Shown here: positions 1 to 64,000 of the stretch, one piece after another
Layout: each line of letters begins with the position of its first letter
Position numbering within the stretch: position 1 is the first letter of the stretch
From: Azospirillum thiophilum
GTDB lineage: Bacteria > Pseudomonadota > Alphaproteobacteria > Azospirillales > Azospirillaceae
Reading direction: 5' to 3'
Assembly (NCBI RefSeq): GCF_001305595.1
Contig: NZ_CP012404.1
Coordinates: 248,001 to 312,000, forward strand
Length of the DNA: 64,000 bases
The notes under the pieces: generated by a model
Told to the model about the DNA's origin: nothing
Database searches by the model: none
What the model saw: only the letters and a program-made list of their open reading frames with translations
Translations under genes and position numbers: made by a program

Positions 1-582
1 GTTGACGATGAAGCCGGGGGTGGAGCGGCAGCGCACCGGGCTCTTGCCCCAGGCCCGTGCGGTGTCGGCCAGCGTGTCGAGCACCGCGGCGTCGGTGGCG
101 AGCCCGCTGACGATCTCCACCAGCGCCATCAGCGGCGCCGGGTTGAAGAAATGCAGGCCGGCCAGCCGTTCCGGCCGCCGCACCCCGGCGCCGATGGCGG
201 TGACGGACAGCGACGAGGTGTTGGTGGCGAGGATGGCGCCCTCGCCGACGATGCCTTCCAGCTCCGCGAACAGGCGGCGCTTGACGTCGGGATCCTCGAC
301 GATGGCCTCCACCACCAGCCCGGCGGGGGCGAGGTCGGGCAGGCCGTCCACCGCGCGCAGCCGGCCGACGATGGCGTCGCGCTCCACCGCCGTGCGCTTG
401 CCCTTCTCGACCAGCGCGGTCAGGGCTTTGGCGATGGAGTCGACGGCGGCCTCGGCGGCACCGGGGCGGCTGTCGACCAGCAGGACCGGGTGGCCGGCCT
501 GGGCCGCGACCTGGGCGATGCCCTGGCCCATGGCGCCGGCCCCGACCACCGCGACGGTGACGGACGGATCGAGCGCCGCCAT
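1..582 (-). CDS. paaH: 3-hydroxyacyl-CoA dehydrogenase PaaH, N-terminal part (cut by window edge)
   Basis: Catalyses the NAD-dependent oxidation of 3-hydroxyadipyl-CoA to 3-oxoadipyl-CoA in phenylacetate catabolism. 194 codons are visible. The N-terminus is a Rossmann fold with GAGAMG near residue 14, followed by the family motif NTSSLS and the FFNPAPLM stretch. The ATG overlaps the paaG stop by one base (TGATG on the minus strand), so translation is probably coupled to paaG. The rest of the catalytic domain and the C-terminal domain lie outside the window. Family recognition is from sequence; the PaaH assignment over other 3-hydroxybutyryl-CoA dehydrogenases rests on the operon context. Confidence 0.93.
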   Translation of the reverse strand, partial: MAALDPSVTVAVVGAGAMGQGIAQVAAQAGHPVLLVDSRPGAAEAAVDSIAKALTALVEKGKRTAVERDAIVGRLRAVDGLPDLAPAGLVVEAIVEDPDVKRRLFAELEGIVGEGAILATNTSSLSVTAIGAGVRRPERLAGLHFFNPAPLMALVEIVSGLATDAAVLDTLADTARAWGKSPVRCRSTPGFIVN

Positions 583-1388
583 CACCGCCCCTCGAACTTG
601 GGCACGCGCTTCTCGACGAAGGCCGCCACGCCCTCGCGATAATCCCGGCTGCGGCCGGCCTCGCGCTGGAGGTCGCGTTCCAGGTCGAGCTGGGTGTCGA
701 GGTCGTTGGCCGACGACGCGTTGAGCGCCTGCTTGATCAGCGCCAGACCATGCGTCGGCTGGCTGGCGAGATGGCGGGCGAGCGCCCCCGCCTCCTCCAT
801 CAGCTTGTCGTCGTCCACCGACTTCCAGATCATGCCCCAGGCTTCCGCCTGCTCGGCGGAGACCTTGTCGCCCAGCATGGCGAGGCCGATGGCGCGGGCA
901 TGGCCGACCAGCCGCGGCAAGGTCCAGGTGCCGCCGCTGTCGGGGATCAGCCCGATCTTGCAGAAGGCCTGGATGAAGCTGGCCGAGCGCGCCGCCAGCA
1001 CGATGTCGCAGGCCAGCGCGATGTTGGCCCCGGCGCCGGCGGCGACGCCGTTCACCGCGCAGACCACCGGCATCGGCAGGCTGCGCAGGCTGCGGACCAG
1101 CGGGTTGTAGTTGGTCTCGATCGAGGCGCCGAGATCCGGCCCCTGGGCACCCGGCGCGACGGCGCGGTCGGACAAATCCTGCCCGGCGCAGAAGCCGCGC
1201 CCGGCCCCGGTCAGCAGCAGGCAGCGCACCGCCTTGTCGTCGCGCAGCTCGGCGATGGCCTCGCGCAGCTCCTCATGCATCGCCGCGGTGAAGCTGTTCA
1301 GCCGGTCCGGCCGGTTCAGCGTGACGGTGGCGACGCCGTCGGCGATGGTCAGCAGGATCGTTTTGTCGCTCCCCATAGTCCCGCTCAT
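582..1388 (-). CDS. paaG: 2-(1,2-epoxy-1,2-dihydrophenyl)acetyl-CoA isomerase PaaG (crotonase family)
   Basis: Isomerises ring-1,2-epoxyphenylacetyl-CoA to the oxepin form and acts in the following beta-oxidation of the opened ring. The 268-residue protein has the crotonase fold with the oxyanion-hole segments GRGFCAGQDL and VNGVAAGAGANIAL, and the PaaG-typical QLDLERDLQREAGRS stretch near the C-terminus. The ATG at 1388 is chosen because it overlaps the paaN stop in an ATGA junction. A longer reading frame extends upstream but would run deep into paaN. Third-from-last visible gene of the paa operon. Confidence 0.95.
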   Translation of the reverse strand: MSGTMGSDKTILLTIADGVATVTLNRPDRLNSFTAAMHEELREAIAELRDDKAVRCLLLTGAGRGFCAGQDLSDRAVAPGAQGPDLGASIETNYNPLVRSLRSLPMPVVCAVNGVAAGAGANIALACDIVLAARSASFIQAFCKIGLIPDSGGTWTLPRLVGHARAIGLAMLGDKVSAEQAEAWGMIWKSVDDDKLMEEAGALARHLASQPTHGLALIKQALNASSANDLDTQLDLERDLQREAGRSRDYREGVAAFVEKRVPKFEGR

Positions 1389-3064
1389 TGCGCGGCCTCC
1401 AGCACCGGAACGCGGCTCTGCACCACGCGGAAGCGGTTGGCGACGAAGGCGAGGTCGCACAGCGCGGCGTTGGCGGCCGGGTTGGCGCCGGTGCCGTGGA
1501 AGTCGCTGAAGGCCGCCGACTGGTTGACGAAGACGCCGCCGGTCAAATTGACCGACAGGGCGACGCCGGCCTCGACGAACAGGTCGGTCGCCTGCTCGAT
1601 CAGGGCCGTGTCGGTGCTGTAGAGGCCGGCGGTCAGCGCCCCCTTGGTGCGGGTCAGGCGGGCGGCGCGCTCGAGGCTGTCGGCGGTGCTGTCGGTCTTC
1701 ACGATGATGGTGATCGGGCCGAACAGCTCATGGCCGTACTTGTCCTCGTCGGCCGCCTCCATGGCCAGGATCAGCGGCGTACGGATGCGGGCGTCCGGGA
1801 ATTTCGGATGGGCGATGGCACGCGACGGCAGCACAACGGTGCCGAGCTTGGCCGCCTCGTCGATGCGGGCGAGCGTGGCGTCGGACTGGATGGCGCCCAG
1901 CACCTCCACCGCGCGCTCCGGATCGGACAGGAACTTGTCGACGCCGCCGGCCAGCGCCGAGACGACCTGATCGAAGCCCATGCGCTCCGCACCCGCCTGG
2001 ATGCCGTCCCTGGGCACGAAGATGACCTGGGTCGTCGTGCACATCTGCCCGGAATAGAGGCTGAGCGTGAAGGCGAGGTTGCGCACCATGCCCTTTGGAT
2101 CGTCGGTGCCGTCGATCACCACGCTGTTGACCCCGGCCTTCTCGGTGTAGACCTGGGCTTGGCGGGCGTTCTGTTCCAGCCAGTCGCCGAAGCCGGTCGA
2201 GCCGGTGTAGTCGATGATCGTCACCTCCGGCCTGAGCGCCAGATCCCTGGCGATGGTGTCGCCGATGGCGAGCGTGACGAGGTTGGGGTCGAGCCCGCAT
2301 TCCGCCAGCACCTCGCGCGCGATCCTCACCGTGATGGCAAGCGGCAGGATGGCGGTCGGGCCGGGCTTCACGATCACCGCGTTGCCGGTGACGAGGCTGG
2401 CGAACAGGCCGGGATAGCCGTTCCAGGTCGGGAAGGTCGCGCAGCCGATGACCAGCCCGACGCCGCGGCCGACCAGCTCGAAGCGCTTGTCCATCACCAG
2501 CGGCGGGTTCTTGCCCTGCGGCTTCTCCCAGCGGGCGGCCGGCGCCTGGTCGGTCATCGCCTTCCAGCCATAGGCGACCGCCTCCAGCCCGCGGTCCTGG
2601 GCGTGCGGGCCACCGGCCTGGAAGGCCATCATGAAGGCCTGCCCGGTGGTGTGCATCACCGCGTTGGCGATCTCGAAGGAGCGCGCGTTCAGCCGCTTCA
2701 GGATCTCCAGGCAGACCCCGGCCCGGCCGTTCGGGCCCGCCTTGCGCCAGCCCGGCATCGCCGCCCTGGCAGCCTTCACCAGCGCATCGACGTCCGACAC
2801 CGGATAGGTGATGCCGAGGTCGAAGCCGAAGGGCGAGCGTTCGCCGCCGACCGTGCCGGCCGCGCCCGGCTGGTCGAGCTCGAACGGCTTGTCGCGGTAG
2901 GCCGCGAAGGCCGCCTCGCCATCGGCCGCCGCCGTCTCGCCATAGGCACGCGGGTTCGGCATCTCGGGGAAGGCCGACCAGTAGGCGCGGCTGCGGCAGG
3001 CTTCCACGGCCTTCTGCAGCGTCGCCTCGTGCGTCTCGAACAGACTTTGCGGGGTGGTGGTCAT
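1385..3064 (-). CDS. paaN: phenylacetic acid degradation protein PaaN (aldehyde dehydrogenase family)
   Basis: Predicted to oxidise the ring-opened semialdehyde CoA ester during phenylacetate catabolism. The 559-residue protein is an aldehyde dehydrogenase-type enzyme with the catalytic cysteine region LYSGQMCTTTQ and nucleotide-binding GSTGFGDW. Unlike the about 680-residue bifunctional E. coli PaaZ it has no C-terminal MaoC hydratase domain, so the oxepin-CoA hydrolase step needs a separate protein not seen here. The ATG at 3064 follows paaE by 41 bases; the stop overlaps the paaG start by four bases. The exact reaction of this shorter PaaN subfamily is an inference. Confidence 0.92.
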   Translation of the reverse strand: MTTTPQSLFETHEATLQKAVEACRSRAYWSAFPEMPNPRAYGETAAADGEAAFAAYRDKPFELDQPGAAGTVGGERSPFGFDLGITYPVSDVDALVKAARAAMPGWRKAGPNGRAGVCLEILKRLNARSFEIANAVMHTTGQAFMMAFQAGGPHAQDRGLEAVAYGWKAMTDQAPAARWEKPQGKNPPLVMDKRFELVGRGVGLVIGCATFPTWNGYPGLFASLVTGNAVIVKPGPTAILPLAITVRIAREVLAECGLDPNLVTLAIGDTIARDLALRPEVTIIDYTGSTGFGDWLEQNARQAQVYTEKAGVNSVVIDGTDDPKGMVRNLAFTLSLYSGQMCTTTQVIFVPRDGIQAGAERMGFDQVVSALAGGVDKFLSDPERAVEVLGAIQSDATLARIDEAAKLGTVVLPSRAIAHPKFPDARIRTPLILAMEAADEDKYGHELFGPITIIVKTDSTADSLERAARLTRTKGALTAGLYSTDTALIEQATDLFVEAGVALSVNLTGGVFVNQSAAFSDFHGTGANPAANAALCDLAFVANRFRVVQSRVPVLEAAQ

Positions 3065-3105
3065 GGCGGGGCGTTTCCTTGTTGTCGTTGTCGGCTGTGG
3101 TTGCG

Positions 3106-4185
3106 TCAGGCGGCGTCGAAGTCGATGACGACCCGTTCGGTCAGCGGGCGCGACTGGCAGGTCAGCACATAGCCGGCCTCGACCTCCCACGGCTCCAGGG
3201 AGTAGTTCTCGGCCATCTCCACCTTGCCTTCGCGGACCCTGGCGCGGCAGGTGCAGCAGACGCCGGACTTGCAGGAATAGGGCAGGTCGGCGCCATGCCG
3301 GTGGGCGGCCTCCAGGATGCTCTCGCCGTCATAGGGCAGCGTGAATTCCTTGCGCTTGCCGTCCTGCAGGATGGCGATGGTTGCGGCGTCGGTGGGCGTG
3401 TCCGCGGCGATTTTCTTCACCGCCGGGCGCGCGGTCGGCGTCGTGCCGAACAGCTCGACATGGATGTTGGCGGCCGGCGTGCCGCAGGCGGCCAGCGCGT
3501 CGCGCACCTCCTCGACCATCGGCTGGGGGCCGCAGAGGAAGGCGGCGTCGATGTCTTCGGCCTTCAAGGGACCGGCGCACAGCTCGCGCACCAGACCGGC
3601 GCCGATGCGGCCGCCCAGCAGCCCGGCCTCCTCCGGCTCGCGGCTCAGCACATGGTGGATGACCAGCCGGCCCATGTGGCGGTTCTTCAGATCCTCGAGA
3701 TCCTCCCGGAAGATGATGGAGGTGACGGTGCGGTTGCCGTAGACCAGGACGAAGCGGCTCTCCGGCTCCTGCGCCAGCACGGTCTTGAGGATCGACATCA
3801 CCGGGGTGATGCCGCTGCCGGCGGCGAAGGCGACATAGGTGCGGGAGGCTGCCGGGTCGAGGGGGGTGTGGAAGCGCCCCATCGGCGTCATCACCTCCAG
3901 CACCGCGCCGGGCGCCAGAGACCGGTTGGCGTGGGTGGAGAACAGGCCGCCCTCCACCGTCTTCACCGCCACGCGCAATTCGCCCTCGTCCACGCCCGAG
4001 CAGATGGAGTAGGAGCGCCGCACCTCCTCGCCGCCGATGGCGGTCTTGAGGGTGAGGTACTGGCCCTGGACGAAGCGGAAGCGGTCGGCGAGATCGGCCG
4101 GCACGTCGAAGGCGATCGACACGGTGTCCGCGGTCTCCCGGCGGCACTCGCGGATGGTCAGCGGGTGGAAGCTGGGGGTGGTCAT
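3106..4185 (-). CDS. paaE: phenylacetyl-CoA epoxidase reductase subunit PaaE
   Basis: Passes electrons from NAD(P)H to the diiron oxygenase PaaA. 359 residues in two modules: an N-terminal ferredoxin-NADP reductase module with the FAD-binding RSYS motif at residues 57-60 and a nucleotide-binding AAGSGITPVMS segment, then a C-terminal plant-type [2Fe-2S] domain with ligands Cys305, Cys310, Cys313 and Cys343. This order matches the family. It is the fifth gene of paaABCDE but is separated from paaD by 169 bases holding a large inverted repeat, which is unusual inside this operon. Confidence 0.96.
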   Translation of the reverse strand: MTTPSFHPLTIRECRRETADTVSIAFDVPADLADRFRFVQGQYLTLKTAIGGEEVRRSYSICSGVDEGELRVAVKTVEGGLFSTHANRSLAPGAVLEVMTPMGRFHTPLDPAASRTYVAFAAGSGITPVMSILKTVLAQEPESRFVLVYGNRTVTSIIFREDLEDLKNRHMGRLVIHHVLSREPEEAGLLGGRIGAGLVRELCAGPLKAEDIDAAFLCGPQPMVEEVRDALAACGTPAANIHVELFGTTPTARPAVKKIAADTPTDAATIAILQDGKRKEFTLPYDGESILEAAHRHGADLPYSCKSGVCCTCRARVREGKVEMAENYSLEPWEVEAGYVLTCQSRPLTERVVIDFDAA

Positions 4186-4230
4186 GGGGTGGTCCTCGGT
4201 CGGGCCGGTTGAGTGGTCGCGGCGGTTGCC

Positions 4231-4336
4231 CCCACCCCGACCCTCCCCCGCTGGGCGGGGGAGGGGGCAGGAGCTTTGCGGGAGTGCGGCGGAGTTCCCT
4301 CCCCCGCCCAGCGGGGGAGGGTTAGGGAGGGGGCAT
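4231..4336. repeat. large imperfect inverted repeat (REP-like double arm) inside the paa operon
   Basis: Two GC-rich arms of about 36 bases (4231-4266 and about 4299-4336) are near-perfect reverse complements around a roughly 32-base spacer. Each arm also contains its own small palindrome, CCCTCCCCCGC paired with GCGGGGGAGGG. Such nested palindromes resemble dispersed REP/BIME-type elements. It lies between the paaD stop and the paaE start, where it could stabilise the paaABCD part of the transcript or attenuate paaE and downstream genes. Its copy number elsewhere in the genome cannot be judged from this window. Confidence 0.8.
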
Positions 4337-4354
4337 CGCTGCCGGCGCCTCCAC

Positions 4355-4876
4355 TCAATGGCATTTGAACACGTCGAACGGTTCGAGGCAGGCGTTGCAG
4401 GCGTGCAGCGCCTTGCAGGCGGTGGAGCCGAAGCGGCTGATCTGGCGGGTGTCCTCCGACCCGCAGCGCGGGCAGGCGATCACCTCGTCCGGCGCGGTCA
4501 GGGCGCGCTTGCCGGAGTGCGGCGGCGGGACGATGCCGACCTCGGCCAGTTTTTCGCGCCCGGCGTCGCTGATCCAGTCGGTCGTCCAGGGCGGGGCGAT
4601 CACCACCGAAACGGCCGCGTCCAGGCCGGCGCGGGCCAGCGCGGTCTCCGCCTCCAGCACGATCACGCCGGTCGCCGGGCAGCCTGAATATGTGGGCGTC
4701 AACGCCACCGACAGCGGACCGCCGCCCTCCCGCGACACCGCGCGGACGATGCCGAGATCGACGATGCTCAGCACCGGGATCTCCGGATCCATCACCCCGG
4801 CCAGGGCATCCCAAGCGGCCTTCACGCCCGCGTCGGCACCCGGTTCCGGTCCCCAGCAGCCTGCTGCATCCGGCAT
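4355..4876 (-). CDS. paaD: phenylacetyl-CoA epoxidase maturation protein PaaD
   Basis: PaaD-type protein with an N-terminal MIP18/DUF59 domain (residues about 15-110, including DPEIPVLSIVDLGIVR and YSGCPAT) and a C-terminal zinc-ribbon-like tail rich in cysteines (CPRCG about residue 131, further cysteines to the C-terminal FKCH). DUF59 proteins act in Fe-S cluster assembly, so a role in maturing the epoxygenase or its reductase is likely. The frame is open upstream to a TTG at 5020, but the ATG at 4876 lies 7 bases after paaC and gives the usual family length (173 residues). Confidence 0.92.
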   Translation of the reverse strand: MPDAAGCWGPEPGADAGVKAAWDALAGVMDPEIPVLSIVDLGIVRAVSREGGGPLSVALTPTYSGCPATGVIVLEAETALARAGLDAAVSVVIAPPWTTDWISDAGREKLAEVGIVPPPHSGKRALTAPDEVIACPRCGSEDTRQISRFGSTACKALHACNACLEPFDVFKCH

Positions 4877-4883
4877 CTCGGCC

Positions 4884-5648
4884 TCACCACGTCGCGTCGG
4901 GATAGGAGCGCGGCAGGAACTGCATCTCGGCCAGCAGGAAGCCCAGATGCTCGCTGTGCTCGCCGCGCCGGCCGCCCTTCTGCATCCAGCCGTCGGCCGG
5001 GCGATCGAGGGTGGCGTCAATCAGCACCGCCTCGACGCGGGCGGTCCAGGCGGCCTTCAGCTCGGCCGGGTCGGGAAGGATGCCGGCGGCGACCAACGCC
5101 TGTTCGGCCTCGTCCCGCTCGAACATCTCGCCGGTGTAGGGCCACAGCCGGCCGAGCGCGTCGGCGACCTTGGCGTGGCTGACGTCGGTGCCGTCGCCCA
5201 GCCGCACCAGCCAGTCGCCGCTGTGGCGGACATGGTAGCGCACCTCCTTCACCGCCTTGGCGGCGATGCCGGCCAGCGTGGCGTCGGTCGAGGCGCAGAG
5301 CCGCTCGTACAACTCCACCGCCCAGGCATCGTGCAGGAACTGGCGGACGATGGTGTGGCCGAAGTCGCGGTTGGGCTGCTCGACCAGCAAATGGTTGCGG
5401 TAGTCGAAGACGTCGCGGCGGTAGGCGAGGCGATCCTCGTCGCGGCCCTTGCCCTCCAGCTCGCCAGCATGGGTCAGCAGCATCCGGGCATGGCCGACGA
5501 GGTCGAGCGCGACGTTGGTCAGCGCGATGTCCTCCTCCAGCTCCGGCGCGTGGCCGCACCATTCCGACAGCCGGTGCCCGAGCACCAGCGACGTGTCGCC
5601 GAGCCGCAGCGCGGTGCCGAACAGGGCCTGTTGCAGTTCCGTGCTCAT
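4884..5648 (-). CDS. paaC: phenylacetyl-CoA epoxidase structural subunit PaaC
   Basis: Ferritin-like structural subunit that forms the PaaAC core of the 1,2-phenylacetyl-CoA epoxidase. 254 residues, normal length. The N-terminal stretch RLGDTSLVLGHRLSEWCGHAP and the helix containing YRNHLLVEQPNRDFGHTI are typical. PaaC lacks a complete diiron site in characterised members and supports PaaA. It lies 15 bases after paaB and 7 bases before paaD, consistent with one transcript. Confidence 0.96.
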   Translation of the reverse strand: MSTELQQALFGTALRLGDTSLVLGHRLSEWCGHAPELEEDIALTNVALDLVGHARMLLTHAGELEGKGRDEDRLAYRRDVFDYRNHLLVEQPNRDFGHTIVRQFLHDAWAVELYERLCASTDATLAGIAAKAVKEVRYHVRHSGDWLVRLGDGTDVSHAKVADALGRLWPYTGEMFERDEAEQALVAAGILPDPAELKAAWTARVEAVLIDATLDRPADGWMQKGGRRGEHSEHLGFLLAEMQFLPRSYPDATW

Positions 5649-5663
5649 CGGATGGTCTTCCGG

Positions 5664-5966
5664 CTAGATGTTTTTGACGTCGGCGGGGATGTCGTAGAAG
5701 GTCGGGTGGCGGTAGACCTTGTCGTCGGCCGGGTCGAACAGGCTGGCCTTCTCCGACGGGTCGGATGCCGCGATGGCCGCGGCCGGCACCGCCCAGATGC
5801 TGACGCCTTCACCGCGGCGGGTGTAGACGTCGCGGGCATTGTCCAGCGCCATACGGGCGTCGGCGGCGTGCAGGCTGCCGACATGCTTGTGCGACAACCC
5901 GTTCTTCGGCCGGATGAAGATCTCGAACAGCGGCCAGTCCTTGCGGTCGGTGGTGGGGCGATCCAT
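5664..5966 (-). CDS. paaB: phenylacetyl-CoA epoxidase subunit PaaB
   Basis: Small subunit of the phenylacetyl-CoA epoxidase, thought to bridge PaaAC heterodimers. The 100-residue protein contains the family signature WPLFEIFIRPKNGLSHKHVG near the N-terminus and ends with FYDIPADVKNI. The ATG at 5966 is chosen because the residues before it in the open frame are low-complexity Pro/Ser/Arg and belong to the paaA overlap. 25 bases after paaA. Confidence 0.96.
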   Translation of the reverse strand: MDRPTTDRKDWPLFEIFIRPKNGLSHKHVGSLHAADARMALDNARDVYTRRGEGVSIWAVPAAAIAASDPSEKASLFDPADDKVYRHPTFYDIPADVKNI

Positions 5967-5991
5967 CGTCTCTTCCCTCGGAATTCTTGGG

Positions 5992-7005
5992 TCAGCCGGC
6001 CTTCTTGAGGGCGCGCTGCTTGCGTTTGGCGGCGTGGGCGGTGGCGGCGTCCCGAACCCAGGCGCCGTCATCCCACGCCTTGCGGCGGGCCTCGAGGCGC
6101 TCGCGGTTGCAGGGACCGTTGCCCTTCAGGATCTCGTTGAACTCGGTCCAGTCGATGGCGCCGAACGCGTAATGGCCGGTTTCGGCATCGAAACGCAGCT
6201 CCGGGTCGGGGATCGTCAATCCCAGGAACTCGGCCTGCGGCACGGTGGCGTCGACGAAGCGCCGGCGCAGCTCGTCATTGGAGAAGCGCTTGATCTTCCA
6301 TGCCATGTTCTGCGACGAGTGGGCCGACTGCTCGTCGGACGGCCCGAACATCATCAGCGCCGGCCACCACCAGCGGTTCAGCGCGTCCTGCGCCATCCGC
6401 TTCTGATCGGTCGTGCCCTGGGCCAGCGCCAGCATCAGCTCGTAGCCCTGGCGCTGGTGGAAGCTCTCCTCCCGGCAGATGCGGACCATGGCGCGGGCAT
6501 AGGGGCCGTAGGAGCAGCGGCAGAGCGGCACCTGATTCATGATCGCCGCCCCGTCCACCAGCCAGCCGATGGCGCCGATGTCCGCCCAGCTCGGGGTCGG
6601 GTAGTTGAAGATGCTGGAATATTTTGCCTTGCCCGACAGCAGCTGGCCGACCAGCTCGTCGCGCGACACGCCCAGCGTCTCCGCCGCGCTGTAGAGGTAG
6701 AGGCCGTGCCCGCCCTCGTCCTGGACCTTGGCCAGCAGGGCCACCTTGCGGCGCAGCGTCGGCGCGCGGGTGATCCAGTTCCCTTCCGGCAGCATGCCGA
6801 CGATTTCCGAATGGGCGTGCTGCGAGATCTGGCGGACCAGCGTACGGCGGTAGCCGTCGGGCATCCAGTCGCGCGGCTCGATCTTCTCTTCGGCGTCGAC
6901 GCGGTCCTGGAAGCGGCCCAGGAGAGCGGAGTCCTCTTCCGTCACCAGCCGGGGAGACGGCTGAGCGCCCTGCTCGGTCTTGGTGTCCAAAGCTTGCGTG
7001 TACAT
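5992..7005 (-). CDS. paaA: phenylacetyl-CoA epoxidase catalytic subunit PaaA
   Basis: Diiron monooxygenase subunit that epoxidises the ring of phenylacetyl-CoA using O2. Near-identical stretches to characterised PaaA are obvious, e.g. [59 protein letters not shown] and [11 protein letters not shown], which carry the Glu/His diiron ligands. First gene of the operon. I place the start at the ATG at 7005 (337 residues); an ATG at 7011 and a GTG at 7029 are also possible, and the conserved core begins about 30 residues in. A Crp/Fnr-type box lies 54 bases upstream. Confidence 0.97.
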
Positions 7006-7058
7006 CGGCATCCCCGAGATGGATTGCACGTCCAGCGAACAATGCGTCTTGGGAAAAT

Positions 7059-7072
7059 ATGATACAGATCAA
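7059..7072. promoter_or_regulatory. Crp/Fnr-family box upstream of paaA
   Basis: Read on the minus strand the site is TTGATCTGTATCAT, a 13-of-14 style match to the FNR/FixK palindrome TTGAT-N4-ATCAA with one mismatch in the last arm position. It lies 54 bases before the paaA ATG. Whether it activates or represses cannot be read from sequence. The nearby Crp/Fnr gene (7651-8472) is one candidate binder. Confidence 0.6.
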
Positions 7073-7139
7073 CGCCTGTAAAGCGTATTTGTGTGTCGCT
7101 TTTGAAGGGGGTGGGCTTCTCCAGAGTATATACAATAAT

Positions 7140-7158
7140 ATCAATATGTTAAATTGAT
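7140..7158. promoter_or_regulatory. inverted repeat ATCAA-N9-TTGAT in the paa upstream region
   Basis: Perfect 5-base arms separated by 9 bases in the AT-rich block 135 bases before paaA. The spacing is wider than an FNR box; it may be an operator for another paa regulator or chance symmetry in AT-rich DNA. Confidence 0.3.
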
Positions 7159-7544
7159 TTTTCATCGTGGGTCCGGCGGCTTTTTATGGCAGGTATGCCT
7201 GGCATTAGCCCAATCGGCGATACAGGGAATGCATCTTTCCGACTGTCTTGTGCGGTGCGGAAAAGATGGGGCCAAGAGGGAAGGGCGGTGCAAGACGCTG
7301 CTGAGCGGATTGCTCGGCTTTTGCCGGCCCCCGGCAGCGATGCCGCCTTACGTTGCAGATGCACCGAACGGGAAGGGTGCCATCCGAACGCATCCATACG
7401 TATCAATTATCGATGGAATTCAAGAAGATCCGCCGGCATTGGCGGGATTGCCCGGAAGTCGTCGCAAGTCGATGCGGCGGCTCGTGAGCTGTCTGGCGGC
7501 ACAACCATTTGTTTTGAATGGTCGAATCTATGACCGACCATCAG

Positions 7545-7573
7545 AGCGCCTTCCGGCGCCTCGTTTTCGTTTG
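7545..7573 (+). terminator. possible plus-strand rho-independent terminator without an upstream gene
   Basis: Stem GCGCC/GGCGC (7546-7550 with 7555-7559) with an extended outer pairing GAG/CTC and a TTCC loop, followed by the T-rich run TCGTTTTCGTTT. On the plus strand no protein gene precedes it, so it could end a small RNA transcribed away from paaA, or be coincidental. Confidence 0.3.
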
Positions 7574-7650
7574 GCGTTCTGTGATGAGGACCGCTGGTGG
7601 ATGCCCCCTCCGCCATCGTTGACGGAGGAGGGAGGCACTCCAACCTTTGC

Positions 7651-8472
7651 TCATGCCTTGGACCGTTCAGCTCCATTGGCGTTGGCGTGACGGCGGCCGT
7701 CTTCGGAAAAGGCACGTTCCAGTCGACGCGGGGCGCGGATGAGGTGCAGGTACAGTTCGTCGAACTGGCCGACGGAAGCGAGCTGGCGCACGTCGTTCAC
7801 GGTGATGCGCTGGCCGTTCAGTTCGATCAGCCCGCTGTCGCGCAACCGGCGCAGGGTGCGGTTGATGTGGACGATGCTGAGCCCCAGCGCGTCGGCCAGG
7901 ATCTCCTGCGTCACCGGCAACACGAAATGTCCGTCGGCGGCCATGTTCACGATGCTGAGGCGGCGCAGCAACTCCACGATCAGATGTGCCGTACGCTCCA
8001 GCGCTGTGCGCCGGCCGAGGCTGAGCAGCCGTTCGGCGACGATGGCCTCTTCCCGCGCGCCGGACCAGGCGAGCGCCGCCGCGAGGCGGGGGAAGGAGCG
8101 GAACAGCTCGCCGATCCGCTCGGGCGGGAAGCTCGCCACCTCGACCGGGGTCAGGGTGGTCACGCTGTGGTCCGCGGATTCGAACAATGTGCAGTACATG
8201 CCGATGATGTCGCCGGGAAGAACGAAGTTCACGACCTGCCGCCGCCCGTCCGGCAATGCCTTGTGACGGATCGCCCACCCGTCCCGCATGATGCGGACGT
8301 CACGGTACCGTTCGCCCTGTTGTAGAAGATCGGTCCGGGGAGGATGCCTTGCGATTGTCCTTTCCAATTCGGAAAGATACATTTTTTCCTCATCCGACAG
8401 GACGAGGTAGCTGCTCAATTTGAGCCACAATGGAGTGGACTCTTGTACGCGGCTCGCCGGGGCGCGAGTCAT
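7651..8472 (-). CDS. Crp/Fnr family transcriptional regulator
   Basis: 273 residues. An N-terminal cyclic-nucleotide-binding-type beta-barrel (about 45-130, with LPDGRRQVVNFVLPGDIIGM) is followed by a dimerisation helix and a winged helix-turn-helix (about 186-220, VTQEILADALGLSIVHINRT). The N-terminal cysteine cluster that carries the [4Fe-4S] centre in FNR is absent; the only cysteine in this part is Cys94. It is therefore not an FNR-type oxygen sensor and belongs to one of the sensor-less subgroups common in rhizobia and Azospirillum. It reads in the same direction as the paa operon, 645 bases upstream of it. An EcfG-type promoter sits 45 bases before its start. Confidence 0.9.
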   Translation of the reverse strand: MTRAPASRVQESTPLWLKLSSYLVLSDEEKMYLSELERTIARHPPRTDLLQQGERYRDVRIMRDGWAIRHKALPDGRRQVVNFVLPGDIIGMYCTLFESADHSVTTLTPVEVASFPPERIGELFRSFPRLAAALAWSGAREEAIVAERLLSLGRRTALERTAHLIVELLRRLSIVNMAADGHFVLPVTQEILADALGLSIVHINRTLRRLRDSGLIELNGQRITVNDVRQLASVGQFDELYLHLIRAPRRLERAFSEDGRRHANANGAERSKA

Positions 8473-8516
8473 GGTCGTCTCTTTGCCTTCTTTGTCCTAA
8501 TATTGGCGCCTTAATG

Positions 8517-8542
8517 AACGGTTGCGCCGTTGAGCCGGTTCC
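8517..8542 (-). promoter_or_regulatory. EcfG-type general stress promoter of the Crp/Fnr gene
   Basis: Minus strand carries GGAAC (8542-8538), a 17-base spacer, then CGTT (8520-8517), an exact match to the alphaproteobacterial EcfG consensus GGAAC-N16/17-CGTT. It is 45 bases before the Crp/Fnr start codon, a suitable distance. Identity of the sigma factor is inference. Confidence 0.65.
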
Positions 8543-8717
8543 GCGCGGTCTCGAACGATTAAGGCTTTCGACAAAGGCGGCCACAACATAGGTTAAAGGC
8601 GCTGAGATTTTTCTCGAACGTGGTGCGACGCCCCGCCGACCCGTTTGTTGTTCCTATGCCCTTAAGGCAGTCCAGGCGGTAGACCGCGACACTGGATCGA
8701 ACGACAAGACGGGGGGC

Positions 8718-8981
8718 GTGATGATGGCGGAGGAGGAGGCGGCAGGCATGGCCGCGCTCTCGATTTGTGAATCGCTGGTGATCGCCATGGTCGAGAAAGG
8801 CTTCTTCACCGTGGAGGAGGTGCGGGGCCTTCTTGAAGATGCGGCAGCGCCGTATCTGCGCCAGGACCAGCAGCGCTCGGAAATGCAGGAGCCGCTGCTT
8901 CTGCATCATGACATGGCGGTGCGCCTCATCGAGCGGCTCGTCATTCAGGTGGATGCGGCCGGCCCGCTGCGACGCGGTTAG
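8718..8981 (+). CDS. small conserved-looking hypothetical protein
   Basis: 87 residues, acidic N-terminus (MMMAEEEAAGMAAL), then a helical body with ICESLVIAMVEKGFFTVEEVRGLLEDAA. I do not recognise a named family, although this helix pattern resembles short unannotated proteins of alphaproteobacteria. A strong GGGGGG ribosome-binding run directly precedes three possible starts (GTG 8718, ATG 8721, ATG 8724). It is divergent from the Crp/Fnr gene. No membrane segment or signal peptide. Confidence 0.7.
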   Translation: MMMAEEEAAGMAALSICESLVIAMVEKGFFTVEEVRGLLEDAAAPYLRQDQQRSEMQEPLLLHHDMAVRLIERLVIQVDAAGPLRRG

Positions 8982-9105
8982 GGTGCGGCGAGTCTGTTTG
9001 GGAAACGCACGGGAGCGTCATGTCATCGTTTGACGGGCGGATCGCGTCGGATCGATGTCGATCCTGCGCGGTCCGCCCCGGCTCCGCCGTTGCTCAGCGG
9101 CGTCG

Positions 9106-11487
9106 TCAGTCTTGCGGCATGGCGGCGCCGAGATTGCGGCCGGCAGACCCTTGCGGCCTTGCGGACAAGCTCAGCAGCTGGGCCACGTCCTTTGCGGCGA
9201 TCGGTTTGTGCAGGATGCGGTAGCCGCTGGCCTCGGCGTCGGCGATGCGCTGGGGGGCGGTATCGCCGGTCAGCACGACGCTGAGCGGCGAAGGGCGACC
9301 TTGCGCCTGAAGCGCGGTCTCCACCGCCCGGATGGCCTCCAGCCCGGTGGCGCCAGCCTCCAGCCGGTAATCGGCGATCACCAGATCGGGCGTCTTCGAC
9401 CCCTCGCGCAGCAGGCGCAGTGCGTCCGCCGCGCTGTCGGCGGCAAGCACGCGCCAGCCGAAATCCTCGATCAGCAGGGTCAGCCCTTCGCGCACCAGCG
9501 GGTCGTCGTCGATCACCAGCGCCATGCCCCGGCCCGGTTCCGGCGGCCGCTCCGCCGTCTGCGCCGTTATCGCCGCGGCGGCGCGCAGGGCCGGGGTCGG
9601 TATGTCCAGGGTGAAGCAGGAGCCCTTGTCCGGGCGGGAGGCGACATGCACGCGGTATCCCAGCAGCCGCGCCAGCCGGTCGACGATGGCCAGCCCCAGC
9701 CCCAGCCCCTTGCCCCGGTTGCGGGTCGGATTTGAGACCTGATAGAACTCGTGGAAGATGCGCTCCAGATGTTCCGGCGAAATGCCGATTCCGGTGTCGT
9801 GGATCTGGATGCTCAGGCTGCCGCGCGTCCGGCGGCAGCCCAGCAGGATACGGCCATGGTCGGTGTAGCGCAGGGCGTTCTCCACCAGATTGCGGATGAT
9901 CCGTTCCAGCAGTGCCGGGTCGGCGTTCAACGTCACGGTTGTGGGGACGCTGTGGAAGGCGACGCCCTTTTCCGCCGCGCGCAGCCGGTATTCGCCCTCC
10001 AGCCGCGCGAAGATGGCGCCCAGCGACACCGCCTGCACATTGGGCGACACGGTGCCGGCATCCAGCTTGGAGATGTCCAGGATGGCGTCGAGCAGGCGGC
10101 ACAGCGCGTCCATCGACGCCTCGATGCTGCCGACCAGCGACGCGGCAGGGTGGTCGCCCAGCCGGATCCCCAGCGCCGAGGTCAACAGCACCAGCGACTG
10201 CACCGGCTGGCGCAGGTCGTGGCTGGCCGCCGCCAGGAAATGGGTCTTGGCGGCATTGGCCCGCTCCGCCACCATCAGGGCCATCACCGCCTCCTGGCGC
10301 GACCGCTCCGCCTCGTTGCGGGAGCCTTCGGCTTCGGCACGCGCCTGTTCCGCCCGCTCGGCCAGCGTCCGCTGGATGGTGATCTCCTCCGCCGCGCGCA
10401 TCTCCCGCTCGCGCTGGATCGCCGCGATGTGGTCCAGCATGGCGTTGAAGCCCGTCGCCAGCGCCGACACCTCGTCGTTGCCGCGCACCGTCGCGCGCTG
10501 CCCGGTGAAGCCGTCGGTGGCGATGGCACCGGCCAGCCGCTCCAACTCGCGCAGGGAGCGGGTCAGATGGTTGCCGACGGCGCGGCTGCCGACATAGATC
10601 GCCAGCAGTGCGGCGGCCGCCGCCAGCCCGTAGGCCGGCAGCATCCAGGACAGGAAGGCGGCGGTCGGCACACCGGGAGCCTCCAGCCGCAGCCGCAGGT
10701 CCAGCCCGGCCAGCCTGTCGGGCACCTTCAGCGGGATCGTCACCGCCACCATGCCGTCCGGCACCGGCGGCGGCGTTTCATTGGCATGGAGAAGCATCGC
10801 TTCCGGATGCAGCACCATCGCATCGAGCGGCACCTTGTAGATCAGCGCACCTTCCGGCGAGGCGGTGCGGGAATAGATCAGCATTTCCGCAGCCAGGAGG
10901 AAGTGCGTTCCGTCCTGATGCACCACGGTGGCCGCGGGGCGTCCGGCGGCGATGGCCTTGCGCAGCCAGGCCATGTCGGCCGGGCTGACGGCCAGCGCGC
11001 CCGAATGGCGGCCGTTGTCGGCGATCGGCTCGCCTTCGAAATCGGTGAAGACCATCGCCACCGGCACGCTGGCGATGTGGTTGAAGCTGCGCAGGAAGGG
11101 GGCCAGGTAGGTTTCCTTGCCCGCGGAATCGACCAGCGCGGTAGCCAGCACGCTGTTGTCGGCCAACTCGCGCACCGTCGTCGCGATCGTGTTGACCACC
11201 CCTTCGGTCTGGCGCGCGGCGAGCGTGGCGTTCGCCTCCACATTGGCATGGTGCTGGCGCGCCAGATGGCGGCTCGACACGACATAGAGGCTGGCGCCGA
11301 TCAGGACGGCGATCAGCACCCCCAGCATCAGCGACACCAGCGCGAAACGGCGGGCCAGCCGGCCGGACGTCGGCAACCGTCGGGGCGCGTTGGCGGAGGC
11401 GCCGGGAAAAGCGCCGCGGCGGCGATGGCCGGCGCTGCCCGGTTCCGGATCGGGCAAGGGGTCCGGGAGAGAGTCGGGGCCGGACAT
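9106..11487 (-). CDS. membrane hybrid sensor histidine kinase with C-terminal receiver
   Basis: 793 residues. Transmembrane segments at about 48-70 and 278-300 flank a periplasmic sensor region of about 205 residues. Then come HAMP (about 301-355), a long coiled coil (360-412), HisKA with His423 (ASHDLRQP), HATPase_c (N-box Asn537, DTGIGIS, KGLGLGL) and a receiver domain (Asp706, Lys761). The HDLRQP box and the long coiled coil resemble orphan hybrid kinases fed by periplasmic proteins. The ATG at 11487 lies 8 bases after the stop of a substrate-binding protein gene, so the two are one operon. No output regulator is adjacent. Confidence 0.93.
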   Translation of the reverse strand: MSGPDSLPDPLPDPEPGSAGHRRRGAFPGASANAPRRLPTSGRLARRFALVSLMLGVLIAVLIGASLYVVSSRHLARQHHANVEANATLAARQTEGVVNTIATTVRELADNSVLATALVDSAGKETYLAPFLRSFNHIASVPVAMVFTDFEGEPIADNGRHSGALAVSPADMAWLRKAIAAGRPAATVVHQDGTHFLLAAEMLIYSRTASPEGALIYKVPLDAMVLHPEAMLLHANETPPPVPDGMVAVTIPLKVPDRLAGLDLRLRLEAPGVPTAAFLSWMLPAYGLAAAAALLAIYVGSRAVGNHLTRSLRELERLAGAIATDGFTGQRATVRGNDEVSALATGFNAMLDHIAAIQREREMRAAEEITIQRTLAERAEQARAEAEGSRNEAERSRQEAVMALMVAERANAAKTHFLAAASHDLRQPVQSLVLLTSALGIRLGDHPAASLVGSIEASMDALCRLLDAILDISKLDAGTVSPNVQAVSLGAIFARLEGEYRLRAAEKGVAFHSVPTTVTLNADPALLERIIRNLVENALRYTDHGRILLGCRRTRGSLSIQIHDTGIGISPEHLERIFHEFYQVSNPTRNRGKGLGLGLAIVDRLARLLGYRVHVASRPDKGSCFTLDIPTPALRAAAAITAQTAERPPEPGRGMALVIDDDPLVREGLTLLIEDFGWRVLAADSAADALRLLREGSKTPDLVIADYRLEAGATGLEAIRAVETALQAQGRPSPLSVVLTGDTAPQRIADAEASGYRILHKPIAAKDVAQLLSLSARPQGSAGRNLGAAMPQD

Positions 11488-11495
11488 CCGCGCCG

Positions 11496-12695
11496 TCACT
11501 CCGCCGGGACCAGCACGCCATCGGCGCGGAAGCGGGCCATCAGCAGGTCGTCCGGGCCCAGTGCCTCGTGACGGCCGGGGGCGAAGGGGCGGTCGAAGTC
11601 GCGGATCACCCCGCGGTAGGGGCCGACCTGTTCCAGCGCGTCGCGAACGGCGGCGCGGTCGGTGGTGCCGGCGCGGTCGATCGCCAGCGCCACGATGCGG
11701 GTCAGGTCGTAGGCGTGCAGGAATCCCACCGGCGACACGATGTCCTCCGGCCGATGGATGCCGAACAGCCGCCCGGCGGTCTCCAGCACCGGAGCCAGCC
11801 GGTCGCGCGGGATGTTGAAAGGGCTGACCGTCTGGATCACGCTGAAATCCACCGACCTGAGCGCCGGCCCGGCCTGGCCGACGAAATCGCCGCCGGTCAC
11901 CCCCCAATGGCTGAGGATCGGCAGCCGGCGTTCCGGTGGAAGGGCCGCCATCTCGCGCACCAGCACCGCGGCCTCGTCGTCGTTGGCGACCAGCACGATG
12001 GCCTGGGCGCCGGCGGCTGCCAGCGCCTCGTACTTGTCGATCAGCGAGCGGTCCCGCCAGTTGTACCAGGCGGTGCCGACCACATCCGGAACACGGTGGG
12101 CGACGAGATGGCGGTTGGCGGCCTCCAGGTTGGACCGGCCCCAGGCGGTGTTGGTCAGCAGCAGGCCGACGCGGGTCAGGCCGCGGTCGGCCGCGCGCGC
12201 CAGCAGGAAGGGCATCGCCAGACTGTCGCGCAGCGACAGGCGGAAGATGTAGTTGGGCCGCATCCCGTTGTCGACGATGGCGTCCGCCGACGACCAGGGC
12301 GCCAGGAACAGGGTGCGGGTCTGTTCCAGCACCGGCAGTTCCTCGATCACCACCGGGCTGAACCGGCCGCCGAACACCGCGACCAGATCGGGGATGGTGG
12401 CGAGTTCCCGGATGTTCTTGATGCCGCGGGCGGAGATCGACCGGTGTTCGCGCGTGACCAGGGCCAGCGGCCGGCCGCCCAGCACGCCGCCCTCGCGGTT
12501 GATCTCGTCGATGGCGGTCAGGATGCCGCGTTCGATGGCTTCGGCCGAGGTGCTGTTGGACAGCCCGAATTCCCCGTCCAGCGCCAGGATCACCGGCTCC
12601 CGGCCGTCAGGGGAGGTTGCGGTCGCCGGTGCCGCCCACGCGAGCGCAAGCAGGAGGAGGATCGGCGACAGAAGGCGGAAGGCTGCGGCAGTCAT
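11496..12695 (-). CDS. periplasmic amino-acid-type ABC substrate-binding protein (LivJ-like), likely kinase partner
   Basis: 399 residues with a signal peptide (about 1-26, FRLLSPILLLLALAWAAPATA) and the two-lobed type I periplasmic binding fold of branched-chain amino acid receptors (GILTAIDEINREGGVLGGRPL, PILSHWGVTGGDFV). No permease or ATPase gene is next to it. Instead it is followed 8 bases later by a hybrid sensor kinase. This suggests that it is a ligand receptor feeding signalling rather than transport. The ATG at 12695 is chosen to begin directly with the signal peptide. Confidence 0.9.
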   Translation of the reverse strand: MTAAAFRLLSPILLLLALAWAAPATATSPDGREPVILALDGEFGLSNSTSAEAIERGILTAIDEINREGGVLGGRPLALVTREHRSISARGIKNIRELATIPDLVAVFGGRFSPVVIEELPVLEQTRTLFLAPWSSADAIVDNGMRPNYIFRLSLRDSLAMPFLLARAADRGLTRVGLLLTNTAWGRSNLEAANRHLVAHRVPDVVGTAWYNWRDRSLIDKYEALAAAGAQAIVLVANDDEAAVLVREMAALPPERRLPILSHWGVTGGDFVGQAGPALRSVDFSVIQTVSPFNIPRDRLAPVLETAGRLFGIHRPEDIVSPVGFLHAYDLTRIVALAIDRAGTTDRAAVRDALEQVGPYRGVIRDFDRPFAPGRHEALGPDDLLMARFRADGVLVPAE

Positions 12696-12779
12696 TGTCC
12701 GTCGTTCGATGAAGCGGCGGACGGAAGACGGGCTTCCGCGCGCGGAAGGCGGCACTATGGTAGGGTGGAAGCGGTGGGG

Positions 12780-13679
12780 TCAATCTGCCCTTTGGCCGAG
12801 CGGCAGGGCGGACGGCTTGTGCCGTTCCGGCGGGAGGGCCCGGCCCGCTGCCGCCGTCTCCGCTGCCGCCGCCTCCGCTGTCGTTATCGCCTCCGCCATC
12901 GCGGCGAGCACGCGGTCGGGCTGGTCGCGGTGGGGGGTGTGGCCGCAATCCTCCAGCACCAGCACGCTCACCGGCCCGCCGGCCTTCGCGGCGATGGCGT
13001 CGTACTGGGCCGCGGTGGCGTATTCGTCGTCCACGCCCTGGATGACCAGCAGCGGCTTGGCGATCGCCGGCAGCCGGTCCTCGACGTTCCAGGCGCGGAA
13101 GCGCGGCTCCAGCCAGGTCTCGCTCCAGCCGCGGAACGCGGCCTCGGTGTTGTCGCCATGCAGCCGCTCCAGCCCGCGGCGCAGGGCGCCGCTGCGCCAG
13201 GCGGTGCATGCGGTCTCGATGCCGGCGATGGTGACGTCCTCCACGAAGACGTGCGGCGCCTCGGCAATGGCAAGGAGGATGCGGGGGCCGAGCCGGCCCG
13301 CCGCCGCCAGCAGGGCGATGGTCGCGCCGTCGCTGTGCCCCACCGGCACGAGGTCGCCGGTCACGCCCAGCCGGTCGAGCAGCGCCGGCAGCACGCCGTC
13401 GGCCTCGTCGTCATGATAATGCAACGGCCGGGGCAGGCGGCAGGGGCTGGAGCCGCCATAGCCCTGGCGCGAATAGACGAGGGCGCCGCAGCCGGTCGCC
13501 GCCGCCAGCCGGTCGGGGAAATCCCGCCAGATGGCGACGCAGCCCAGCCCCTCATGCAGGAACACCAGGGTCGGCGCGCCGGGGCGGCTGGACGGGATGC
13601 GCCGGTATTCCAGCCGGGCGCCGTCCACATCCACGAAGCCGTCCAACGCCGGATGCTCCACCTTCCCGCTCAATCCCAT
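12780..13679 (-). CDS. alpha/beta hydrolase
   Basis: 299 residues with the hydrolase fold: oxyanion segment FLHEGLGCVAIW, nucleophile elbow GHSDGAT (Ser about 117), acid in VIQGVDDEY and histidine in EDCGHTPHRDQP. The sequence resembles the MhpC/BphD-like esterase group; the substrate cannot be told. An Ala-rich C-terminal tail of about 35 residues follows the catalytic domain. It lies 84 bases before the substrate-binding protein gene and may share its transcript. Confidence 0.9.
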   Translation of the reverse strand: MGLSGKVEHPALDGFVDVDGARLEYRRIPSSRPGAPTLVFLHEGLGCVAIWRDFPDRLAAATGCGALVYSRQGYGGSSPCRLPRPLHYHDDEADGVLPALLDRLGVTGDLVPVGHSDGATIALLAAAGRLGPRILLAIAEAPHVFVEDVTIAGIETACTAWRSGALRRGLERLHGDNTEAAFRGWSETWLEPRFRAWNVEDRLPAIAKPLLVIQGVDDEYATAAQYDAIAAKAGGPVSVLVLEDCGHTPHRDQPDRVLAAMAEAITTAEAAAAETAAAGRALPPERHKPSALPLGQRAD

Positions 13680-13799
13680 CTTCGATACATCCGGCCCGTT
13701 TCATCCGGAGCGCGGTAGACGGGAAGCGCCGCCCGGTTCCGGACGGCGTATCCTATCATCGGTCGGACACAGGGAGAAAAGGGTTCGGAGCGTGTCCGT

Positions 13800-14225
13800 T
13801 CAGAGCAGCCGGGCGGTCAGGCTGATCTGGGTGCCGGTCAGCGCCTTCGACACCGGGCAGTTGGCCTTGGCGCCGGCCGCCTGTTCCTGGAAGGCGGCAT
13901 CGTCGATGCCGGGAATCTCGGCCTCGCAGTCCAGTTCGATCCGGCTGATGGCGAAGCCGGCGCCGGCCTTCTCCAGATGCACCTTGGCGGTGGTATGGAC
14001 GCGGGTCGGCGGATGGCCGGCCTGGCTCAGCGCGGCCGACAGCGCCATGGAGAAGCAGCCGGCATGCGCGGCGGCGATCAGCTCCTCCGGGTTGGTGCCC
14101 TGGCCATTCTCGAAGCGCGATGGAAAGGAATAGGCGCCTTCGAACGCGCCGCTGCCCAGCCGCATGGTGCCGCTGCCCGATTTCAGGTCGCCGCGCCATT
14201 CGGCATCCGATTGCCGCATCGTCAT
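13800..14225 (-). CDS. OsmC family peroxiredoxin
   Basis: 142 residues. Reduces organic hydroperoxides with two redox cysteines, here Cys57 (AHAGCFSMAL) and Cys123 (ANCPVSKAL), both in family positions. The motif NPEELIAAAHAGCFSMA is diagnostic of OsmC rather than Ohr. The ATG at 14225 is supported by a GGGGAG ribosome-binding site nine bases upstream; an in-frame ATG four codons upstream of Trp10 is possible. Confidence 0.95.
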   Translation of the reverse strand: MTMRQSDAEWRGDLKSGSGTMRLGSGAFEGAYSFPSRFENGQGTNPEELIAAAHAGCFSMALSAALSQAGHPPTRVHTTAKVHLEKAGAGFAISRIELDCEAEIPGIDDAAFQEQAAGAKANCPVSKALTGTQISLTARLL

Positions 14226-14365
14226 GTCAGGTGTCTCCCCTTCGGTTGGTTCGGGTCCGGCCGGCCGCGTCGCGCACACCGGTCAAGCCTGACCTAGGGC
14301 CGGAAAGCCCGGCCGCCAGCCGCATACCCCGTCTGCGGTAGGCCGCCTGCTTCTCCGGCCGGGGC

Positions 14366-14617
14366 TCAAGCCTCCTGCACGGTCTCGATTTCCGACAGGT
14401 CGGACAGGCGGCGGGCCAGCCGTTCGGTGCAGCGCACCTCCAGGATGCCGAAGCCGGCGTTGGGCGCGATGGCGTGCAGATCGCCTGCCATGCCGTTCTC
14501 GCTGGCAAGCCGCCGCACCCGCTCCACCATCGCGTCGCGCTCCGGCCGGCCCGGACGCAGGCCGGGCAGCGGGCGGGTGAAGTGCAGCTTGTAGCGTTTG
14601 AAGATCGAAGGTGCCAT
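14366..14617 (-). CDS. small hypothetical protein
   Basis: 83 residues, basic N-terminal half (MAPSIFKRYKLHFTRPLPGL) and a C-terminal half that reads like a short alpha/beta domain (AIAPNAGFGILEVRCTERLA). The body RDAMVERVRRLASENGMAGD is helical. No known family recognised. ATG at 14617. Codon usage matches its neighbours, and the predicted protein has a normal residue mix, unlike antisense shadows. Confidence 0.65.
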   Translation of the reverse strand: MAPSIFKRYKLHFTRPLPGLRPGRPERDAMVERVRRLASENGMAGDLHAIAPNAGFGILEVRCTERLARRLSDLSEIETVQEA

Positions 14618-14720
14618 GCGGGAGACGTCCTTTGAATGCCGTCCCCCGGATCTGGCACAGGCGGCCGGGCGGATGCCAGCCTCCTGTCCATCATGTCCCC
14701 GGTCTTATTTGGCCGGGATC

Positions 14721-14900
14721 CTATTTCCCAGGCTCCACATTCTCCGCCCCGGCGCGGGTGCCGCCGAAACGGTCGGCGCCCTTGGCATCGGGGGCGTCCG
14801 GTTTCTTGTGGTTGCCGGTGTTCTGCTCGCCGCCGGTGTGGCGGACCGTCTCTTCGGTGTGGGGCTGCTTGTTCTGCCGCTCGGTCTCGGAACCGGTCAT
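14721..14900 (-). CDS. small hydrophilic protein
   Basis: 59 residues, strongly hydrophilic (rich in Thr, Glu, Gly, Asn, Lys, His), beginning MTGSETERQNKQPHTEET and ending VEPGK. It looks intrinsically disordered; I recognise no family. The start is well supported by GGGGAGAG seven bases before the ATG. The open frame continues upstream to 15098 but that part is Arg-rich shadow of the neighbouring HNH gene. Confidence 0.6.
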   Translation of the reverse strand: MTGSETERQNKQPHTEETVRHTGGEQNTGNHKKPDAPDAKGADRFGGTRAGAENVEPGK

Positions 14901-15013
14901 CGAAGGACTCTCCCCTATTATATGGATGTCCTCCTTCAACCGGATCGGGTCGCATTGGTTTCCAGCCGAAGGCGGTTTCCAGCCGCGGCCGGCCGCGAGA
15001 CTTCGGTTGCAGC

Positions 15014-15349
15014 TCATTTTTCCTGCGAGATGGCGCGCGCCGCGGCGATCCATTCGTCGCCCTCTTCCGCGTCCCGCACTGTGCGCAACGGCCCCCAAAC
15101 GCCGAGGCGGCTGGATCGGCGCAGCGCGAAGAAACGGTCGAGCTCGCCCCGGTCGGGCAGCCGGTCGCCCTTGCGCTGGTTGCAGCGGCGGTGCGCCAGC
15201 ACGACGTTGGCCGGATCGTCGATCCCGCCATAGGCGCGGGGGATCAGATGGTCGAAGGTGGCTCCGGCCCCAATCGGCCCGTCGCAGTAGAAGCAGCGCC
15301 CGCCCTGCTGGACATCCATCAGTCTGGCATCGTCCGGCGTGACGGGCAT
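15014..15349 (-). CDS. HNH endonuclease family protein
   Basis: 111 residues with a complete HNH/ββα-metal core: zinc knuckle Cys19-x2-Cys22 (CFYCDGP), the catalytic Asp-His at 33-34 (FDHLIPRAYGG), Asn in PANVVLAHRRCNQRK and the second zinc knuckle cysteine at 56. Small stand-alone HNH proteins of this kind are common and mostly uncharacterised. The start at 15349 lies 25 bases after rimO, so it is probably co-transcribed with it. Confidence 0.9.
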   Translation of the reverse strand: MPVTPDDARLMDVQQGGRCFYCDGPIGAGATFDHLIPRAYGGIDDPANVVLAHRRCNQRKGDRLPDRGELDRFFALRRSSRLGVWGPLRTVRDAEEGDEWIAAARAISQEK

Positions 15350-15374
15350 GGGCGCGCTCCGATCGGGACTGCTG

Positions 15375-16745
15375 TTACAGGTCGCGTTCGACGCTGCCCC
15401 ACAGGTCGTACTCGTCGGCATGCTCGATGGTGACGTCGACCATGTCGCCCGGCTTCAACCCGGTCTCGCCGTTCAAAAAGACGTTGCCGTCGATTTCCGG
15501 CGCGTCGGCGTAGGAGCGGCCGATCGCCCCATCCTCGTCGACCTCGTCGATCAGCACGCCCAGCGTCCAGCCGACCTTCTGCTGCAGCCGCTCGGCGCTG
15601 ATCGCCTTCTGCGTCTCCATGAAGCGTTCCCAGCGCTCCTGCTTGACCTCTTCCGGCACGGCGCCGGGCAGGTCGTTGGCGGTGGCGCCCTCGACCGGCT
15701 CGTACTTGAAGCAGCCGACGCGGTCGAGCTGGGCTTCCTTCAGCCAGTCCAGCATGAACTGGAAGTCCTCCTCCGTCTCGCCGGGGAAGCCGGTGATGAA
15801 GGTGGAACGCAGGACCAGATGGGGGCAGTCCTGCCGCCATTTGCGGATGCGGTCCAGCTGCTTTTCCTGGGCGGCCGGGCGGCGCATCGCCTTCAGCACG
15901 GTGGGCGAGGCATGCTGGAACGGGATGTCGAGGTAGGGCAGGATCCTGCCCTCCGCCATCAGCGGGATGACCTCGTCGACATGCGGGTAGGGGTAGACGT
16001 AATGCAGGCGGACCCACAGGTCGAAGTTCGCCAGCTCGTTGCACAGGTCGAAGAAGCGGGTGCGGACCTCGCGGTCGTACCATTTCTCCGCCTTGTACTT
16101 CACGTCGACGCCGTAGGCGCTGGTGTCCTGCGAGATGACCAGCAGTTCCTTGACGCCGGCCACCGCCAGCTTTTCCGCCTCGCGCAGGACGGAATGGATC
16201 GGCCGGCTGACCAGATCGCCGCGCAGGGACGGGATGATGCAGAAGCTGCAGCGGTTGTTGCAGCCCTCCGAAATCTTCAGGTAGGCGTAATGGCGCGGGG
16301 TCAGCCGCAGCCCTTCCGGCGGCACCAGGTCGGTGAAGGGGTTGTGCGTCGGCGGCACGGCGTCGTGCACCGCGTTCACCACCTGCTCGTACTGGTGCGG
16401 CCCGGTGACTGCGAGGACGTCGGGGTGGATTTTCCGGATCATGTCCGATTCCACGCCCATGCAGCCGGTGACGATGACCCGTCCGTTCTCCTTGATCGCC
16501 TCGCCGATGGCGTCCAGCGATTCCTTCTTGGCGCTGTCGAGGAATCCGCAGGTGTTGACCAGCACGACGTCGGCGCCGTCGTAGCTGGGAGAGATCTCGT
16601 ACCCTTCCGCGCGCAGGCGCGTCAGGATGCGCTCTGAATCGACGAGAGCCTTCGGGCAGCCGAGGCTGACGATGCCGACCTTCGGGGCGCCCATGCTCTG
16701 GACGGCGGCCGGCGATGCGGACTTCGGAACGGGGAATGTGGTCAT
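15375..16745 (-). CDS. rimO: ribosomal protein S12 methylthiotransferase RimO
   Basis: Radical SAM enzyme that methylthiolates an aspartate of ribosomal protein S12. 456 residues. The UPF0004 domain carries Cys30 ([12 protein letters not shown]), Cys66 (VNTCGF) and Cys95 (VTGCMG) for one [4Fe-4S] cluster; the radical SAM domain has Cys162, Cys166, Cys169 (GCNNRCSFC); a TRAM domain follows. [12 protein letters not shown] and IPSLRG distinguish RimO from MiaB. Confidence 0.98.
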
Positions 16746-17055
16746 CGCGCGCGTATACCTGCGAATCGCGGGTTACGCCAGTGAAACATGGATAAAGACC
16801 GAAATCGGCATGGCGGGCATGCTGATTTCGCTTATGCTTGGCGGGAGATCCCGGCGCGCCGGAGCCGATCGGGCCATGAAGGTGATGCGACAATTTGCAA
16901 CAAAAGGATGAAGTGTTACCGGTTCCGTTTTCAGTTCGGTCGCGGTACAGTGTTCAATGCTCTTGTGAGCGATGTGGCTGCCGCCTTGCTAGCGATGGCC
17001 GCCAGCCTTTTTGTATGCCCATCGTATAGCCACTATACCTTATAGAGTGGAACAA
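16746..17055. other. intergenic region between rimO and the MarR gene
   Basis: 310 bases, divergent promoters expected. The only clear element is the perfect palindrome at 17024-17038 next to the MarR gene. A short plus-strand frame (16908-17045, 45 codons) ends in that palindrome, but its ribosome-binding sequence touches the start codon and I do not call it. Confidence 0.5.
17024..17038. promoter_or_regulatory. perfect palindrome GTATAG-CCA-CTATAC, likely MarR operator
   Basis: Six-base perfect arms with a 3-base spacer, 18 bases before the MarR start codon and overlapping -10-like TATA sequences. MarR proteins typically autoregulate by binding short palindromes over their own promoter. 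Confidence 0.6.
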
Positions 17056-17655
17056 ATGGACTTCGCAAAATTGCGCGGCGCTGCTGCGGGCCGGGTTTTG
17101 GTGAGGAACAACAGCGTGTCGGATCGCCCCTCGATCGGATCGCCCATTGGAGTCGGGTCCATTGGAGCCGGTCCAATTGGAGCTGGAATGGACATCGTCG
17201 ACTCCGAACATGTGGACAGCGACCATATGGGCGGCGCATCGCCGCAGGCCATTGCCGACGTGATGCTTCAGATCACCCACATCGCCGACAGCCTGGGCTA
17301 CACCCACGGCCTGAAGCCGTCGCAATGGACGGCGCTCCGCTTCTTCGCAGGCGCCAACAACAGCCAGCGGACTGTCTCGGCCTTCGCCGACTTCCACGCC
17401 ACCACCCGCGGAGCCGCCTCGCAGATGGTCGAGGTGCTGGTCGGCAAGGAGTTGCTTGTCCGCGTGCCGGTTCCGGAGGACCGCCGCGTCACCCAGCTTC
17501 ACCCGACCCCGAAGGCGCTCGAACTGTTGCGCCACGATCCGCTGAACGATTTCGCCGGCGTCATCGCCGACCTGCCGGCCGACGACCAGTATCGTCTGGC
17601 CGAAACCCTGACCAGCCTGTTGCGCGGGCTGCTGGAGAAGCGGCAGTCGGTCTGA
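17056..17655 (+). CDS. MarR family transcriptional regulator
   Basis: 199 residues. The C-terminal two-thirds is a MarR winged-helix domain (ITHIADSLGYTHGLKPSQWTALRFF, then recognition region TVSAFADFHATTRGAASQMV and wing LLVRVPVPEDRRVTQLHPT). The N-terminal 45 residues are extra and contain a repeated Ile-Gly/Gly-Ser pattern (SIGSPIGVGSIGAGPIGAG) encoded by imperfect 18-base DNA repeats. ATG at 17056 chosen; GTG at 17047 is possible. A perfect palindrome just upstream suggests autoregulation. Confidence 0.88.
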   Translation: MDFAKLRGAAAGRVLVRNNSVSDRPSIGSPIGVGSIGAGPIGAGMDIVDSEHVDSDHMGGASPQAIADVMLQITHIADSLGYTHGLKPSQWTALRFFAGANNSQRTVSAFADFHATTRGAASQMVEVLVGKELLVRVPVPEDRRVTQLHPTPKALELLRHDPLNDFAGVIADLPADDQYRLAETLTSLLRGLLEKRQSV

Positions 17656-17679
17656 GGCCACCTGTTTTGACAAGGCCCG

Positions 17680-18648
17680 TCAGGGCTTGCGGCAGGCTGC
17701 CGCCGCGTCCTCAAGACCACGACGCTCGCGTTCGCTCAGCCGGTTGGCGACGAACCCCTCCCACAGCCCGTTTCGCGCCAGTTCGGACCGTACGCAGCGG
17801 CAGTTGGCCGCGCAGGGCGCCGACGCCACGCCTGCCCGTTCGCAACTCGCCACGCAGGCCGCCTGAAAATCGCGCACCGCCGGCAGTTCCACCGGGACGA
17901 TCTGCGCGGCGGCCCAGGCCAGGCCGAACAGCAGCGGCTGGTGCAGCAGGTAGAAGGCCAGGCTGTGGCGGCCGCTCCAGGCCAGCGCCCGCCCGGCGCG
18001 GCCGGTCACTGTCATGCCGTCGCCCATCTCCGGCCACAGCCGGGCGAGTCCGATTCCAGCCAGCACGCCGCCGATCCAGGGCAGCAGCGGCACGAAATCA
18101 TTGGAGTCCGGCGCGACCGTGGTCAGCCCGATCCAGCGCAGCCACGGGTCGTCGAACGGCGGGAAGGACAGCGTCGTTCCGGCCAGCACCGCCGCCGCCG
18201 CCGCCGTCAGCGTCAGCGCGGCCGGCAGGGGGATGAAGGCGAGGCCGATCACGCTCGCCACCGCGATGTGATGCAGCACGCCGAAGAAGATCGGGCTGTC
18301 GGGGAACAGGACATGGGACGCCGCCGAGACCGCCGCGGCTCCCGCCGCCACCCGGCCCAGCCGGCGCAGGAAGCGTCCGCGGTCGAGCCCGCCCCGTGTC
18401 GCCAGCACCAGCCCGATCCCGGCCAGCAGCAGAAAGCTCGACAGGATCGCCGTACGCGCGGCCAGCCACAGCGGGTCGCCCAGCAGGTCGAAGCCGGCCA
18501 GTCCGAAATAGGTGGCGTCCCAACTGGCGTGATAGGCGGCCATCGCGACCAGCGCCAGCCCGCGGGCGACGTCGATCGCCGGGCGGCGGTGCTTGCCCAG
18601 GGGGGAGCCCAGGGGGGAGCCCAGGGGGGCGGAACCGGTGTCGCTCAT
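17680..18648 (-). CDS. DUF1624 / heparan-alpha-glucosaminide acetyltransferase-like membrane protein with Cys-rich tail
   Basis: 322 residues, about eight membrane segments; begins IDVARGLALVAMAAYHASWD, typical of the DUF1624 group of predicted acyltransferases. After the last helix (about 250) comes a soluble tail of about 60 residues with seven cysteines (including CVASCERAG and CAANCRC), not a usual part of the family. The N-terminus has an in-frame GSPL repeat from three 12-base DNA repeats at 18596-18629. The ATG overlaps the DUF429 stop by four bases, making it the third gene of the dnaE operon. Confidence 0.85.
   Translation of the reverse strand: MSDTGSAPLGSPLGSPLGKHRRPAIDVARGLALVAMAAYHASWDATYFGLAGFDLLGDPLWLAARTAILSSFLLLAGIGLVLATRGGLDRGRFLRRLGRVAAGAAAVSAASHVLFPDSPIFFGVLHHIAVASVIGLAFIPLPAALTLTAAAAAVLAGTTLSFPPFDDPWLRWIGLTTVAPDSNDFVPLLPWIGGVLAGIGLARLWPEMGDGMTVTGRAGRALAWSGRHSLAFYLLHQPLLFGLAWAAAQIVPVELPAVRDFQAACVASCERAGVASAPCAANCRCVRSELARNGLWEGFVANRLSERERRGLEDAAAACRKP
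18596..18629. repeat. 12-base tandem repeat in the DUF1624 gene
   Basis: Nearly three exact copies of CCCAGGGGGGAG, in frame (unit divisible by three), encoding Gly-Ser-Pro-Leu repeats near residues 7-18. Slippage would change the cytoplasmic N-terminus by four residues without a frameshift. Confidence 0.85.
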
Positions 18649-19529
18649 GATCCGCTCATTCCCACTCCGAAAATCCATCCTTCCCGACGCCGCGCCGTAT
18701 CGTCCAGTCCCGGCGGCGCCCATGCCTGCGGCTTGGCGGCGAGCCAGCGCAGGCCGGCGGCCGACACCAACGCATCGCTGTCATGGTCGCTGACCGTGCC
18801 GGCCAATCCCAGCGGTTGCGATCCCAATCCGGCCAGCGCCACGTCCAGCTCTGTGCCATCCCGGATCTTGCGCTGCCCGAAACCGGTCTGCTTCAGGAAC
18901 AGGCGGGGATAGATCTCCACCATCGCGCCGATGCCCGGCGCCGGCTGCTCGAAGGGCCAGACCGCAAGCCGTCCGGGCAGAGCCGCGCGCAGGGCGCGCA
19001 ACACCCGCATTCCGGCGAGCGCGCCCTTGCCGACCTGTTTGGAGCCGATCAGCTTGTAGGGGCTTTGCGGGTGGCCCAACCCGTCGGCACGGCAGGCCCA
19101 TTCGGTTGCCCGGTGCGGGTCGTCGTACCAATCCGGCTGCGGTCCGCGATGCCAGAACCCGGCTCCGTGCAGGGCGTGGACGGCGAAGGGGCCGCCGCCG
19201 AAATCCGGTTCGTCGGCGCAGACCTCCTCCACCGCGTCCCACAGGTCGAAGACGGTCGCCGCGGAGCCGGGCAAGCCGTGCGCCGCCACGGCGAAGGGCA
19301 GCGAGAAGGCGCAGTCGATGCCGACCAGCGCCGGCTCCCGCGCCAGTTCCGTCCGCAGCCAGTCGTACACTGCCGTCCGCGACCACCAGCCGTCCGGCCC
19401 GGCGATCGGCTGCGGTGCCCCATCGCCCGCCGCACACTCCGCCACCGCGATGCCGGTGTAACGTCTGCCACGGGCACCCGACCAGTCGATGGCAATGAAG
19501 CGGCCGAAGGCGGGCGCCGCCCCGTTCAC
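18645..19529 (-). CDS. DUF429 family protein (predicted RNase H-like nuclease)
   Basis: 294 residues. Begins with the RNase H-like strand FIAIDWSGARGRRYTGIAVAE and contains a second acidic strand ALVGIDCAFSLPFA, the expected metal-binding positions of this fold; also HPQSPYKLIGSKQVGKG, a family hallmark. The biochemical role of DUF429 is not established. GTG start at 19529 overlaps the dnaE stop by four bases (GTGA), and its own stop overlaps the next gene. It is thus translationally coupled to the replicative polymerase gene. Confidence 0.88.
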   Translation of the reverse strand: MNGAAPAFGRFIAIDWSGARGRRYTGIAVAECAAGDGAPQPIAGPDGWWSRTAVYDWLRTELAREPALVGIDCAFSLPFAVAAHGLPGSAATVFDLWDAVEEVCADEPDFGGGPFAVHALHGAGFWHRGPQPDWYDDPHRATEWACRADGLGHPQSPYKLIGSKQVGKGALAGMRVLRALRAALPGRLAVWPFEQPAPGIGAMVEIYPRLFLKQTGFGQRKIRDGTELDVALAGLGSQPLGLAGTVSDHDSDALVSAAGLRWLAAKPQAWAPPGLDDTARRREGWIFGVGMSGS

Positions 19530-22500
19530 AGCTCCGCCACCTCGATCACGCCGGGGACAGCCTTCAGGGCGGAGCGGCTCTGCGCGGTGATGGTGTAGCT
19601 GCCGGGCAGCTCGATCTCGACCTCCTTCAGCGGGTCGATCTCGACCAGGACGTTGATGCGGCTCCGGCCGCGCGACAGCCGCTCCAGGGTGGCGCGCAGC
19701 GTGTCGATGGGAGAGGGGTCGCGCAGCACCACGCGCAGACCGGCGCTGACCGAGGCGACGGCTTCCTCCAGCGGCTTGATCTCCTGGCAGGTCAGGCGGA
19801 CCTCCTCGCCGTTCAGCTGGGCGTCGACCGTCATCAGCACCGGCCGGCCGGGCTCCAGCAGGTCGCGGTTGACGGCCAGCACCTCCGAGAACAGCGTCAC
19901 CTCGTAGCCGCCGGTGGCGTCCGACAGCTCGACGAAGGCGAAGCGGTTGCCGGACTTGGCGGTCTTCTCCTTCTTCGACACGATGATGCCCGCCATCTTG
20001 TAGCGGGTGGAACCGCCCTTCGCGATGGCGGTCTGCAATTCGGCGGAGCGCACCACCTTCATGCGGCCGAGCGGGCCGGAATAGGCGTCCAGCGGGTGGG
20101 CCGACAGGTAGAAGCCGATGGCGGAGAACTCGTGCTTCAGCTTCTCCAGCGGCTCCCAATCCTTCACCTTGGGCAGGTCGGGTTCCGGCAGGCCGCCGCC
20201 TCCCCCCCCGAAGAGATTGCCGATGCCGCTGTCGCGCTCCGCCGCCTCGGCCTGGGCGTAGCGGATGATGGTCTCCAGCGCGGCATGGACCTGGGCACGG
20301 TTGGGGTTCAGCCCGTCGAAGGCGCCGGCACAGGCGAGATTCTCGAGCTGGCGCTTGTTGATGGTCTTCAGGTCCAGCCGGCGGGCGAAGTCGAACAGGC
20401 TCTTGAACGGGCCGTTCTTCCGCCGCTCCTCCACCACCGCCTTCATGGCGGGCAGGCCGACGCCCTTGACCGCGGCCAGCGCGTAGCGCACCGCCTTGGT
20501 CCCGTCGGCCAGCTGCTCCACCCCGAAGATGGAGTCGGACCTGTTGATGTCCGGCGTCAGCAGCCGCACGCGCAGCCGCGCCAGCTCCTGCCGGAAGACG
20601 TTCAGCTTGTCGGTGTTGCCGAGGTCGAGCGTCATCGACGCCGCCATGAACTCCACCGGATGGTTCGCCTTGAGGTACGCGGTGTGGTAGGCGACCAGCG
20701 CATAGGCGGCGGCGTGGGACTTGTTGAAGCCGTAGCCGGCGAACTTCATCACCTGGTCGAAGATCAGGCTGGCCAGCTCCGCCTTGACGCCGCGCTCCTC
20801 GGCGCCATCGCAGAAGATCTTGCGCTGGTTGTCCATCTCCTCCTTGATCTTCTTGCCCATGGCGCGGCGCAGAAGATCGGCGCCGCCCAGCGAATAGCCG
20901 GACAGCACCTGGGCGATCTGCATGACCTGTTCCTGGTAGATCATGATCCCGAAGGTCTCCTTCAGGATGCCTTCCAGGCTGTCATGCATGTAGTCGGGCT
21001 TTTCGTCCCCGTTCTTGACCCGGATGTATTTCGGGATGTTGTCCATCGGGCCGGGGCGGTAGAGCGACACCAGCGCGATGATGTCCTCCAGCCGGTTCGG
21101 CTTCAGCCGGCGCAGCACGTCGCGCATGCCGGAGCTTTCCAGCTGGAACACGCCGGTCGCCTCCGCCCGGCTGAGCAGCTGGTAGCTCTTCTCGTCGTCG
21201 AGCGGGACGGTGGTCAGGTCGGGCTTCCCGTCGATCATGTCGACCGCCGTCTTCAGCACGGTCAGCGTCTTCAATCCCAGGAAGTCGAACTTCACCAGGC
21301 CGGCCTGTTCGACATATTTCATGTTGAACTGGGTGACCGGCATGTCGGAGCGCGGGTCTCGGTAGAGCGGCACCAGATCGTGCAGCGGCCGGTCGGAGAT
21401 CACCACGCCCGCCGCGTGGGTCGACGCGTGGCGGTAGAGACCCTCCAGCTTCAGCGCGATGTCGATCAGGTGGCGCACGGTGTCGTCGCCGTCGCGGGCC
21501 TGGCGCAGCATCTCCTCGCTGTCCAGCGCCTGTTGCAGCGTCACCGGGTTGGCCGGGTTGTTCGGCACCATCTTGCAGATCTTGTCGACCTGCCCGTAGG
21601 GCATCTGCAGCACGCGGCCGACGTCGCGCAGCACGGCGCGCGCCTGGAGCTTACCGAATGTGATGATCTGGGCGACGCGGTCGTAGCCGTACTTGTTCTG
21701 GACGTAACGGATGACCTCTTCGCGGCGGTCCTGGCAGAAATCGATGTCGAAGTCGGGCATCGACACGCGTTCGGGATTCAGGAAGCGCTCGAACAGCAGG
21801 CCGAAGCGCAGCGGGTCGAGGTCGGTGATGGTCAGCGCCCAGGCGACGACGGAGCCGGCACCCGACCCGCGGCCAGGGCCGACGGGGATGTCGTTGTTCT
21901 TCGCCCATTTGATGAAGTCCGACACGATCAGGAAATAGCCGGGGAACTTCATCGAGACGATGACGTCCAGCTCGAACTCGAGCCGCTCGAAATAGGTCTT
22001 GCGCGTCGCCTCGCGCTGCTCCGGCGTCATGTCGGGCGTATAGACGACCTTCTCCAGCCGCGTCTCCAGGCCGGCGCGCGACTGGGCGCGCAGCTCGTCG
22101 TCCTCGGTCCGGCCGCCTTCGCAGGCAAACGGCGGCAGGATCGGCTTGATCGGCTTCAGCAGGAAGGAGCAGCGGCGGGCGATCGCCACCGTGTTGTCCA
22201 CCGCCTCCGGCAGGTCGGCGAACAGCGCCCGCATCTCCTCGGCCGACTTGAAACGGTGGTCGGGGGTCAGGCGGCGGCGCTCCTCCTGGCTCAGATAGGC
22301 GCCCTCGGCGATGCAGAGCAGCGCGTCGTGCGCCTCGTACATGTCGGCGGTGGCGAAATGGCAGTCGTTGGTGGCGACCAGCGGCAGGCCGTGGGCATAG
22401 GCGAGGTCGATCAGCGCCGGCTCGATGGCGTTCTCGACGGCGGCGAAATGGCCGCGCCCTCCCTCGTGCCGCTGCAGCTCGACATAGAGGCGGCCGGGGA

Positions 22501-23017
22501 ACAGCCGTTTCAGCCGCTCCAGCACCTCCAGCGCCAAATCCTTCTGGCCCTCGTGCAGCAACCGGCCGACCGAGCCGCCGGGGCCGCCGGTCAGCGCGAT
22601 CAGCCCGCCGGAGCGCCCCTCCAGCGCATCCAGCGCCACCTGCGGGCCGGCCAGCGGATCGGACTCCAGGAAGGCCTTGGACACCAGGGCCATCAGGTTG
22701 CGGTAGCCCTCCTCGTTCTGGCAGAGCAGGACGAGCTGGTCGGGGGTGGCCGCCGCCTTGCCGGGCAGGCCGGGCTTCGTCTGGGCCGGACCGGCACGGG
22801 TGATGCCGAGCACGGTGCCGACGATCGGCTGCACGCCGGCATCCGACGCCGCCAGCGCGAATTCCAGCGCGCCGAACAGGTTGCCGGTGTCGGTGACGGC
22901 GACGGCCGGCATCTGCTGCTTGAGGCAGAGCTTGACCAGCTCCTTCACCTTGATCGCACCTTCCGACAGCGAATAGGCGGAATGGACGCGCAGGTGGATG
23001 AAGTCGGCGTGGGGCAT
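19526..23017 (-). CDS. dnaE: DNA polymerase III subunit alpha DnaE
   Basis: Catalytic subunit of the replicative DNA polymerase. 1163 residues, normal DnaE1 length. N-terminal PHP domain (FIHLRVHSAYSLSEGAIK), polymerase palm with the catalytic aspartates in PDFDIDFCQDRR, fingers (GYGFNKSHAAAYALVAY), tandem helix-hairpin-helix and a C-terminal OB fold (MAGIIVSKKEKTAKSGNRFA). The ATG at 23017 begins exactly at the conserved N-terminus; the longer open frame upstream is spurious. Confidence 0.98.
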   Translation of the reverse strand: MPHADFIHLRVHSAYSLSEGAIKVKELVKLCLKQQMPAVAVTDTGNLFGALEFALAASDAGVQPIVGTVLGITRAGPAQTKPGLPGKAAATPDQLVLLCQNEEGYRNLMALVSKAFLESDPLAGPQVALDALEGRSGGLIALTGGPGGSVGRLLHEGQKDLALEVLERLKRLFPGRLYVELQRHEGGRGHFAAVENAIEPALIDLAYAHGLPLVATNDCHFATADMYEAHDALLCIAEGAYLSQEERRRLTPDHRFKSAEEMRALFADLPEAVDNTVAIARRCSFLLKPIKPILPPFACEGGRTEDDELRAQSRAGLETRLEKVVYTPDMTPEQREATRKTYFERLEFELDVIVSMKFPGYFLIVSDFIKWAKNNDIPVGPGRGSGAGSVVAWALTITDLDPLRFGLLFERFLNPERVSMPDFDIDFCQDRREEVIRYVQNKYGYDRVAQIITFGKLQARAVLRDVGRVLQMPYGQVDKICKMVPNNPANPVTLQQALDSEEMLRQARDGDDTVRHLIDIALKLEGLYRHASTHAAGVVISDRPLHDLVPLYRDPRSDMPVTQFNMKYVEQAGLVKFDFLGLKTLTVLKTAVDMIDGKPDLTTVPLDDEKSYQLLSRAEATGVFQLESSGMRDVLRRLKPNRLEDIIALVSLYRPGPMDNIPKYIRVKNGDEKPDYMHDSLEGILKETFGIMIYQEQVMQIAQVLSGYSLGGADLLRRAMGKKIKEEMDNQRKIFCDGAEERGVKAELASLIFDQVMKFAGYGFNKSHAAAYALVAYHTAYLKANHPVEFMAASMTLDLGNTDKLNVFRQELARLRVRLLTPDINRSDSIFGVEQLADGTKAVRYALAAVKGVGLPAMKAVVEERRKNGPFKSLFDFARRLDLKTINKRQLENLACAGAFDGLNPNRAQVHAALETIIRYAQAEAAERDSGIGNLFGGGGGGLPEPDLPKVKDWEPLEKLKHEFSAIGFYLSAHPLDAYSGPLGRMKVVRSAELQTAIAKGGSTRYKMAGIIVSKKEKTAKSGNRFAFVELSDATGGYEVTLFSEVLAVNRDLLEPGRPVLMTVDAQLNGEEVRLTCQEIKPLEEAVASVSAGLRVVLRDPSPIDTLRATLERLSRGRSRINVLVEIDPLKEVEIELPGSYTITAQSRSALKAVPGVIEVAEL

Positions 23018-23166
23018 GGCGACCGGCGGCTTGCTGAGACGAGGGCCCCCGGTTCTAGCACAGCCGGTGCTGCTGCCGCGACCGTCGCGCGGATGCATGC
23101 GAACGTGGTATGCAGGTCGCCGCAACAAGACCCCGTAACGGAACTTGGGATGGGGAGGACGCCGCG

Positions 23167-23808
23167 ATGGATCGGCTGCACCTTGCACCCGTCGCCCGAC
23201 CGCTGCCGGTCCTTCGGGACCGCCGCGCCGTCCGGGCGGCGACGCCTTTGGCCCTGCTTGCCGGCCTCGCGCTGGCGCTTTCCGCCTGCGAAACCGTGCC
23301 GCCGCCGCCGGTGAAGCCGCCTTCCGCCGCCGGGCTGGAGGACGGGCCGGCCAAGCCCTTCAGTGCCGGCAAGGGCTGGACCGTCACCATCCACACCCCA
23401 CCCGGCGGCAAGGCCTTCTGCGTCGCCGAACGCGGCATTCCGGTCGGACAGAATGCGGCGCCGCGCCTGACCTTCCGCACCGCGTCTGTCGAATCGGGCT
23501 TCATCCTGTCCGGCTTCACCCCGTCGGACAGCGGGGCGACGGTGAAGCCCGGCGAGCGCTACGACCTGACGGCCAGCCTCGACCAGGGCTCGCGCCTGAC
23601 CTTGGGCGCCCGGGGCCTGCCGGACGGCAGCCTCTATGTCGCCTTGCCGACCAAGAGCTATCTGGATGAGCTCGAACCGCTCGCCCGCGGCCGCCGCGTC
23701 AGCTTCCGCAGCAGCGGCCTGGGGGACATCGGCACGATGCTGCTGGCGGGATCCTCCTGGGCGATCAACGCGTCGGACGAATGCCGCATCCTGCACGCCG
23801 ACCCGTGA
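23167..23808 (+). CDS. predicted lipoprotein of unknown function
   Basis: 213 residues. A long N-region is followed by a hydrophobic segment ending in the lipobox LSAC with Cys41, so export and lipidation are likely. The mature part starts Pro-rich (ETVPPPPVKPP) and has two cysteines. It shows beta-sheet-like composition (FRTASVESGFILSGF, YDLTASLDQGSRLTLG). No family recognised. GGGGAGG eight bases before the ATG at 23167 supports this start over the upstream ATG at 23110. Divergent from dnaE. Confidence 0.8.
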   Translation: MDRLHLAPVARPLPVLRDRRAVRAATPLALLAGLALALSACETVPPPPVKPPSAAGLEDGPAKPFSAGKGWTVTIHTPPGGKAFCVAERGIPVGQNAAPRLTFRTASVESGFILSGFTPSDSGATVKPGERYDLTASLDQGSRLTLGARGLPDGSLYVALPTKSYLDELEPLARGRRVSFRSSGLGDIGTMLLAGSSWAINASDECRILHADP

Positions 23809-23907
23809 CCGCAACCCCGGCGCGCAGGCCAGCCCTGCGACTGCCGCGGGGACCGGGTGGCCGGGGCGGATTGACCGGTCCGGCGATGGCCGTTTAGCCT
23901 CCCCACC

Positions 23908-24789
23908 ATGCGCGCTTCCCACATCCTGCTCGCCGTGGCGGTCGCTGCCGTCTGGGGATTGAACTTTGTCGCGATCAAGGTCGGATTGCGCGATTTTCCG
24001 CCCCTGCTGTTCTCCTGCCTGCGTTTCGCGCTGGCGGCGCTGCCGGTGCTGGTGCTGGGCTGGTGCAAGGGACCGCCGGTCCCCTGGCGCTTCGTGATCG
24101 GCATCGGGGTGATGCTCGGGGTGGTGAAGTTCCCGCTGCTCTATTTCGGCATCGAGGCCGGCATGCCGGCCGGGCTGGCCTCGCTGGTTCTGCAGTCCCA
24201 AGCCTTCTTCACCGCAATCTTCGCCGCCTTCATGCTGGGCGACCGGCCGGGGCCGCGGCAGATCGGCGGCATGATCGTCGCCTTCGCCGGCGTCGGGCTG
24301 ATCGCGATGGAGATGCCGGCGGGCGACTCGCTGCTCGGCCTCGGCCTCACCCTGGCGGCGGCGGCGGCCTGGGGCGTGTCGAACATCGTGATGAAGCGGG
24401 CCAAGGCTCCCGACCTGTTCAGCCTGATGGTCTGGGTCAGCCTGGTCCCGCCGCTGCCGGTGCTGGCGATGTCGCTTGCCCTGGAGGGACCGGACCGCAT
24501 CCTCCATGCCTTCACCACGCTGACGGTCGTCGGGGTGGCCTCGCTGGTCTATATCGCGGTGGCGGCAACCTTGTTCGGTTTCGGTGCCTGGGGCTTCCTG
24601 ATGCGGCATTACCCGGCCAGCCTGGTCGCCCCCTTCTCGCTGCTGGTTCCGATCTTCGGCATGAGCTCCAGCGCGCTGCTGCTGGGGGAGACCTTCACCA
24701 CGGCCAAGCTGGCCGGCGGGCTGCTGGTCTTCGCCGGTCTGGCCCTGTCGGTGCTGAAGCTGCCGGCCGCGGCACGGGCGCGGGCCTGA
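23908..24789 (+). CDS. EamA/DMT family transporter
   Basis: 293 residues, ten membrane segments arranged as two EamA repeats (AVWGLNFVAIKVGL in the first; AAWGVSNIVMKRA in the second). The sequence is close to the EamA type that exports O-acetylserine/cysteine-like metabolites in E. coli, including PLLYFGIEAGMPAGLASLVLQ. The substrate in this organism is unknown. Stand-alone gene, 100 bases after the lipoprotein. Confidence 0.93.
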   Translation: MRASHILLAVAVAAVWGLNFVAIKVGLRDFPPLLFSCLRFALAALPVLVLGWCKGPPVPWRFVIGIGVMLGVVKFPLLYFGIEAGMPAGLASLVLQSQAFFTAIFAAFMLGDRPGPRQIGGMIVAFAGVGLIAMEMPAGDSLLGLGLTLAAAAAWGVSNIVMKRAKAPDLFSLMVWVSLVPPLPVLAMSLALEGPDRILHAFTTLTVVGVASLVYIAVAATLFGFGAWGFLMRHYPASLVAPFSLLVPIFGMSSSALLLGETFTTAKLAGGLLVFAGLALSVLKLPAAARARA

Positions 24790-24910
24790 GCGGCGCCGAT
24801 GGAACGGTTCCCGGCGTCAAAGGCCTATTGACCTTGGCCGTCTTGACGCAGCGTCATGGCCTTCGGATCATCCCGACGCAGCGGGACAGTCATCACAGCC
24901 AGGGTCGACC

Positions 24911-27265
24911 TTGAACTCTTCCGACAGGAGCGTACGACCGGACGGCGGGCCGCCGACCTCGCCGATCGGGCATTGGCTGGCGCATCTGCGGGCCAGCCGG
25001 CCTTTGCGTGTCCTGCTGTTCATCGGCGGGCTGCTCGTCACCCTGCTGCTGACGGCGACCGTCCATTACATCGACAGCATGCGCGGCAAGGAACTGGAGG
25101 GGGCGGAGCGCGAGCTGTCCATCCTGAACCTGTCGCTTGCCGAGCAGACGGCGCGTGCGATGCAGGGCGTCGATCTGGTCCTGACCACGATCATCGAACA
25201 GGTGAAGTCCGACGGGATCGTCACCTCCGCCGACTATGTCCGCCGGATGGGGGGCCGCGACACCCACCGGATGCTGCAGGCGAGAACCTCGGGTCTGCCG
25301 CAGCTCGATGCGGTGACGATGATCGCCGCCGACGGGCAGCTGATCAATTTCTCACGCTATTACCCCATCCCGTCGGTCAACGTGTCCGACCGCGATTATT
25401 TCGCCTATCTGCGCGACCACGACACCGCCGAGCCCTTCATCAGCGAGCCGGTGCGCAACCGCGGCAGCGGCACCTGGACCATCTATCTGGCACGCCGCAT
25501 CAGCGGCCCGGACGGCAGCTTCGTCGGGCTGGTGCTGGGCGCCATCGAGCTGGGCTATTTCGAGGGGCTGTACAAGGCGCTGCAGCCCGACGGCAACGGC
25601 AGCATCAGCCTGTGGCGGCGCGACGGCATCCTGCTGGCCCGCTATCCGACGCTGCCCGGCATCGGTATCGGCAGTGCGGTGGGGCCGCGCCGCTTCCTGG
25701 AGGTGTTGTCGAAGGCGGGATCCGGGGTTTTCCTGGCACAGGGCGGGCTGGACAAGGAGGCGCGCCTGGTTTCCACGCGGGCGTTGTCCGATTATCCGCT
25801 GATCGTCAACGTCACCCGGACGCAGGACGCGGTTCTGGCGGACTGGCGGATCCAGGCATGGTCGATCGGTGCCGTCGGCACCATCGGGATCGCGGCGCTG
25901 CTGCTCGCCATATGGGCGCTGGCCCGGCAATTCCGCGCCTACGAGGTGGCGACCCAGGCGATGGACTCCGCCCGCCTTGCGGTGGAGGCGCGCGAGCAGG
26001 CCGAACATGCGCTGCGCCAGAGCCAGAAGATGGAGGCGATCGGCCAATTGACCGGCGGCGTCGCCCACGACTTCAACAATCTGCTGCAGGCCATCGGCAT
26101 CAACCTGCACGTCATCGAGAGCCGCAGCAAGGATGAGCGGATCGCCGGCCCCGCCCGGCTGGCCTTGCAGGCGGTGGAACGGGGCGCCACCCTGACGCAG
26201 CATCTGCTGGCCTTTTCACGCCGGCAGCAGTTGCGGCCGGTTCCGGTCGACGTGGCCGGTCTGGTGGAGCAGGTCGGGCAACTGCTCGGCCGTACGCTCG
26301 GCCAGTCCGTGCGGATCGAGGTCGAGACGGACCCCGGGCTGTGGGCGGCGATGATCGATCCGACCCAGCTGGAAATGGCGCTGCTGAATCTGGCGCTGAA
26401 TGCCCGCGACGCGATGCCCGGCGGCGGTACGTTGCGGATCCTGGCCGGCAACCGGACGGCCGGCAGCGATATGGGGCATGACCTGACGGCACCGGCCCCG
26501 ACGGCGGTGGACGTGACGGCACCGAGTCTGATGGCCGGCGACTATGTCGTGTTGCGGGTGCGCGATACCGGCACCGGCATGCCGGACGAGGTCGCCGCCC
26601 GTGCCTTCGAGCCCTTCTTCACCACCAAGGAGGTCGGGCGCGGAACCGGTCTCGGCCTCAGCATGGTGCATGGGCTGGCCACCCAGTCCGGCGGCGGCAT
26701 CGAACTGACCAGCCGGCCGGGGGAGGGCACGACGGTCAGCCTCTACCTGCCGCGCGCCCGGCTTGCGGAACCGGTTCCGGGCCAGGCGCCGGCGTCGCCA
26801 TCGACGGCACCGGAGGAGGGGGGGCAGGCAAAGGATGCCGCAGGAGGCAGCGCAGGGGTGGCCGCCGGCATCTCCGCGGTGGATGCCGGCCCGGACGGCT
26901 GTGCCGTCCTGCTGGTCGACGACGAGGAACTGGTGCGCATCGCCACCGCCGAGTTTCTGGAACAGGCCGGCTTTTCGGTGCGCGAGGCTGCCGATGCCGG
27001 AGCGGCGCTTGCCCTGCTCGACCGCGGATACCGGCCGGACGTCATCGTCACCGACCATATGATGCCGGGAATGACCGGGCTGGACATGGCCCGCGCCCTG
27101 CGTGCCCGCAGCGATGCGACCCCGATCCTGATGGTCACCGGCTATGCCGAGGATCTGACCTCCGCCGCCGCGGCGCAGGAAGTGGCGATGACCGTGCTGT
27201 CCAAACCGGTGGAGCCGTCCCGGCTGGCGCGCTCGATCCGCAGCATGGCGGCGGTCGCCGGCTGA
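24911..27265 (+). CDS. dCache sensor hybrid histidine kinase with C-terminal receiver
   Basis: 784 residues. TM segments at 33-53 and 315-337 enclose a periplasmic double-Cache sensor (55-310, with [11 protein letters not shown] and the FSRYYP segment). HisKA has His386 ([14 protein letters not shown]), HATPase_c has Asn497, DTGTGMP and RGTGLGLSM, and the receiver has Asp715 and Lys765. The HDFNN subfamily often acts without a fixed partner. The start is TTG at 24911; no better in-frame start precedes the first helix. Confidence 0.92.
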
Positions 27266-27311
27266 CGTCGTCCAGGCCGCGCGTCGCGCGGAGGACGGGG
27301 GCGGAGAGCGG

Positions 27312-27337
27312 GGAACAGATGGGGGCGTTGCGGCGTT
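27312..27337 (+). promoter_or_regulatory. EcfG-type promoter of the DUF2892 gene
   Basis: GGAAC (27312-27316), 17 bases, CGTT (27334-27337): exact match to GGAAC-N16/17-CGTT, 40 bases before the ATG at 27377. Confidence 0.65.
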
Positions 27338-27376
27338 TGCAGGGTGATCCTGTCCAATTCCAGCATCGGAGCCGCC

Positions 27377-27688
27377 ATGAGCGCCCAATCCACGATCCGC
27401 CACGCCTATGACAGCGTGTTCGACGGCCACGCCAACCTCGGCATGGGTGAACGCATCCTATCGACCGGCCTCGGCCTCGCCGTCGCGGCCGGCGGCCTGC
27501 GCAAGGGTGCCAGCGTACCCGGCGCCATCATGGGGCTGGTCGGCGCCGCCCTGGTCGCCCGCGGCATGAGCGGCCATTGCCCGCTCAAGGACCGCCTGTC
27601 CGGCCATGACGGCGACGCGCTCGGCCATGACGGCTCCTCCCGCATGTCCCATGGCATCGACCAGTCCCGGATGGCGGAGACCTATTGA
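27377..27688 (+). CDS. DUF2892 (YgaP membrane domain-like) protein
   Basis: 103 residues: a glycine- and alanine-rich two-helix hydrophobic core (LSTGLGLAVAAGGLRKGA and GAIMGLVGAALVARG) followed by CPLKDRLSGH and a hydrophilic tail. The GERILSTGLG...GHCPLKD pattern is that of short membrane proteins related to the rhodanese YgaP transmembrane part. Start ATG with GGAG five bases upstream. A GGAAC-N17-CGTT promoter suggests general stress control. Confidence 0.85.
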   Translation: MSAQSTIRHAYDSVFDGHANLGMGERILSTGLGLAVAAGGLRKGASVPGAIMGLVGAALVARGMSGHCPLKDRLSGHDGDALGHDGSSRMSHGIDQSRMAETY

Positions 27689-27864
27689 ACGGCCGTTCAC
27701 CGGCTGTCGCATTCCATTCATCTGGATGAGCGATACCATTAACCCTGATGGTGAATTATTGGGCAGGCCAGCGACGGGGTGAAGACCAGGAAGCGCGGGT
27801 GTGACATCCTGCGCAGCTCGGGCCGGAGCCCCCGACCTGCCGTCCCGCTCAGGAGATTCACCAT

Positions 27865-29646
27865 ATGCGGTTCCCCGTTCTCCGGTTCCGTCCGTCCGTC
27901 GCCGCCGTGGCCGCGCTGTGCCTGGGCCTGCCGATGGCGCTGCCGGCACCGGCTCTTGCCCAGCAGGCCCCCGCCGCCTCGACTTCGTCCCCGGCATCCG
28001 TCCGCTACGACATCGGCTACAACATCTTCTATCCCGTCCGCTCGCAGAACGGGATGGTTGCCTCGGAACACCGGCTGGCGACCGAGATCGGCGTCGACAT
28101 CCTCAAGCGCGGCGGCAACGCGGTCGACGCGGCGGTCGCCGTCGGCTTCGCGCTGGCGGTGGTGCTGCCGAACGCCGGCAATGTCGGCGGCGGCGGCTTC
28201 ATGATCGTGCATGACGCCAAGACCGGGAAGGACGTCGCCATCGACTTCCGCGAGATGGCCCCGGCCAAGGCCTTCCGCGACATGTATCTCGACGGCCAGG
28301 GCAAGGTGGTGCCCGACCGCTCGCTCTACACCCATCTGGCGGTCGGCATCCCCGGTACCGTCGCCGGCCTTGCCCACGCGCTGGAAAAATACGGCACGAT
28401 GACGCTGGCCGACGTGTTGGCCCCGGCGATCCGGCTGGCGCGCGAGGGCCATACCGTCACACCGCAGCTGGCCGGCCTGCTGGAGGTCGAGCGCGACCAT
28501 CTGGCGGCGTGGGATGCCACCAAATCCATCTTCTTCAAGGACGGCCGGCCGCTGACCGCCGGCGAGACACTGGTGAACGCCGACCTCGCCCGGTCGCTGG
28601 AGGCCATCGCGCAGCAGGGGCCGAAGGCCTTCTACGAAGGCGCCATCGCCGAGCGGATCGCGGCGGAGATGGCCCGGCATGGTGGCTCCATCACCAGGGA
28701 GGATCTGAAGGCCTACAAGGTGGTGGAGCGCGAGCCGGTCAGCGGCAGCTACCGCGGCTATACGGTGAAGTCGATGCCGCCGCCCAGCTCCGGCGGGACG
28801 CACATCATCCAGATGCTGAACATCCTGGAGCGCTGGCCGCTGAATGAATACGGCCCCGACAGTGCCAGGGCGATCCACCTGATGGCGGAGGCGATGAAGC
28901 TGGCCTACGCCGACCGTTCCGAATATCTGGGCGATCCAGACTTCACCAAGGTGCCGGTGAAGGGCCTGACCTCGCGCACATACGCCGACGAACTGGCGGC
29001 GAAGATCAATCCCGAAAAGGCGACCCCGGCCGGCACCATCAAGCCCGGCAAGCCTGCACCCCACGAGAGCGACCAGACCACGCATTACTCGGTCGCCGAC
29101 AGCCGGGGCAACGTGGTCAGCACCACCTACACGCTCAACCTCAATTTCGGCAGCGGCATCGTCGCGGAGGGCACCGGCATCCTGCTGAACAACGAGATGG
29201 ACGATTTCTCGGCCAAGCCGGGCGTTCCCAACGCCTTCGGCCTGATCGGTGGCGACGCCAACGCCATCCAGCCCTACAAGCGGCCGCTCAGCTCGATGTC
29301 GCCGACCATCGTGCTCAAGGACGGCAAGCCCTGGCTGGTGACCGGCAGCCCCGGTGGCAGCCGCATCATCACCACCACCATGGAAACGGTGATCGACCAC
29401 ATCGACTTCGACATGAACCCGGCGGAGGCCGCGGCACTGCCGCGCGTCCATCACCAATGGACCCCCGACGAGCTGCGGGTGGAGAAGGGCCTCAGCCCCG
29501 ACACGATCCGCCTGCTGGAGCAGATGGGCCACAAGGTGGCGGTCAAGCCGACGATGGGCCGCACCCAGACCATCCAGCTGCGCCCCGACGGGCTGTACGG
29601 CTATTCCGACCCGCGCAACCCGGACGGCATGACGCTGGGCTATTGA
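27865..29646 (+). CDS. ggt: gamma-glutamyltransferase
   Basis: Periplasmic enzyme that hydrolyses or transfers the gamma-glutamyl group of glutathione. 593 residues with a signal peptide (about 1-32, cleavage near ALA-QQ). It is made as a precursor that self-cleaves before Thr405 (SDQTTHYSV), creating the catalytic N-terminal threonine of the small subunit. Substrate-binding SPGGSR and the lid-region sequences NNEMDDFSAKPG are in place. Normal length. A GC-rich hairpin follows the stop. Confidence 0.97.
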   Translation: MRFPVLRFRPSVAAVAALCLGLPMALPAPALAQQAPAASTSSPASVRYDIGYNIFYPVRSQNGMVASEHRLATEIGVDILKRGGNAVDAAVAVGFALAVVLPNAGNVGGGGFMIVHDAKTGKDVAIDFREMAPAKAFRDMYLDGQGKVVPDRSLYTHLAVGIPGTVAGLAHALEKYGTMTLADVLAPAIRLAREGHTVTPQLAGLLEVERDHLAAWDATKSIFFKDGRPLTAGETLVNADLARSLEAIAQQGPKAFYEGAIAERIAAEMARHGGSITREDLKAYKVVEREPVSGSYRGYTVKSMPPPSSGGTHIIQMLNILERWPLNEYGPDSARAIHLMAEAMKLAYADRSEYLGDPDFTKVPVKGLTSRTYADELAAKINPEKATPAGTIKPGKPAPHESDQTTHYSVADSRGNVVSTTYTLNLNFGSGIVAEGTGILLNNEMDDFSAKPGVPNAFGLIGGDANAIQPYKRPLSSMSPTIVLKDGKPWLVTGSPGGSRIITTTMETVIDHIDFDMNPAEAAALPRVHHQWTPDELRVEKGLSPDTIRLLEQMGHKVAVKPTMGRTQTIQLRPDGLYGYSDPRNPDGMTLGY

Positions 29647-29688
29647 GGCCGGCTCCGCCGGACCGGATGGTGCGATGGAGCGGGAGGG

Positions 29689-29710
29689 CGCCCGGCCGCC
29701 GCCGGGCGTT
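29689..29710 (+). terminator. hairpin downstream of ggt
   Basis: Perfect 8-base stem CGCCCGGC/GCCGGGCG with a 4-base loop (29689-29708), about 40 bases after the ggt stop. The following TT is short, so termination strength is uncertain. Confidence 0.45.
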
Positions 29711-29878
29711 ACAATTCCCGTATACAAAGAAAAAACGGCGTGCTTTGGTAGCCGGACGCGTCTTTCCGGACGGCGCGGGAGCCATGTGCCTCGCGCCCTT
29801 GCGGATGAGGCAACGGAACAGTTGGCGCAAGGCGGGCCGGTCGGTTAGCCTTTGCAGGAGTGAACCGGAGCATTTGCC

Positions 29879-30274
29879 GTGGACAAGGCCTTGGTCGAAA
29901 AGAACCGCGAGTGGACCTATCAGCGTGAGGGGAAGCCGGCCGTCACTATCCGTGTCGCCGATTTCGAACGTGAGGGAAAGCGCATCGTCGCCTTCCTGGA
30001 ACAGACCGACATCGCCAAGTCGGCCGGGACGCCCCCGCCTGCCGTGAACGACTGGCCCCGCATCGCCGAGGCCTATGCGCAGGAGCAGGGCGTCGGCCTG
30101 AACGACATCTATTGGTACGAGCTGCACCCGCGACGCTTTGCCAATGGCCGGCCCAACGTGTCGGAATACCGCCCCGGCATGGCCGAATGGCGTTTCGAGA
30201 CCAGCATCCCGCTCGCCCGCGCCATCGTCGAGCAACTGGGCTTCGATCCCGACAACCTGCCGCTCGACATCTGA
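29879..30274 (+). CDS. hypothetical protein, 131 residues
   Basis: Soluble protein with an even residue mix: DKALVEKNREWTYQREGKPA at the start, then a Trp/Tyr-rich middle (NDIYWYELHPRRFANGRP) and a C-terminal helix (ARAIVEQLGFDPDNLPLDI). I do not recognise a family. GTG start at 29879 with GGAG eight bases before it. Between ggt and a secreted small protein, no sign of an operon. Confidence 0.72.
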   Translation: MDKALVEKNREWTYQREGKPAVTIRVADFEREGKRIVAFLEQTDIAKSAGTPPPAVNDWPRIAEAYAQEQGVGLNDIYWYELHPRRFANGRPNVSEYRPGMAEWRFETSIPLARAIVEQLGFDPDNLPLDI

Positions 30275-30440
30275 TGCCGGGGCCGGACCATTCCGAACAG
30301 GGAGTGGTCCGGACGTCTCCCATTCCGTCGATGCAGCCCCGCCGCGCAGCCCCTGTGATCCGTCGCGAGAGCGGTGTATGATACCCGTTGTGCGCGCGCC
30401 GGCCGGACAGCCGCCGGGCGTCGCGATCGGGAGATGCATG

Positions 30441-30869
30441 ATGAAGTCGGTGCGGAGGGCGGTTGCCCTGGGTGCTGTGATGCTGGCAGCCGTGTCCGCC
30501 GCCACGGTCGTGGCGGGGCCGGCGCAGGCGCGCACGTCGGTATCGGTCGGAATCGGAGTCGGACCGATCTTTCCGGGCTATGGCTATTATCATCCCCACC
30601 GTTACTACGCGCCGCCCTACCGCTACTACGCGCCGCCGCCGGTGGTGCAGTATTACGCGCCGCCGCCGGTCGTCTACGCGCCGCCGCCGGTGGTGTACGC
30701 CCCGGCTCCGGCCCCCATGGCCGTCGATCCGGCCGGGCCGGCCTATTATTCGCGCAATGGTCAGCAATGCCGCGAATATCAGAGCAGCGCCGTCGTCGGC
30801 GGCCGGTCCCAGCCGGTCTACGGCACCGCCTGCCTGCAATCCGACGGGACCTGGCGGATCGTCAACTGA
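30441..30869 (+). CDS. secreted Pro/Tyr-rich surface protein with C-terminal 17-kDa-antigen-like segment
   Basis: 142 residues from the ATG at 30441 (a second ATG directly before it is possible); GGGAG lies 7 bases upstream. A signal peptide (about 1-32, AVALGAVMLAAVSAATVVAG) is followed by a low-complexity tract of Tyr-Tyr-Ala-Pro-Pro-Pro-Val-Val repeats. The C-terminal module QCREYQSSAVVGG...GTACLQSDGTWRIVN resembles the end of the RT0821/Lpp0805 surface antigen family. Its last bases overlap the convergent HD-GYP gene by eight bases. Confidence 0.85.
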   Translation: MKSVRRAVALGAVMLAAVSAATVVAGPAQARTSVSVGIGVGPIFPGYGYYHPHRYYAPPYRYYAPPPVVQYYAPPPVVYAPPPVVYAPAPAPMAVDPAGPAYYSRNGQQCREYQSSAVVGGRSQPVYGTACLQSDGTWRIVN

Positions 30870-31938
30870 AACCACCCGTCGCGTGTTCCCGGTTGAGTTC
30901 CGGCAACGTCTCGGCATGGCTTTCGTGGATGGCGCAGACCTCGTCCCAGCGGAACAGGAAGGCGTCGAGCAGGGCGGGGTCGAAGTGGCTGCCGCGGTTG
31001 GCCATCATGTAGGTCCGTGCCTCTTCCGTCGTCCATGGCTGCTTGTAGGGTCGGGGCGAGGTCAGCGCGTCGAACACGTCGGCGATGGCGACGATGCGGC
31101 CGGACAACGGGATCGCCTTCCCGGCCAAACCGCTGGGATAGCCGCTGCCGTCATACTTCTCGTGGTGGCTCAGCGCGATTTCCGCCGCCAGCCGCAGCAG
31201 CGGGATGTCGCTGTCCGCCAGGATGCGGTGGCCGATCACGGTGTGCTGGCGCATCAGCGCCATCTCCTCCGGAGTGAGCCGGGCCGGCTTGAGCAGGATC
31301 ATGTCGGCGATGCCGATCTTGCCGATGTCGTGCATCGGCGCCGCCTTCAGCAATTCCTGGGCAAAGGCGCTGCCGCAGCCCGACGCCTCGGCGATGAGGC
31401 GCGAATAGAGCGCCATCCGCTCGATGTGGGCACCGGTTTCCGGGTCGCGGTACTCGGCGGCGCGCGACAGGCGGTTGACCAGTTCCTCCCCCTGGCGCTG
31501 CAGGGCGGCGGTCACCCGCTCCACCTCGGCGGCGAGCAGGGCGGCGCGGTCGCGCAGCAGGGCGCGGCTCTGGCGCAGGGCCAGCAGGTTGCGCAGCCGG
31601 GCCTGGACCTCCGGCACGATGATCGGCTTGGTCAGGAAATCGTTGCAGCCCTGGTCGAGCGCCCGCACGCGGATATCCACGGCGGTGTTGGCGGTGATCA
31701 TCACCACGGGCACATTGTCCAGCCGCATGTCGTCGCGGATGCGGCGCAGAAGGTCGATGCCGTCCATGTCAGGCATCATCTGGTCCAGCAGGATCAGGTC
31801 GGGCTCGTTCCCGTCCAGCCAGCCGGCGGCATCGAGCGGGCTTTCCATGGTGACGGGATCGGCGTCGTCCAGGCGGCGGACGATGGCGGACATGATGAGC
31901 AGGTTGGTCCGGTCGTCGTCGACGATGAGGATCTTCAC
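30862..31938 (-). CDS. HD-GYP response regulator (predicted c-di-GMP phosphodiesterase)
   Basis: 358 residues: N-terminal receiver (phospho-acceptor Asp52, Lys103), coiled linker (110-160), and an HD-GYP domain with the HD pair at 202-203 (MHDIGKIG), downstream HH in SHHEKYDGSGYP and the GYP triad at 265-267. HD-GYP domains with these residues hydrolyse c-di-GMP. The four-base overlap with the upstream receiver gene (ATGA) implies co-translation. First member of a signalling island that also contains a PilZ chemoreceptor. Confidence 0.95.
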   Translation of the reverse strand: MKILIVDDDRTNLLIMSAIVRRLDDADPVTMESPLDAAGWLDGNEPDLILLDQMMPDMDGIDLLRRIRDDMRLDNVPVVMITANTAVDIRVRALDQGCNDFLTKPIIVPEVQARLRNLLALRQSRALLRDRAALLAAEVERVTAALQRQGEELVNRLSRAAEYRDPETGAHIERMALYSRLIAEASGCGSAFAQELLKAAPMHDIGKIGIADMILLKPARLTPEEMALMRQHTVIGHRILADSDIPLLRLAAEIALSHHEKYDGSGYPSGLAGKAIPLSGRIVAIADVFDALTSPRPYKQPWTTEEARTYMMANRGSHFDPALLDAFLFRWDEVCAIHESHAETLPELNREHATGGFS

Positions 31939-32426
31939 GTCGTGGTCTCCGTCCTGCCGGCCCCGATCAGCCGTCCGGCCTCCGCCAGCAGCGCCGCGAG
32001 GTCGAGCGGCTTCTCGAAGGCCGCCTCGGCGCCGAGCAGGCGGGCCATCCCCGGCAGTTCCATGCGCAATCGCAGGCTGCCGCCGGTCACCGCGATCAAT
32101 GGCGGGCGTGACGGCAGTTGCTTCAGCCTCAGGATGATCTCGTAGCCGTCGGCCTCCGGCATGATGATGTCGGTCACCACGAGGTCGACCCGCCGGTCGG
32201 CGAGCATGGCCAGCGCGGCGTTGCCGTTCTCCGCCTCGAGCACGATGTAGCCGGCGCGGGTGAAGGCGGTGCCGACCATGCCGCGGAAGTCGGGATCGTC
32301 GTCGACCAGCAGGACGGTACCGGCCGGACCCGCCGCGCCGGCGGAGGTCGCGGATGTCTCGGGCGCCGCGGATGCGGATTGCGGAGAGGTGGGGCGTGCC
32401 CGCAACTCGTACAGAGTGGATTCCAT
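31935..32426 (-). CDS. single-domain response regulator
   Basis: 163 residues. A flexible Ala/Ser-rich N-terminal 35 residues precede a receiver domain with the acidic pocket VDDDPD (42-44), phospho-acceptor Asp86 (VTDIIMP), Thr in AVTGG and Lys in FEKPLD. No output domain, so it works as a phosphate shuttle or by protein contact. It is translated into the HD-GYP gene. The ATG at 32426 follows a plausible leader. Confidence 0.93.
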   Translation of the reverse strand: MESTLYELRARPTSPQSASAAPETSATSAGAAGPAGTVLLVDDDPDFRGMVGTAFTRAGYIVLEAENGNAALAMLADRRVDLVVTDIIMPEADGYEIILRLKQLPSRPPLIAVTGGSLRLRMELPGMARLLGAEAAFEKPLDLAALLAEAGRLIGAGRTETTT

Positions 32427-32740
32427 GGTCGCCGCTTCCGTCGTCCGCCGCAACGCGGCAGGCTATGCAAGATGGATTTCGATGGAATTCACCTTAGCCG
32501 GTCGCCGCTGTCCGCGCCTTCGGTGCCTGGGATAGCCCGGCCGGGAAATGGGATAGCGGGGATACTATCCTGCATGCGGTACGAACCGGCCCGGGATATG
32601 ATCGGCCGATGATGCGGCAGGCCTATTGTGTGACGGACGTGAAATATGTCACAGCCACAAAAACTTAAGATTTTGGCGGGCATATAGGGAAATGTCGATA
32701 TACTGGAAAGATCGGTTGCCGAGGGCGGCGGAGGCGGTGG
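32427..32740. other. divergent intergenic region with a CRP-like site
   Basis: 314 bases between the receiver gene and the LuxR-type regulator. Contains the CRP-like palindrome at 32638-32653 and an AT-rich near-palindrome AAAACTTAAGATTTT around 32660-32674. No gene seen. Confidence 0.5.
32638..32653. promoter_or_regulatory. CRP-like site upstream of the LuxR-type regulator
   Basis: CGTGA-N6-TCACA, one mismatch from the CRP consensus TGTGA-N6-TCACA with a perfect GTGA/TCAC core. It lies 88 bases before the start codon at 32741. A wider inverted repeat TGTGAC-N13-GTCACA overlaps it. Confidence 0.5.
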
Positions 32741-33463
32741 ATGAGAATCTTGGTGGCAGACGACCATCCCTTGTTTCGGGATGCGCTTGAGCTGTCGGTC
32801 CGCCAGGCGTGGCCGAACGCCGAGGTCGGATGCATCGGTTCGCTGCTGGAGTTGCCTGCCTTGGGGGAGGCGGCCAATGGGTCTCAGGCCGGGATCGCCC
32901 GCTATGACCTGATCGTGCTGGACTGGCGCATGCCGGGAGCGGAGGGCAGCGATCCGGTCAGCGTGCTTCGCCAAGCCGGTATCCAGGGGCCGGTCGCCGT
33001 GGTGACGGGAGCGGAAGAGCCCTTGACCGCGCTGGAGGCGTTGCGGTGCGGCGCCGAGGCCTTCCTACCCAAGACCACGCCACGCCGCGTCCTGGCCCAG
33101 GCGCTGCGGCTGGTGGCCGAAGGCGGCAGCTTCGTGCCTAAGGACGTGGCGCTCGACCTGATGCACATGACCGATCTGTCGCTCGACATCGACGAGGCGG
33201 AGGAGTGCGAGGGGCCGGCGCTGGACGGCGAAGGGGCGCTTTCCGCCCCCTTGACCGAACGGGAGCAGCAGGTTCTGTCGATGCTCGCCACCGGCGCGAC
33301 CAACAAGGAGATCGGGCGCCATCTGAACCTTCAGGAAGTGACGGTGAAGCTGCACACCCGCCGTATCCTGCGCAAGCTGGGCGCCCGGAACCGCACCGAC
33401 GCCGTGCGCCGCGCCCAGCAGGCCGGGCTGCTGTTCCGCAACCTCGACGAAGCGCCATCCTGA
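32741..33463 (+). CDS. LuxR/NarL family response regulator
   Basis: 240 residues. Receiver domain with ADDHPLFRDAL, phospho-acceptor Asp61 (VLDWRMPGAEG), Thr in VTGAE and Lys in LPKTTP; C-terminal LuxR helix-turn-helix (about 172-232, LTEREQQVLSMLATGATNKEIG and VKLHTRRILRKLGARNRTDA). Most likely transcription output of the neighbouring kinases. Divergent from the HD-GYP operon, with a CRP-like site in the shared promoter region. Confidence 0.95.
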   Translation: MRILVADDHPLFRDALELSVRQAWPNAEVGCIGSLLELPALGEAANGSQAGIARYDLIVLDWRMPGAEGSDPVSVLRQAGIQGPVAVVTGAEEPLTALEALRCGAEAFLPKTTPRRVLAQALRLVAEGGSFVPKDVALDLMHMTDLSLDIDEAEECEGPALDGEGALSAPLTEREQQVLSMLATGATNKEIGRHLNLQEVTVKLHTRRILRKLGARNRTDAVRRAQQAGLLFRNLDEAPS

Positions 33464-33667
33464 ACGGCCGGCAGAGGGGCTGTTGTCCGGGATTTGCCGT
33501 CCGGGGTCTGATCGTTCGGGGCTGCGGGCTGGGATGCGGAGCCGCATAGGGCTGCTCCCAGCAGCGCGATCCCGGTCCATCTGTTAAAGTCCCAGGCCAT
33601 CGGGTCGCGACCGTCCGCTCTTGCTCAGCGGAGCCGGAGCGCTACCGGCCGAACTCCCGAGTCGCTG

Positions 33668-35374
33668 ATGAGCCCGTCCGACCATCTCCCGTCCCGGCCA
33701 CCCGTCGCGCCGGATTCAGCAGTCGGTTCCCGCACTTTCCGTGCAGGAAGAACCAGCGGCATCGCCCCGGCGCTTGCTGCGCTGGCCGGAGCCGCCCTGC
33801 TTCTGCCGGGCTCGCTGGCCCCCGTGCGCGAGATCGCTCCCTGGGTGCTTCCCCTGGGCGCGGCGTGCACCGGCGCGGCAGCCGGTTTGGCCCTGCTGCT
33901 GGCCTGGGCCGCGTACCGCCGGTCGGACCGGCCCGAGGCTCCGCTGCCCGCTCCCGCCGCGGTGCCCGGTATGGCGCCCGGTGTGGTGTGGTGCGAAGCG
34001 GGGAGCGGCATCGCCGATGCCGCACGGATTGCCGAACTTCGGGCGGCGGCCCGGCAAGAGGCCCGGCGGTCGGCCGAGCAATCGGCCCGGAGCCTGCGCG
34101 ACCAGCAGATCGCTGCGATGGATGCCCGGGCGGAGCTGGCCGGCGCCATCGTCCACGACATGAACAACACGTTGGGAGCGGTCGCCGGCTATGCCGATTT
34201 CCTCACCGCCGACCTTCCCGCCGGCTCGCCCCAGGCCGATTACGCCGACCGGATCCTCGCCGCGGTCGACCGCGGGAGGAAGGGGCTGCGCCGTCTGGCG
34301 ATGGCCTCCCGCGCGGAGCCGGTGCAGTTGCGCACCGAACCGGTGGTCCGTGTGCTGAACGAGGCGGCGGCCCTTCTGCGCGCGGCGCCGTCGGTGCCGT
34401 CCAGCCTCACGGTTCTCAGCCACCCCGATGCGCCCGACCCCCGGTGCGACGCCATGCTGCTGACGCGGACCCTTGCAGGACTGGCGGAAGAGCTTATCGA
34501 GGCTGCTGGCCGCGGTGCCGATTTGCGGCTGTGCCTGAGCGTCGCTCCGAGCGGCGCCCAAGCCGTGGACGGTTCGACGCCGGGCGGGAATGCCCATGAA
34601 CGGGAGATCGATGGCGGGGATGGCAAGGACGGGAACGGCGAGGACGGGAACGGCGACGGCGACGCCGTTCGGGCCGGTTGGCGTATGCGTACCCTGCTGA
34701 CGCCGCAAGCGGGCCTGCACACCCTGTTCGAACTGCGCATCGACGGTCGGCCGCTGGCCGACGACGTCCTGTTCGCCATCGTCGACCCGCTGCTGTCCAC
34801 CCGTGCCCGCAACCGCCGGGGCAATGAGGGCCATGACGAGGCCGACGCCCCGCCCGCGGCCCTGCTGACCGCCCGCCGGCACGACGGCGGCCTCAGTCTG
34901 CTGACCCATCCCGGGGAGGGTACGGCGGTTCGGCTCCGCATCCCCGCTGTTCCGCCCGCACAGCCTCGGCCGGCGCCCGTTCCACCGAAGCATCCGATCG
35001 GGCCCGTCGTCCAGGTGCTGGTGATCGAAGCCGATCCGGCGACCGGCGACCGGCTGCAGACCGGGCTGGAGCGGCAGGGTTGCGAAGTCTCGGTCTGCGA
35101 CGATCCCCGCGACGCGCTGGACGTCGTCGCCGACGAACCGGGTTTCTTCGACGTGGTGGTCATCGGTCCCGGGTTGAGTGCGCTGACGGCCGGCGCGGCG
35201 CTGGTGGTGCGCCTGAAGTCGCTGCGGCCCGACCTGCCCTGCGTGACCTTCGCCGCGGAGGCTGTCGTCGGAGGCGACGGGCCGGCGGACCTGGAGTTGC
35301 CGCTGCCGCTGGACCTGCCGCGGCTGGGGCGGGGGGTGGCGGCGCTCGCCGCCGGCCGCGGGGAGCGGGGTTGA
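33668..35374 (+). CDS. pseudo-hybrid histidine kinase (degenerate ATPase and receiver)
   Basis: 568 residues: two membrane segments near 33-50 and 58-80, a coiled region, then a HisKA-like helix keeping the phospho-acceptor His163 (GAIVHDMNNTLGAVAGYADF). The HATPase_c part is eroded: no N-box asparagine, no DxGxG, and only VDPLLSTR and HPGEGTAVRLRIP remain of the F and G2 regions; a Gly/Asp/Asn-rich insert fills the middle (about 315-335). The C-terminal receiver-like domain has VIGPGLS where the phospho-acceptor Asp should be. The stop overlaps the next kinase's ATG (TGATG). Confidence 0.85.
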   Translation: MSPSDHLPSRPPVAPDSAVGSRTFRAGRTSGIAPALAALAGAALLLPGSLAPVREIAPWVLPLGAACTGAAAGLALLLAWAAYRRSDRPEAPLPAPAAVPGMAPGVVWCEAGSGIADAARIAELRAAARQEARRSAEQSARSLRDQQIAAMDARAELAGAIVHDMNNTLGAVAGYADFLTADLPAGSPQADYADRILAAVDRGRKGLRRLAMASRAEPVQLRTEPVVRVLNEAAALLRAAPSVPSSLTVLSHPDAPDPRCDAMLLTRTLAGLAEELIEAAGRGADLRLCLSVAPSGAQAVDGSTPGGNAHEREIDGGDGKDGNGEDGNGDGDAVRAGWRMRTLLTPQAGLHTLFELRIDGRPLADDVLFAIVDPLLSTRARNRRGNEGHDEADAPPAALLTARRHDGGLSLLTHPGEGTAVRLRIPAVPPAQPRPAPVPPKHPIGPVVQVLVIEADPATGDRLQTGLERQGCEVSVCDDPRDALDVVADEPGFFDVVVIGPGLSALTAGAALVVRLKSLRPDLPCVTFAAEAVVGGDGPADLELPLPLDLPRLGRGVAALAAGRGERG

Positions 35375-38300
35375 TGGGGCGGACGCTTCAGCAGCACGGC
35401 TTCATGGTCGCCGTGTGGGCGGGAACCCTGGTGATCGCTGCCGGTCTGTGGGCGGCGGCGCTGATGCTCGCCCATTACGACCATGCCGAGGCCATGGCGC
35501 GGGCCGAACGCGACGGGGGCAACCTCGCCCGCGTGGTCGCCGAACAGGCGACCCGGACCATCGCCGAGGCCGATCAGATCATGGTGTTCCTGATCAACGA
35601 TTTCCAGGAGCACGGCAATGCCTGGACCCCTGGTGTCCCGTGGCTTCTGCGCCAGACGGTGGAGCGGTCGGCCATTCTGCTCCAGTTGGCGGTGATCGAC
35701 GAGCACGGCGATCTGATCCACACCAGCGTGGAGGATGCTCCCCAGCGCGTCCAACTGGCCGACCGCGAGCATTTCCGTGTCCATGTCAACCAGCCGAAGG
35801 CGGGACTGTTCATCGGGAAGCCGGTGTTCGGCCGCGCGTCGGGCAAATGGTCGATCCAGCTCACGCGCCGCATCGACCGCAGCGACGGCAGCTTCGCCGG
35901 GGTGCTGGTCGCATCGATGGACCCGTTCTATTTCAGCCGATCGCTGGAGGAACTGGATGTCGGCACCAACGGCGCGGTGGCGATCATCGGAACCGACGGC
36001 ATCCTCCGCGCCCGCTCGCTGATGAGCGACCGGATCGTCGGCCGCGACGTCGGCGAATCACCGACGCTGCTGATGGCGCGCCGGCAGCCGACCGGGTTCC
36101 TGCGAAGCGCCAGCGTGATCGACGGCATCCTGCGCCTGCAATCCTTCCGGCGGTTGCCCGACTATCCGCTCGTCGTCACCGCCGCCTTCGACGAGGCGGC
36201 CTTCCTGTCCGATACGCGGCGTCGGCAGCGGATCTATCTGCTGGGGGCGTTGGCCTGCAGCGTCGGCCTGATCGGGCTGGCCCTGCTGGCGACGCGCCAG
36301 ACGGCCCGGCTCGCGACGTTGGCCCGGCGGATGGCCCTGAGCGAGGGGCGGCTCCGCGATCAGGCGGAGACGGCCTCGGACTGGTTCTGGGAGATGGATG
36401 CGGACTTGCGCTTTTCCCATCTGGCCGGGCCGCTGGTTCCGCACATCGCCAGCGGGGCGCTGCCCATCGGCCTGCGGCGCGACGAGGTTGCCCTGCGCGA
36501 GCCGGGCGACGCCGTCAAATGGGAGGAGCACCGCAGCGTCATGGAGCGGCGGGAGCCGTTCCGGAACTTCCGTTATCGGGTGATGACCGCGTCGGGCCTA
36601 CGGTATTTCAGCGTCAGCGGCCGTCCGATCCTCGACGAGCGCGGAAGCTTCCGCGGTTATCGCGGCTCCGCCACCGACATCACCGAACGCGAGCTGGCCG
36701 CCAACCGGCTGGCGTCGAGCGAGGCACGTTACCGCGCCATGTTCGAGGCGGTCGGCCAGCCGATCGTCACCGTCGACGAGAATGGGACGATCGACGCCTT
36801 CAACCAGGCGGCGGAGCGGCTGTTCGGCTACCGTGCAGCCGAGGTGGTCGGCGGGCCGTTGACCCGGTTGATGCCGGCCGCCATCGGTCCGCTTCACGAT
36901 GGGTTGCGGACGGCCGGCCGCGAAGAGAACGGCAATGGCGGCGCCCTGCGGTCGGAGGTGCGGGAGTTGACCGGCCGCCGCAAGGACGGTAGCGAATTCC
37001 CGCTGGAGGCGACGCTGGCCGGCTGGCGCGCGGGCGACCGCTGTTACGTCACCGGCGCCCTGCGCGACGTCACCGCCCAGCGCGAGATCGAAGCCAGCCT
37101 GCGCCGGGCCAAGGAGGCGGCCGATCAGGCCAACCGCGCCAAGGGCGAGTTCCTGGCGACGATGAGCCACGAGATCCGGACGCCGATGAACGGGGTGCTC
37201 GGCGCGCTGGCCCTGGTGGAGGGGCCGAACCTGGACGAGGAGCAGCGCCAGCTGCTGGATGTCGCCAACCGGTCGGGCAATGCGCTTTTGCAGATCATCG
37301 ACGACATTCTCGATCTGTCCAAGCTGGAGGCCGGCAAGGCGGAGGTCGAGCCGGTGGATTTCGATCTGCGCGCGGTGATGCGCGACTGCATCGACCTGCT
37401 GGAGCCGACCGCCGGCGGACGGGGCCTGATCCTGACGATGGAGGTGGCGCCTGCCGTGCCCGCCCACGTGCGTGCCGACCTGCGCCGGATCCGTCAGGTG
37501 CTGGTCAATCTTGTCGGCAACGCGCTGAAATTCACCCACCGCGGCGGTGTCGCCGTACGGATCGGGCTGGTGGGAAGGCCGGAGCCGGACGGTGCCTTCC
37601 ACCTGCGGTTCGAGGTGGCCGACACCGGGATCGGTATTCCGGAGGAGGTGCAGCCGACCCTGTTCCACCGGTTCACCCAGGGCGACAGCTCCACCACGCG
37701 GCGCTTCGGCGGGACCGGGTTGGGGCTGGCGATCAGCCGCGAGCTGGTCATGCTGATGGGGGGACGGATCGGCGTGTCCAGCGCCGAGGGCAAGGGAAGC
37801 GTTTTCTGGTTCACCGTGCGCTGCCAACCCGCCGCCGACCCGTGCGAGGGGACGCCGGCGGCGTCCTCGGTCACGGAGCCCGCGTCGGCCGTTCCGCAGG
37901 GGAAGAAGGCGGCCGGCAGCCTGCATGTCCTGGTGGCCGAGGACAACGAGATCAATCGCGACATCGTCGTCACCATGCTGCGCCGCGCCGGTCATCAGGT
38001 GACTGCCGTGGCGGACGGGTTGCAGGCTGTCCGCCTGGTCGAGGACGGCGGCTTCGACCTTGTGCTGATGGATGTGCAGATGCCGGTGATGGACGGCGTC
38101 ACCGCCACACGTCACATCCGCGCCTTGGCGAACGAGTCCGCCCGGCTGCCGATCGTGGCGTTGACCGGCAATGTCATGCCCGGCCATCGCGCCGAATATC
38201 TCGCCGCCGGCATGAGCGCCTACCTGACCAAGCCCATCGTCTCGGCTGACCTGTTCAAGGCGCTGGCGGCGGTTTCCCGCCCCGGTCAGGACGCCGCATG

Positions 38301-38787
38301 GCCGGACGGGGCGGGCGATGCGACCATCGCCACGCCGCCGGCTCCGGCCGTATCCGATGAGGAATTCTGGAGGACCGCACCCCTCCTGGACGAGGGTCAG
38401 GCCAATTCCCTGCGCGACGTGATCGGTGACGAAGCATGGGCACGGACGGTCGAGGCGTTCCGGCATACGGTGAATGACGGCATCGCCGCCATTCGCGAGG
38501 CCGCCCTGCCCGCATCCTCCCCGGCACCGGGGGGAGGGCCCTCGCCGCTCGTCCGCATGGCCCACACGCTGAAGGGAACGGCGGCCAACATCGGTGCGGT
38601 GCGGCTGAGCCGGCTGGCGGCGCAGGTGGAACAGCAGGGGCAGACGTCCGCTGGAAGTCCTCTCCAGGCTGCGCTGTGCGATGCGCTCGAAGCCGTCGCC
38701 GCCTCGACCATCGAAGCGCTGTCTTCGCGAATCCCGCAGGCGGCTGTGGTCGAGCCCACGAGCGAGAATGAACGGGCACCGGTGTGA
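35374..38787 (+). CDS. tripartite hybrid sensor kinase: dCache-PAS-PAS-HisKA-HATPase-REC-HPt
   Basis: 1137 residues. TM segments at 13-33 and 286-306 enclose a double-Cache sensor. Two PAS domains follow (about 330-440 and 450-570), then HisKA with His599 (MSHEIRTPMNGVLGAL), HATPase_c (Asn716, DTGIGIP, GTGLGLAI), a receiver (Asp900, Lys953) and an HPt domain with His1064 (MAHTLKGTAANIG). This is the BarA/ArcB-like layout that passes phosphate His-Asp-His to an external regulator. The start overlaps the pseudokinase stop; the adjacent LuxR-type, single-receiver and HD-GYP regulators are the obvious acceptors. Confidence 0.95.
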   Translation: MGRTLQQHGFMVAVWAGTLVIAAGLWAAALMLAHYDHAEAMARAERDGGNLARVVAEQATRTIAEADQIMVFLINDFQEHGNAWTPGVPWLLRQTVERSAILLQLAVIDEHGDLIHTSVEDAPQRVQLADREHFRVHVNQPKAGLFIGKPVFGRASGKWSIQLTRRIDRSDGSFAGVLVASMDPFYFSRSLEELDVGTNGAVAIIGTDGILRARSLMSDRIVGRDVGESPTLLMARRQPTGFLRSASVIDGILRLQSFRRLPDYPLVVTAAFDEAAFLSDTRRRQRIYLLGALACSVGLIGLALLATRQTARLATLARRMALSEGRLRDQAETASDWFWEMDADLRFSHLAGPLVPHIASGALPIGLRRDEVALREPGDAVKWEEHRSVMERREPFRNFRYRVMTASGLRYFSVSGRPILDERGSFRGYRGSATDITERELAANRLASSEARYRAMFEAVGQPIVTVDENGTIDAFNQAAERLFGYRAAEVVGGPLTRLMPAAIGPLHDGLRTAGREENGNGGALRSEVRELTGRRKDGSEFPLEATLAGWRAGDRCYVTGALRDVTAQREIEASLRRAKEAADQANRAKGEFLATMSHEIRTPMNGVLGALALVEGPNLDEEQRQLLDVANRSGNALLQIIDDILDLSKLEAGKAEVEPVDFDLRAVMRDCIDLLEPTAGGRGLILTMEVAPAVPAHVRADLRRIRQVLVNLVGNALKFTHRGGVAVRIGLVGRPEPDGAFHLRFEVADTGIGIPEEVQPTLFHRFTQGDSSTTRRFGGTGLGLAISRELVMLMGGRIGVSSAEGKGSVFWFTVRCQPAADPCEGTPAASSVTEPASAVPQGKKAAGSLHVLVAEDNEINRDIVVTMLRRAGHQVTAVADGLQAVRLVEDGGFDLVLMDVQMPVMDGVTATRHIRALANESARLPIVALTGNVMPGHRAEYLAAGMSAYLTKPIVSADLFKALAAVSRPGQDAAWPDGAGDATIATPPAPAVSDEEFWRTAPLLDEGQANSLRDVIGDEAWARTVEAFRHTVNDGIAAIREAALPASSPAPGGGPSPLVRMAHTLKGTAANIGAVRLSRLAAQVEQQGQTSAGSPLQAALCDALEAVAASTIEALSSRIPQAAVVEPTSENERAPV

Positions 38788-38877
38788 GGCAACGGAAGTG
38801 ATGGGTGAGAGTTCATTTGTTTCCTGAATACTTTTGCAGTATTTCTAAAAAATAGCGACGATCAGTCACAGGAGGCT

Positions 38878-38922
38878 ATGAATAGATGTGTTTCTGGTGA
38901 CGAAGTGATTGGGGCTCTCTAA
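38878..38922 (+). CDS. possible 14-codon leader peptide
   Basis: A perfect AGGAGG occurs in front of an ATG that opens a 14-residue frame beginning MNRCVSG and ending at TAA, within the 182-base gap before the chemoreceptor. The spacing of only two bases is shorter than usual, so translation is doubtful. If real it could be a leader controlling the downstream gene. Confidence 0.2.
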   Translation: MNRCVSGDEVIGAL

Positions 38923-38969
38923 AGTGTGTACGAAAGTGATTCAGCAAGAATCGTTTGTACTCTTAACTT

Positions 38970-41054
38970 GTGAAGCCTCTCATCATGATCTCTGCCAGCA
39001 GGGTTCTCCACGCCATCTCGATCCGGGCAAAAGTTGTTGCTGTCGCGGTGTTCGTTTTTTCCGCGGTCGACCTGTCCTCGATCCTCACCATGCGCGACAT
39101 GGACCGGCAGACCGTCCATCTGTCCGATGTCCAGCGCGATACCGGCGACGTGGTCGGCCGGGTCATTCCCCTGGTCTCGTTGGTGGCGGAGATCCGCTAC
39201 GACGTGGTGCAGACCCAGCAGTGGCTGACAGACGTGTCGGCAACCCGCGGGCTGGATGGCATGAACGACGGCCCGGAGAAGGCGGCCGACTATGCCCGCC
39301 GCTTCGTGGAGCACACCGCCAAGGCAACCGATCTGGCGCGCGCGTTGAAGCTGGAGCAGGTGGTCGCGGAGATCGAAAGGACGCGCAACGCCTTCGATCC
39401 CTACTACGAGATGGGCCGGCGCATGGCGCAGGCCTATATCGAAGGCGGGCCTGCGGCCGGCAATCCCATCATGGGACAGTTCGACAGTGTCGCCGATGCC
39501 ATGGGCGACAGCCTGGAGGCGCTGGGCGCCAGCGTGGTCGCGGCCAGCGCGGACCGGCTGACGGAACTGACCGGCGGCATCCAGGCGATGCGGGAGACGG
39601 CGGATGACCTGCGTTGGACCCTGATCTCTGCCGGGCTGGCCATCCTGCTGATGGCGTCCGCCTGCGTCGTCTTCCTGGAAGCTGCGATGATCCGCCCGAT
39701 CGAGCGGCTGCGCCGCGCCATGGTGGCGCTGGCCGACGGCGCCCTCGACGTCGAGATCGGGCTGGAGGAGCGTCGTGACGAAATCGGCAGCATGGCCGAC
39801 ACGGTCCGTGTCTTCCGGCAGGCCGCGCAGGAGAACGCCCGTCTGCGCGCAGCGCAGGAGGAGACCCGGCGCCATGGCGAGGACGAGCGGCGTCGGGCGC
39901 TCGAGTCCATGGCGGAGAAGGTGGAGCAGGAAACCCGGGTCGCCGTCGACCATGTGGCCGAGCGGACCGCCCGCATGAGCGCCAATGCCGGAGAGATGAC
40001 CCTGTCGGCGGTGCAGGTCAGCGACAATGCCCAGACCGTCGCCGCCGCCGCCCAGCAGGCGCTGAGCAATGCCGAGACCGTCGCCGCCGCGACGGAGGAA
40101 CTGTCGGCGGCCATCGGCGACATCGGGCTGCAGGTGTCCACGGCCAGTCAGGTCACCGGCCGCGCGGTGGAACGGTCCGGCATCGCCCGTTCCACCATCG
40201 AACGGCTTTCGGTCTCGGTGGAGCGCATCGGCGCCGTCGCCCGGCTGATCTCCGACATCGCCAGCCAGACCAACCTGCTGGCGCTGAACGCCACCATCGA
40301 GGCGGCGCGTGCCGGTGAAGCCGGACGGGGGTTCGCCGTGGTCGCCAACGAGGTCAAGACCCTGGCCAGCCAGACCGCGCGCTCGACCGAAGAGATCGGA
40401 TCGCTGATCGCCGAAGTGGAGGCGGTGACGGTGTCGGCCGTCGGTGCCGTCGGCGAGGTGTCGGAAACCATCCACGAGGTCGCCGCCATCTCCACCTCCA
40501 TCGCCACGGCGGTGGAGGAACAGGCGGCTGCGACGCAGGAGATCGCCCGCTCCGTCGGTCAGACGAGCGAGGCGGCCAAGGAGGTGTCGCTGCGGATCGC
40601 CCGCGTCTCGGCCGAAGCGGATGCCACCCAGAGCCGCGCCGGCGAGGTGCGGACGGTGGCCGCCGACGTGGCCGGCGGCATCGACTCCCTGCGCAACGTC
40701 CTGATCCGCGTCGTCCGCACCGCCACCACCGATGTCGACCGCCGCAAACGCCCCCGTTTCGCGGTTTCTGTCGGCTGCTCGGTCGAATTGTCCGGTGCCG
40801 CGCCGGCCCGTGCCACAGTCTGCAACCTGTCGGCCGGCGGCGCGATGCTGACCGGGGCTCCCGGCGGACTGGCCGGTGCGTCGCTGGTCCTGCGCATCGA
40901 CGGGCTGGGCGGACCGCTGGCCGCGCGGATCAAGTCCAGCGAGAACGGCCGCCTGCATCTGAAGTTCGACCTGACCGAGGCCGCCCAGCAGCAGCTCGAC
41001 CGTGACATGGTGCATCTGACGCGCGGGCTGACGCCGCTGGCCTCGGTGGCGTGA
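38970..41054 (+). CDS. methyl-accepting chemotaxis protein with C-terminal PilZ domain
   Basis: 694 residues. TM segments at about 20-38 and 214-237 flank a helical periplasmic sensor; HAMP (238-290) and a long methyl-accepting signalling coil follow (tip [20 protein letters not shown]). The C-terminus (about 590-690) is a PilZ domain with the c-di-GMP-binding RRKRPRF and NLSAGGAM motifs. Azospirillum brasilense Tlp1 is a characterised receptor of this design. Start: GTG at 38970, or ATG at 38985; neither has a clear ribosome-binding site. Confidence 0.93.
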
Positions 41055-41093
41055 CCGGGCGGTAGGGCGGTTCGCGGCGCATGGCCCGAAGGC

Positions 41094-41348
41094 TTACAGC
41101 ATCCTTCGGGCCAGTTCCTCGCCGCGCCGGGACAGGTCGCGCATGAGGTCCCGCGCCTCGCCCTCGCCGGTCCAGCGGGCCACGGATTCGATGCCGTCGG
41201 GGCTGTCGGCGGCGCCGTCGCGGCCGCCGTCACGGTCTTGCGGCACGCCGAAGACCTTGCCGGCCCGCGTTTCCACCACGGCGAAGCGACCGTCGCAGAC
41301 GACCAGCCGGAAGCTGCCATTCTCATCCACAACCGACACGCGGTTCAT
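41094..41348 (-). CDS. small hypothetical protein
   Basis: 84 residues: N-terminal beta-hairpin-like half ([20 protein letters not shown] then [14 protein letters not shown]) and a charged helical C-terminal half ([20 protein letters not shown]). No known family. The start is well supported by AAGGAGGGG four bases before the ATG. Convergent with the chemoreceptor gene, 39 bases apart. The 388-base region upstream carries Fur-type palindromes that could serve this gene as well as exbB. Confidence 0.75.
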
Positions 41349-41484
41349 CAGGCCCCTCCTTCAAGACGGATCGGATATGCGCTGTTCGGCTGTTCAACCG
41401 CTGACGGGGTTGGAAGGTTGCGCGGATTTGGTTGGATTCGGTCGCTGCAACGACCAGATTTCTCGCGACACCGCGGTTTTTGTG

Positions 41485-41504
41485 GTATTGAGATTCGTTC
41501 GCAC
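41485..41504. promoter_or_regulatory. Fur-type box 1 (weaker copy)
   Basis: GTATTGAGATTCGTTCGCAC shares the TTGAGA...TTCGCAC core with the stronger site at 41627-41647, but with a less symmetric left arm. 233 bases before exbB and 137 bases before the divergent small gene. Confidence 0.45.
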
Positions 41505-41626
41505 ATTTGCGGTCTGTGCTGCCCCCATGCGTGAAATGGTTCGTCAGGCAAACGAAATGCGGGCTAGGCCGTTTGAAAACCCCATAAAAAACGGCGGAAT
41601 CCCGGCAAGTGCCGGACGATTTTCAG

Positions 41627-41647
41627 TGCGATTGAGACTCATTCGCA
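41627..41647. promoter_or_regulatory. Fur-type box 2 upstream of exbB
   Basis: A 21-base near-perfect palindrome: outer arms TGCGA/TCGCA and inner arms TGAG/CTCA around a central A, with only one asymmetric pair. This layout matches the TGCAAATGA-type Fur boxes of alphaproteobacteria. It lies 90 bases before the exbB start, consistent with iron repression of the exbB-exbD-tonB operon. Confidence 0.65.
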
Positions 41648-41736
41648 CTATAAACCCGATGGGGGCTTTGCTCTGGAGTGTCATCGGGTTTTTGCACGGC
41701 GCGTGGTGGACACGCGTCGAGGGGAGTTGGACCGCC

Positions 41737-42711
41737 ATGCCGACATCGTTTCGCCACCGTCCTGTCCTGGCCGCCGCTGTTGCCGCGGTCGGGGTGCTGA
41801 TGGCCGGCGCCGCCGCCCATGCGCAGGAGGCAGCCGCTCCCGCCGCCGGATCGCCGCCGCCCGCCGCCGATCCGGCGGCCGCGGCGACTGCGGTGCACAC
41901 GGCGGTTCAGGCGACGGTTCCGGCTGGTCAGGGGATGGGCAATGGAGCCGGGCAGGGAGTGGGGCAGGGCGCGGCCGATGCCGCGACGGCCTTGGCGTCG
42001 CTGCCGCACGACCTGTCGCCCTGGGGCATGTTCGTCACCGCAAGCCCGGTGGTGCAGGCGGTGATGGTTGGGCTCGCGCTCGCCTCGGTCGTGACCTGGA
42101 CCATCGCCATCGCCAAGACCTTCGAGCTGTCCGCGGCCAAGCGCAAGGCCCGTGCCGCTCTTGCCATGCTGGAGGAGGCGCGTTCGCTGTCCCAGGCGGC
42201 GGAGCGGGTCGGTTTCAGCCAGGGCACCGCGGCAACGCTGGTGCGCGCGGTGATCGCAGAGACGCACCTGTCGGCCGACGCCCCGTCGCGCGACGGCCTG
42301 ATGGACCGTGCGGCCTCGCGTCTGGAGCGGATCGAGGCGGCCGCCGGCCGGCGCATGGCGCGCGGCACCGGCATCCTCGCCACCATCGGGTCCACCGGCC
42401 CCTTCATCGGCCTGTTCGGCACGGTGTGGGGCATCATGACCAGCTTCATCGGCATCTCCAAGGCGCAGACCACCAACCTCGCCGTCGTGGCGCCGGGCAT
42501 CGCCGAAGCACTGCTGGCGACCGCCATCGGGCTGGTCGCCGCCATCCCGGCGGTGGTGGTCTACAACGCCTGCAGCCGCGCGATCGGCGGGCACAAGGCG
42601 CAGTTGACCGATGCGTCGGCCGCGGTGCTGCGGCTGCTGAGCCGTGACATCGACCGCCATGCATTGCCCCGGGCCACCCAGGCCCATGGCAAATCCCAGG
42701 CGGCGGAGTAA
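41737..42711 (+). CDS. exbB: TonB-system proton channel subunit ExbB (MotA/TolQ/ExbB family)
   Basis: 324 residues. A signal-peptide-like N-terminus and an Ala/Pro/Gly-rich periplasmic stretch of about 75 residues precede three membrane segments, the last two containing the conserved [18 protein letters not shown] and [19 protein letters not shown]. Together with ExbD it uses the proton gradient to drive TonB. The ATG at 41737 is backed by GAGGGGAG and starts at the signal peptide; the frame is open much further upstream, but only through non-coding DNA. The long N-terminal extension is typical of alphaproteobacterial ExbB. Confidence 0.96.
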
Positions 42712-42716
42712 CGGGG

Positions 42717-43148
42717 ATGGGTGCGCGCCTCGGCTCCGGCGGCAACGACGACGATCTGACCGAAACCCATGAGATCAACGTCACGCCCTTCATCGACGTC
42801 GTCCTCGTCCTTCTGATCATCTTCATGGTGGCGGCGCCGCTGGCGACGGTGGATGTGCCGGTCGACCTGCCGGCCTCCACCGCGATGCCGACGCCACGGC
42901 CCGACAAGCCGCTGTTCCTCACCATCCAGGCCGACAAGACCCTGTCGCTGGGCGAGACCTCGACCACCAAGGAGGCGCTGGGCGCCGCGCTGGACGCCGC
43001 CACCCATGGCGACAAGAGCCAGCGTGTCTTCCTGCGGGCCGACAAGACGGTCGATTACGGTGCGCTGACCGAGGTGATGAACAGCCTGCGCGGCGCGGGA
43101 TATCTGAAGATCGGCCTCGTCGGCCTGGAAACGGCCCCCTCCCCATGA
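42717..43148 (+). CDS. exbD: TonB-system subunit ExbD
   Basis: 143 residues: short cytoplasmic N-terminus, one membrane helix carrying the functional aspartate (EINVTPFIDVVLVLLIIFMV, Asp27) and a periplasmic domain (RVFLRADKTVDYGALTEVMN). Starts five bases after exbB with GGGG in the gap; stop overlaps the tonB ATG by four bases (ATGA). Confidence 0.97.
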   Translation: MGARLGSGGNDDDLTETHEINVTPFIDVVLVLLIIFMVAAPLATVDVPVDLPASTAMPTPRPDKPLFLTIQADKTLSLGETSTTKEALGAALDAATHGDKSQRVFLRADKTVDYGALTEVMNSLRGAGYLKIGLVGLETAPSP

Positions 43149-44005
43149 GCGCGGCCTCCGATTTCGGCGCGGCTGACTGGACCTCGGACGGAGGGGAAAG
43201 GCCGGCGCGGGGCTTTGCCCGCTGGGGCGGCAGCCTGATGGTCGCGCTGGGCGTCCATGCCGCGGCCGGCGTCGCCATGGTCGCCTGGCATGTGCCGATC
43301 ATGCCCTCCGAAGCGGAACAGCCGGCGGTGCTGCTGGAGTTGGCGCCGCTGCCGGTGGCTCCGCCCGAACCGGCCCCCGCCATCGACATCCCGCTGCCGG
43401 AACCGATGCCGGAGCCGGTCGTCGAGCCGCTTCCCGAGCCGCCGCCGCCCGAACCCGAACCCGTGGTCGAGGAACCGCCCCCGCCGCCGGAGCCGCCGCC
43501 CGTGGTCGAGCCGGAGGTGGTGCTGCCCAAGCCGCCGCCCGATCCGCCGAAGCCCAAGCCCGAGGTGAAGAAGGAAGCGCCGAAGCCCAAGCCGGAGAAG
43601 CCGAAGCCGCCCCGCCCGGTGGTCCAGCAGGCGCAGCCGGCCCCCGCCGCCGCTCCGCCCGCTCCCGTCGCCGCCCCGGCGCCGGCGGCGCCGGCACCAT
43701 CGACGGCACCCAGCCGGGCGGTGCCGAGCTGGCAGGGCCGGGTTCTGGGCCATCTGGAACGCCACAAGCGCTACCCGCGCTCCGCCCAGGCCCGCCGGCA
43801 GGAGGGCGTCGCCCAGGTCCGCTTCACCATCGACCGCGAGGGGCGCGTGCTGTCGGTCCAGATCGACCGCAGTTCCGGCCACAGCGTCCTGGACGAGGAG
43901 ACGGTGGAGATGGTCCGCCGCGCCTCGCCCCTGCCGGCTCCGCCGGAGGAGATGGCGCAGGAGCGCATCGAGCTGGTCGTTCCGGTCCAGTTCTTCCTGA
44001 AATAA
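43145..44005 (+). CDS. tonB: energy transducer TonB
   Basis: 286 residues. One N-terminal membrane anchor (about 28-48), a long Pro/Glu then Pro/Lys spacer (about 70-170) that spans the periplasm, and a C-terminal TonB domain (about 198-285; RVLGHLERHKRYPRSAQARRQ, GVAQVRFTIDREGRVLSV). Transfers energy to outer-membrane receptors for siderophores and other substrates. No such receptor is in the window. Followed by a perfect 17-base-pair hairpin. Confidence 0.97.
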   Translation: MSAASDFGAADWTSDGGERPARGFARWGGSLMVALGVHAAAGVAMVAWHVPIMPSEAEQPAVLLELAPLPVAPPEPAPAIDIPLPEPMPEPVVEPLPEPPPPEPEPVVEEPPPPPEPPPVVEPEVVLPKPPPDPPKPKPEVKKEAPKPKPEKPKPPRPVVQQAQPAPAAAPPAPVAAPAPAAPAPSTAPSRAVPSWQGRVLGHLERHKRYPRSAQARRQEGVAQVRFTIDREGRVLSVQIDRSSGHSVLDEETVEMVRRASPLPAPPEEMAQERIELVVPVQFFLK

Positions 44006-44007
44006 GA

Positions 44008-44045
44008 CCAACGGCTTTCGATGGTGACCCATCGAAAGCCGTTGG
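44008..44045. terminator. strong hairpin, bidirectional terminator between tonB and the convergent small gene
   Basis: Perfect 17-base stem (44008-44024 with 44029-44045) and a TGAC loop, starting three bases after the tonB stop and ending eight bases before the stop of the convergent gene. No T-tract, but the stem is the most stable one seen in the window. Confidence 0.75.
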
Positions 44046-44052
44046 CATGACG

Positions 44053-44520
44053 TCAGTCCAGCGTCGGTTCCGTCCGTTGACCGACGCGGCGCTGGGTGTC
44101 CACCGCGGCGCGCAGGCGGTCGCGGGCGGCGTTGCGGCTGCTGGCGGCGGGGCGCAGGCCGTTGAGGGCGGCAAGGAAGTTGGTGCCGGCGCGCGCCTTC
44201 GGTTCGGCCGCTGCCGGCCTCTCGGCCGCCGGTCCCTCCTGGGTGACTGCCTGCCTTGCGGCATCGGTTCCCTGGCCGCGGGCCTGCCGGGCCTCCTGCC
44301 GGGCACGGGCGACGATGCGGTCGCGCAGGTCGGCGTCCAGGGTGCGGAAGACGCGGGAGGCTTCGGCCAGCTCGAGTTCCCGTCCGGAGTCCAGGGTGCG
44401 GCGGAGCGCGTTCGCCAGCAGCCGGCATTCCAGGACGCCGGGCACCCGCTCGCCGTCCACCGCGCGGGCGAGGACGCCCACGGCTTCCAGGGTTTCGCGG
44501 TCGAGAGTGCCGTGAGGCAT
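44053..44520 (-). CDS. hypothetical protein, 155 residues
   Basis: Mostly helical, Arg/Ala-rich and soluble. N-terminal half LDRETLEAVGVLARAVDGER and ECRLLANALRRTLDSGRELE; a Gln/Ala/Pro/Glu linker (about 75-110) leads to a C-terminal helix pair. No recognised family or motif. ATG at 44520. Convergent with tonB across a strong hairpin, hence a separate unit. Confidence 0.7.
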   Translation of the reverse strand: MPHGTLDRETLEAVGVLARAVDGERVPGVLECRLLANALRRTLDSGRELELAEASRVFRTLDADLRDRIVARARQEARQARGQGTDAARQAVTQEGPAAERPAAAEPKARAGTNFLAALNGLRPAASSRNAARDRLRAAVDTQRRVGQRTEPTLD

Positions 44521-44630
44521 GGGCGGCCTGATCCGAAAGGGGTAGGGCCGACACTATCGGCGGGCACGCTTCGGTATTCAACCCGCTTGTTCACAAACGG
44601 TCCGGCAAGACCGCAGTCGGCCCGCACGCC

Positions 44631-45389
44631 TTACCGCCCCACCGTCGCCTCCGGCCGGTCCTGCTCGACGGTGCCGCGGCGCTGCAGCCATTCGGCGAGG
44701 ATCCAGCACAGCGCCGCCCAGGCGGCGCCGACGCTCCAGCCCGCCAGCACGTCGGTCGGCCAATGGACGCCCAGATAGACGCGGCTCGATCCGATGACCA
44801 GCGTCAGCACCATCGCCCAGGCGAGCAGGTAGGCCTTGGTCCGCCGCCCCTCCACGAACTGGGCCAGCAGGGCGCCCAGCGTAAGGTAGACCACGGCCGA
44901 CTGCATGGCGTGGCCGCTGGGGAAGCTGGCGGAAATCACCTGATCGCCGTGCGGCACCAGATCGGGGCGGGCGCGGTCGAACAGCATCTTCAGCCCGGCG
45001 CTGAGCGCCCCGCCGCCGCCGATCGACACCAGCACCAGCAGCGCCGCCGCCCGCTTGTGCAGCAGCAGCAGGAAACCCAGCGTCGCGACGGTGACCAGCG
45101 TCAGGATGGTGGTGCTGCCGAGCGAGGTGATGTCGCGCGCCACCCGGGCCAGCCACCAGGGGCCGCCGGGCTGGTCGGGGTTCAGCGGGTCGCGGAGCGC
45201 CAGCAGCAGCCGCTTGTCGAAGGCGCTGGTCTCTCCCTCCATCACCTCGCCGGCCAGCTCGACGAAGCCGAACAGCAGCCCGGCGATGATCGAGAGCCCG
45301 ACGAGCAGGCCCAGCTGATGCCGGCCCACCCTTGCCCAGAAGCCGTTCCGGATGCCGTCCCCGATCCCTGTCCGCACCCCCACCGGCAC
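44631..45389 (-). CDS. PAP2 superfamily membrane phosphatase
   Basis: 252 residues with five to six membrane segments. The three phosphatase motifs are complete: KMLFDRARP, PSGHA and SRVYLGVHWPTDVLAG with the catalytic histidines. The layout resembles undecaprenyl-diphosphate or lipid phosphatases, so a role in lipid-carrier recycling is plausible but not proven. The start is uncertain among GTG codons at 45389, 45383 and 45377; the first helix begins about residue 25. A dispersed palindrome lies just upstream. Confidence 0.93.
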   Translation of the reverse strand: MPVGVRTGIGDGIRNGFWARVGRHQLGLLVGLSIIAGLLFGFVELAGEVMEGETSAFDKRLLLALRDPLNPDQPGGPWWLARVARDITSLGSTTILTLVTVATLGFLLLLHKRAAALLVLVSIGGGGALSAGLKMLFDRARPDLVPHGDQVISASFPSGHAMQSAVVYLTLGALLAQFVEGRRTKAYLLAWAMVLTLVIGSSRVYLGVHWPTDVLAGWSVGAAWAALCWILAEWLQRRGTVEQDRPEATVGR

Positions 45390-45410
45390 CCTCCGTCTCC
45401 GTTGCCCGTC

Positions 45411-45450
45411 TAGAGTTTCGTGCGTTTAATATGAAACGCACGAAACTCTA
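45411..45450. repeat. dispersed palindromic element, copy 1
   Basis: Perfect 17-base inverted arms (45411-45427 and 45434-45450, core TTCGTGCGTTT/AAACGCACGAA) around AATATG. It matches the element at 59532-59571 in 34 of 40 bases. Located between the 2-hydroxyacid dehydrogenase stop and the PAP2 start. Confidence 0.85.
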
Positions 45451-45510
45451 GCCTTATGTTTGGCGATCGGATTCACGCTTCAAATCGATGCCGATTTTAC
45501 GCGATCCGAT

Positions 45511-46464
45511 CTAGACGGGGGAGAGCAGCCGCACCGGCGATCCGGCCGTCCAGGCCAGGATGTCCTCCAGGGCGTCGCGGTAGAACACCGCGTAATTCTC
45601 CCGCGTCACATAGCCCAGATGGGGTGTCAGGACGGTGTTGGGAAGGCCGAGCCAAAGGCTGTCGGCCGGAAGAGGCTCGATGGGGAAAACGTCGATGCCG
45701 GCCCCGCCGATATGGCCGTGCCGCAGGGCATGGATCAGCGCCGCCTCGTCAACCAGCCCGGCGCGCGAGGTGTTGACGAACAGCGCCGTCGGCTTCATCG
45801 CGCCGATCTCCTCCGCCCCGACCACGCCGCGGGTGCGGTCGCCGAGCACCAGATGGAGGCTGATCACGTCGGACGTGGCGAACAGCTCCCGCTTGCCGAC
45901 GCGGGCGACACCGGCTTCCGCCGCGCGCTCGTCGGTCAGGTTCTGGCTCCAGGCCACCACCTCCATGCCGAAGGCCTGGCCGATCCTCGCCACCTTGGTT
46001 CCGAGCTTGCCGAGCCCGACCAGCCCCAGCCGCCTGCCCTCCAGGTCGTCGGTCAGGCCGGTCTGCCAGCGGCCGTCCCGCAGGGCGCGCTCCTCCGCCG
46101 GGATGCGCTTGGCCAGCGCCAGGATCAGGCCCCAGGTCAGCTCGGCGGTCGGTGTGCCGACCATGCGGGTGCCGCTGACCGTGATGCCGCGGGCGGCGCA
46201 GGCCGCGAGGTCGATTGAGTTGTTGCGGGCGCCGGTGGTGACCAGCAGCCTCAGGTTCGGCAGCCGGCCGATCAGCGCCGCGGGGAACGGTGTCCGCTCG
46301 CGCATGATCACCAGCACGTCGAAGGGCTCCAGCGCAGCCGCCACCGCGTCTTCGTCGCCGAGCGGCCGGTCGAACACCGTCAGGCCGGCGCCGTCCGGCA
46401 ATTGCGACCAGTCGGCAAGGTCGCGGGCGACCTGCTGATAATCGTCGAGGATGGCGATGCGCAT
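45511..46464 (-). CDS. D-isomer-specific 2-hydroxyacid dehydrogenase
   Basis: 317 residues. NAD-binding domain GLVGLGKLGTKVA, catalytic Arg in VNTSRAGLVDE, Glu in DVFPIEPLP and His in LTPHLGYVT: the complete Arg/Glu/His triad of the family. Substrate cannot be told. The ATG at 46464 begins with the conserved MRIAILDDYQ. It lies 42 bases after purC in the same direction, across a 14-base tandem repeat. Confidence 0.94.
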   Translation of the reverse strand: MRIAILDDYQQVARDLADWSQLPDGAGLTVFDRPLGDEDAVAAALEPFDVLVIMRERTPFPAALIGRLPNLRLLVTTGARNNSIDLAACAARGITVSGTRMVGTPTAELTWGLILALAKRIPAEERALRDGRWQTGLTDDLEGRRLGLVGLGKLGTKVARIGQAFGMEVVAWSQNLTDERAAEAGVARVGKRELFATSDVISLHLVLGDRTRGVVGAEEIGAMKPTALFVNTSRAGLVDEAALIHALRHGHIGGAGIDVFPIEPLPADSLWLGLPNTVLTPHLGYVTRENYAVFYRDALEDILAWTAGSPVRLLSPV

Positions 46465-46477
46465 GGAGCCCTCTCCG

Positions 46478-46516
46478 CTCACTTGGCAAGTCTCGCTTGG
46501 CAAGTCTCACTTGGGG
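46478..46516. repeat. 14-base tandem repeat over the purC stop
   Basis: CTCACTTGGCAAGT, then CTCGCTTGGCAAGT, then a partial CTCACTTGG; the third copy holds the purC stop codon. The first two look like local duplications of the purC 3' end. Confidence 0.8.
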
Positions 46517-47499
46517 AAGTAGGGGGCGAGGTTGGCGCGGATGCGGTCCAGCACCGGAACGGGCGTGGCCGGCACCTCGAACGGGCGGCCGGTGATGGTC
46601 TCGCCGGCCTCGATGTAGACGCGGGCGGCTTCCAGCACGACGTCGCCGGGGATCTCCGGGATGTCCTGGGTGTAGGGATCGCAGCGGGCGACCACCCAGT
46701 TGCGGACGAAATCCTTGTCGAAGCTCTCCGGCTTGCCGCCGGTCTCGAACCGCTCCTGGTAGCTGCCGGCGAACCAGTAGCGCGAGCTGTCGGGCGTGTG
46801 GATCTCGTCGGCCAGCAGGATGTTGCCATCCTGGTCGAAACCGAACTCGTACTTGGTGTCGACCAGGATCAGGCCGCGGTCCGCCGCCATCTTCTGGCCG
46901 CGGGCGAACAGGGCCAGCGCCTTGTCCGACACCTCGTCCCACTGGGCGCGGGTCAGCAGGTTGCGGCCGACGATCTCCGCCGCGGTCAGCTCCTCGTCAT
47001 GGCCGGCGTCGAAGGCCTTGGTGGTCGGCGTGATGATCGGGGTGCCGAGCCTCTGGTTCTGGCGCAGCCCGTCGGGGAAGATGTGGCCGTACATCTCGCG
47101 CCGGCCCTGCTTGTACATCGACCAGATCGAGGTCCCGGTGGTGCCGGCCATATAGTCGCGGACCACGATCTCGACCGGCATGATGGTCAGCCGCTTCGCC
47201 ACCACCACGTTGGGGTCCGGATATTCCAGGACATGGTTGGCGCAGATGTCCTTGGTCGCCTCGAACCAGAAGCGGGCGGTCTGGGTCAGCACCTGCCCTT
47301 TGAAGGGGATCGCCGTCAGGATGCGGTCGAAGGCCGACAGGCGGTCGGTGGTGATCAGGATGCGCCGCGCCCCGTCGCCCTGGTCGGGAAGGTCGTAGTT
47401 TTCACGCACCTTGCCGCGGTAATGATTGGGCAGCTCCGGGATGAAGGCGTCGCGAAGAACGTTGGTCAGGTGCGGGGCGAGCAGGGCGGTGTCAACCAT
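46507..47499 (-). CDS. purC: phosphoribosylaminoimidazole-succinocarboxamide synthase PurC
   Basis: SAICAR synthetase of purine synthesis. 330 residues, the longer form with the extended N-terminus ([20 protein letters not shown]). Signature segments: [40 protein letters not shown] and [16 protein letters not shown] at 47499. Divergent from the phosphopantetheinyl transferase gene, 103 bases apart. Confidence 0.97.
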
Positions 47500-47602
47500 G
47501 GGGTCCTGGTCCGGATGCGGGGGCGAATGCAAGAGGGGCGCATGATACCCCAAACCCCTGCCGGAGCCAGGGCGCTAATTTCCGAGGGAGGATCGCTGTC
47601 CG

Positions 47603-48385
47603 ATGCATGACGGCGCTGTCGCACAAGAACCCGGCGGTACCGCCGGGCATGACCCGACCGCCGAGGATTACGTCCTCGGCCTCGGCGTGGTCCGCGTCTG
47701 GTTCGCCGACCTCACCCGCCTGTCGGCGCACAGGGGCGCCCTGCGGGCGCTGCTGTCCGCCGACGAGATCGAGCGCGCCGACCGTTTCCTGATGGAGCGG
47801 CTGACCGACCGCTTCGTGCTGCGCCGGGGGCTGCTGCGGCTGCTGCTGGGGCGCTGCACGGGACGCGACCCGGCGGGGCTCCGCTTCGATTACGGCGCGC
47901 ATGGCAAGCCGTCGCTGGCCGGCGGCCCGGCCTTCAATCTCAGCGACAGCGAGGACAGCCTCGCCATCGCCGTGGCGGCGGAGGGGCGGATCGGCATCGA
48001 CATCGAGAGGCTGCGCCCCATCGAGAGTGCCGAGGGGATCGCCGACCGCTTCTTCCATGCCGTCGAGCGCGCCGCCCTGCGGGCGCTGCCCGCCGGCCAG
48101 GGGGACGAGGGCTTCCTGCTGGCCTGGACGCGGAAGGAGGCCTTCATCAAGGCGGCCGGCGTCGGGCTGTCGATGCCGCTCGACCAATTCGCGGTGGAGG
48201 TGACGCCGGGTGCGGCACCGGCCCTGCTGGAGATCGGGCCCGAGTTGCGGGCCGATGTCGGCGTTCCGGCCGACTGGAGCCTGTTCGACCGCCGCGTCCT
48301 GCCGGGCACCGTCGCCGCCATCGCCGCGCACGGGATGGGCTGGACGGTGGAGACGCGGGTGATGGGGCCGGGGTTCGTGGGGTAG
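47603..48385 (+). CDS. 4'-phosphopantetheinyl transferase (Sfp type)
   Basis: Transfers phosphopantetheine from CoA to carrier proteins. 260 residues with the Sfp-type motifs FNLSDSED (P2), GIDIERLRP (magnesium-binding) and WTRKEAFIKAAGVGL (P3). Sfp-type rather than AcpS-type length suggests carrier proteins of secondary metabolism or lysine/siderophore pathways; no synthase is nearby. Ribosome-binding GGGAGGA precedes the ATG. Confidence 0.95.
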   Translation: MHDGAVAQEPGGTAGHDPTAEDYVLGLGVVRVWFADLTRLSAHRGALRALLSADEIERADRFLMERLTDRFVLRRGLLRLLLGRCTGRDPAGLRFDYGAHGKPSLAGGPAFNLSDSEDSLAIAVAAEGRIGIDIERLRPIESAEGIADRFFHAVERAALRALPAGQGDEGFLLAWTRKEAFIKAAGVGLSMPLDQFAVEVTPGAAPALLEIGPELRADVGVPADWSLFDRRVLPGTVAAIAAHGMGWTVETRVMGPGFVG

Positions 48386-48392
48386 GAAAACA

Positions 48393-48416
48393 CCCTCTCC
48401 CGGGGCGGGAGAGAGG
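48393..48416. terminator. hairpin between convergent genes
   Basis: Stem CTCTCCCG/CGGGAGAG (48395-48402 with 48406-48413) with a GGG loop, between the phosphopantetheinyl transferase and the S41 protease stops. Could end both transcripts. Confidence 0.5.
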
Positions 48417-48423
48417 GGCTCCC

Positions 48424-49851
48424 TCACTCCCCTCCGGCCAGCGTCCCGGTCAGGCGGTTGCGGATGGCCGACACCGCGCATTCCAGCGGACGGTCGTCGT
48501 CTGGCTTGGGCGCCTTGTCCATCACGTCCGGGCACATGTCCGCGACCATCCAGACCTGCGGCTTGGGCGGGACGGGAGCATTGGCGTCGCAGGTGGCGGG
48601 GTCGGGATGGCTTTCCTCGGTGCTGCCGTGGGTCGGCTTGACTTCCAGGTTCGGCGACACGCCGAAGCAGTCGACCAGTGCCCCCGACGGACGGTAGTAG
48701 CGGGCGGTGGTCAGGCGGATGCCGGTGTCGGAGCTGAGCGAGGAGATGGTCTGCACCGATCCCTTGCCGTAGGAGCGCGAGCCGAACAGCAGCGCCCGGT
48801 GGTGATCCTGCAGGGCGCCGGCGACGATCTCCGACGCCGAGGCCGAGCCGCTGTTGATCAGCACCACCACCGGCAGCCCGGCCAGCAGGTCGCCCGAGGT
48901 GCCGCGGTAGGAGCGGGATTCCTCCGGGTCGCGGCCGCGGACCGAGACGATGTCCACCGTCTCCAGGAAGCGGTCGGCCACCTGCACCGCCTGTTCCAGC
49001 AGGCCGCCGGGGTTGTTGCGCAGGTCGATCACCGCGCCGATCAGCCGGCCCCTGGACTGGCGGCGCATGTCCTCGACCGCCGCATCCAGCGCCGTGGAGG
49101 TCGACTGGTTGAAGGTGGCGATGCGGACATAGGCGACGTTGCCTTCCAGCCGGTAGCGGACGGGCTGGATCTTGACGATGGCGCGGGTCAGCGACACCCG
49201 CGTGTTGGCGTCGGTCGCCGGCGGCCGGCGGATCGACAGGGCCACCGAACTGCCGACCGGCCCGCGCATGCGGGCGACGGCGTCGTGCAGGTTCAGCCCC
49301 TTGACCGCCATGTCGTCGATGCGGGCGATCAGGTCGCCGCTGCGCAGGCCGGCGCGGGCGGCGGGCGAGCCGTCGATCGGGGAGACCACCTTGATCAGCC
49401 CGCTGTCCTCGTCCATCGTCACTTCGATGCCGAGCCCGCCGAACTCCCCTTGCGTCTGTTCGCGCAGGTAGCGGTAGCGCTCGGAATCGAGGAAGCTGGA
49501 ATAGGGGTCGAGCGAGCCCAGCATGCCGTCCAGCGCCGCTTCGGTCAGCATGCGGTCGCTGGCGCGCGGGTTCTCCGCCTTCTTCTTCTTCAGCCCGTCT
49601 TCGGCCTTGTCGATCAGCACCTGCGGATCGAAGGGCTTCACATGCTCCGTCAGCACCCGGCGCATGGCGTCGGAAAAGAGGACGTAGTTGCGGTCGGCGG
49701 TGGAAAGCGATCCATAGCCACGGATCTTCGCGAAATCGCTGCGGTAACGGTCCAGCGCCGCGACGGTGTCGGCGCGGCTGGTGGGGGCCACGGCGCAGGC
49801 CGGCCCGATCGCCACCATCATCAGCAGCAAGGCAGCCAGCAGCTTCGCCAT
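48424..49851 (-). CDS. S41 family C-terminal processing peptidase
   Basis: 475 residues with a signal peptide (about 1-21). A PDZ domain (about 115-195, GGLGIEVTMDEDSGLIKVV then SPAARAGLRSGDLIARID) is followed by the S41 catalytic core with Ser in INSGSASASEIVAGALQD and Lys in SYGKGSVQ, the Ser/Lys dyad. It resembles CtpA-type periplasmic proteases. It has an unusual C-terminal Cys-containing tail of about 60 residues (four cysteines). ATG at 49851. Confidence 0.95.
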   Translation of the reverse strand: MAKLLAALLLMMVAIGPACAVAPTSRADTVAALDRYRSDFAKIRGYGSLSTADRNYVLFSDAMRRVLTEHVKPFDPQVLIDKAEDGLKKKKAENPRASDRMLTEAALDGMLGSLDPYSSFLDSERYRYLREQTQGEFGGLGIEVTMDEDSGLIKVVSPIDGSPAARAGLRSGDLIARIDDMAVKGLNLHDAVARMRGPVGSSVALSIRRPPATDANTRVSLTRAIVKIQPVRYRLEGNVAYVRIATFNQSTSTALDAAVEDMRRQSRGRLIGAVIDLRNNPGGLLEQAVQVADRFLETVDIVSVRGRDPEESRSYRGTSGDLLAGLPVVVLINSGSASASEIVAGALQDHHRALLFGSRSYGKGSVQTISSLSSDTGIRLTTARYYRPSGALVDCFGVSPNLEVKPTHGSTEESHPDPATCDANAPVPPKPQVWMVADMCPDVMDKAPKPDDDRPLECAVSAIRNRLTGTLAGGE

Positions 49852-50009
49852 CCTAGGCCCCTCTTGACTGGCCGGTCCGGCCGGCGGTCTCACACGCATC
49901 GTTCACTTTACCAGGGGTTTCGCCGGTTGAAGCGACCCTAACACGTCGTTCGCCCATTCTCAAAGTCCAGCCCGGTTCCGGCAAGCTGGGAGATGGTGGG
50001 CGGCAACGA

Positions 50010-50044
50010 CGCCGTCGCGCGCCCCGATGGAGCGCGCGACGGCG
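50010..50044 (-). terminator. hairpin downstream of the sugar transferase gene
   Basis: Perfect 13-base stem CGCCGTCGCGCGC/GCGCGCGACGGCG with a 9-base loop, 38 bases after the stop at 50083. T-run weak. Confidence 0.55.
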
Positions 50045-50082
50045 TGAACGGATGGCTGCTTTCGAGGGGGGAAAGTCAACTA

Positions 50083-50805
50083 CTAGTAGGCGCCGCTGCC
50101 CTTCACGACGACGCGCACCGTGCGCAGCATGATGCCGATGTCGGTCCAGAAGCTCCAGCCGACGACATAGGCGGTGTCGAGCTGGACGCGGCGGACGTAA
50201 TCGACGTCGCTGCGGCCGCTGACCTGCCACAGCCCGGTCAGGCCGGGGCGGCAGCGGGTGTAGAAGGAGAAGCAGGCGCGGTAATAGGGCACCTCGTCGT
50301 CGATGATCGGGCGCGGCCCGACCAGGCTCATGTCGCCGCGCAGGACGTTGACCAGCTGCGGCAGCTCGTCCAGGCTCGACTTGCGCAGGAAACGGCCGAC
50401 CGGGGTGATGCGGGGATCCCGGCGCAGCTTGCGCGTCGCCAGCCACTCGCCGCGCGCCGTCTCGTCGGTGGCGAGCAGCCGGTCCAGCACCTCGGCGGAA
50501 TTGACCACCATGGAGCGGAATTTCAGGCAGGTGAAGGGGCGCCCGTCGGCACCGATGCGCCGGTGGCCGAACACCGCCGGCCCGCCGTCGCGCGCCACCA
50601 TCCAGGCGATCGCCAGCATCAGCGGCCCGAACAGCGCCAGCAGTCCAAGCGCGCCGACGATGTCGAAGGCGCGCTTCACCCGGTGGCGGTGCAGGGGCGG
50701 GCAGCCGGGCAGCCGGTCCATCGCCTGCATCGCCGACCGGGCTCCGGCCATCCGGCCGGGGTCCAGACGGGGAGCGCCCAAAAGAGCGATGTTGGACAAC
50801 GCCAT
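50083..50805 (-). CDS. bacterial sugar transferase (ExoY/WcaJ-like phosphoglycosyl transferase)
   Basis: 240 residues. Single membrane hairpin (about 48-68, FDIVGALGLLALFGPLMLAI) and the cytoplasmic catalytic domain with KFRSM, the ITPVGRFLRKSSLDELPQL segment, MSLVGPRP and RPGLTGLWQVSGRSD. It starts polysaccharide repeat synthesis by moving a sugar phosphate to undecaprenyl phosphate. It lacks the large N-terminal WcaJ region, so it is of the short ExoY type. No other polysaccharide genes are adjacent. ATG at 50805. Confidence 0.95.
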   Translation of the reverse strand: MALSNIALLGAPRLDPGRMAGARSAMQAMDRLPGCPPLHRHRVKRAFDIVGALGLLALFGPLMLAIAWMVARDGGPAVFGHRRIGADGRPFTCLKFRSMVVNSAEVLDRLLATDETARGEWLATRKLRRDPRITPVGRFLRKSSLDELPQLVNVLRGDMSLVGPRPIIDDEVPYYRACFSFYTRCRPGLTGLWQVSGRSDVDYVRRVQLDTAYVVGWSFWTDIGIMLRTVRVVVKGSGAY

Positions 50806-50938
50806 TGGAGTTTCTCGTCGCTGATCGTCTCTGGTCAGAGCATAGGACCATCCGGGAGAGGCAACGGCCAGCGCGCGAAAGGGGTCCCGCCAAAGGGGCC
50901 GCATCTTTGGAAACAGTGGGTTAGCCCGGCGGTACGGG

Positions 50939-51985
50939 TCAGCAGATACGGGGAAGCTGTTCTCCGGTCAGCCAATCCACGATGCGGCGGCCGCCGAACC
51001 GGGTCTCCATCTGGACGAATCGATGGGGGTCTTCCACCACACGGCCGATGCAGGCGGCATCCCGTCCCAGCGGGTGGGCGCGCATCGCGGCGAGCATCCG
51101 GCCGCTCTCCTCCTCGGCGCAGATCGCGATCAGCTTACCCTCGTTGGCGGCATAGAGCGGATCCAGGCCCAACAATTCGCAGGCGGCGGTGACCTCGGCG
51201 CGCACCGGGATGTCGGCCTCGCGCAGCCGCATGCCGACACCCGACTGGTGGGCGATCTCGTTCAGCGTCGTCGCCAGCCCGCCGCGGGTGGGGTCGCGCA
51301 GCACATGGACGCCGGGCACCGCCTCCACCATCGCCGCGACCAGCCCGTTCAGCGCCGCGCTGTCCGACAGGATCGCCGTCTCGAAGCCCAGATTGTCGCG
51401 GGTCGACATGATGGCGACGCCATGGTCGCCCATGGTGCCGCTGACCAGGATGGCGTCGCCCGGCCGCGCCCGGTCGCCCGACGGCGCCACGCCCGGCGGG
51501 ACCATGCCGATGCCGGTGGTGGTGATGAAGAGGCCGTCGCCCTTGCCGCGCTCCACCACCTTGGTGTCGCCCGACACGATGGCGACCCCGGCCTCGCGCG
51601 CCGCCGCCGCCATGCTGTCGACCACCCGCTTCAGGTCGGCCAGCGGGAAGCCCTCCTCGATGATGAAGCCGGCGGTCAGGTGCAGCGGCACCGCGCCGGC
51701 CATGGCGACGTCGTTCACCGTGCCGTGGACGGCCAGCGAGCCGATGTCGCCGCCGGGGAAGAACAGCGGCGAGACGACGAAGCCGTCGGTCGTCATCACC
51801 ATCCGCCCGCCCGGCACGTCGAAGGCCGCCTGGTCGTTGCCCTGGTCGAGCCAGGGATTGGCGAAGGCGGCGGCGAACAGCTCGCGCACCAGCTGCGCCA
51901 TCGCCTTGCCGCCCGAGCCGTGGGTCATGTCCACCGCCCCGCGGGCGATGTCGAGCTTGCGGGTGAAGAGGCGGCGGTCGGTCAT
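50939..51985 (-). CDS. hypE: hydrogenase maturation protein HypE
   Basis: Dehydrates the carbamoyl group on its C-terminal cysteine to give the cyanide ligand of the [NiFe] site. 348 residues; begins HypE-typical DMTHGSGGKAMAQL, has GGDIGSLAVHGTVNDVAMAG and ends PRIC with the required C-terminal Cys348. 46 bases after hypC. hypD, which normally lies between hypC and hypE, is absent. ATG at 51985 chosen. Confidence 0.97.
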   Translation of the reverse strand: MTDRRLFTRKLDIARGAVDMTHGSGGKAMAQLVRELFAAAFANPWLDQGNDQAAFDVPGGRMVMTTDGFVVSPLFFPGGDIGSLAVHGTVNDVAMAGAVPLHLTAGFIIEEGFPLADLKRVVDSMAAAAREAGVAIVSGDTKVVERGKGDGLFITTTGIGMVPPGVAPSGDRARPGDAILVSGTMGDHGVAIMSTRDNLGFETAILSDSAALNGLVAAMVEAVPGVHVLRDPTRGGLATTLNEIAHQSGVGMRLREADIPVRAEVTAACELLGLDPLYAANEGKLIAICAEEESGRMLAAMRAHPLGRDAACIGRVVEDPHRFVQMETRFGGRRIVDWLTGEQLPRIC

Positions 51986-52031
51986 GGCGGGGGTCCGGGA
52001 TGGTCGGGTGGGTGGGCGTGCGGGATGGCGG

Positions 52032-52262
52032 TCAGGCGGCGGCTTCGGCGTCCGCGACCTCGGCCAGCAGGGCCAGCGTGCGTTCGGCCTCCCCGGCATC
52101 GAGGCGGGACAGCGCGTAGCCGACATGGACGATCACATAATCGCCGACGGCCACGTCCTCGACCAGCTCCAGCGAGCAGGTGGAGGTCACGCCGCCCAGG
52201 CTGACGGTGGCGCGGTCGTCGGGCAGCAGGGCGGTGACCAGGGCTGGAACGGCGAGGCACAT
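52032..52262 (-). CDS. hypC: hydrogenase maturation chaperone HypC
   Basis: 76 residues with the diagnostic N-terminal MCLAVPA (Cys2 binds the Fe(CN)2CO unit with HypD) and VGDYVIVHVGYALSRLD. 16 bases after hypB. Its usual partner HypD is not encoded here. Confidence 0.97.
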   Translation of the reverse strand: MCLAVPALVTALLPDDRATVSLGGVTSTCSLELVEDVAVGDYVIVHVGYALSRLDAGEAERTLALLAEVADAEAAA

Positions 52263-52278
52263 GGCGGCGGTCCTTCGG

Positions 52279-53373
<1,095 letters not shown>

Positions 53374-53452
53374 CACGCGCTCTCCCACTCCAGAAGCCGC
53401 AAGCCGTCTGCGGCCATCATCGGACGGCTGCCCCGTTTCGGGCAAGTGGTCG

Positions 53453-54640
53453 TCATTCGTGTACCTCTATGCCGCAGGCGACGCAGGGATCGAGCATCGC
53501 CACCAGCAGCCGCGCCCGCTCCACCGCATCGGCGCCGTCGCGCACCGCGGCGCCGGCCAGCCCGCGCGCCAGCGGCCCGTCCGCGGCGAAGTTCCAGTCG
53601 GTCGGCGCCACCATCCGGGCATCGGCCAGCCGCCCCGATTCGTCCAGCCGGAGCCAGTGCGCCAGCCGCCCGCGCGCCGTCTCCGCCACGCCGCAGCCGG
53701 TGCCCGGGCCGGATGGAGCGGCCGGGCGGAAGGCCGGGGCGGCGGGGCGCAGCGCTCCGGCGGCGGCCTCCATCCGGCGCGGCAGCTCGGCAAGATCGGC
53801 CAGCCGCGCCGCGAACAGCCGGGCGAGCCCGTCGCCGAACCGTTCCGTCACCGACAGGACGAGCGGATGCCCGGCCTGCCGCTCCAGCGGGCCGGTCAGG
53901 GCGGGATGCGGCGGCCGGGCGGCGAAGGACGCATCGGCGGCGAGCGCCGCGGCGAACCGGTCCGGCGACCGTTCGCCCAGCAGCGGTACGCCGCAGGCGC
54001 CCCAGCCTGCCAGATCGGGCTCGATCAGCCGCGCCGCCAGCCGCGCCGCGTCGTTGCCGCCCCTTGCGGCCCAGGCGGCGAGGCCGTCGGCATCCCGCGG
54101 CGGCGGTCCAGCGAAGATCTCCGCCTCCAGCCAGCCGGACAGGCGGGCCAGCGCGTCGCGCAGCGCCGCCGCGTCCGGCCGCAGGGCGCCGCCGCCCAGC
54201 CGCAGCCCGTCCCCGGCGGGATAGAGCGCCGCCGCGACCGCCGTTACCGCCGGGCGCAGGCCGCGCAGGGCCGCCGGCCGCGGGGGGGCGCCGAGCCGGG
54301 CCGGCCATTCGACGGCCGCCTGCCAGCCATGGCTGTCCAGCGCCTCCGCGTCGGTCAGCAGGGCGCGCGCCGCCTCGTGCGCGGCGGCATCGATCCCCAG
54401 CGCCGACTCGCAGGCCCGGGCGACCGCCAGCCCCTGCGCGGTGCCGCACAGGCTGAACAGCAAAGGGGCCAGCCGGACCGCCTCGTCCGCCGTGCGCCCG
54501 ACCAGGGCGGCGACGGCGCGGGGGCGGCGGGTCGCGACCGCCGCCCGCCCGATCCGTCCATCGGCAAGCTGCAGGCGGACGGCGACCGATCCCTCTCCCG
54601 GAATTCCGGCGCCCGGCCCGGCGCCCGGCGTGACGGTCAT
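53453..54640 (-). CDS. hupK: hydrogenase expression/formation protein HupK (large-subunit-like)
   Basis: 395 residues resembling a degenerate [NiFe]-hydrogenase large subunit: the N-terminal region has [19 protein letters not shown] instead of the usual double-Cys L1 motif, and the C-terminus ends [12 protein letters not shown] like the L2 motif. HupK is thought to act as a scaffold for assembly of the Fe(CN)2CO unit. Very Ala/Arg-rich. The ATG at 54640 overlaps the hupJ stop by four bases; an ATG two codons upstream is less likely. Confidence 0.88.
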
Positions 54641-55164
54641 GGCCATGGCCCGGCAAGGACGGGGCACCCGGACGGCGCCTGCGCCGGTCTCCCCGACAGG
54701 GTGTCGAGCGCTAGGCGCGCCGCGTGGCGGGCATCCTCCGCGTCCAGGAACAGCGCCATGTCGGAAGCGAGCGGAATCGCCGCCAGGGTGCCGAGCAGCC
54801 CCATCCGCGCCGCGGTGAAGCGATGGCGGCCGGACGGCAATTCGAGCGGCAGCGGGTCGCCGTCACGGGCCTCCGCCCACAGGAACGGGTCGTCGGGCAG
54901 CAGCACCGCCTCCAGGAACCAGGGCGTCACCATGCAGCCCAGGCGGCCGGGACCGCAGGGGTGGAAGCCCACCGCCTCCACCGCCAGCGCCGGGTTGCCC
55001 GCCGCCCCGCGCCTGGCGGCCCGTCCCACGCCGCGGCCGGCCATGCGGTATGCGGCGAGCAGCGCGTCGAGCCGGCTGGAAAAGCCGTCCGGAAGGCCGG
55101 CCGGGGGAGCGCCGCCGGCCGGGCCGCCCCGGTCGGGGCACTGCATGGGAACGCCCAGGGACAT
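54637..55164 (-). CDS. hupJ: [NiFe]-hydrogenase assembly chaperone, HybE/HupJ family
   Basis: 175 residues. The region GNPALAVEAVGFHPCGPGRL followed by GCMVTPWFLEAVLLPDD is the family core; the C-terminal half LPSGRHRFTAARMGLLGTLA fits too. Characterised members (HybE, HupJ) guide assembly or Tat export of hydrogenase subunits. First gene of the unit. Start at ATG 55164, preceded by AAGGTG; the ATG at 55146 is an alternative. A 14-base tandem repeat lies directly upstream and a Crp/Fnr-type palindrome 128 bases upstream. Confidence 0.85.
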   Translation of the reverse strand: MSLGVPMQCPDRGGPAGGAPPAGLPDGFSSRLDALLAAYRMAGRGVGRAARRGAAGNPALAVEAVGFHPCGPGRLGCMVTPWFLEAVLLPDDPFLWAEARDGDPLPLELPSGRHRFTAARMGLLGTLAAIPLASDMALFLDAEDARHAARLALDTLSGRPAQAPSGCPVLAGPWP

Positions 55165-55182
55165 GCGCGCGGACACCTTGCT

Positions 55183-55238
55183 GCAATCGGATGACGGCAA
55201 TCGGACACTGGCAATCGGAGAATGACCATCGGATGAAG
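55183..55238. repeat. four 14-base direct repeats upstream of hupJ
   Basis: GCAATCGGA begins at 55183, 55197 and 55211, a fixed 14-base period, with a fourth degenerate copy (ATCGGA) at 55228. They end 19 bases before the hupJ ATG. Could be a protein-binding array or a local expansion. Confidence 0.75.
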
Positions 55239-55291
55239 GCGGGCACCTCCTCATCCACCGCGCCATCCTGACGCATCGGGGATGCAACTCA

Positions 55292-55305
55292 TTGACCTGC
55301 GTCAA
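55292..55305. promoter_or_regulatory. perfect Crp/Fnr-type palindrome between hupJ and the DUF3618 gene
   Basis: TTGACCTGCGTCAA: perfect TTGAC-N4-GTCAA, an accepted variant of the FNR/FixK box. 128 bases before hupJ and 133 bases before the divergent DUF3618 gene. FixK/FnrN control of hup/hyp genes is established in rhizobia. Confidence 0.65.
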
Positions 55306-55379
55306 AATACGTAGATACGGCAGGGCGCAAGCCGTGTCGGCGCCATGGCCGCGCTGGCCTGATCGCCGGAGAGGCGGGT

Positions 55380-55404
55380 GGAACAATCGGCACCTCGCGG
55401 TGTT
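55380..55404 (+). promoter_or_regulatory. EcfG-like promoter of the DUF3618-YihY pair
   Basis: GGAAC (55380-55384), 16 bases, TGTT (55401-55404): one mismatch from GGAAC-N16/17-CGTT. 34 bases before the ATG at 55438. Confidence 0.5.
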
Positions 55405-55437
55405 GCAAGCCGGCAGCCTCCACAGGAGACGTCCGGC

Positions 55438-56295
55438 ATGCCCAACCACAACGACGCCATTCCGTCCGCCCCAACCGGTCCCTTGGCCGATCCCGCGGCC
55501 GCTTCGCAAAGCCGGCGGCCCGAGGATATCGAGCACGAGATCGAGTCGATCCGCGCCCGGATGGACTCGGTGATCGACGAGATCGAGTTCCGCCTGTCGC
55601 CCGGCCAGATGTCTGGCGGTGTGGTCCAGGTGGTGCGCGACGTCATCCAGGGCGGCGGCGACGGCATGTCCGGGCGCATCGCCCGCGCCGTCCGCGCCAA
55701 CCCGATCCCGGTGGCGCTGATCGGGATCGGCGCGCTCTGGCTCGGCTGGGCGGTCGCCCGCACGCCGGAGATGACCACCGAATTCGACGATTACGACGCC
55801 CATGGCCGCCGGCTCGACCCGCGCAGCCGGCAACTGCTGAGCGGCCTGATCGCCGCCTGCCGCGACGGATCGGCGGCGTTCCGCCGCGCCGACATGACCA
55901 TAGCCGACCCGGGCCTGTCGCCGCGCCTTGAAGACCTGGCCGACCAGCTCGACCGCAGCGCCGCGGCGCTGGACGAGGATCTGCGCAACGGCGGCGGCTG
56001 GGTCGAGACCGGCGAGGCCGGGGATGGGGTGGGAGACGGCCGCCGGGCCTGGTCGCCGCTGCATGGGCTGGCCGAGACCGCCGCGGGCCGGGTCGTTGCC
56101 GGGGCCGGTGGGCCGGGCGCGCGGGGCGACCTGCTGGTCCGGCTCGAAAGCGGGCTGGACGACACGCTGGCCCTGTTCCGCGACGCCCTGGCCGACGCGC
56201 CGGATGAGCATCTGCAGGTCGCCATCGGTGCCCAGTTCCATGCCATCGAGACGGCGCGCCACCGTGTCGGCGCGCTGCGCGAAGCCGTGGCCTGA
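55438..56295 (+). CDS. DUF3618 protein with C-terminal four-helix region
   Basis: 285 residues. The N-terminal part is DUF3618-like (RRPEDIEHEIESIRARMDSVIDEIE, repeated amphipathic helix) followed by one membrane segment (about 90-107, IPVALIGIGALWLGWAV). The C-terminal half resembles the PA2169/DUF2383 four-helix bundle (LLSGLIAACRDGSAAFRRAD). This combination suggests an inner-membrane stress protein. Function unknown. AGGAGA precedes the ATG; YihY follows 12 bases downstream. Confidence 0.82.
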   Translation: MPNHNDAIPSAPTGPLADPAAASQSRRPEDIEHEIESIRARMDSVIDEIEFRLSPGQMSGGVVQVVRDVIQGGGDGMSGRIARAVRANPIPVALIGIGALWLGWAVARTPEMTTEFDDYDAHGRRLDPRSRQLLSGLIAACRDGSAAFRRADMTIADPGLSPRLEDLADQLDRSAAALDEDLRNGGGWVETGEAGDGVGDGRRAWSPLHGLAETAAGRVVAGAGGPGARGDLLVRLESGLDDTLALFRDALADAPDEHLQVAIGAQFHAIETARHRVGALREAVA

Positions 56296-56307
56296 GGGGA
56301 TGCCGGC

Positions 56308-57378
56308 ATGCTGGGGCTGAGCCGCCGCCACTATTATGCGCATCGGGGCCGTGCGGATCGCCACCCGGAGGACAGGCAGGCCACCGCGGACGGACGCGGC
56401 GGCGGGCACCGGGACGGGCGCGGCCGGACGGCGGAGACCCCCTCCGACATCCCCGCGCGCGGCTGGAAGGACATCCTGCTGCGGGTGTGGGACGAACAGG
56501 GCAAGGACAATGTGTCGATGCTGTCGGCCGGCGTCGCCTATTACGCCCTGCTCGCCATCTTCCCGGCGGTGGCGGCGCTGGTGTCGATCTACGGCCTGGT
56601 CGCCGATCCGGCGATGATCGAGACCCAGTTGAGCCAGATGCGCGGCCTGCTGCCGCCCGAAGCGCTGTCGATCGTCAGCGACCAGGCGCGCAAGGTGGCG
56701 ACCGCCCCGTCGCAGGGGCTGGGATTCGGCCTGATCTTCGGCCTGCTGCTGACGCTGTGGAGCGCGTCGCGCGGGACCAACTCGCTGGTGTCGGCGCTGA
56801 ACATCGCCTATGGCGAGACCGAAAGGCGCGGCTTCCTCAAGCTGGCCGCCCTGTCGATGGGGCTGACGGTGGCCGGGCTGCTGTTCGTCCTCGTCGCCAT
56901 GGTGATGATCGTCGCGGTTCCCGCCGCCATCGCCATTGTCGGGCTGAAGGACACGCCGATCGGCTGGGCCGCCAGCCTTATCCGCTGGCCGATCCTGGCG
57001 CTGGCGATCGTGCTGGCGCTCGCCGTCCTCTACCGCTACGCCCCCGACCGGCGCGAGCCGCAATGGCGCTGGGTCAGCTGGGGGTCGGCGACGGCGACCA
57101 CGGTCTGGCTGCTGGGCTCGCTGGGCTTTTCGGTCTATGTGTCGAATTTCGGCAGCTACAACGAAACCTACGGGTCGGTCGGCGCCGTCGTCGTCCTGCT
57201 CCTGTGGTTCAACCTGACCTCCTACGTCGTGCTGCTGGGGGCGGAGCTGAACGCGGAGATCGAGCATCAGACCACCCGCGACACCACGAAGCGCCGCGAC
57301 GGGCAGCCCGGCCGGCCGATGGGGCGGCGCGACGCCTATGTCGCCGACACGGTGGGCGAGCGCAGGGCGGCCGAGTGA
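56308..57378 (+). CDS. YihY/BrkB family inner-membrane protein
   Basis: 356 residues with six membrane helices; MLSAGVAYYALLAIFPAVAALVS and LLWFNLTSYVVLLGAELNAE are family hallmarks. The N-terminal 50 residues are His/Arg/Gly-rich, and a charged C-terminal tail of about 40 residues follows. Molecular role not established; once mislabelled ribonuclease BN. Co-transcribed with the DUF3618 gene, likely under stress control. Confidence 0.95.
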   Translation: MLGLSRRHYYAHRGRADRHPEDRQATADGRGGGHRDGRGRTAETPSDIPARGWKDILLRVWDEQGKDNVSMLSAGVAYYALLAIFPAVAALVSIYGLVADPAMIETQLSQMRGLLPPEALSIVSDQARKVATAPSQGLGFGLIFGLLLTLWSASRGTNSLVSALNIAYGETERRGFLKLAALSMGLTVAGLLFVLVAMVMIVAVPAAIAIVGLKDTPIGWAASLIRWPILALAIVLALAVLYRYAPDRREPQWRWVSWGSATATTVWLLGSLGFSVYVSNFGSYNETYGSVGAVVVLLLWFNLTSYVVLLGAELNAEIEHQTTRDTTKRRDGQPGRPMGRRDAYVADTVGERRAAE

Positions 57379-57678
57379 GGGAAGGCCAAGTGAGGCGGCC
57401 CTTTGGAAATTGTCCCTTGGCAGGGCGGCGGCGGCGCGCTATGGTCTTTGCCATGCAACAGGCGCTTTCCATCACGTCCTCCGGACGTTCCCGATATTTT
57501 GGCCGCTGGTTTCGTTCGGCGGCCTAGGAACGCGCATCTGTCGCTCACTCCCGAAGCCGCCCGGACCGACCCGCGGCGGCTTTCGTGTTTGTGACCTCCG
57601 GCCCTCGATGGGCTGCACATCCTGAAAATCCGAACATGGGCGATCCGGGCGGCCTCACCATCCGCAAGAGAGGTTGTC
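57379..57678. other. intergenic region after yihY
   Basis: 300 bases with no recognised gene. A stem AAGCCGCC/GGCGGCTT (57554-57561 with 57575-57582) followed by TCGTGTTTGTG could terminate the DUF3618-YihY transcript. Confidence 0.4.
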
Positions 57679-57849
57679 ATGTTCGATTTCGATGTCGTCA
57701 CCGGCCCGACCCAGCCGCCCCATGTCCAGCCCGTCGAGGAGCCGGCGTCACCGGCTGCGGCCTCCGCGCCGCTGGCCGTCGCGGCGGTTTCGGCCCCCCG
57801 GTCCCAGCCCGAGTCGCATCCCGCGGCGGCGGCGAAGCGGCCATCCTGA
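57679..57849 (+). CDS. possible 56-residue protein
   Basis: Open frame beginning MFDFDVVTGPTQPPHVQPVE and ending AAAKRPS; Pro/Ala/Val-rich, no family recognised. GAGAGG lies five bases before the ATG. Short length and low complexity make it tentative. Confidence 0.4.
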   Translation: MFDFDVVTGPTQPPHVQPVEEPASPAAASAPLAVAAVSAPRSQPESHPAAAAKRPS

Positions 57850-58076
57850 CCCCCGGATCGGTCCCCACCGTGGCGCGCCGGTTCCGTTTTCGACGATTCG
57901 ACCAAAAGAATCACGAATCCCGCCTATGTTTCGCCGGCCGATGTCGTATACTCTCCATGGGCAGTCATGCCCGGGTGACGGCTCGGCCGGCGGCCCCCCT
58001 CGTCGGTTTATCGGCCGTCGGCGGGAGCGCGGCCATGGCAGGCGTAACGGTCGGATCGGGAGAAGGATGACGGATC
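57850..58076. other. upstream region of the 232-residue protein
   Basis: 227 bases; a TATACT at 57947-57952 could be a -10 element, and GATTCG...CGAATC forms a weak hairpin near 57896-57920. No gene seen. Confidence 0.3.
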
Positions 58077-58775
58077 ATGGCGGATGATGCTCTCTCAAGC
58101 GTCAGCTCTATGGTGTCCAACCTCAACGCGTCGATCAACAACGCGGTCGAGGCGATCAGGAAGTCGCAGAGCAACCAGGCCATCGGCGAAGTCCAGACCT
58201 TCGAGAAGTCGGTCAACAAGTCGGCGCTGACGACCACGGGCGGCGCAACCGACATCGGCGTGCTCGCCAAGAACGCCACCCGCCTGAACGTCGCCAGCAC
58301 CCTGGCACCGAACGACAAGGTCGATTTCTACAAGTTCAAGGTCACCACCAAGGGCGAGATGACCCTGGGCCAGGTCGGCGACGACGGTGTCCGGGTCCAG
58401 CTGATGAACCGGCTGGGCCGCGTGATGGCCGACAGCGACCCGAAGGCCGGCGACGAGTATGACTCCTTCAAGAAGCTGCAGGCCGGCAACCTAACCGTCG
58501 ACAAGGGCGACTACACCCTGCGCGTCACCCGGGACAAGGGCCAGTCTGACAAGGACCCGAAGAACTACGCCATGCAGGTGGTGATGGGCAATTACAGCAA
58601 GGATTACGATACGGTGGCCAAGCAGCCGGCCAAGGGCAGTACCGGCCTGACGCTCACCACCGGCCAGCAGGCGACGCTGGACGGGCTGAACAGCGCCATC
58701 GGCACCATGAACTCCATCCCCACCGGCCAGACCGGCACGCAGAAGCTGATGGGAAGCTTCAGCCTGTTCGTGTGA
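58077..58775 (+). CDS. hypothetical protein, PPC-domain-like
   Basis: 232 residues without a signal peptide. After a helical N-terminus (SSVSSMVSNLNASINNAVEA) comes a beta-rich domain, DKVDFYKFKVTTKGEMTLG...GDYTLRVTR, that resembles the bacterial pre-peptidase C-terminal (PPC) fold in pattern. It is unusually rich in Lys, Asn, Thr and Ser for this genome. Composition and lack of a leader recall proteins exported by type I or flagellar-like routes, but no C-terminal signal is recognised. Strong AGAAGGA ribosome-binding site. Confidence 0.78.
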   Translation: MADDALSSVSSMVSNLNASINNAVEAIRKSQSNQAIGEVQTFEKSVNKSALTTTGGATDIGVLAKNATRLNVASTLAPNDKVDFYKFKVTTKGEMTLGQVGDDGVRVQLMNRLGRVMADSDPKAGDEYDSFKKLQAGNLTVDKGDYTLRVTRDKGQSDKDPKNYAMQVVMGNYSKDYDTVAKQPAKGSTGLTLTTGQQATLDGLNSAIGTMNSIPTGQTGTQKLMGSFSLFV

Positions 58776-58859
58776 CGCGGCGGGCTTGTCCCGTGCCCTG
58801 ACCTTGCGCCCTCACCTGTGCTATGACGGAGTGGAACCGATCCGTTCCGGAGCAGCCCC

Positions 58860-59477
58860 TTGCCGTCGATCACGCGTCTGAGCCCAGCCGACCACCGCCG
58901 CGTTCCCTGGAAGAATGGCGGCGGCGTCACCACCGAACTGGCGGTCGAACCGATCGATGGGCCGCCGGACGGGCAGGGGGAAGGCGGCCAGGGCCGTTTC
59001 CTGTGGCGCGTTAGCATCGCCGATGTCGTCGAACCCGGACCTTTCTCCGCCTTTTCCGGCTATGACCGCCTGATCGCGGTCGTCGAGGGCGACGGCATGC
59101 GCCTGTCCGTCGACGGCGCCCCGCCGGTGGAGCGCCGCCGCATGGAGCCGGCCTTCGCCTTTCCCGGCGAGGCGCCGGTGTGGTGCGAACCGACCGCCGG
59201 TCCGATCCGCGACGTGAACCTGATGCTCGACCGCGCCTCCGCCACCGGCAACCTCACGCTGCTGGCGGGCGGAAGCCATTGGGCTGCGGGCCGGGCCGCG
59301 GGCGATGCGCTGCTGGTCCATGCCCTGGCCGGGACGCTGACGGTCACGCCCGACGGGGGAGAGGCGTTGCCGGTGCCGGAAGGCCACAGCCTGCTGCTGC
59401 GCGCCGCCGCGGCCCTGGTGGACGTGCCGGCCGGGGCGGAAGGCGTCTGTGCGGAGGTTTGGCGCCGCCGGAGTTGA
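58860..59477 (+). CDS. HutD family protein
   Basis: 205 residues with the bicupin HutD signature VPWKNGGGVTTELAVEP near the N-terminus, FLWRVSIADVVEPGPFSAF and FPGEAPVWCEP. HutD proteins accompany histidine-utilisation genes and are thought to limit pathway activity; here no hut gene is near, so its context is atypical. The start is TTG at 58860 with GGAG seven bases before it; the inverted repeat GGAAC-N6-GTTCC (58833-58848) covers the ribosome-binding area. Confidence 0.9.
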   Translation: MPSITRLSPADHRRVPWKNGGGVTTELAVEPIDGPPDGQGEGGQGRFLWRVSIADVVEPGPFSAFSGYDRLIAVVEGDGMRLSVDGAPPVERRRMEPAFAFPGEAPVWCEPTAGPIRDVNLMLDRASATGNLTLLAGGSHWAAGRAAGDALLVHALAGTLTVTPDGGEALPVPEGHSLLLRAAAALVDVPAGAEGVCAEVWRRRS

Positions 59478-59531
59478 TCGCGCGGGGGCGTACCTGAATC
59501 GGAGAGCACCGCCGATCACCAAACAAAGGGA

Positions 59532-59571
59532 TAGAGGTTCGTGCATTTCATATAAAACGCACGAAGCTGTA
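59532..59571. repeat. dispersed palindromic element, copy 2
   Basis: 34 of 40 bases identical to the element at 45411-45450. Core TTCGTGCATTTCATATAAAA continues into CGCACGAA. Its arms are less symmetric than copy 1. Lies between hutD and the AraC gene. Confidence 0.8.
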
Positions 59572-59715
59572 GGGGCGCCGGCGGCCATCCGTCCATCCAT
59601 ACCCGTTCATATGGCTCTGGCAATGACGCTTCATGATGATTAGCTTGAAAAGCAAACTATTGGACGCCGCCCCGGCCGATACCGGCCGCGGGCGGAGCGG
59701 AAGGGATCGGACGCC

Positions 59716-60591
59716 ATGTCGAAAGCGATGCGCATCCACCAGGGGAGCTTCGGCCGCGTCGCCCTGCTGGACATGGACAATGCGCTGATCCATCACGCGC
59801 ATCCCCATTGCCATGTGCTGATCAAGGCGTCCGGCGCCGACACCCGCTTCGCGGTGGGGGACCAGCTCCATCCGCTGCGCGACGATACCGCGGTGCTGGT
59901 CAACAGCTGGGAGGCCCATTCCTACGCCCACCAGCCGGGCGCTCCGCGCACCGTGATCCTGGCGCTGTACATCGAGCCGCGCTGGCTGGGCGCCATGCAG
60001 CGCGAGTTCAACGCGAGCGGCAGCCCCGGCTTCTTCGCCCAGTCCTGCGGCGAGCTGACGCCCTACATCCGCCGGCTCGCCGACCGGATGGCGGCGGAAC
60101 TGCTTTACGACGACCCGTCGGGCGACCGGATGGAACAGGCGCTGTTCGACCTGATGATCGCCATCATCGACCGTTTCTCCGAATGGCGGACGCTGGGCGG
60201 GACACGGCACGCCGCCCCGGTGGCCGGCGACTTCCGCATCCGCCAGGCCATCCGCTTCATGAGCGGGACGCTGGGCGAGGAGTTCGACGCCGGCCGGGTC
60301 GCCGCCGCCGCCGGCCTGTCGCGCGCCCACATGTTCCGGCTGTTCCAGCAGACGATGGCGATCACCCCGGCGCTCTATTTCAACGTGCTGCGGATGGAGG
60401 CGGCCATCGACGCCATGGCCGCCGGGCAGGAGAGCGCGACCGAGGTGTCGGGCCGGCTCGGCTTTTCGGCGCCCAGCCATTTCAGCCGCTTCTTCCGCAA
60501 CCACCAGGGCGTGACGCCCACCGAGTACCGCCGCGTCGTCACCCTGCTCGACCGACAGGAAGCGGGGCGGCAAGGAGCGGGGCACGCCTGA
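59716..60591 (+). CDS. AraC family transcriptional regulator
   Basis: 291 residues: N-terminal cupin-like sensor (IHHAHPHCHVLIKASGA, NSWEAHSYAH) and a C-terminal AraC domain with two helix-turn-helix units (about 180-280; AAAAGLSRAHMFRLFQQTMA and SGRLGFSAPSHFSRFFRNHQ followed by GVTPTEYRR). 109 bases before the molybdenum hydroxylase operon in the same direction and the likely regulator of it. ATG at 59716 with AAGGGA upstream. Confidence 0.93.
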   Translation: MSKAMRIHQGSFGRVALLDMDNALIHHAHPHCHVLIKASGADTRFAVGDQLHPLRDDTAVLVNSWEAHSYAHQPGAPRTVILALYIEPRWLGAMQREFNASGSPGFFAQSCGELTPYIRRLADRMAAELLYDDPSGDRMEQALFDLMIAIIDRFSEWRTLGGTRHAAPVAGDFRIRQAIRFMSGTLGEEFDAGRVAAAAGLSRAHMFRLFQQTMAITPALYFNVLRMEAAIDAMAAGQESATEVSGRLGFSAPSHFSRFFRNHQGVTPTEYRRVVTLLDRQEAGRQGAGHA

Positions 60592-60700
60592 CCCGCCTCC
60601 ACCTGCACGAAAATGAGACGCTAGGGTAATTCGCGACACTCCACGGTAAAAGCTTTGCGTGGCGAACGGAATAGTCTTCCCCGGTAACCGGAGGACGACG

Positions 60701-63700
60701 ATGACGGCCACGCAGACCGCCACGCAGAGCGTTGAACCCAGGACAGATGCGGCACCGCTCGTCGGCCGCGCCATGCCTCGGGTGGAAGACGCGGCATTGC
60801 TGACCGGGGTCGCCCGCTACGCCGACGACCTGCCGGTGAAGCCCGGCACCCTGCACGCCGCGATCCTGCGCTCGCCGCACGCCCATGCCGAACTGCTCGG
60901 CATCGACGCCGCCGCCGCCCTGGCGCTGCCCGGCGTCGCCGCGGTGGTGACCGGGGCCGACGCCAGGCGCCTTGCCAGCCCGTTCCTGGTCGGCGTGCGC
61001 GCGCCGATGGAGCATTGGTGCCTCGCCACCGACCGCGTGCGCCATGTCGGCGAGCCGGTGGCGGTGGTGCTGGCCGACAGCCGCTATCTGGCCGAGGACG
61101 CGCTCGACCGCATCGCGGTGCGCTACCGCCCGCTGCCGCCGGTGACCTCGATCGCCCAGGCACTGGGAGAAGGATTGCTGGAGGAGGGGGCGGAGCCGCT
61201 GCACCCGGCGGTCGGCTCCAACCTTGTCAACAGCCGCAGCTTCCGCTACGGCGATCCCGAGGCCGCCTTCGCCCGCGCTGCCCGCAGCGTGTCGGTCGAG
61301 GTCGAGTATCCCCGCAATTCCTGCACCCCGATGGAGTGCTTCGTCGTCCTGGCCGACTATGACGCGGCCGAGGATGCGTACGAGGTGCTGTCGAACTTCT
61401 CCGGACCCTTCGCCGTCCATCCGGTGATGGCGCGCGCGCTGAACGTGCCGGGGTCGCGGCTGCGGCTGAAGACGCCGCCCCATTCCGGCGGCAGCTTCGG
61501 CAACAAGCAGGCGGTCTTCCCCTATGTCGTGCTGATGGGGTTGTGCGCCCGTGTCGCCGGGCGGCCGGTGAAGTGGGTGGAGGACCGGCTGGAGCATCTG
61601 ATGGCCGCCACCTCGGCCACCGCGCGCCGCATGCGCATCGAGGCGGCGGTCGAGCCGGACGGCCGGGTGCTGGCGCTGCGGATGGAGCAGACCGAGGATT
61701 GCGGCGCCTATCTGCGGGCGCCGGAACCGGCCTCGCTCTACCGCAACCACGGCAATTTGACCGGGGCCTACGACATCCCGAACCTGGCGGTGACCAACCG
61801 CATCGTCGTCACCAACAAGACGCCGACCGGCCTCAACCGCGGCTTCGGCGGCGGCCAGCTCTATTACGGGCTGGAGCGGCTGATGAACCGGGTGGCGGCG
61901 GAGCTTGGGCTCGATCCACTCGACGTCATCCGCCGCAATCTGGTGGCGGCCGACGCCATGCCCTACCGCACGGCGTCGGGCGGGACACTCGACAGCGGCG
62001 ACTACCGCGCGACGCTGGAGCAGGCGGTGCGCGATGGCGCGCTCGACGCGCTGAAGGCCCGGCGCGCGGCGCTGCGGGCCGAGGGGCGGCTCTACGGCAT
62101 CGGCTACGCCGCGGTGGTCGAGCCGTCGATCTCCAACATGGGTTACATCACCACCGTCCTGACCGCCGAGGAGCGGCGCAAGGCCGGGCCGAAGAACGGC
62201 GCGCAGGCGACCGCCAGCGTCGCGGTCGATCCCACCGGCGGCGTGTCGGTGACGGTGGCGTCGGCGCCGCAGGGGCAGGGGCACCGCACCGTGCTGGCCC
62301 AGGTGGTGGCCGACGTCTTCGGCCTGCGCTTCGACGACATCCGCGTCAACACCGACCTCGACACCGGCAAGGACGCCTGGTCGATCGCGTCGGGCAACTA
62401 TTCCAGCCGCTTCGCCGGGGCGGTGGCGGGGGCGGCGCAGGTGGCGGCGACCCGGCTGCGCGGACGGATGGCGGCGTTGGTCGCCGGTCCGCTGAACTGC
62501 CGGGCGGAGGATGTGCGCTTTGCCGGCGGCAGGGTGTTTTCCGAGGCCAACCCGGACAACGGGCTGTCCTTCTCCCGCGTCGCCGCCGCCGGCCACTGGT
62601 CGCCCGGCACGCTGCCCGATGGGCAGGAGGCGGCGTTGCGCGAGACCGCCTTCTGGACGCCGGAGCCGCTGAAGGCGCCGACCGACGCCGACCACATTAA
62701 CAGCTCCGCCTGCTACGGCTTCATCTTCGACTTCTGCGGGGTGGAGATCGACCGGACCACGGGGGCGCTGCGGATCGACCGCTACGTCACCATGCACGAT
62801 GCCGGTCGGCTGCTGAACCCGCTGCTGGTGGAGGGCCAGATCCTGGGCGGCTTCGCCCATGCCGTCGGCGCCGCGCTGTACGAGGAATACGCCTATGGCG
62901 ACGACGGCCGGTTCCTGTCCGGCACCTTCGCCGACTATCTGGTGCCGACCGCCTGCGAGGTGCCGGTGCCCGTCATCCTCCACCGCGAAAGCCCGTCGCC
63001 GGTGACGCCGCTCGGCGCCAAGGGGGTGGGGGAGGGGAACTGCATGAGCACCCCGGTCTGCCTCGCCAACGCGGTGGCGGACGCACTGTCCGGTGTGGCG
63101 GCGGGCGAGGTGCCGTCCCTGCCGCTGACCCCGGCCAAGCTTGCGGCGCTGATCCATCCGCCGGAACCGCCGCGCCCGGCATCCGCAGCCGGCTCTGCCG
63201 CCCCGCCGCCGGCCGCGGTGAAGGGCGGGCGGGGCCTGACCGGGGAGGGCAGCCGCGATGTGCCGGCCACCCCCGAACAGGTCTGGGCCATCCTGCTCGA
63301 CCCCAAGGAGCTGGCGGCGCTGCTGCCCGGCTGCGAGGCGCTGGATCTCGTCGGCCCGAATGCCTACCGGGCGGAGGTGGTGGTCGGCATCGGCCCGGTG
63401 CGCGGCCGCTACACCGCGGAGGTGGCGCTGTCCGACCTCGACCCGCCCAACGCGCTGACCCTGACCGGCAGCGGCACCAGCGCGCTCGGCTCGGGCAGCG
63501 GCACCGGGCATGTCACGCTGGAGCGGACGGCGACCGGCACGCGCGTCACCTACCGCTACGGCGCGTCGGTCGGCGGCAAGGTCGCCGCGGTCGGCGGCCG
63601 GATGCTCGACAGCGCGTCCCGCCTGCTGATCGGCCAGTTCTTCGAAAAGCTGGTCGCCCGTGCCGGCGGCCCCGCGGCTTCCGTCAAGCCTCCTTCGCTC

Positions 63701-63739
63701 CTGGCGCGGCTGCTGCGCCTTCTGGGACTCACCCGATGA
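60701..63739 (+). CDS. xanthine dehydrogenase-family molybdopterin subunit with fused CoxG/SRPBCC domain
   Basis: 1012 residues. The N-terminal hammerhead domain (about 15-145) and Mo-cofactor domains (150-825) carry GGSFGNKQAVFPYV, GLNRGFGGGQLYY and the catalytic Glu in GAKGVGEGN. The CO-dehydrogenase active-site loop with Cys (AYRCSFR) is absent, so it is not a form I CO dehydrogenase. A Pro/Ala linker leads to a C-terminal SRPBCC domain (about 840-990; PATPEQVWAILLDPKELAAL, LPGCEALDLVG) like CoxG, normally a separate protein. Start ATG at 60701 has GGAGG six bases upstream. Substrate unknown. Confidence 0.93.
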   Translation: MTATQTATQSVEPRTDAAPLVGRAMPRVEDAALLTGVARYADDLPVKPGTLHAAILRSPHAHAELLGIDAAAALALPGVAAVVTGADARRLASPFLVGVRAPMEHWCLATDRVRHVGEPVAVVLADSRYLAEDALDRIAVRYRPLPPVTSIAQALGEGLLEEGAEPLHPAVGSNLVNSRSFRYGDPEAAFARAARSVSVEVEYPRNSCTPMECFVVLADYDAAEDAYEVLSNFSGPFAVHPVMARALNVPGSRLRLKTPPHSGGSFGNKQAVFPYVVLMGLCARVAGRPVKWVEDRLEHLMAATSATARRMRIEAAVEPDGRVLALRMEQTEDCGAYLRAPEPASLYRNHGNLTGAYDIPNLAVTNRIVVTNKTPTGLNRGFGGGQLYYGLERLMNRVAAELGLDPLDVIRRNLVAADAMPYRTASGGTLDSGDYRATLEQAVRDGALDALKARRAALRAEGRLYGIGYAAVVEPSISNMGYITTVLTAEERRKAGPKNGAQATASVAVDPTGGVSVTVASAPQGQGHRTVLAQVVADVFGLRFDDIRVNTDLDTGKDAWSIASGNYSSRFAGAVAGAAQVAATRLRGRMAALVAGPLNCRAEDVRFAGGRVFSEANPDNGLSFSRVAAAGHWSPGTLPDGQEAALRETAFWTPEPLKAPTDADHINSSACYGFIFDFCGVEIDRTTGALRIDRYVTMHDAGRLLNPLLVEGQILGGFAHAVGAALYEEYAYGDDGRFLSGTFADYLVPTACEVPVPVILHRESPSPVTPLGAKGVGEGNCMSTPVCLANAVADALSGVAAGEVPSLPLTPAKLAALIHPPEPPRPASAAGSAAPPPAAVKGGRGLTGEGSRDVPATPEQVWAILLDPKELAALLPGCEALDLVGPNAYRAEVVVGIGPVRGRYTAEVALSDLDPPNALTLTGSGTSALGSGSGTGHVTLERTATGTRVTYRYGASVGGKVAAVGGRMLDSASRLLIGQFFEKLVARAGGPAASVKPPSLLARLLRLLGLTR

Positions 63740-64000
63740 AACCCGCGTCCTTCGATTATCTGCGGCCGGCGACGGTCGCCGACGCGCTGGCGGCGCTGGC
63801 GGCCGGGGGCGACGACGCCCGCGTGATCGCCGGCGGCCAGTCGCTGATGCCGATGCTGAACATGCGGCTGGTGCAGCCGCGCCTGTTGATCGACCTCAGC
63901 CGGCTGGAGGAGCTGCGCAGCCTGCGCACCGAGGCCGGCTGGCTGACCGTCGGTGCCGCCGTCACCCAGGCCGAGGTGCTGGCCCGCCCGGCCCTGGCGC
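63736..64000 (+). CDS. FAD-binding subunit of the molybdenum hydroxylase (cut by window edge)
   Basis: 88 residues visible: FDYLRPATVADALAALAAG and the FAD-binding VIAGGQSLMPMLNMRL, as in CoxM/CutM medium subunits, then LIDLSRLEEL and LTVGAAVTQAEVL. The ATG overlaps the large subunit stop by four bases (ATGA). An iron-sulfur small subunit is expected to follow outside the window. Confidence 0.95.
   Translation, partial: MKPASFDYLRPATVADALAALAAGGDDARVIAGGQSLMPMLNMRLVQPRLLIDLSRLEELRSLRTEAGWLTVGAAVTQAEVLARPALA

Follow-up and report, generated by a model that had tools for sequence, protein, structure and literature searches.

Which substrate-binding proteins (SBPs) serve receptors rather than transporters is an open question in the field. 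AmiC has the LivJ fold and functions as a sensor; it is a cytoplasmic protein with AmiR as its binding partner. The couples TorT-TorS and XylFII-LytS involve different SBP families and different sensor folds. In the polyamine receptor NspS-MbaA of Vibrio and Sinorhizobium, as described in two papers (PMC8967002; PMC9993111), an SBP acts on a membrane GGDEF-EAL protein. A third paper (PMC11113362) gives adjacent genes for 10 of 11 characterised SBP-kinase couples and also relates that gene neighbourhood alone has misled on SBP-receptor pairing; AgtS and AruS of Pseudomonas aeruginosa are described there as SBP-kinase neighbours with a negative interaction result. Here, we describe an SBP gene and a hybrid kinase gene in a 64,000-nucleotide stretch of Azospirillum thiophilum DNA (the window), and the relatives of both; no prior report of this SBP-sensor module was found in the open-licence PMC literature.

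The gene pair and its surroundings

The original prediction of a LivJ-like SBP gene, followed after 8 bases by a membrane hybrid kinase gene with a 205-residue periplasmic part, agrees with the open reading frames and Pfam domains (Table 1), and kinase residues ~72-277 fit that part as the stretch between two hydrophobic segments (by eye). The SBP was assigned to Peripla_BP_6 (PF13458; 94.5 bits, cut-off 31.7), its matches at E<=0.01 in Pfam being Peripla_BP_6, ANF_receptor and Peripla_BP_5 only, and its N terminus, which resembles a Sec signal peptide by eye, probably is one. The HAMP, HisKA, HATPase_c and Response_reg domains of the kinase each exceeded the Pfam cut-off. The exact kinase start is ambiguous because an in-frame GTG lies 12 bases 5' of the ATG, with a 4-base overlap with the SBP stop.

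Table 1. Features of the SBP-kinase pair, in window coordinates
Feature	Position	Strand	Basis
SBP, Peripla_BP_6 (LivJ fold), 399 aa	11496..12695	(-)	ORF, ATG start; Pfam
Spacer, SBP stop to kinase ATG, 8 bases	11488..11495	(-)	ORF coordinates
Membrane hybrid sensor histidine kinase, 793 aa	9106..11487	(-)	ORF; Pfam domains
Periplasmic sensor domain, kinase residues ~72-277, predicted dCache	10657..11274	(-)	Alignments, AF2, Foldseek, VIA-align
Hallmark motif DSAGKETYLAPF, kinase residues 120-131	11095..11130	(-)	Alignment and sensor model
HAMP domain	10426..10575	(-)	Pfam, 33.6 bits
HisKA dimerisation/phospho-acceptor domain, NahK/ErcS-like core	10054..10251	(-)	Pfam, 35.6 bits
HATPase_c catalytic domain	9595..9921	(-)	Pfam, 92.2 bits
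C-terminal receiver domain (Response_reg)	9178..9519	(-)	Pfam, 45.6 bits

Neighbouring genes were identified with Pfam and NCBIfam as an alpha/beta hydrolase, OsmC, a Crp/Fnr-type regulator, PaaA and an HNH protein. None of the neighbours checked was an ABC permease or ATPase, just as had been predicted, and neither an Hpt gene nor one for a response regulator could be recognised in this set.

Phenylacetate was considered as a ligand, paa genes being near, yet PaaA occurred in the fetched flanks of 10/15 Azospirillum loci and in none of those of other genera (named-genome scan); the paa link is local, and phenylacetate was therefore not adopted. The top fold match of the SBP, 4q6w, is a 3-hydroxybenzoate complex, with leucine and GABA binders close behind (for the Azospirillum lipoferum orthologue, 4q6w Z 41.3, LivJ 4gnr Z 37.2 and AmiC 1pea Z 36.0); 3-hydroxybenzoate was not assigned as the ligand because those binders score nearly as well.

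Linkage, phylogeny and outputs

In the scan of named genomes, the SBP gene is next to that of a membrane protein carrying this sensor domain in 76/80 loci, the sensor lying downstream of the SBP in 72 and upstream in 4; two of the four unpaired loci are contig ends. Two members of the sensor-paired SBP clade (L051 and L084) had no sensor within the fetched DNA. The linkage spans Pseudomonadota and single metagenome-assembled genomes (MAGs) named Desulfobacteraceae, Helicobacter and Myxococcales, so that the co-occurrence expected from the single locus holds well beyond the genus. Within Azospirillaceae, an SBP at >=53% identity was present in 23 of 82 genomes (broken in two frames in one of them, G031), and the sensor part lay directly behind it in 23/23, an adjacency that exceeds chance; the sensor count for the family was 27 full-length matches, leaving uncounted the weak-E matches (61/82 genomes), mostly to the HAMP end. 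Across 398 genomes of the phylum, 35/38 sensors at E<=1e-15 sit just behind an SBP. At 70 SBP places in these genomes the next feature was a sensor (40, five of them weak at 29-50 bits), a LivH permease (26) or a contig end (2), and two places showed neither sensor nor LivH. Distances between SBPs correlate with those between sensors (Spearman 0.70 over 98 loci; <=0.15 in 200 permutations), a value to which shared genome ancestry contributes.

The neighbourhood could be historical and the two proteins functionally unlinked, as reported for AgtS and AruS (PMC11113362), but a linkage this regular, in both gene orders and in Pseudomonadota and MAGs beyond, makes that reading scarcely credible.

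A tree of 117 SBPs (omitting near-copies, duplicate loci, 28 stretches fetched later, and the truncated or contig-end SBPs L031, L072, L083, L108, L109, L115, L151 and L195) contained one branch that parts 100 sensor-paired from 15 permease-paired rows (SH-aLRT 96). The sensor-paired clade is distinct from the permease-paired SBPs. The DNA fetched for the sensor-paired loci contained no LivH-like match (search with a LIVH profile derived from eight adjacent ORFs identified by eye; L038 and four profile-found proteins were BPD_transp_2 in Pfam), and orthologues standing regularly in full ABC operons, the arrangement that would speak against a dedicated receptor, were not seen.

The output behind the sensor varies (kinase, GGDEF or GGDEF-EAL), with at least nine changes between kinase and c-di-GMP enzyme over 63 classified rows. 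Two Desulfobacteraceae loci, L079 with a kinase and L081 with a GGDEF output, have SBPs that are 70% and sensors that are 52% identical. The sensor is thus retained while the output, kinase or c-di-GMP enzyme, is exchanged. At 23 places a fusion puts a DctP-type SBP ahead, giving a DctP-LivJ double SBP. Pairs on diguanylate cyclases and GGDEF-EAL proteins lie beyond the sequence view of the original prediction.

LivJ-fold SBPs are normally transport proteins, and the A. thiophilum genome has 44 Peripla_BP_6 matches, so unlinked permeases are surely available. The SBP might then serve a transporter encoded elsewhere, with the kinase as a regulator of that same route of uptake or catabolism and no contact between the two proteins despite a shared operon. 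Against this stand the split of the SBP clade from permease-paired SBPs, the constancy of the sensor domain as partner while the regulatory output varies, and flanks that across genera share no third conserved gene or family except general signalling proteins; we consider it unlikely. Most likely, the SBP is the detachable detector of a receptor and not part of a transporter, because it is repeatedly encoded beside a membrane receptor in different bacteria.

Sensor fold, hallmark motif and proposed docking

The AF2 model of the sensor (pLDDT 93.6, pTM 0.85) has a predicted double-PAS (dCache) fold, and its top Foldseek match in the PDB is LuxQ of Vibrio cholerae (3c38; E 2.9e-6). In VIA-align, LuxQ (1zhh_B; Z 13.3, rmsd 4.1, 176 aligned) tied with DctB and others, and many dCache domains (DctB, McpU, TlpA, PctA) fit as well as LuxQ. 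The dCache_1 profile (PF02743) stayed below its cut-off of 45 bits for the kinase (20.4) and for the partners at L110 (27.1) and L113 (25.7).

In the predicted model, the hallmark motif (DSxGRExYL) sits where the long N-terminal helix ends, flanked by two helices. Its Y is retained in 101/118 SBP-paired sensors (missing from 17) and in 0/6 SBP-less sensors; five weak phylum sensors, outside the 118, seem by eye to be without it. Among the six sensors found without an SBP, D is changed in 5/6 and Y in 6/6; at locus L144 the hydrolase and kinase genes are in synteny with no SBP gene between them. Part of the motif has been lost wherever a sensor was found without an SBP, and we regard the motif as a candidate docking element for the SBP.

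Since many dCache domains of this fold bind ligands directly, and the sensor occurs without an SBP in these six cases, its own pocket might bind the ligand, the SBP merely buffering, scavenging or delivering it. The SBP-less sensors are altered exactly in the hallmark motif, and tight linkage over several phyla seems more than a buffer would need; this alternative appears distinctly improbable. For the SBP as detachable detector, the proposed contact with the sensor was modelled as a read-through chain joined by a 40-residue unstructured linker (cognate pair only; 8 paired rows). Its pTM of 0.78, above what independently placed parts would be expected to give, hints at confident docking; as a whole-chain score it is an indirect, suggestive sign of the proposed interface.

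The two genes would specify a single, two-part receptor. Presumably secreted, the SBP would close around a small periplasmic ligand and dock on the kinase's double-PAS sensor, the probable site being in or close to the membrane-distal half with the DSxGRExYL motif; docking may then reset the kinase via HAMP, in one direction or the other, and a phosphorelay target would presumably follow. As a general counterpoint to docking, adjacency of SBP and kinase genes does not guarantee an interaction of their products.

More broadly, we lean slightly towards a history in which a LivJ-fold SBP clade left transport and became an exchangeable extracytoplasmic detector, reading a docking motif (DxxGRxxYL) on a dCache domain grafted onto several kinds of kinase, diguanylate cyclases and GGDEF-EAL proteins, with one branch adding a DctP-type SBP in the same chain. 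Together, the tree, the sensor motif and the natural SBP losses offer a sequence rule separating signalling from transport SBPs, and the motif data predict the docking site of the SBP on the sensor. Orthologues with kinase or c-di-GMP outputs form a ready set for ligand-swappable receptors. The DctP-LivJ double SBP, if true, would allow a single receptor to read two ligands, as a periplasmic two-input device.

Comparison with known systems

The pair resembles LuxP-LuxQ, the AI-2 receptor of Vibrio, in combining a periplasmic SBP with a hybrid kinase that has a double-PAS periplasmic domain, with kinase core and receiver behind, details of the HAMP region apart. It differs in that the SBP is Peripla_BP_6 and not of the LuxP type, whose family we take to be a different one, and in that the same sensor also drives GGDEF/EAL outputs in other genera. 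The LuxQ equivalog (NF041947, LuxQ_Vibrio) gave the kinase 134.2 bits against a cut-off of 1200; the analogy originally drawn with LuxP-LuxQ thus stands for sensor fold and layout and falls for family membership. The c-di-GMP members of the module resemble NspS-MbaA, but NspS is a polyamine SBP of the PotD type and the SBP here has no PotD-like Pfam match at E<=0.01. TorT-TorS and XylFII-LytS likewise have SBP and kinase genes side by side, and the TorS model (TIGR02956) gave the kinase 177.5 bits against 676.5. With the AmiC/LivJ/UrtA group (Peripla_BP_5 and 6) the SBP shares its fold, matching urea UrtA models weakly (23.4 bits against 492.75), and the kinase reached 337.1 bits with the NahK/ErcS hybrid kinases (NF041832), under the cut-off of 400. 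An SBP of a HAAT-type ABC transporter belongs with a LivH/M/F/G operon; here the neighbours checked included no transporter gene, and the fetched DNA of the sensor-paired loci gave no LivH-like match. The conserved adjacency of SBP and sensor is that of the SBP-dependent receptors as a functional class, and most likely the pair is a modular co-receptor with a mode of action like that of LuxP-LuxQ or NspS-MbaA, while being a member of neither.

Gene pair and linkage within the family

The genome that contains the window measures 7.6 Mb and comprises 8 contigs. The original prediction, a solute-binding protein (SBP) gene followed by a hybrid kinase gene after 8 bases, was borne out by open reading frames and Pfam domains. 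The periplasmic sensor of the kinase matched dCache_1 only below threshold (Pfam), and the kinase core is akin to those of the NahK/ErcS group but scores below that group's cut-off. The nearest named SBPs (scan of named genomes) were all from Azospirillum. Close to the pair lie paa genes (window 4884-8472; PaaA at 5992-7029) and a Crp/Fnr-type regulator (7651-8472); PaaA is kept near the pair in 10/15 Azospirillum loci of the named-genome scan.

Coordinates of the window pair, SBP fusions, and an SBP-less kinase
Feature	Location	Strand	Details
SBP	11496-12695	minus	399 aa; Pfam Peripla_BP_6
Hybrid kinase	9106-11487	minus	793 aa; Pfam HAMP, HisKA, HATPase_c, Response_reg
DctP-Peripla_BP_6 fusion	L153 1480-3687		One open frame, beside sensor receptor
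DctP-Peripla_BP_6 fusion	L154 1489-4014		One open frame, beside sensor receptor
DctP-Peripla_BP_6 fusion	L167 433-2601		One open frame, beside sensor receptor
DctP-Peripla_BP_6 fusion	L172 1486-3696		One open frame, beside sensor receptor
SBP-less kinase	L144 5103-8341		Hallmark motif degraded

SBP matches (E ≤ 1e-20) were found in 31/82 genomes of the family, 23 of them at ≥53% identity, and in 23/23 of the latter the sensor lay directly behind the SBP. Remoter matches were 26 to 31% identical, and a LivH-like (permease) frame followed the SBP in each of the seven loci inspected (L032 to L038; BPD_transp_2 by Pfam in L038). A sensor-profile search of the same 82 genomes returned 27 full-length sensors, from the same 23 genomes plus four (G011, G012, G029, and G047) with no such SBP alongside. 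At locus L030 (G031:C1055; draft assembly, 1,140 contigs), the SBP gene is split across two frames, which may reflect sequencing error or decay.

Linkage beyond the family

An alignment of 14 SBPs served as the query for a single scan of named genomes, which yielded 80 loci from Azospirillum, Massilia, Noviherbaspirillum, Rhizobacter, Hydrogenophaga, Thiohalocapsa, and other genera, including MAGs named Desulfobacteraceae, Helicobacter, and Myxococcales. The sensor was downstream of the SBP in 72/80 loci and upstream in 4/80 (L090, L106, L107, and L116); two SBP loci stopped at a contig end (L072 and L109), and no sensor was found within the fetched DNA of two more (L051 and L084). The co-occurrence check proposed with the original prediction thus found SBP and sensor adjoining in 76/80 of these loci and 23/23 family genomes. 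The SBPs of L051 (5277-6374) and L084 (8001-9164) are both of the sensor-paired clade; a HisKA_2 kinase and a receiver protein lie directly upstream of the latter. In the reversed loci L106, L107, and L116, a GGDEF-EAL partner (about 5000-7970) precedes the SBP, and the flanks resemble, by eye, a tripartite tricarboxylate transporter.

In the class scan, SBP matches (E ≤ 1e-45) occurred in 12/385 genomes: that of the window, four sensor-paired (L120 to L123), and seven LivH-paired (L124 to L130). Across 398 genomes of the phylum, the SBP (E ≤ 1e-40) occurred in 58 genomes at 70 places and the sensor (E ≤ 1e-15) in 34 genomes at 38 places, 35 of these just behind an SBP. The remaining 35 SBP places had LivH behind (26), weak sensor matches of 29 to 50 bits behind (5), or a contig end (2; G615 and G626); neither sensor nor LivH was found at 2/70 (G608 at 801 kb and G476 at 707 kb).

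A quick IQ-TREE run covered 117 SBP rows (100 sensor-paired, 15 permease-paired, and 2 with neither, after removal of near-copies, duplicates, and truncated sequences). A single branch (SH-aLRT, 96) divides sensor-paired from permease-paired SBPs, and pairing type changes once, against a mean of 14.4 when shuffled; inner detail is unsure because of long branches (L204, L033, L113, and L118).

Outputs, fusions, and the sensor motif

Outputs were classed with Pfam on 19 partner proteins of other loci and by motifs for the rest (for L107 and L116, by their resemblance to L106). The 19 comprised kinases (HisKA, HisKA_3, or HATPase-only; some with receiver and Hpt) and PAS-GGDEF or GGDEF-EAL proteins. 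The 63 classified rows (47 kinase and 16 c-di-GMP) require at least 9 output changes on the SBP tree, against at least 11 (mean, 14.5) when shuffled; the part common to partner proteins is the sensor alone. Two Desulfobacteraceae MAGs (L079 and L081) have near-identical SBP-sensor layouts but differ in output: one carries a hybrid kinase, the other a GGDEF protein.

At 23 distinct places (38 locus entries, 15 duplicates), a single open frame encodes a DctP-type (TRAP) SBP N-terminal to the Peripla_BP_6 SBP, an arrangement confirmed by Pfam in 4/4 tested. The sensor adjoins 23/23, and the 22 in the SBP tree form one clade (SH-aLRT, 97). The fusion is possibly a two-ligand detector.

D81, D110, and G174 (model numbering) are invariant in sensor alignments of 28 and 63 rows, and L79, S82, Y88, L89, and P91 are present in ≥90%. 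D81 and Y88, of the hallmark motif DSxGRExYL, occur in 110/118 and 101/118 distinct SBP-paired sensors (Y, H, or F at position 88 in 112/118) and in 1/6 and 0/6 SBP-less sensors; thinned to <60% identity, Y88 occurs in 58/67 versus 0/5. Fisher values for these counts are not probabilities, because the rows are related. As a counter-case, five weak phylum sensors, outside the 118, are SBP-paired yet seemingly without the Y (by eye). In three cases of SBP loss, close relatives are SBP-paired: L144 (68% to L025), L194 (64% to L158), and L143/L145 (about 50%). In L144 the SBP is absent, yet the preceding hydrolase gene and the following paaA are both retained. SBP-less sensor kinases with a degraded motif were also seen in L143, L145, L146, L194, and L200.

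Predicted structures and co-receptor reading

The sensor with flanking helices was modeled from 63 rows (mean pLDDT, 93.6; pTM, 0.85). The best Foldseek match was Vibrio cholerae LuxQ (3c38; E, 2.9e-6), with KinD and DctB next. LuxQ in complex with LuxP (1zhh_B; Foldseek E, 9.7e-4) tied in a second aligner (Z, 13.3) with DctB, AHK4, McpU, and others, so the fold is dCache-like rather than LuxQ-specific; although LuxQ is the top Foldseek match, the double-PAS likeness is common to many dCache domains. Helices 73-80 and 84-94 flank the motif, which follows a long N-terminal helix and is therefore probably in the membrane-distal half of the modeled sensor. A control-free model of a read-through chain joining the Azospirillum lipoferum SBP to its sensor (685 residues; 8 of 30 alignment rows fused) reached pLDDT 86.2 and pTM 0.78 and left the join (374-413) unstructured; by our own estimate, random placement would give a pTM of about 0.55-0.6, given that the SBP makes up ~54% of the chain. 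Its SBP part best matched 4q6w (Z, 41.3).

The best reading is that the SBP is a co-receptor of the double-PAS sensor, with putative binding: the ligand-loaded SBP would dock on the double-PAS domain, and docking would change the signaling state of the receptor. Adjacent genes alone do not prove contact, the precedent being AgtB, PA0602, and PA4985, which, according to PMC11113362, did not bind the kinases encoded next door. Beyond adjacency, three features add weight to a co-receptor role: the SBPs form a clade of their own, the sensor stays constant while outputs change, and the motif decays where the SBP is missing. Kinases and c-di-GMP enzymes driven by SBPs are already known, according to PMC11113362, PMC9602780, and PMC8967002. 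SBP-driven receptors are thus known as a kind, and the Peripla_BP_6 clade common to kinase and c-di-GMP outputs, of which we found no account among open-licence PMC papers, is apparently a new variation on it.
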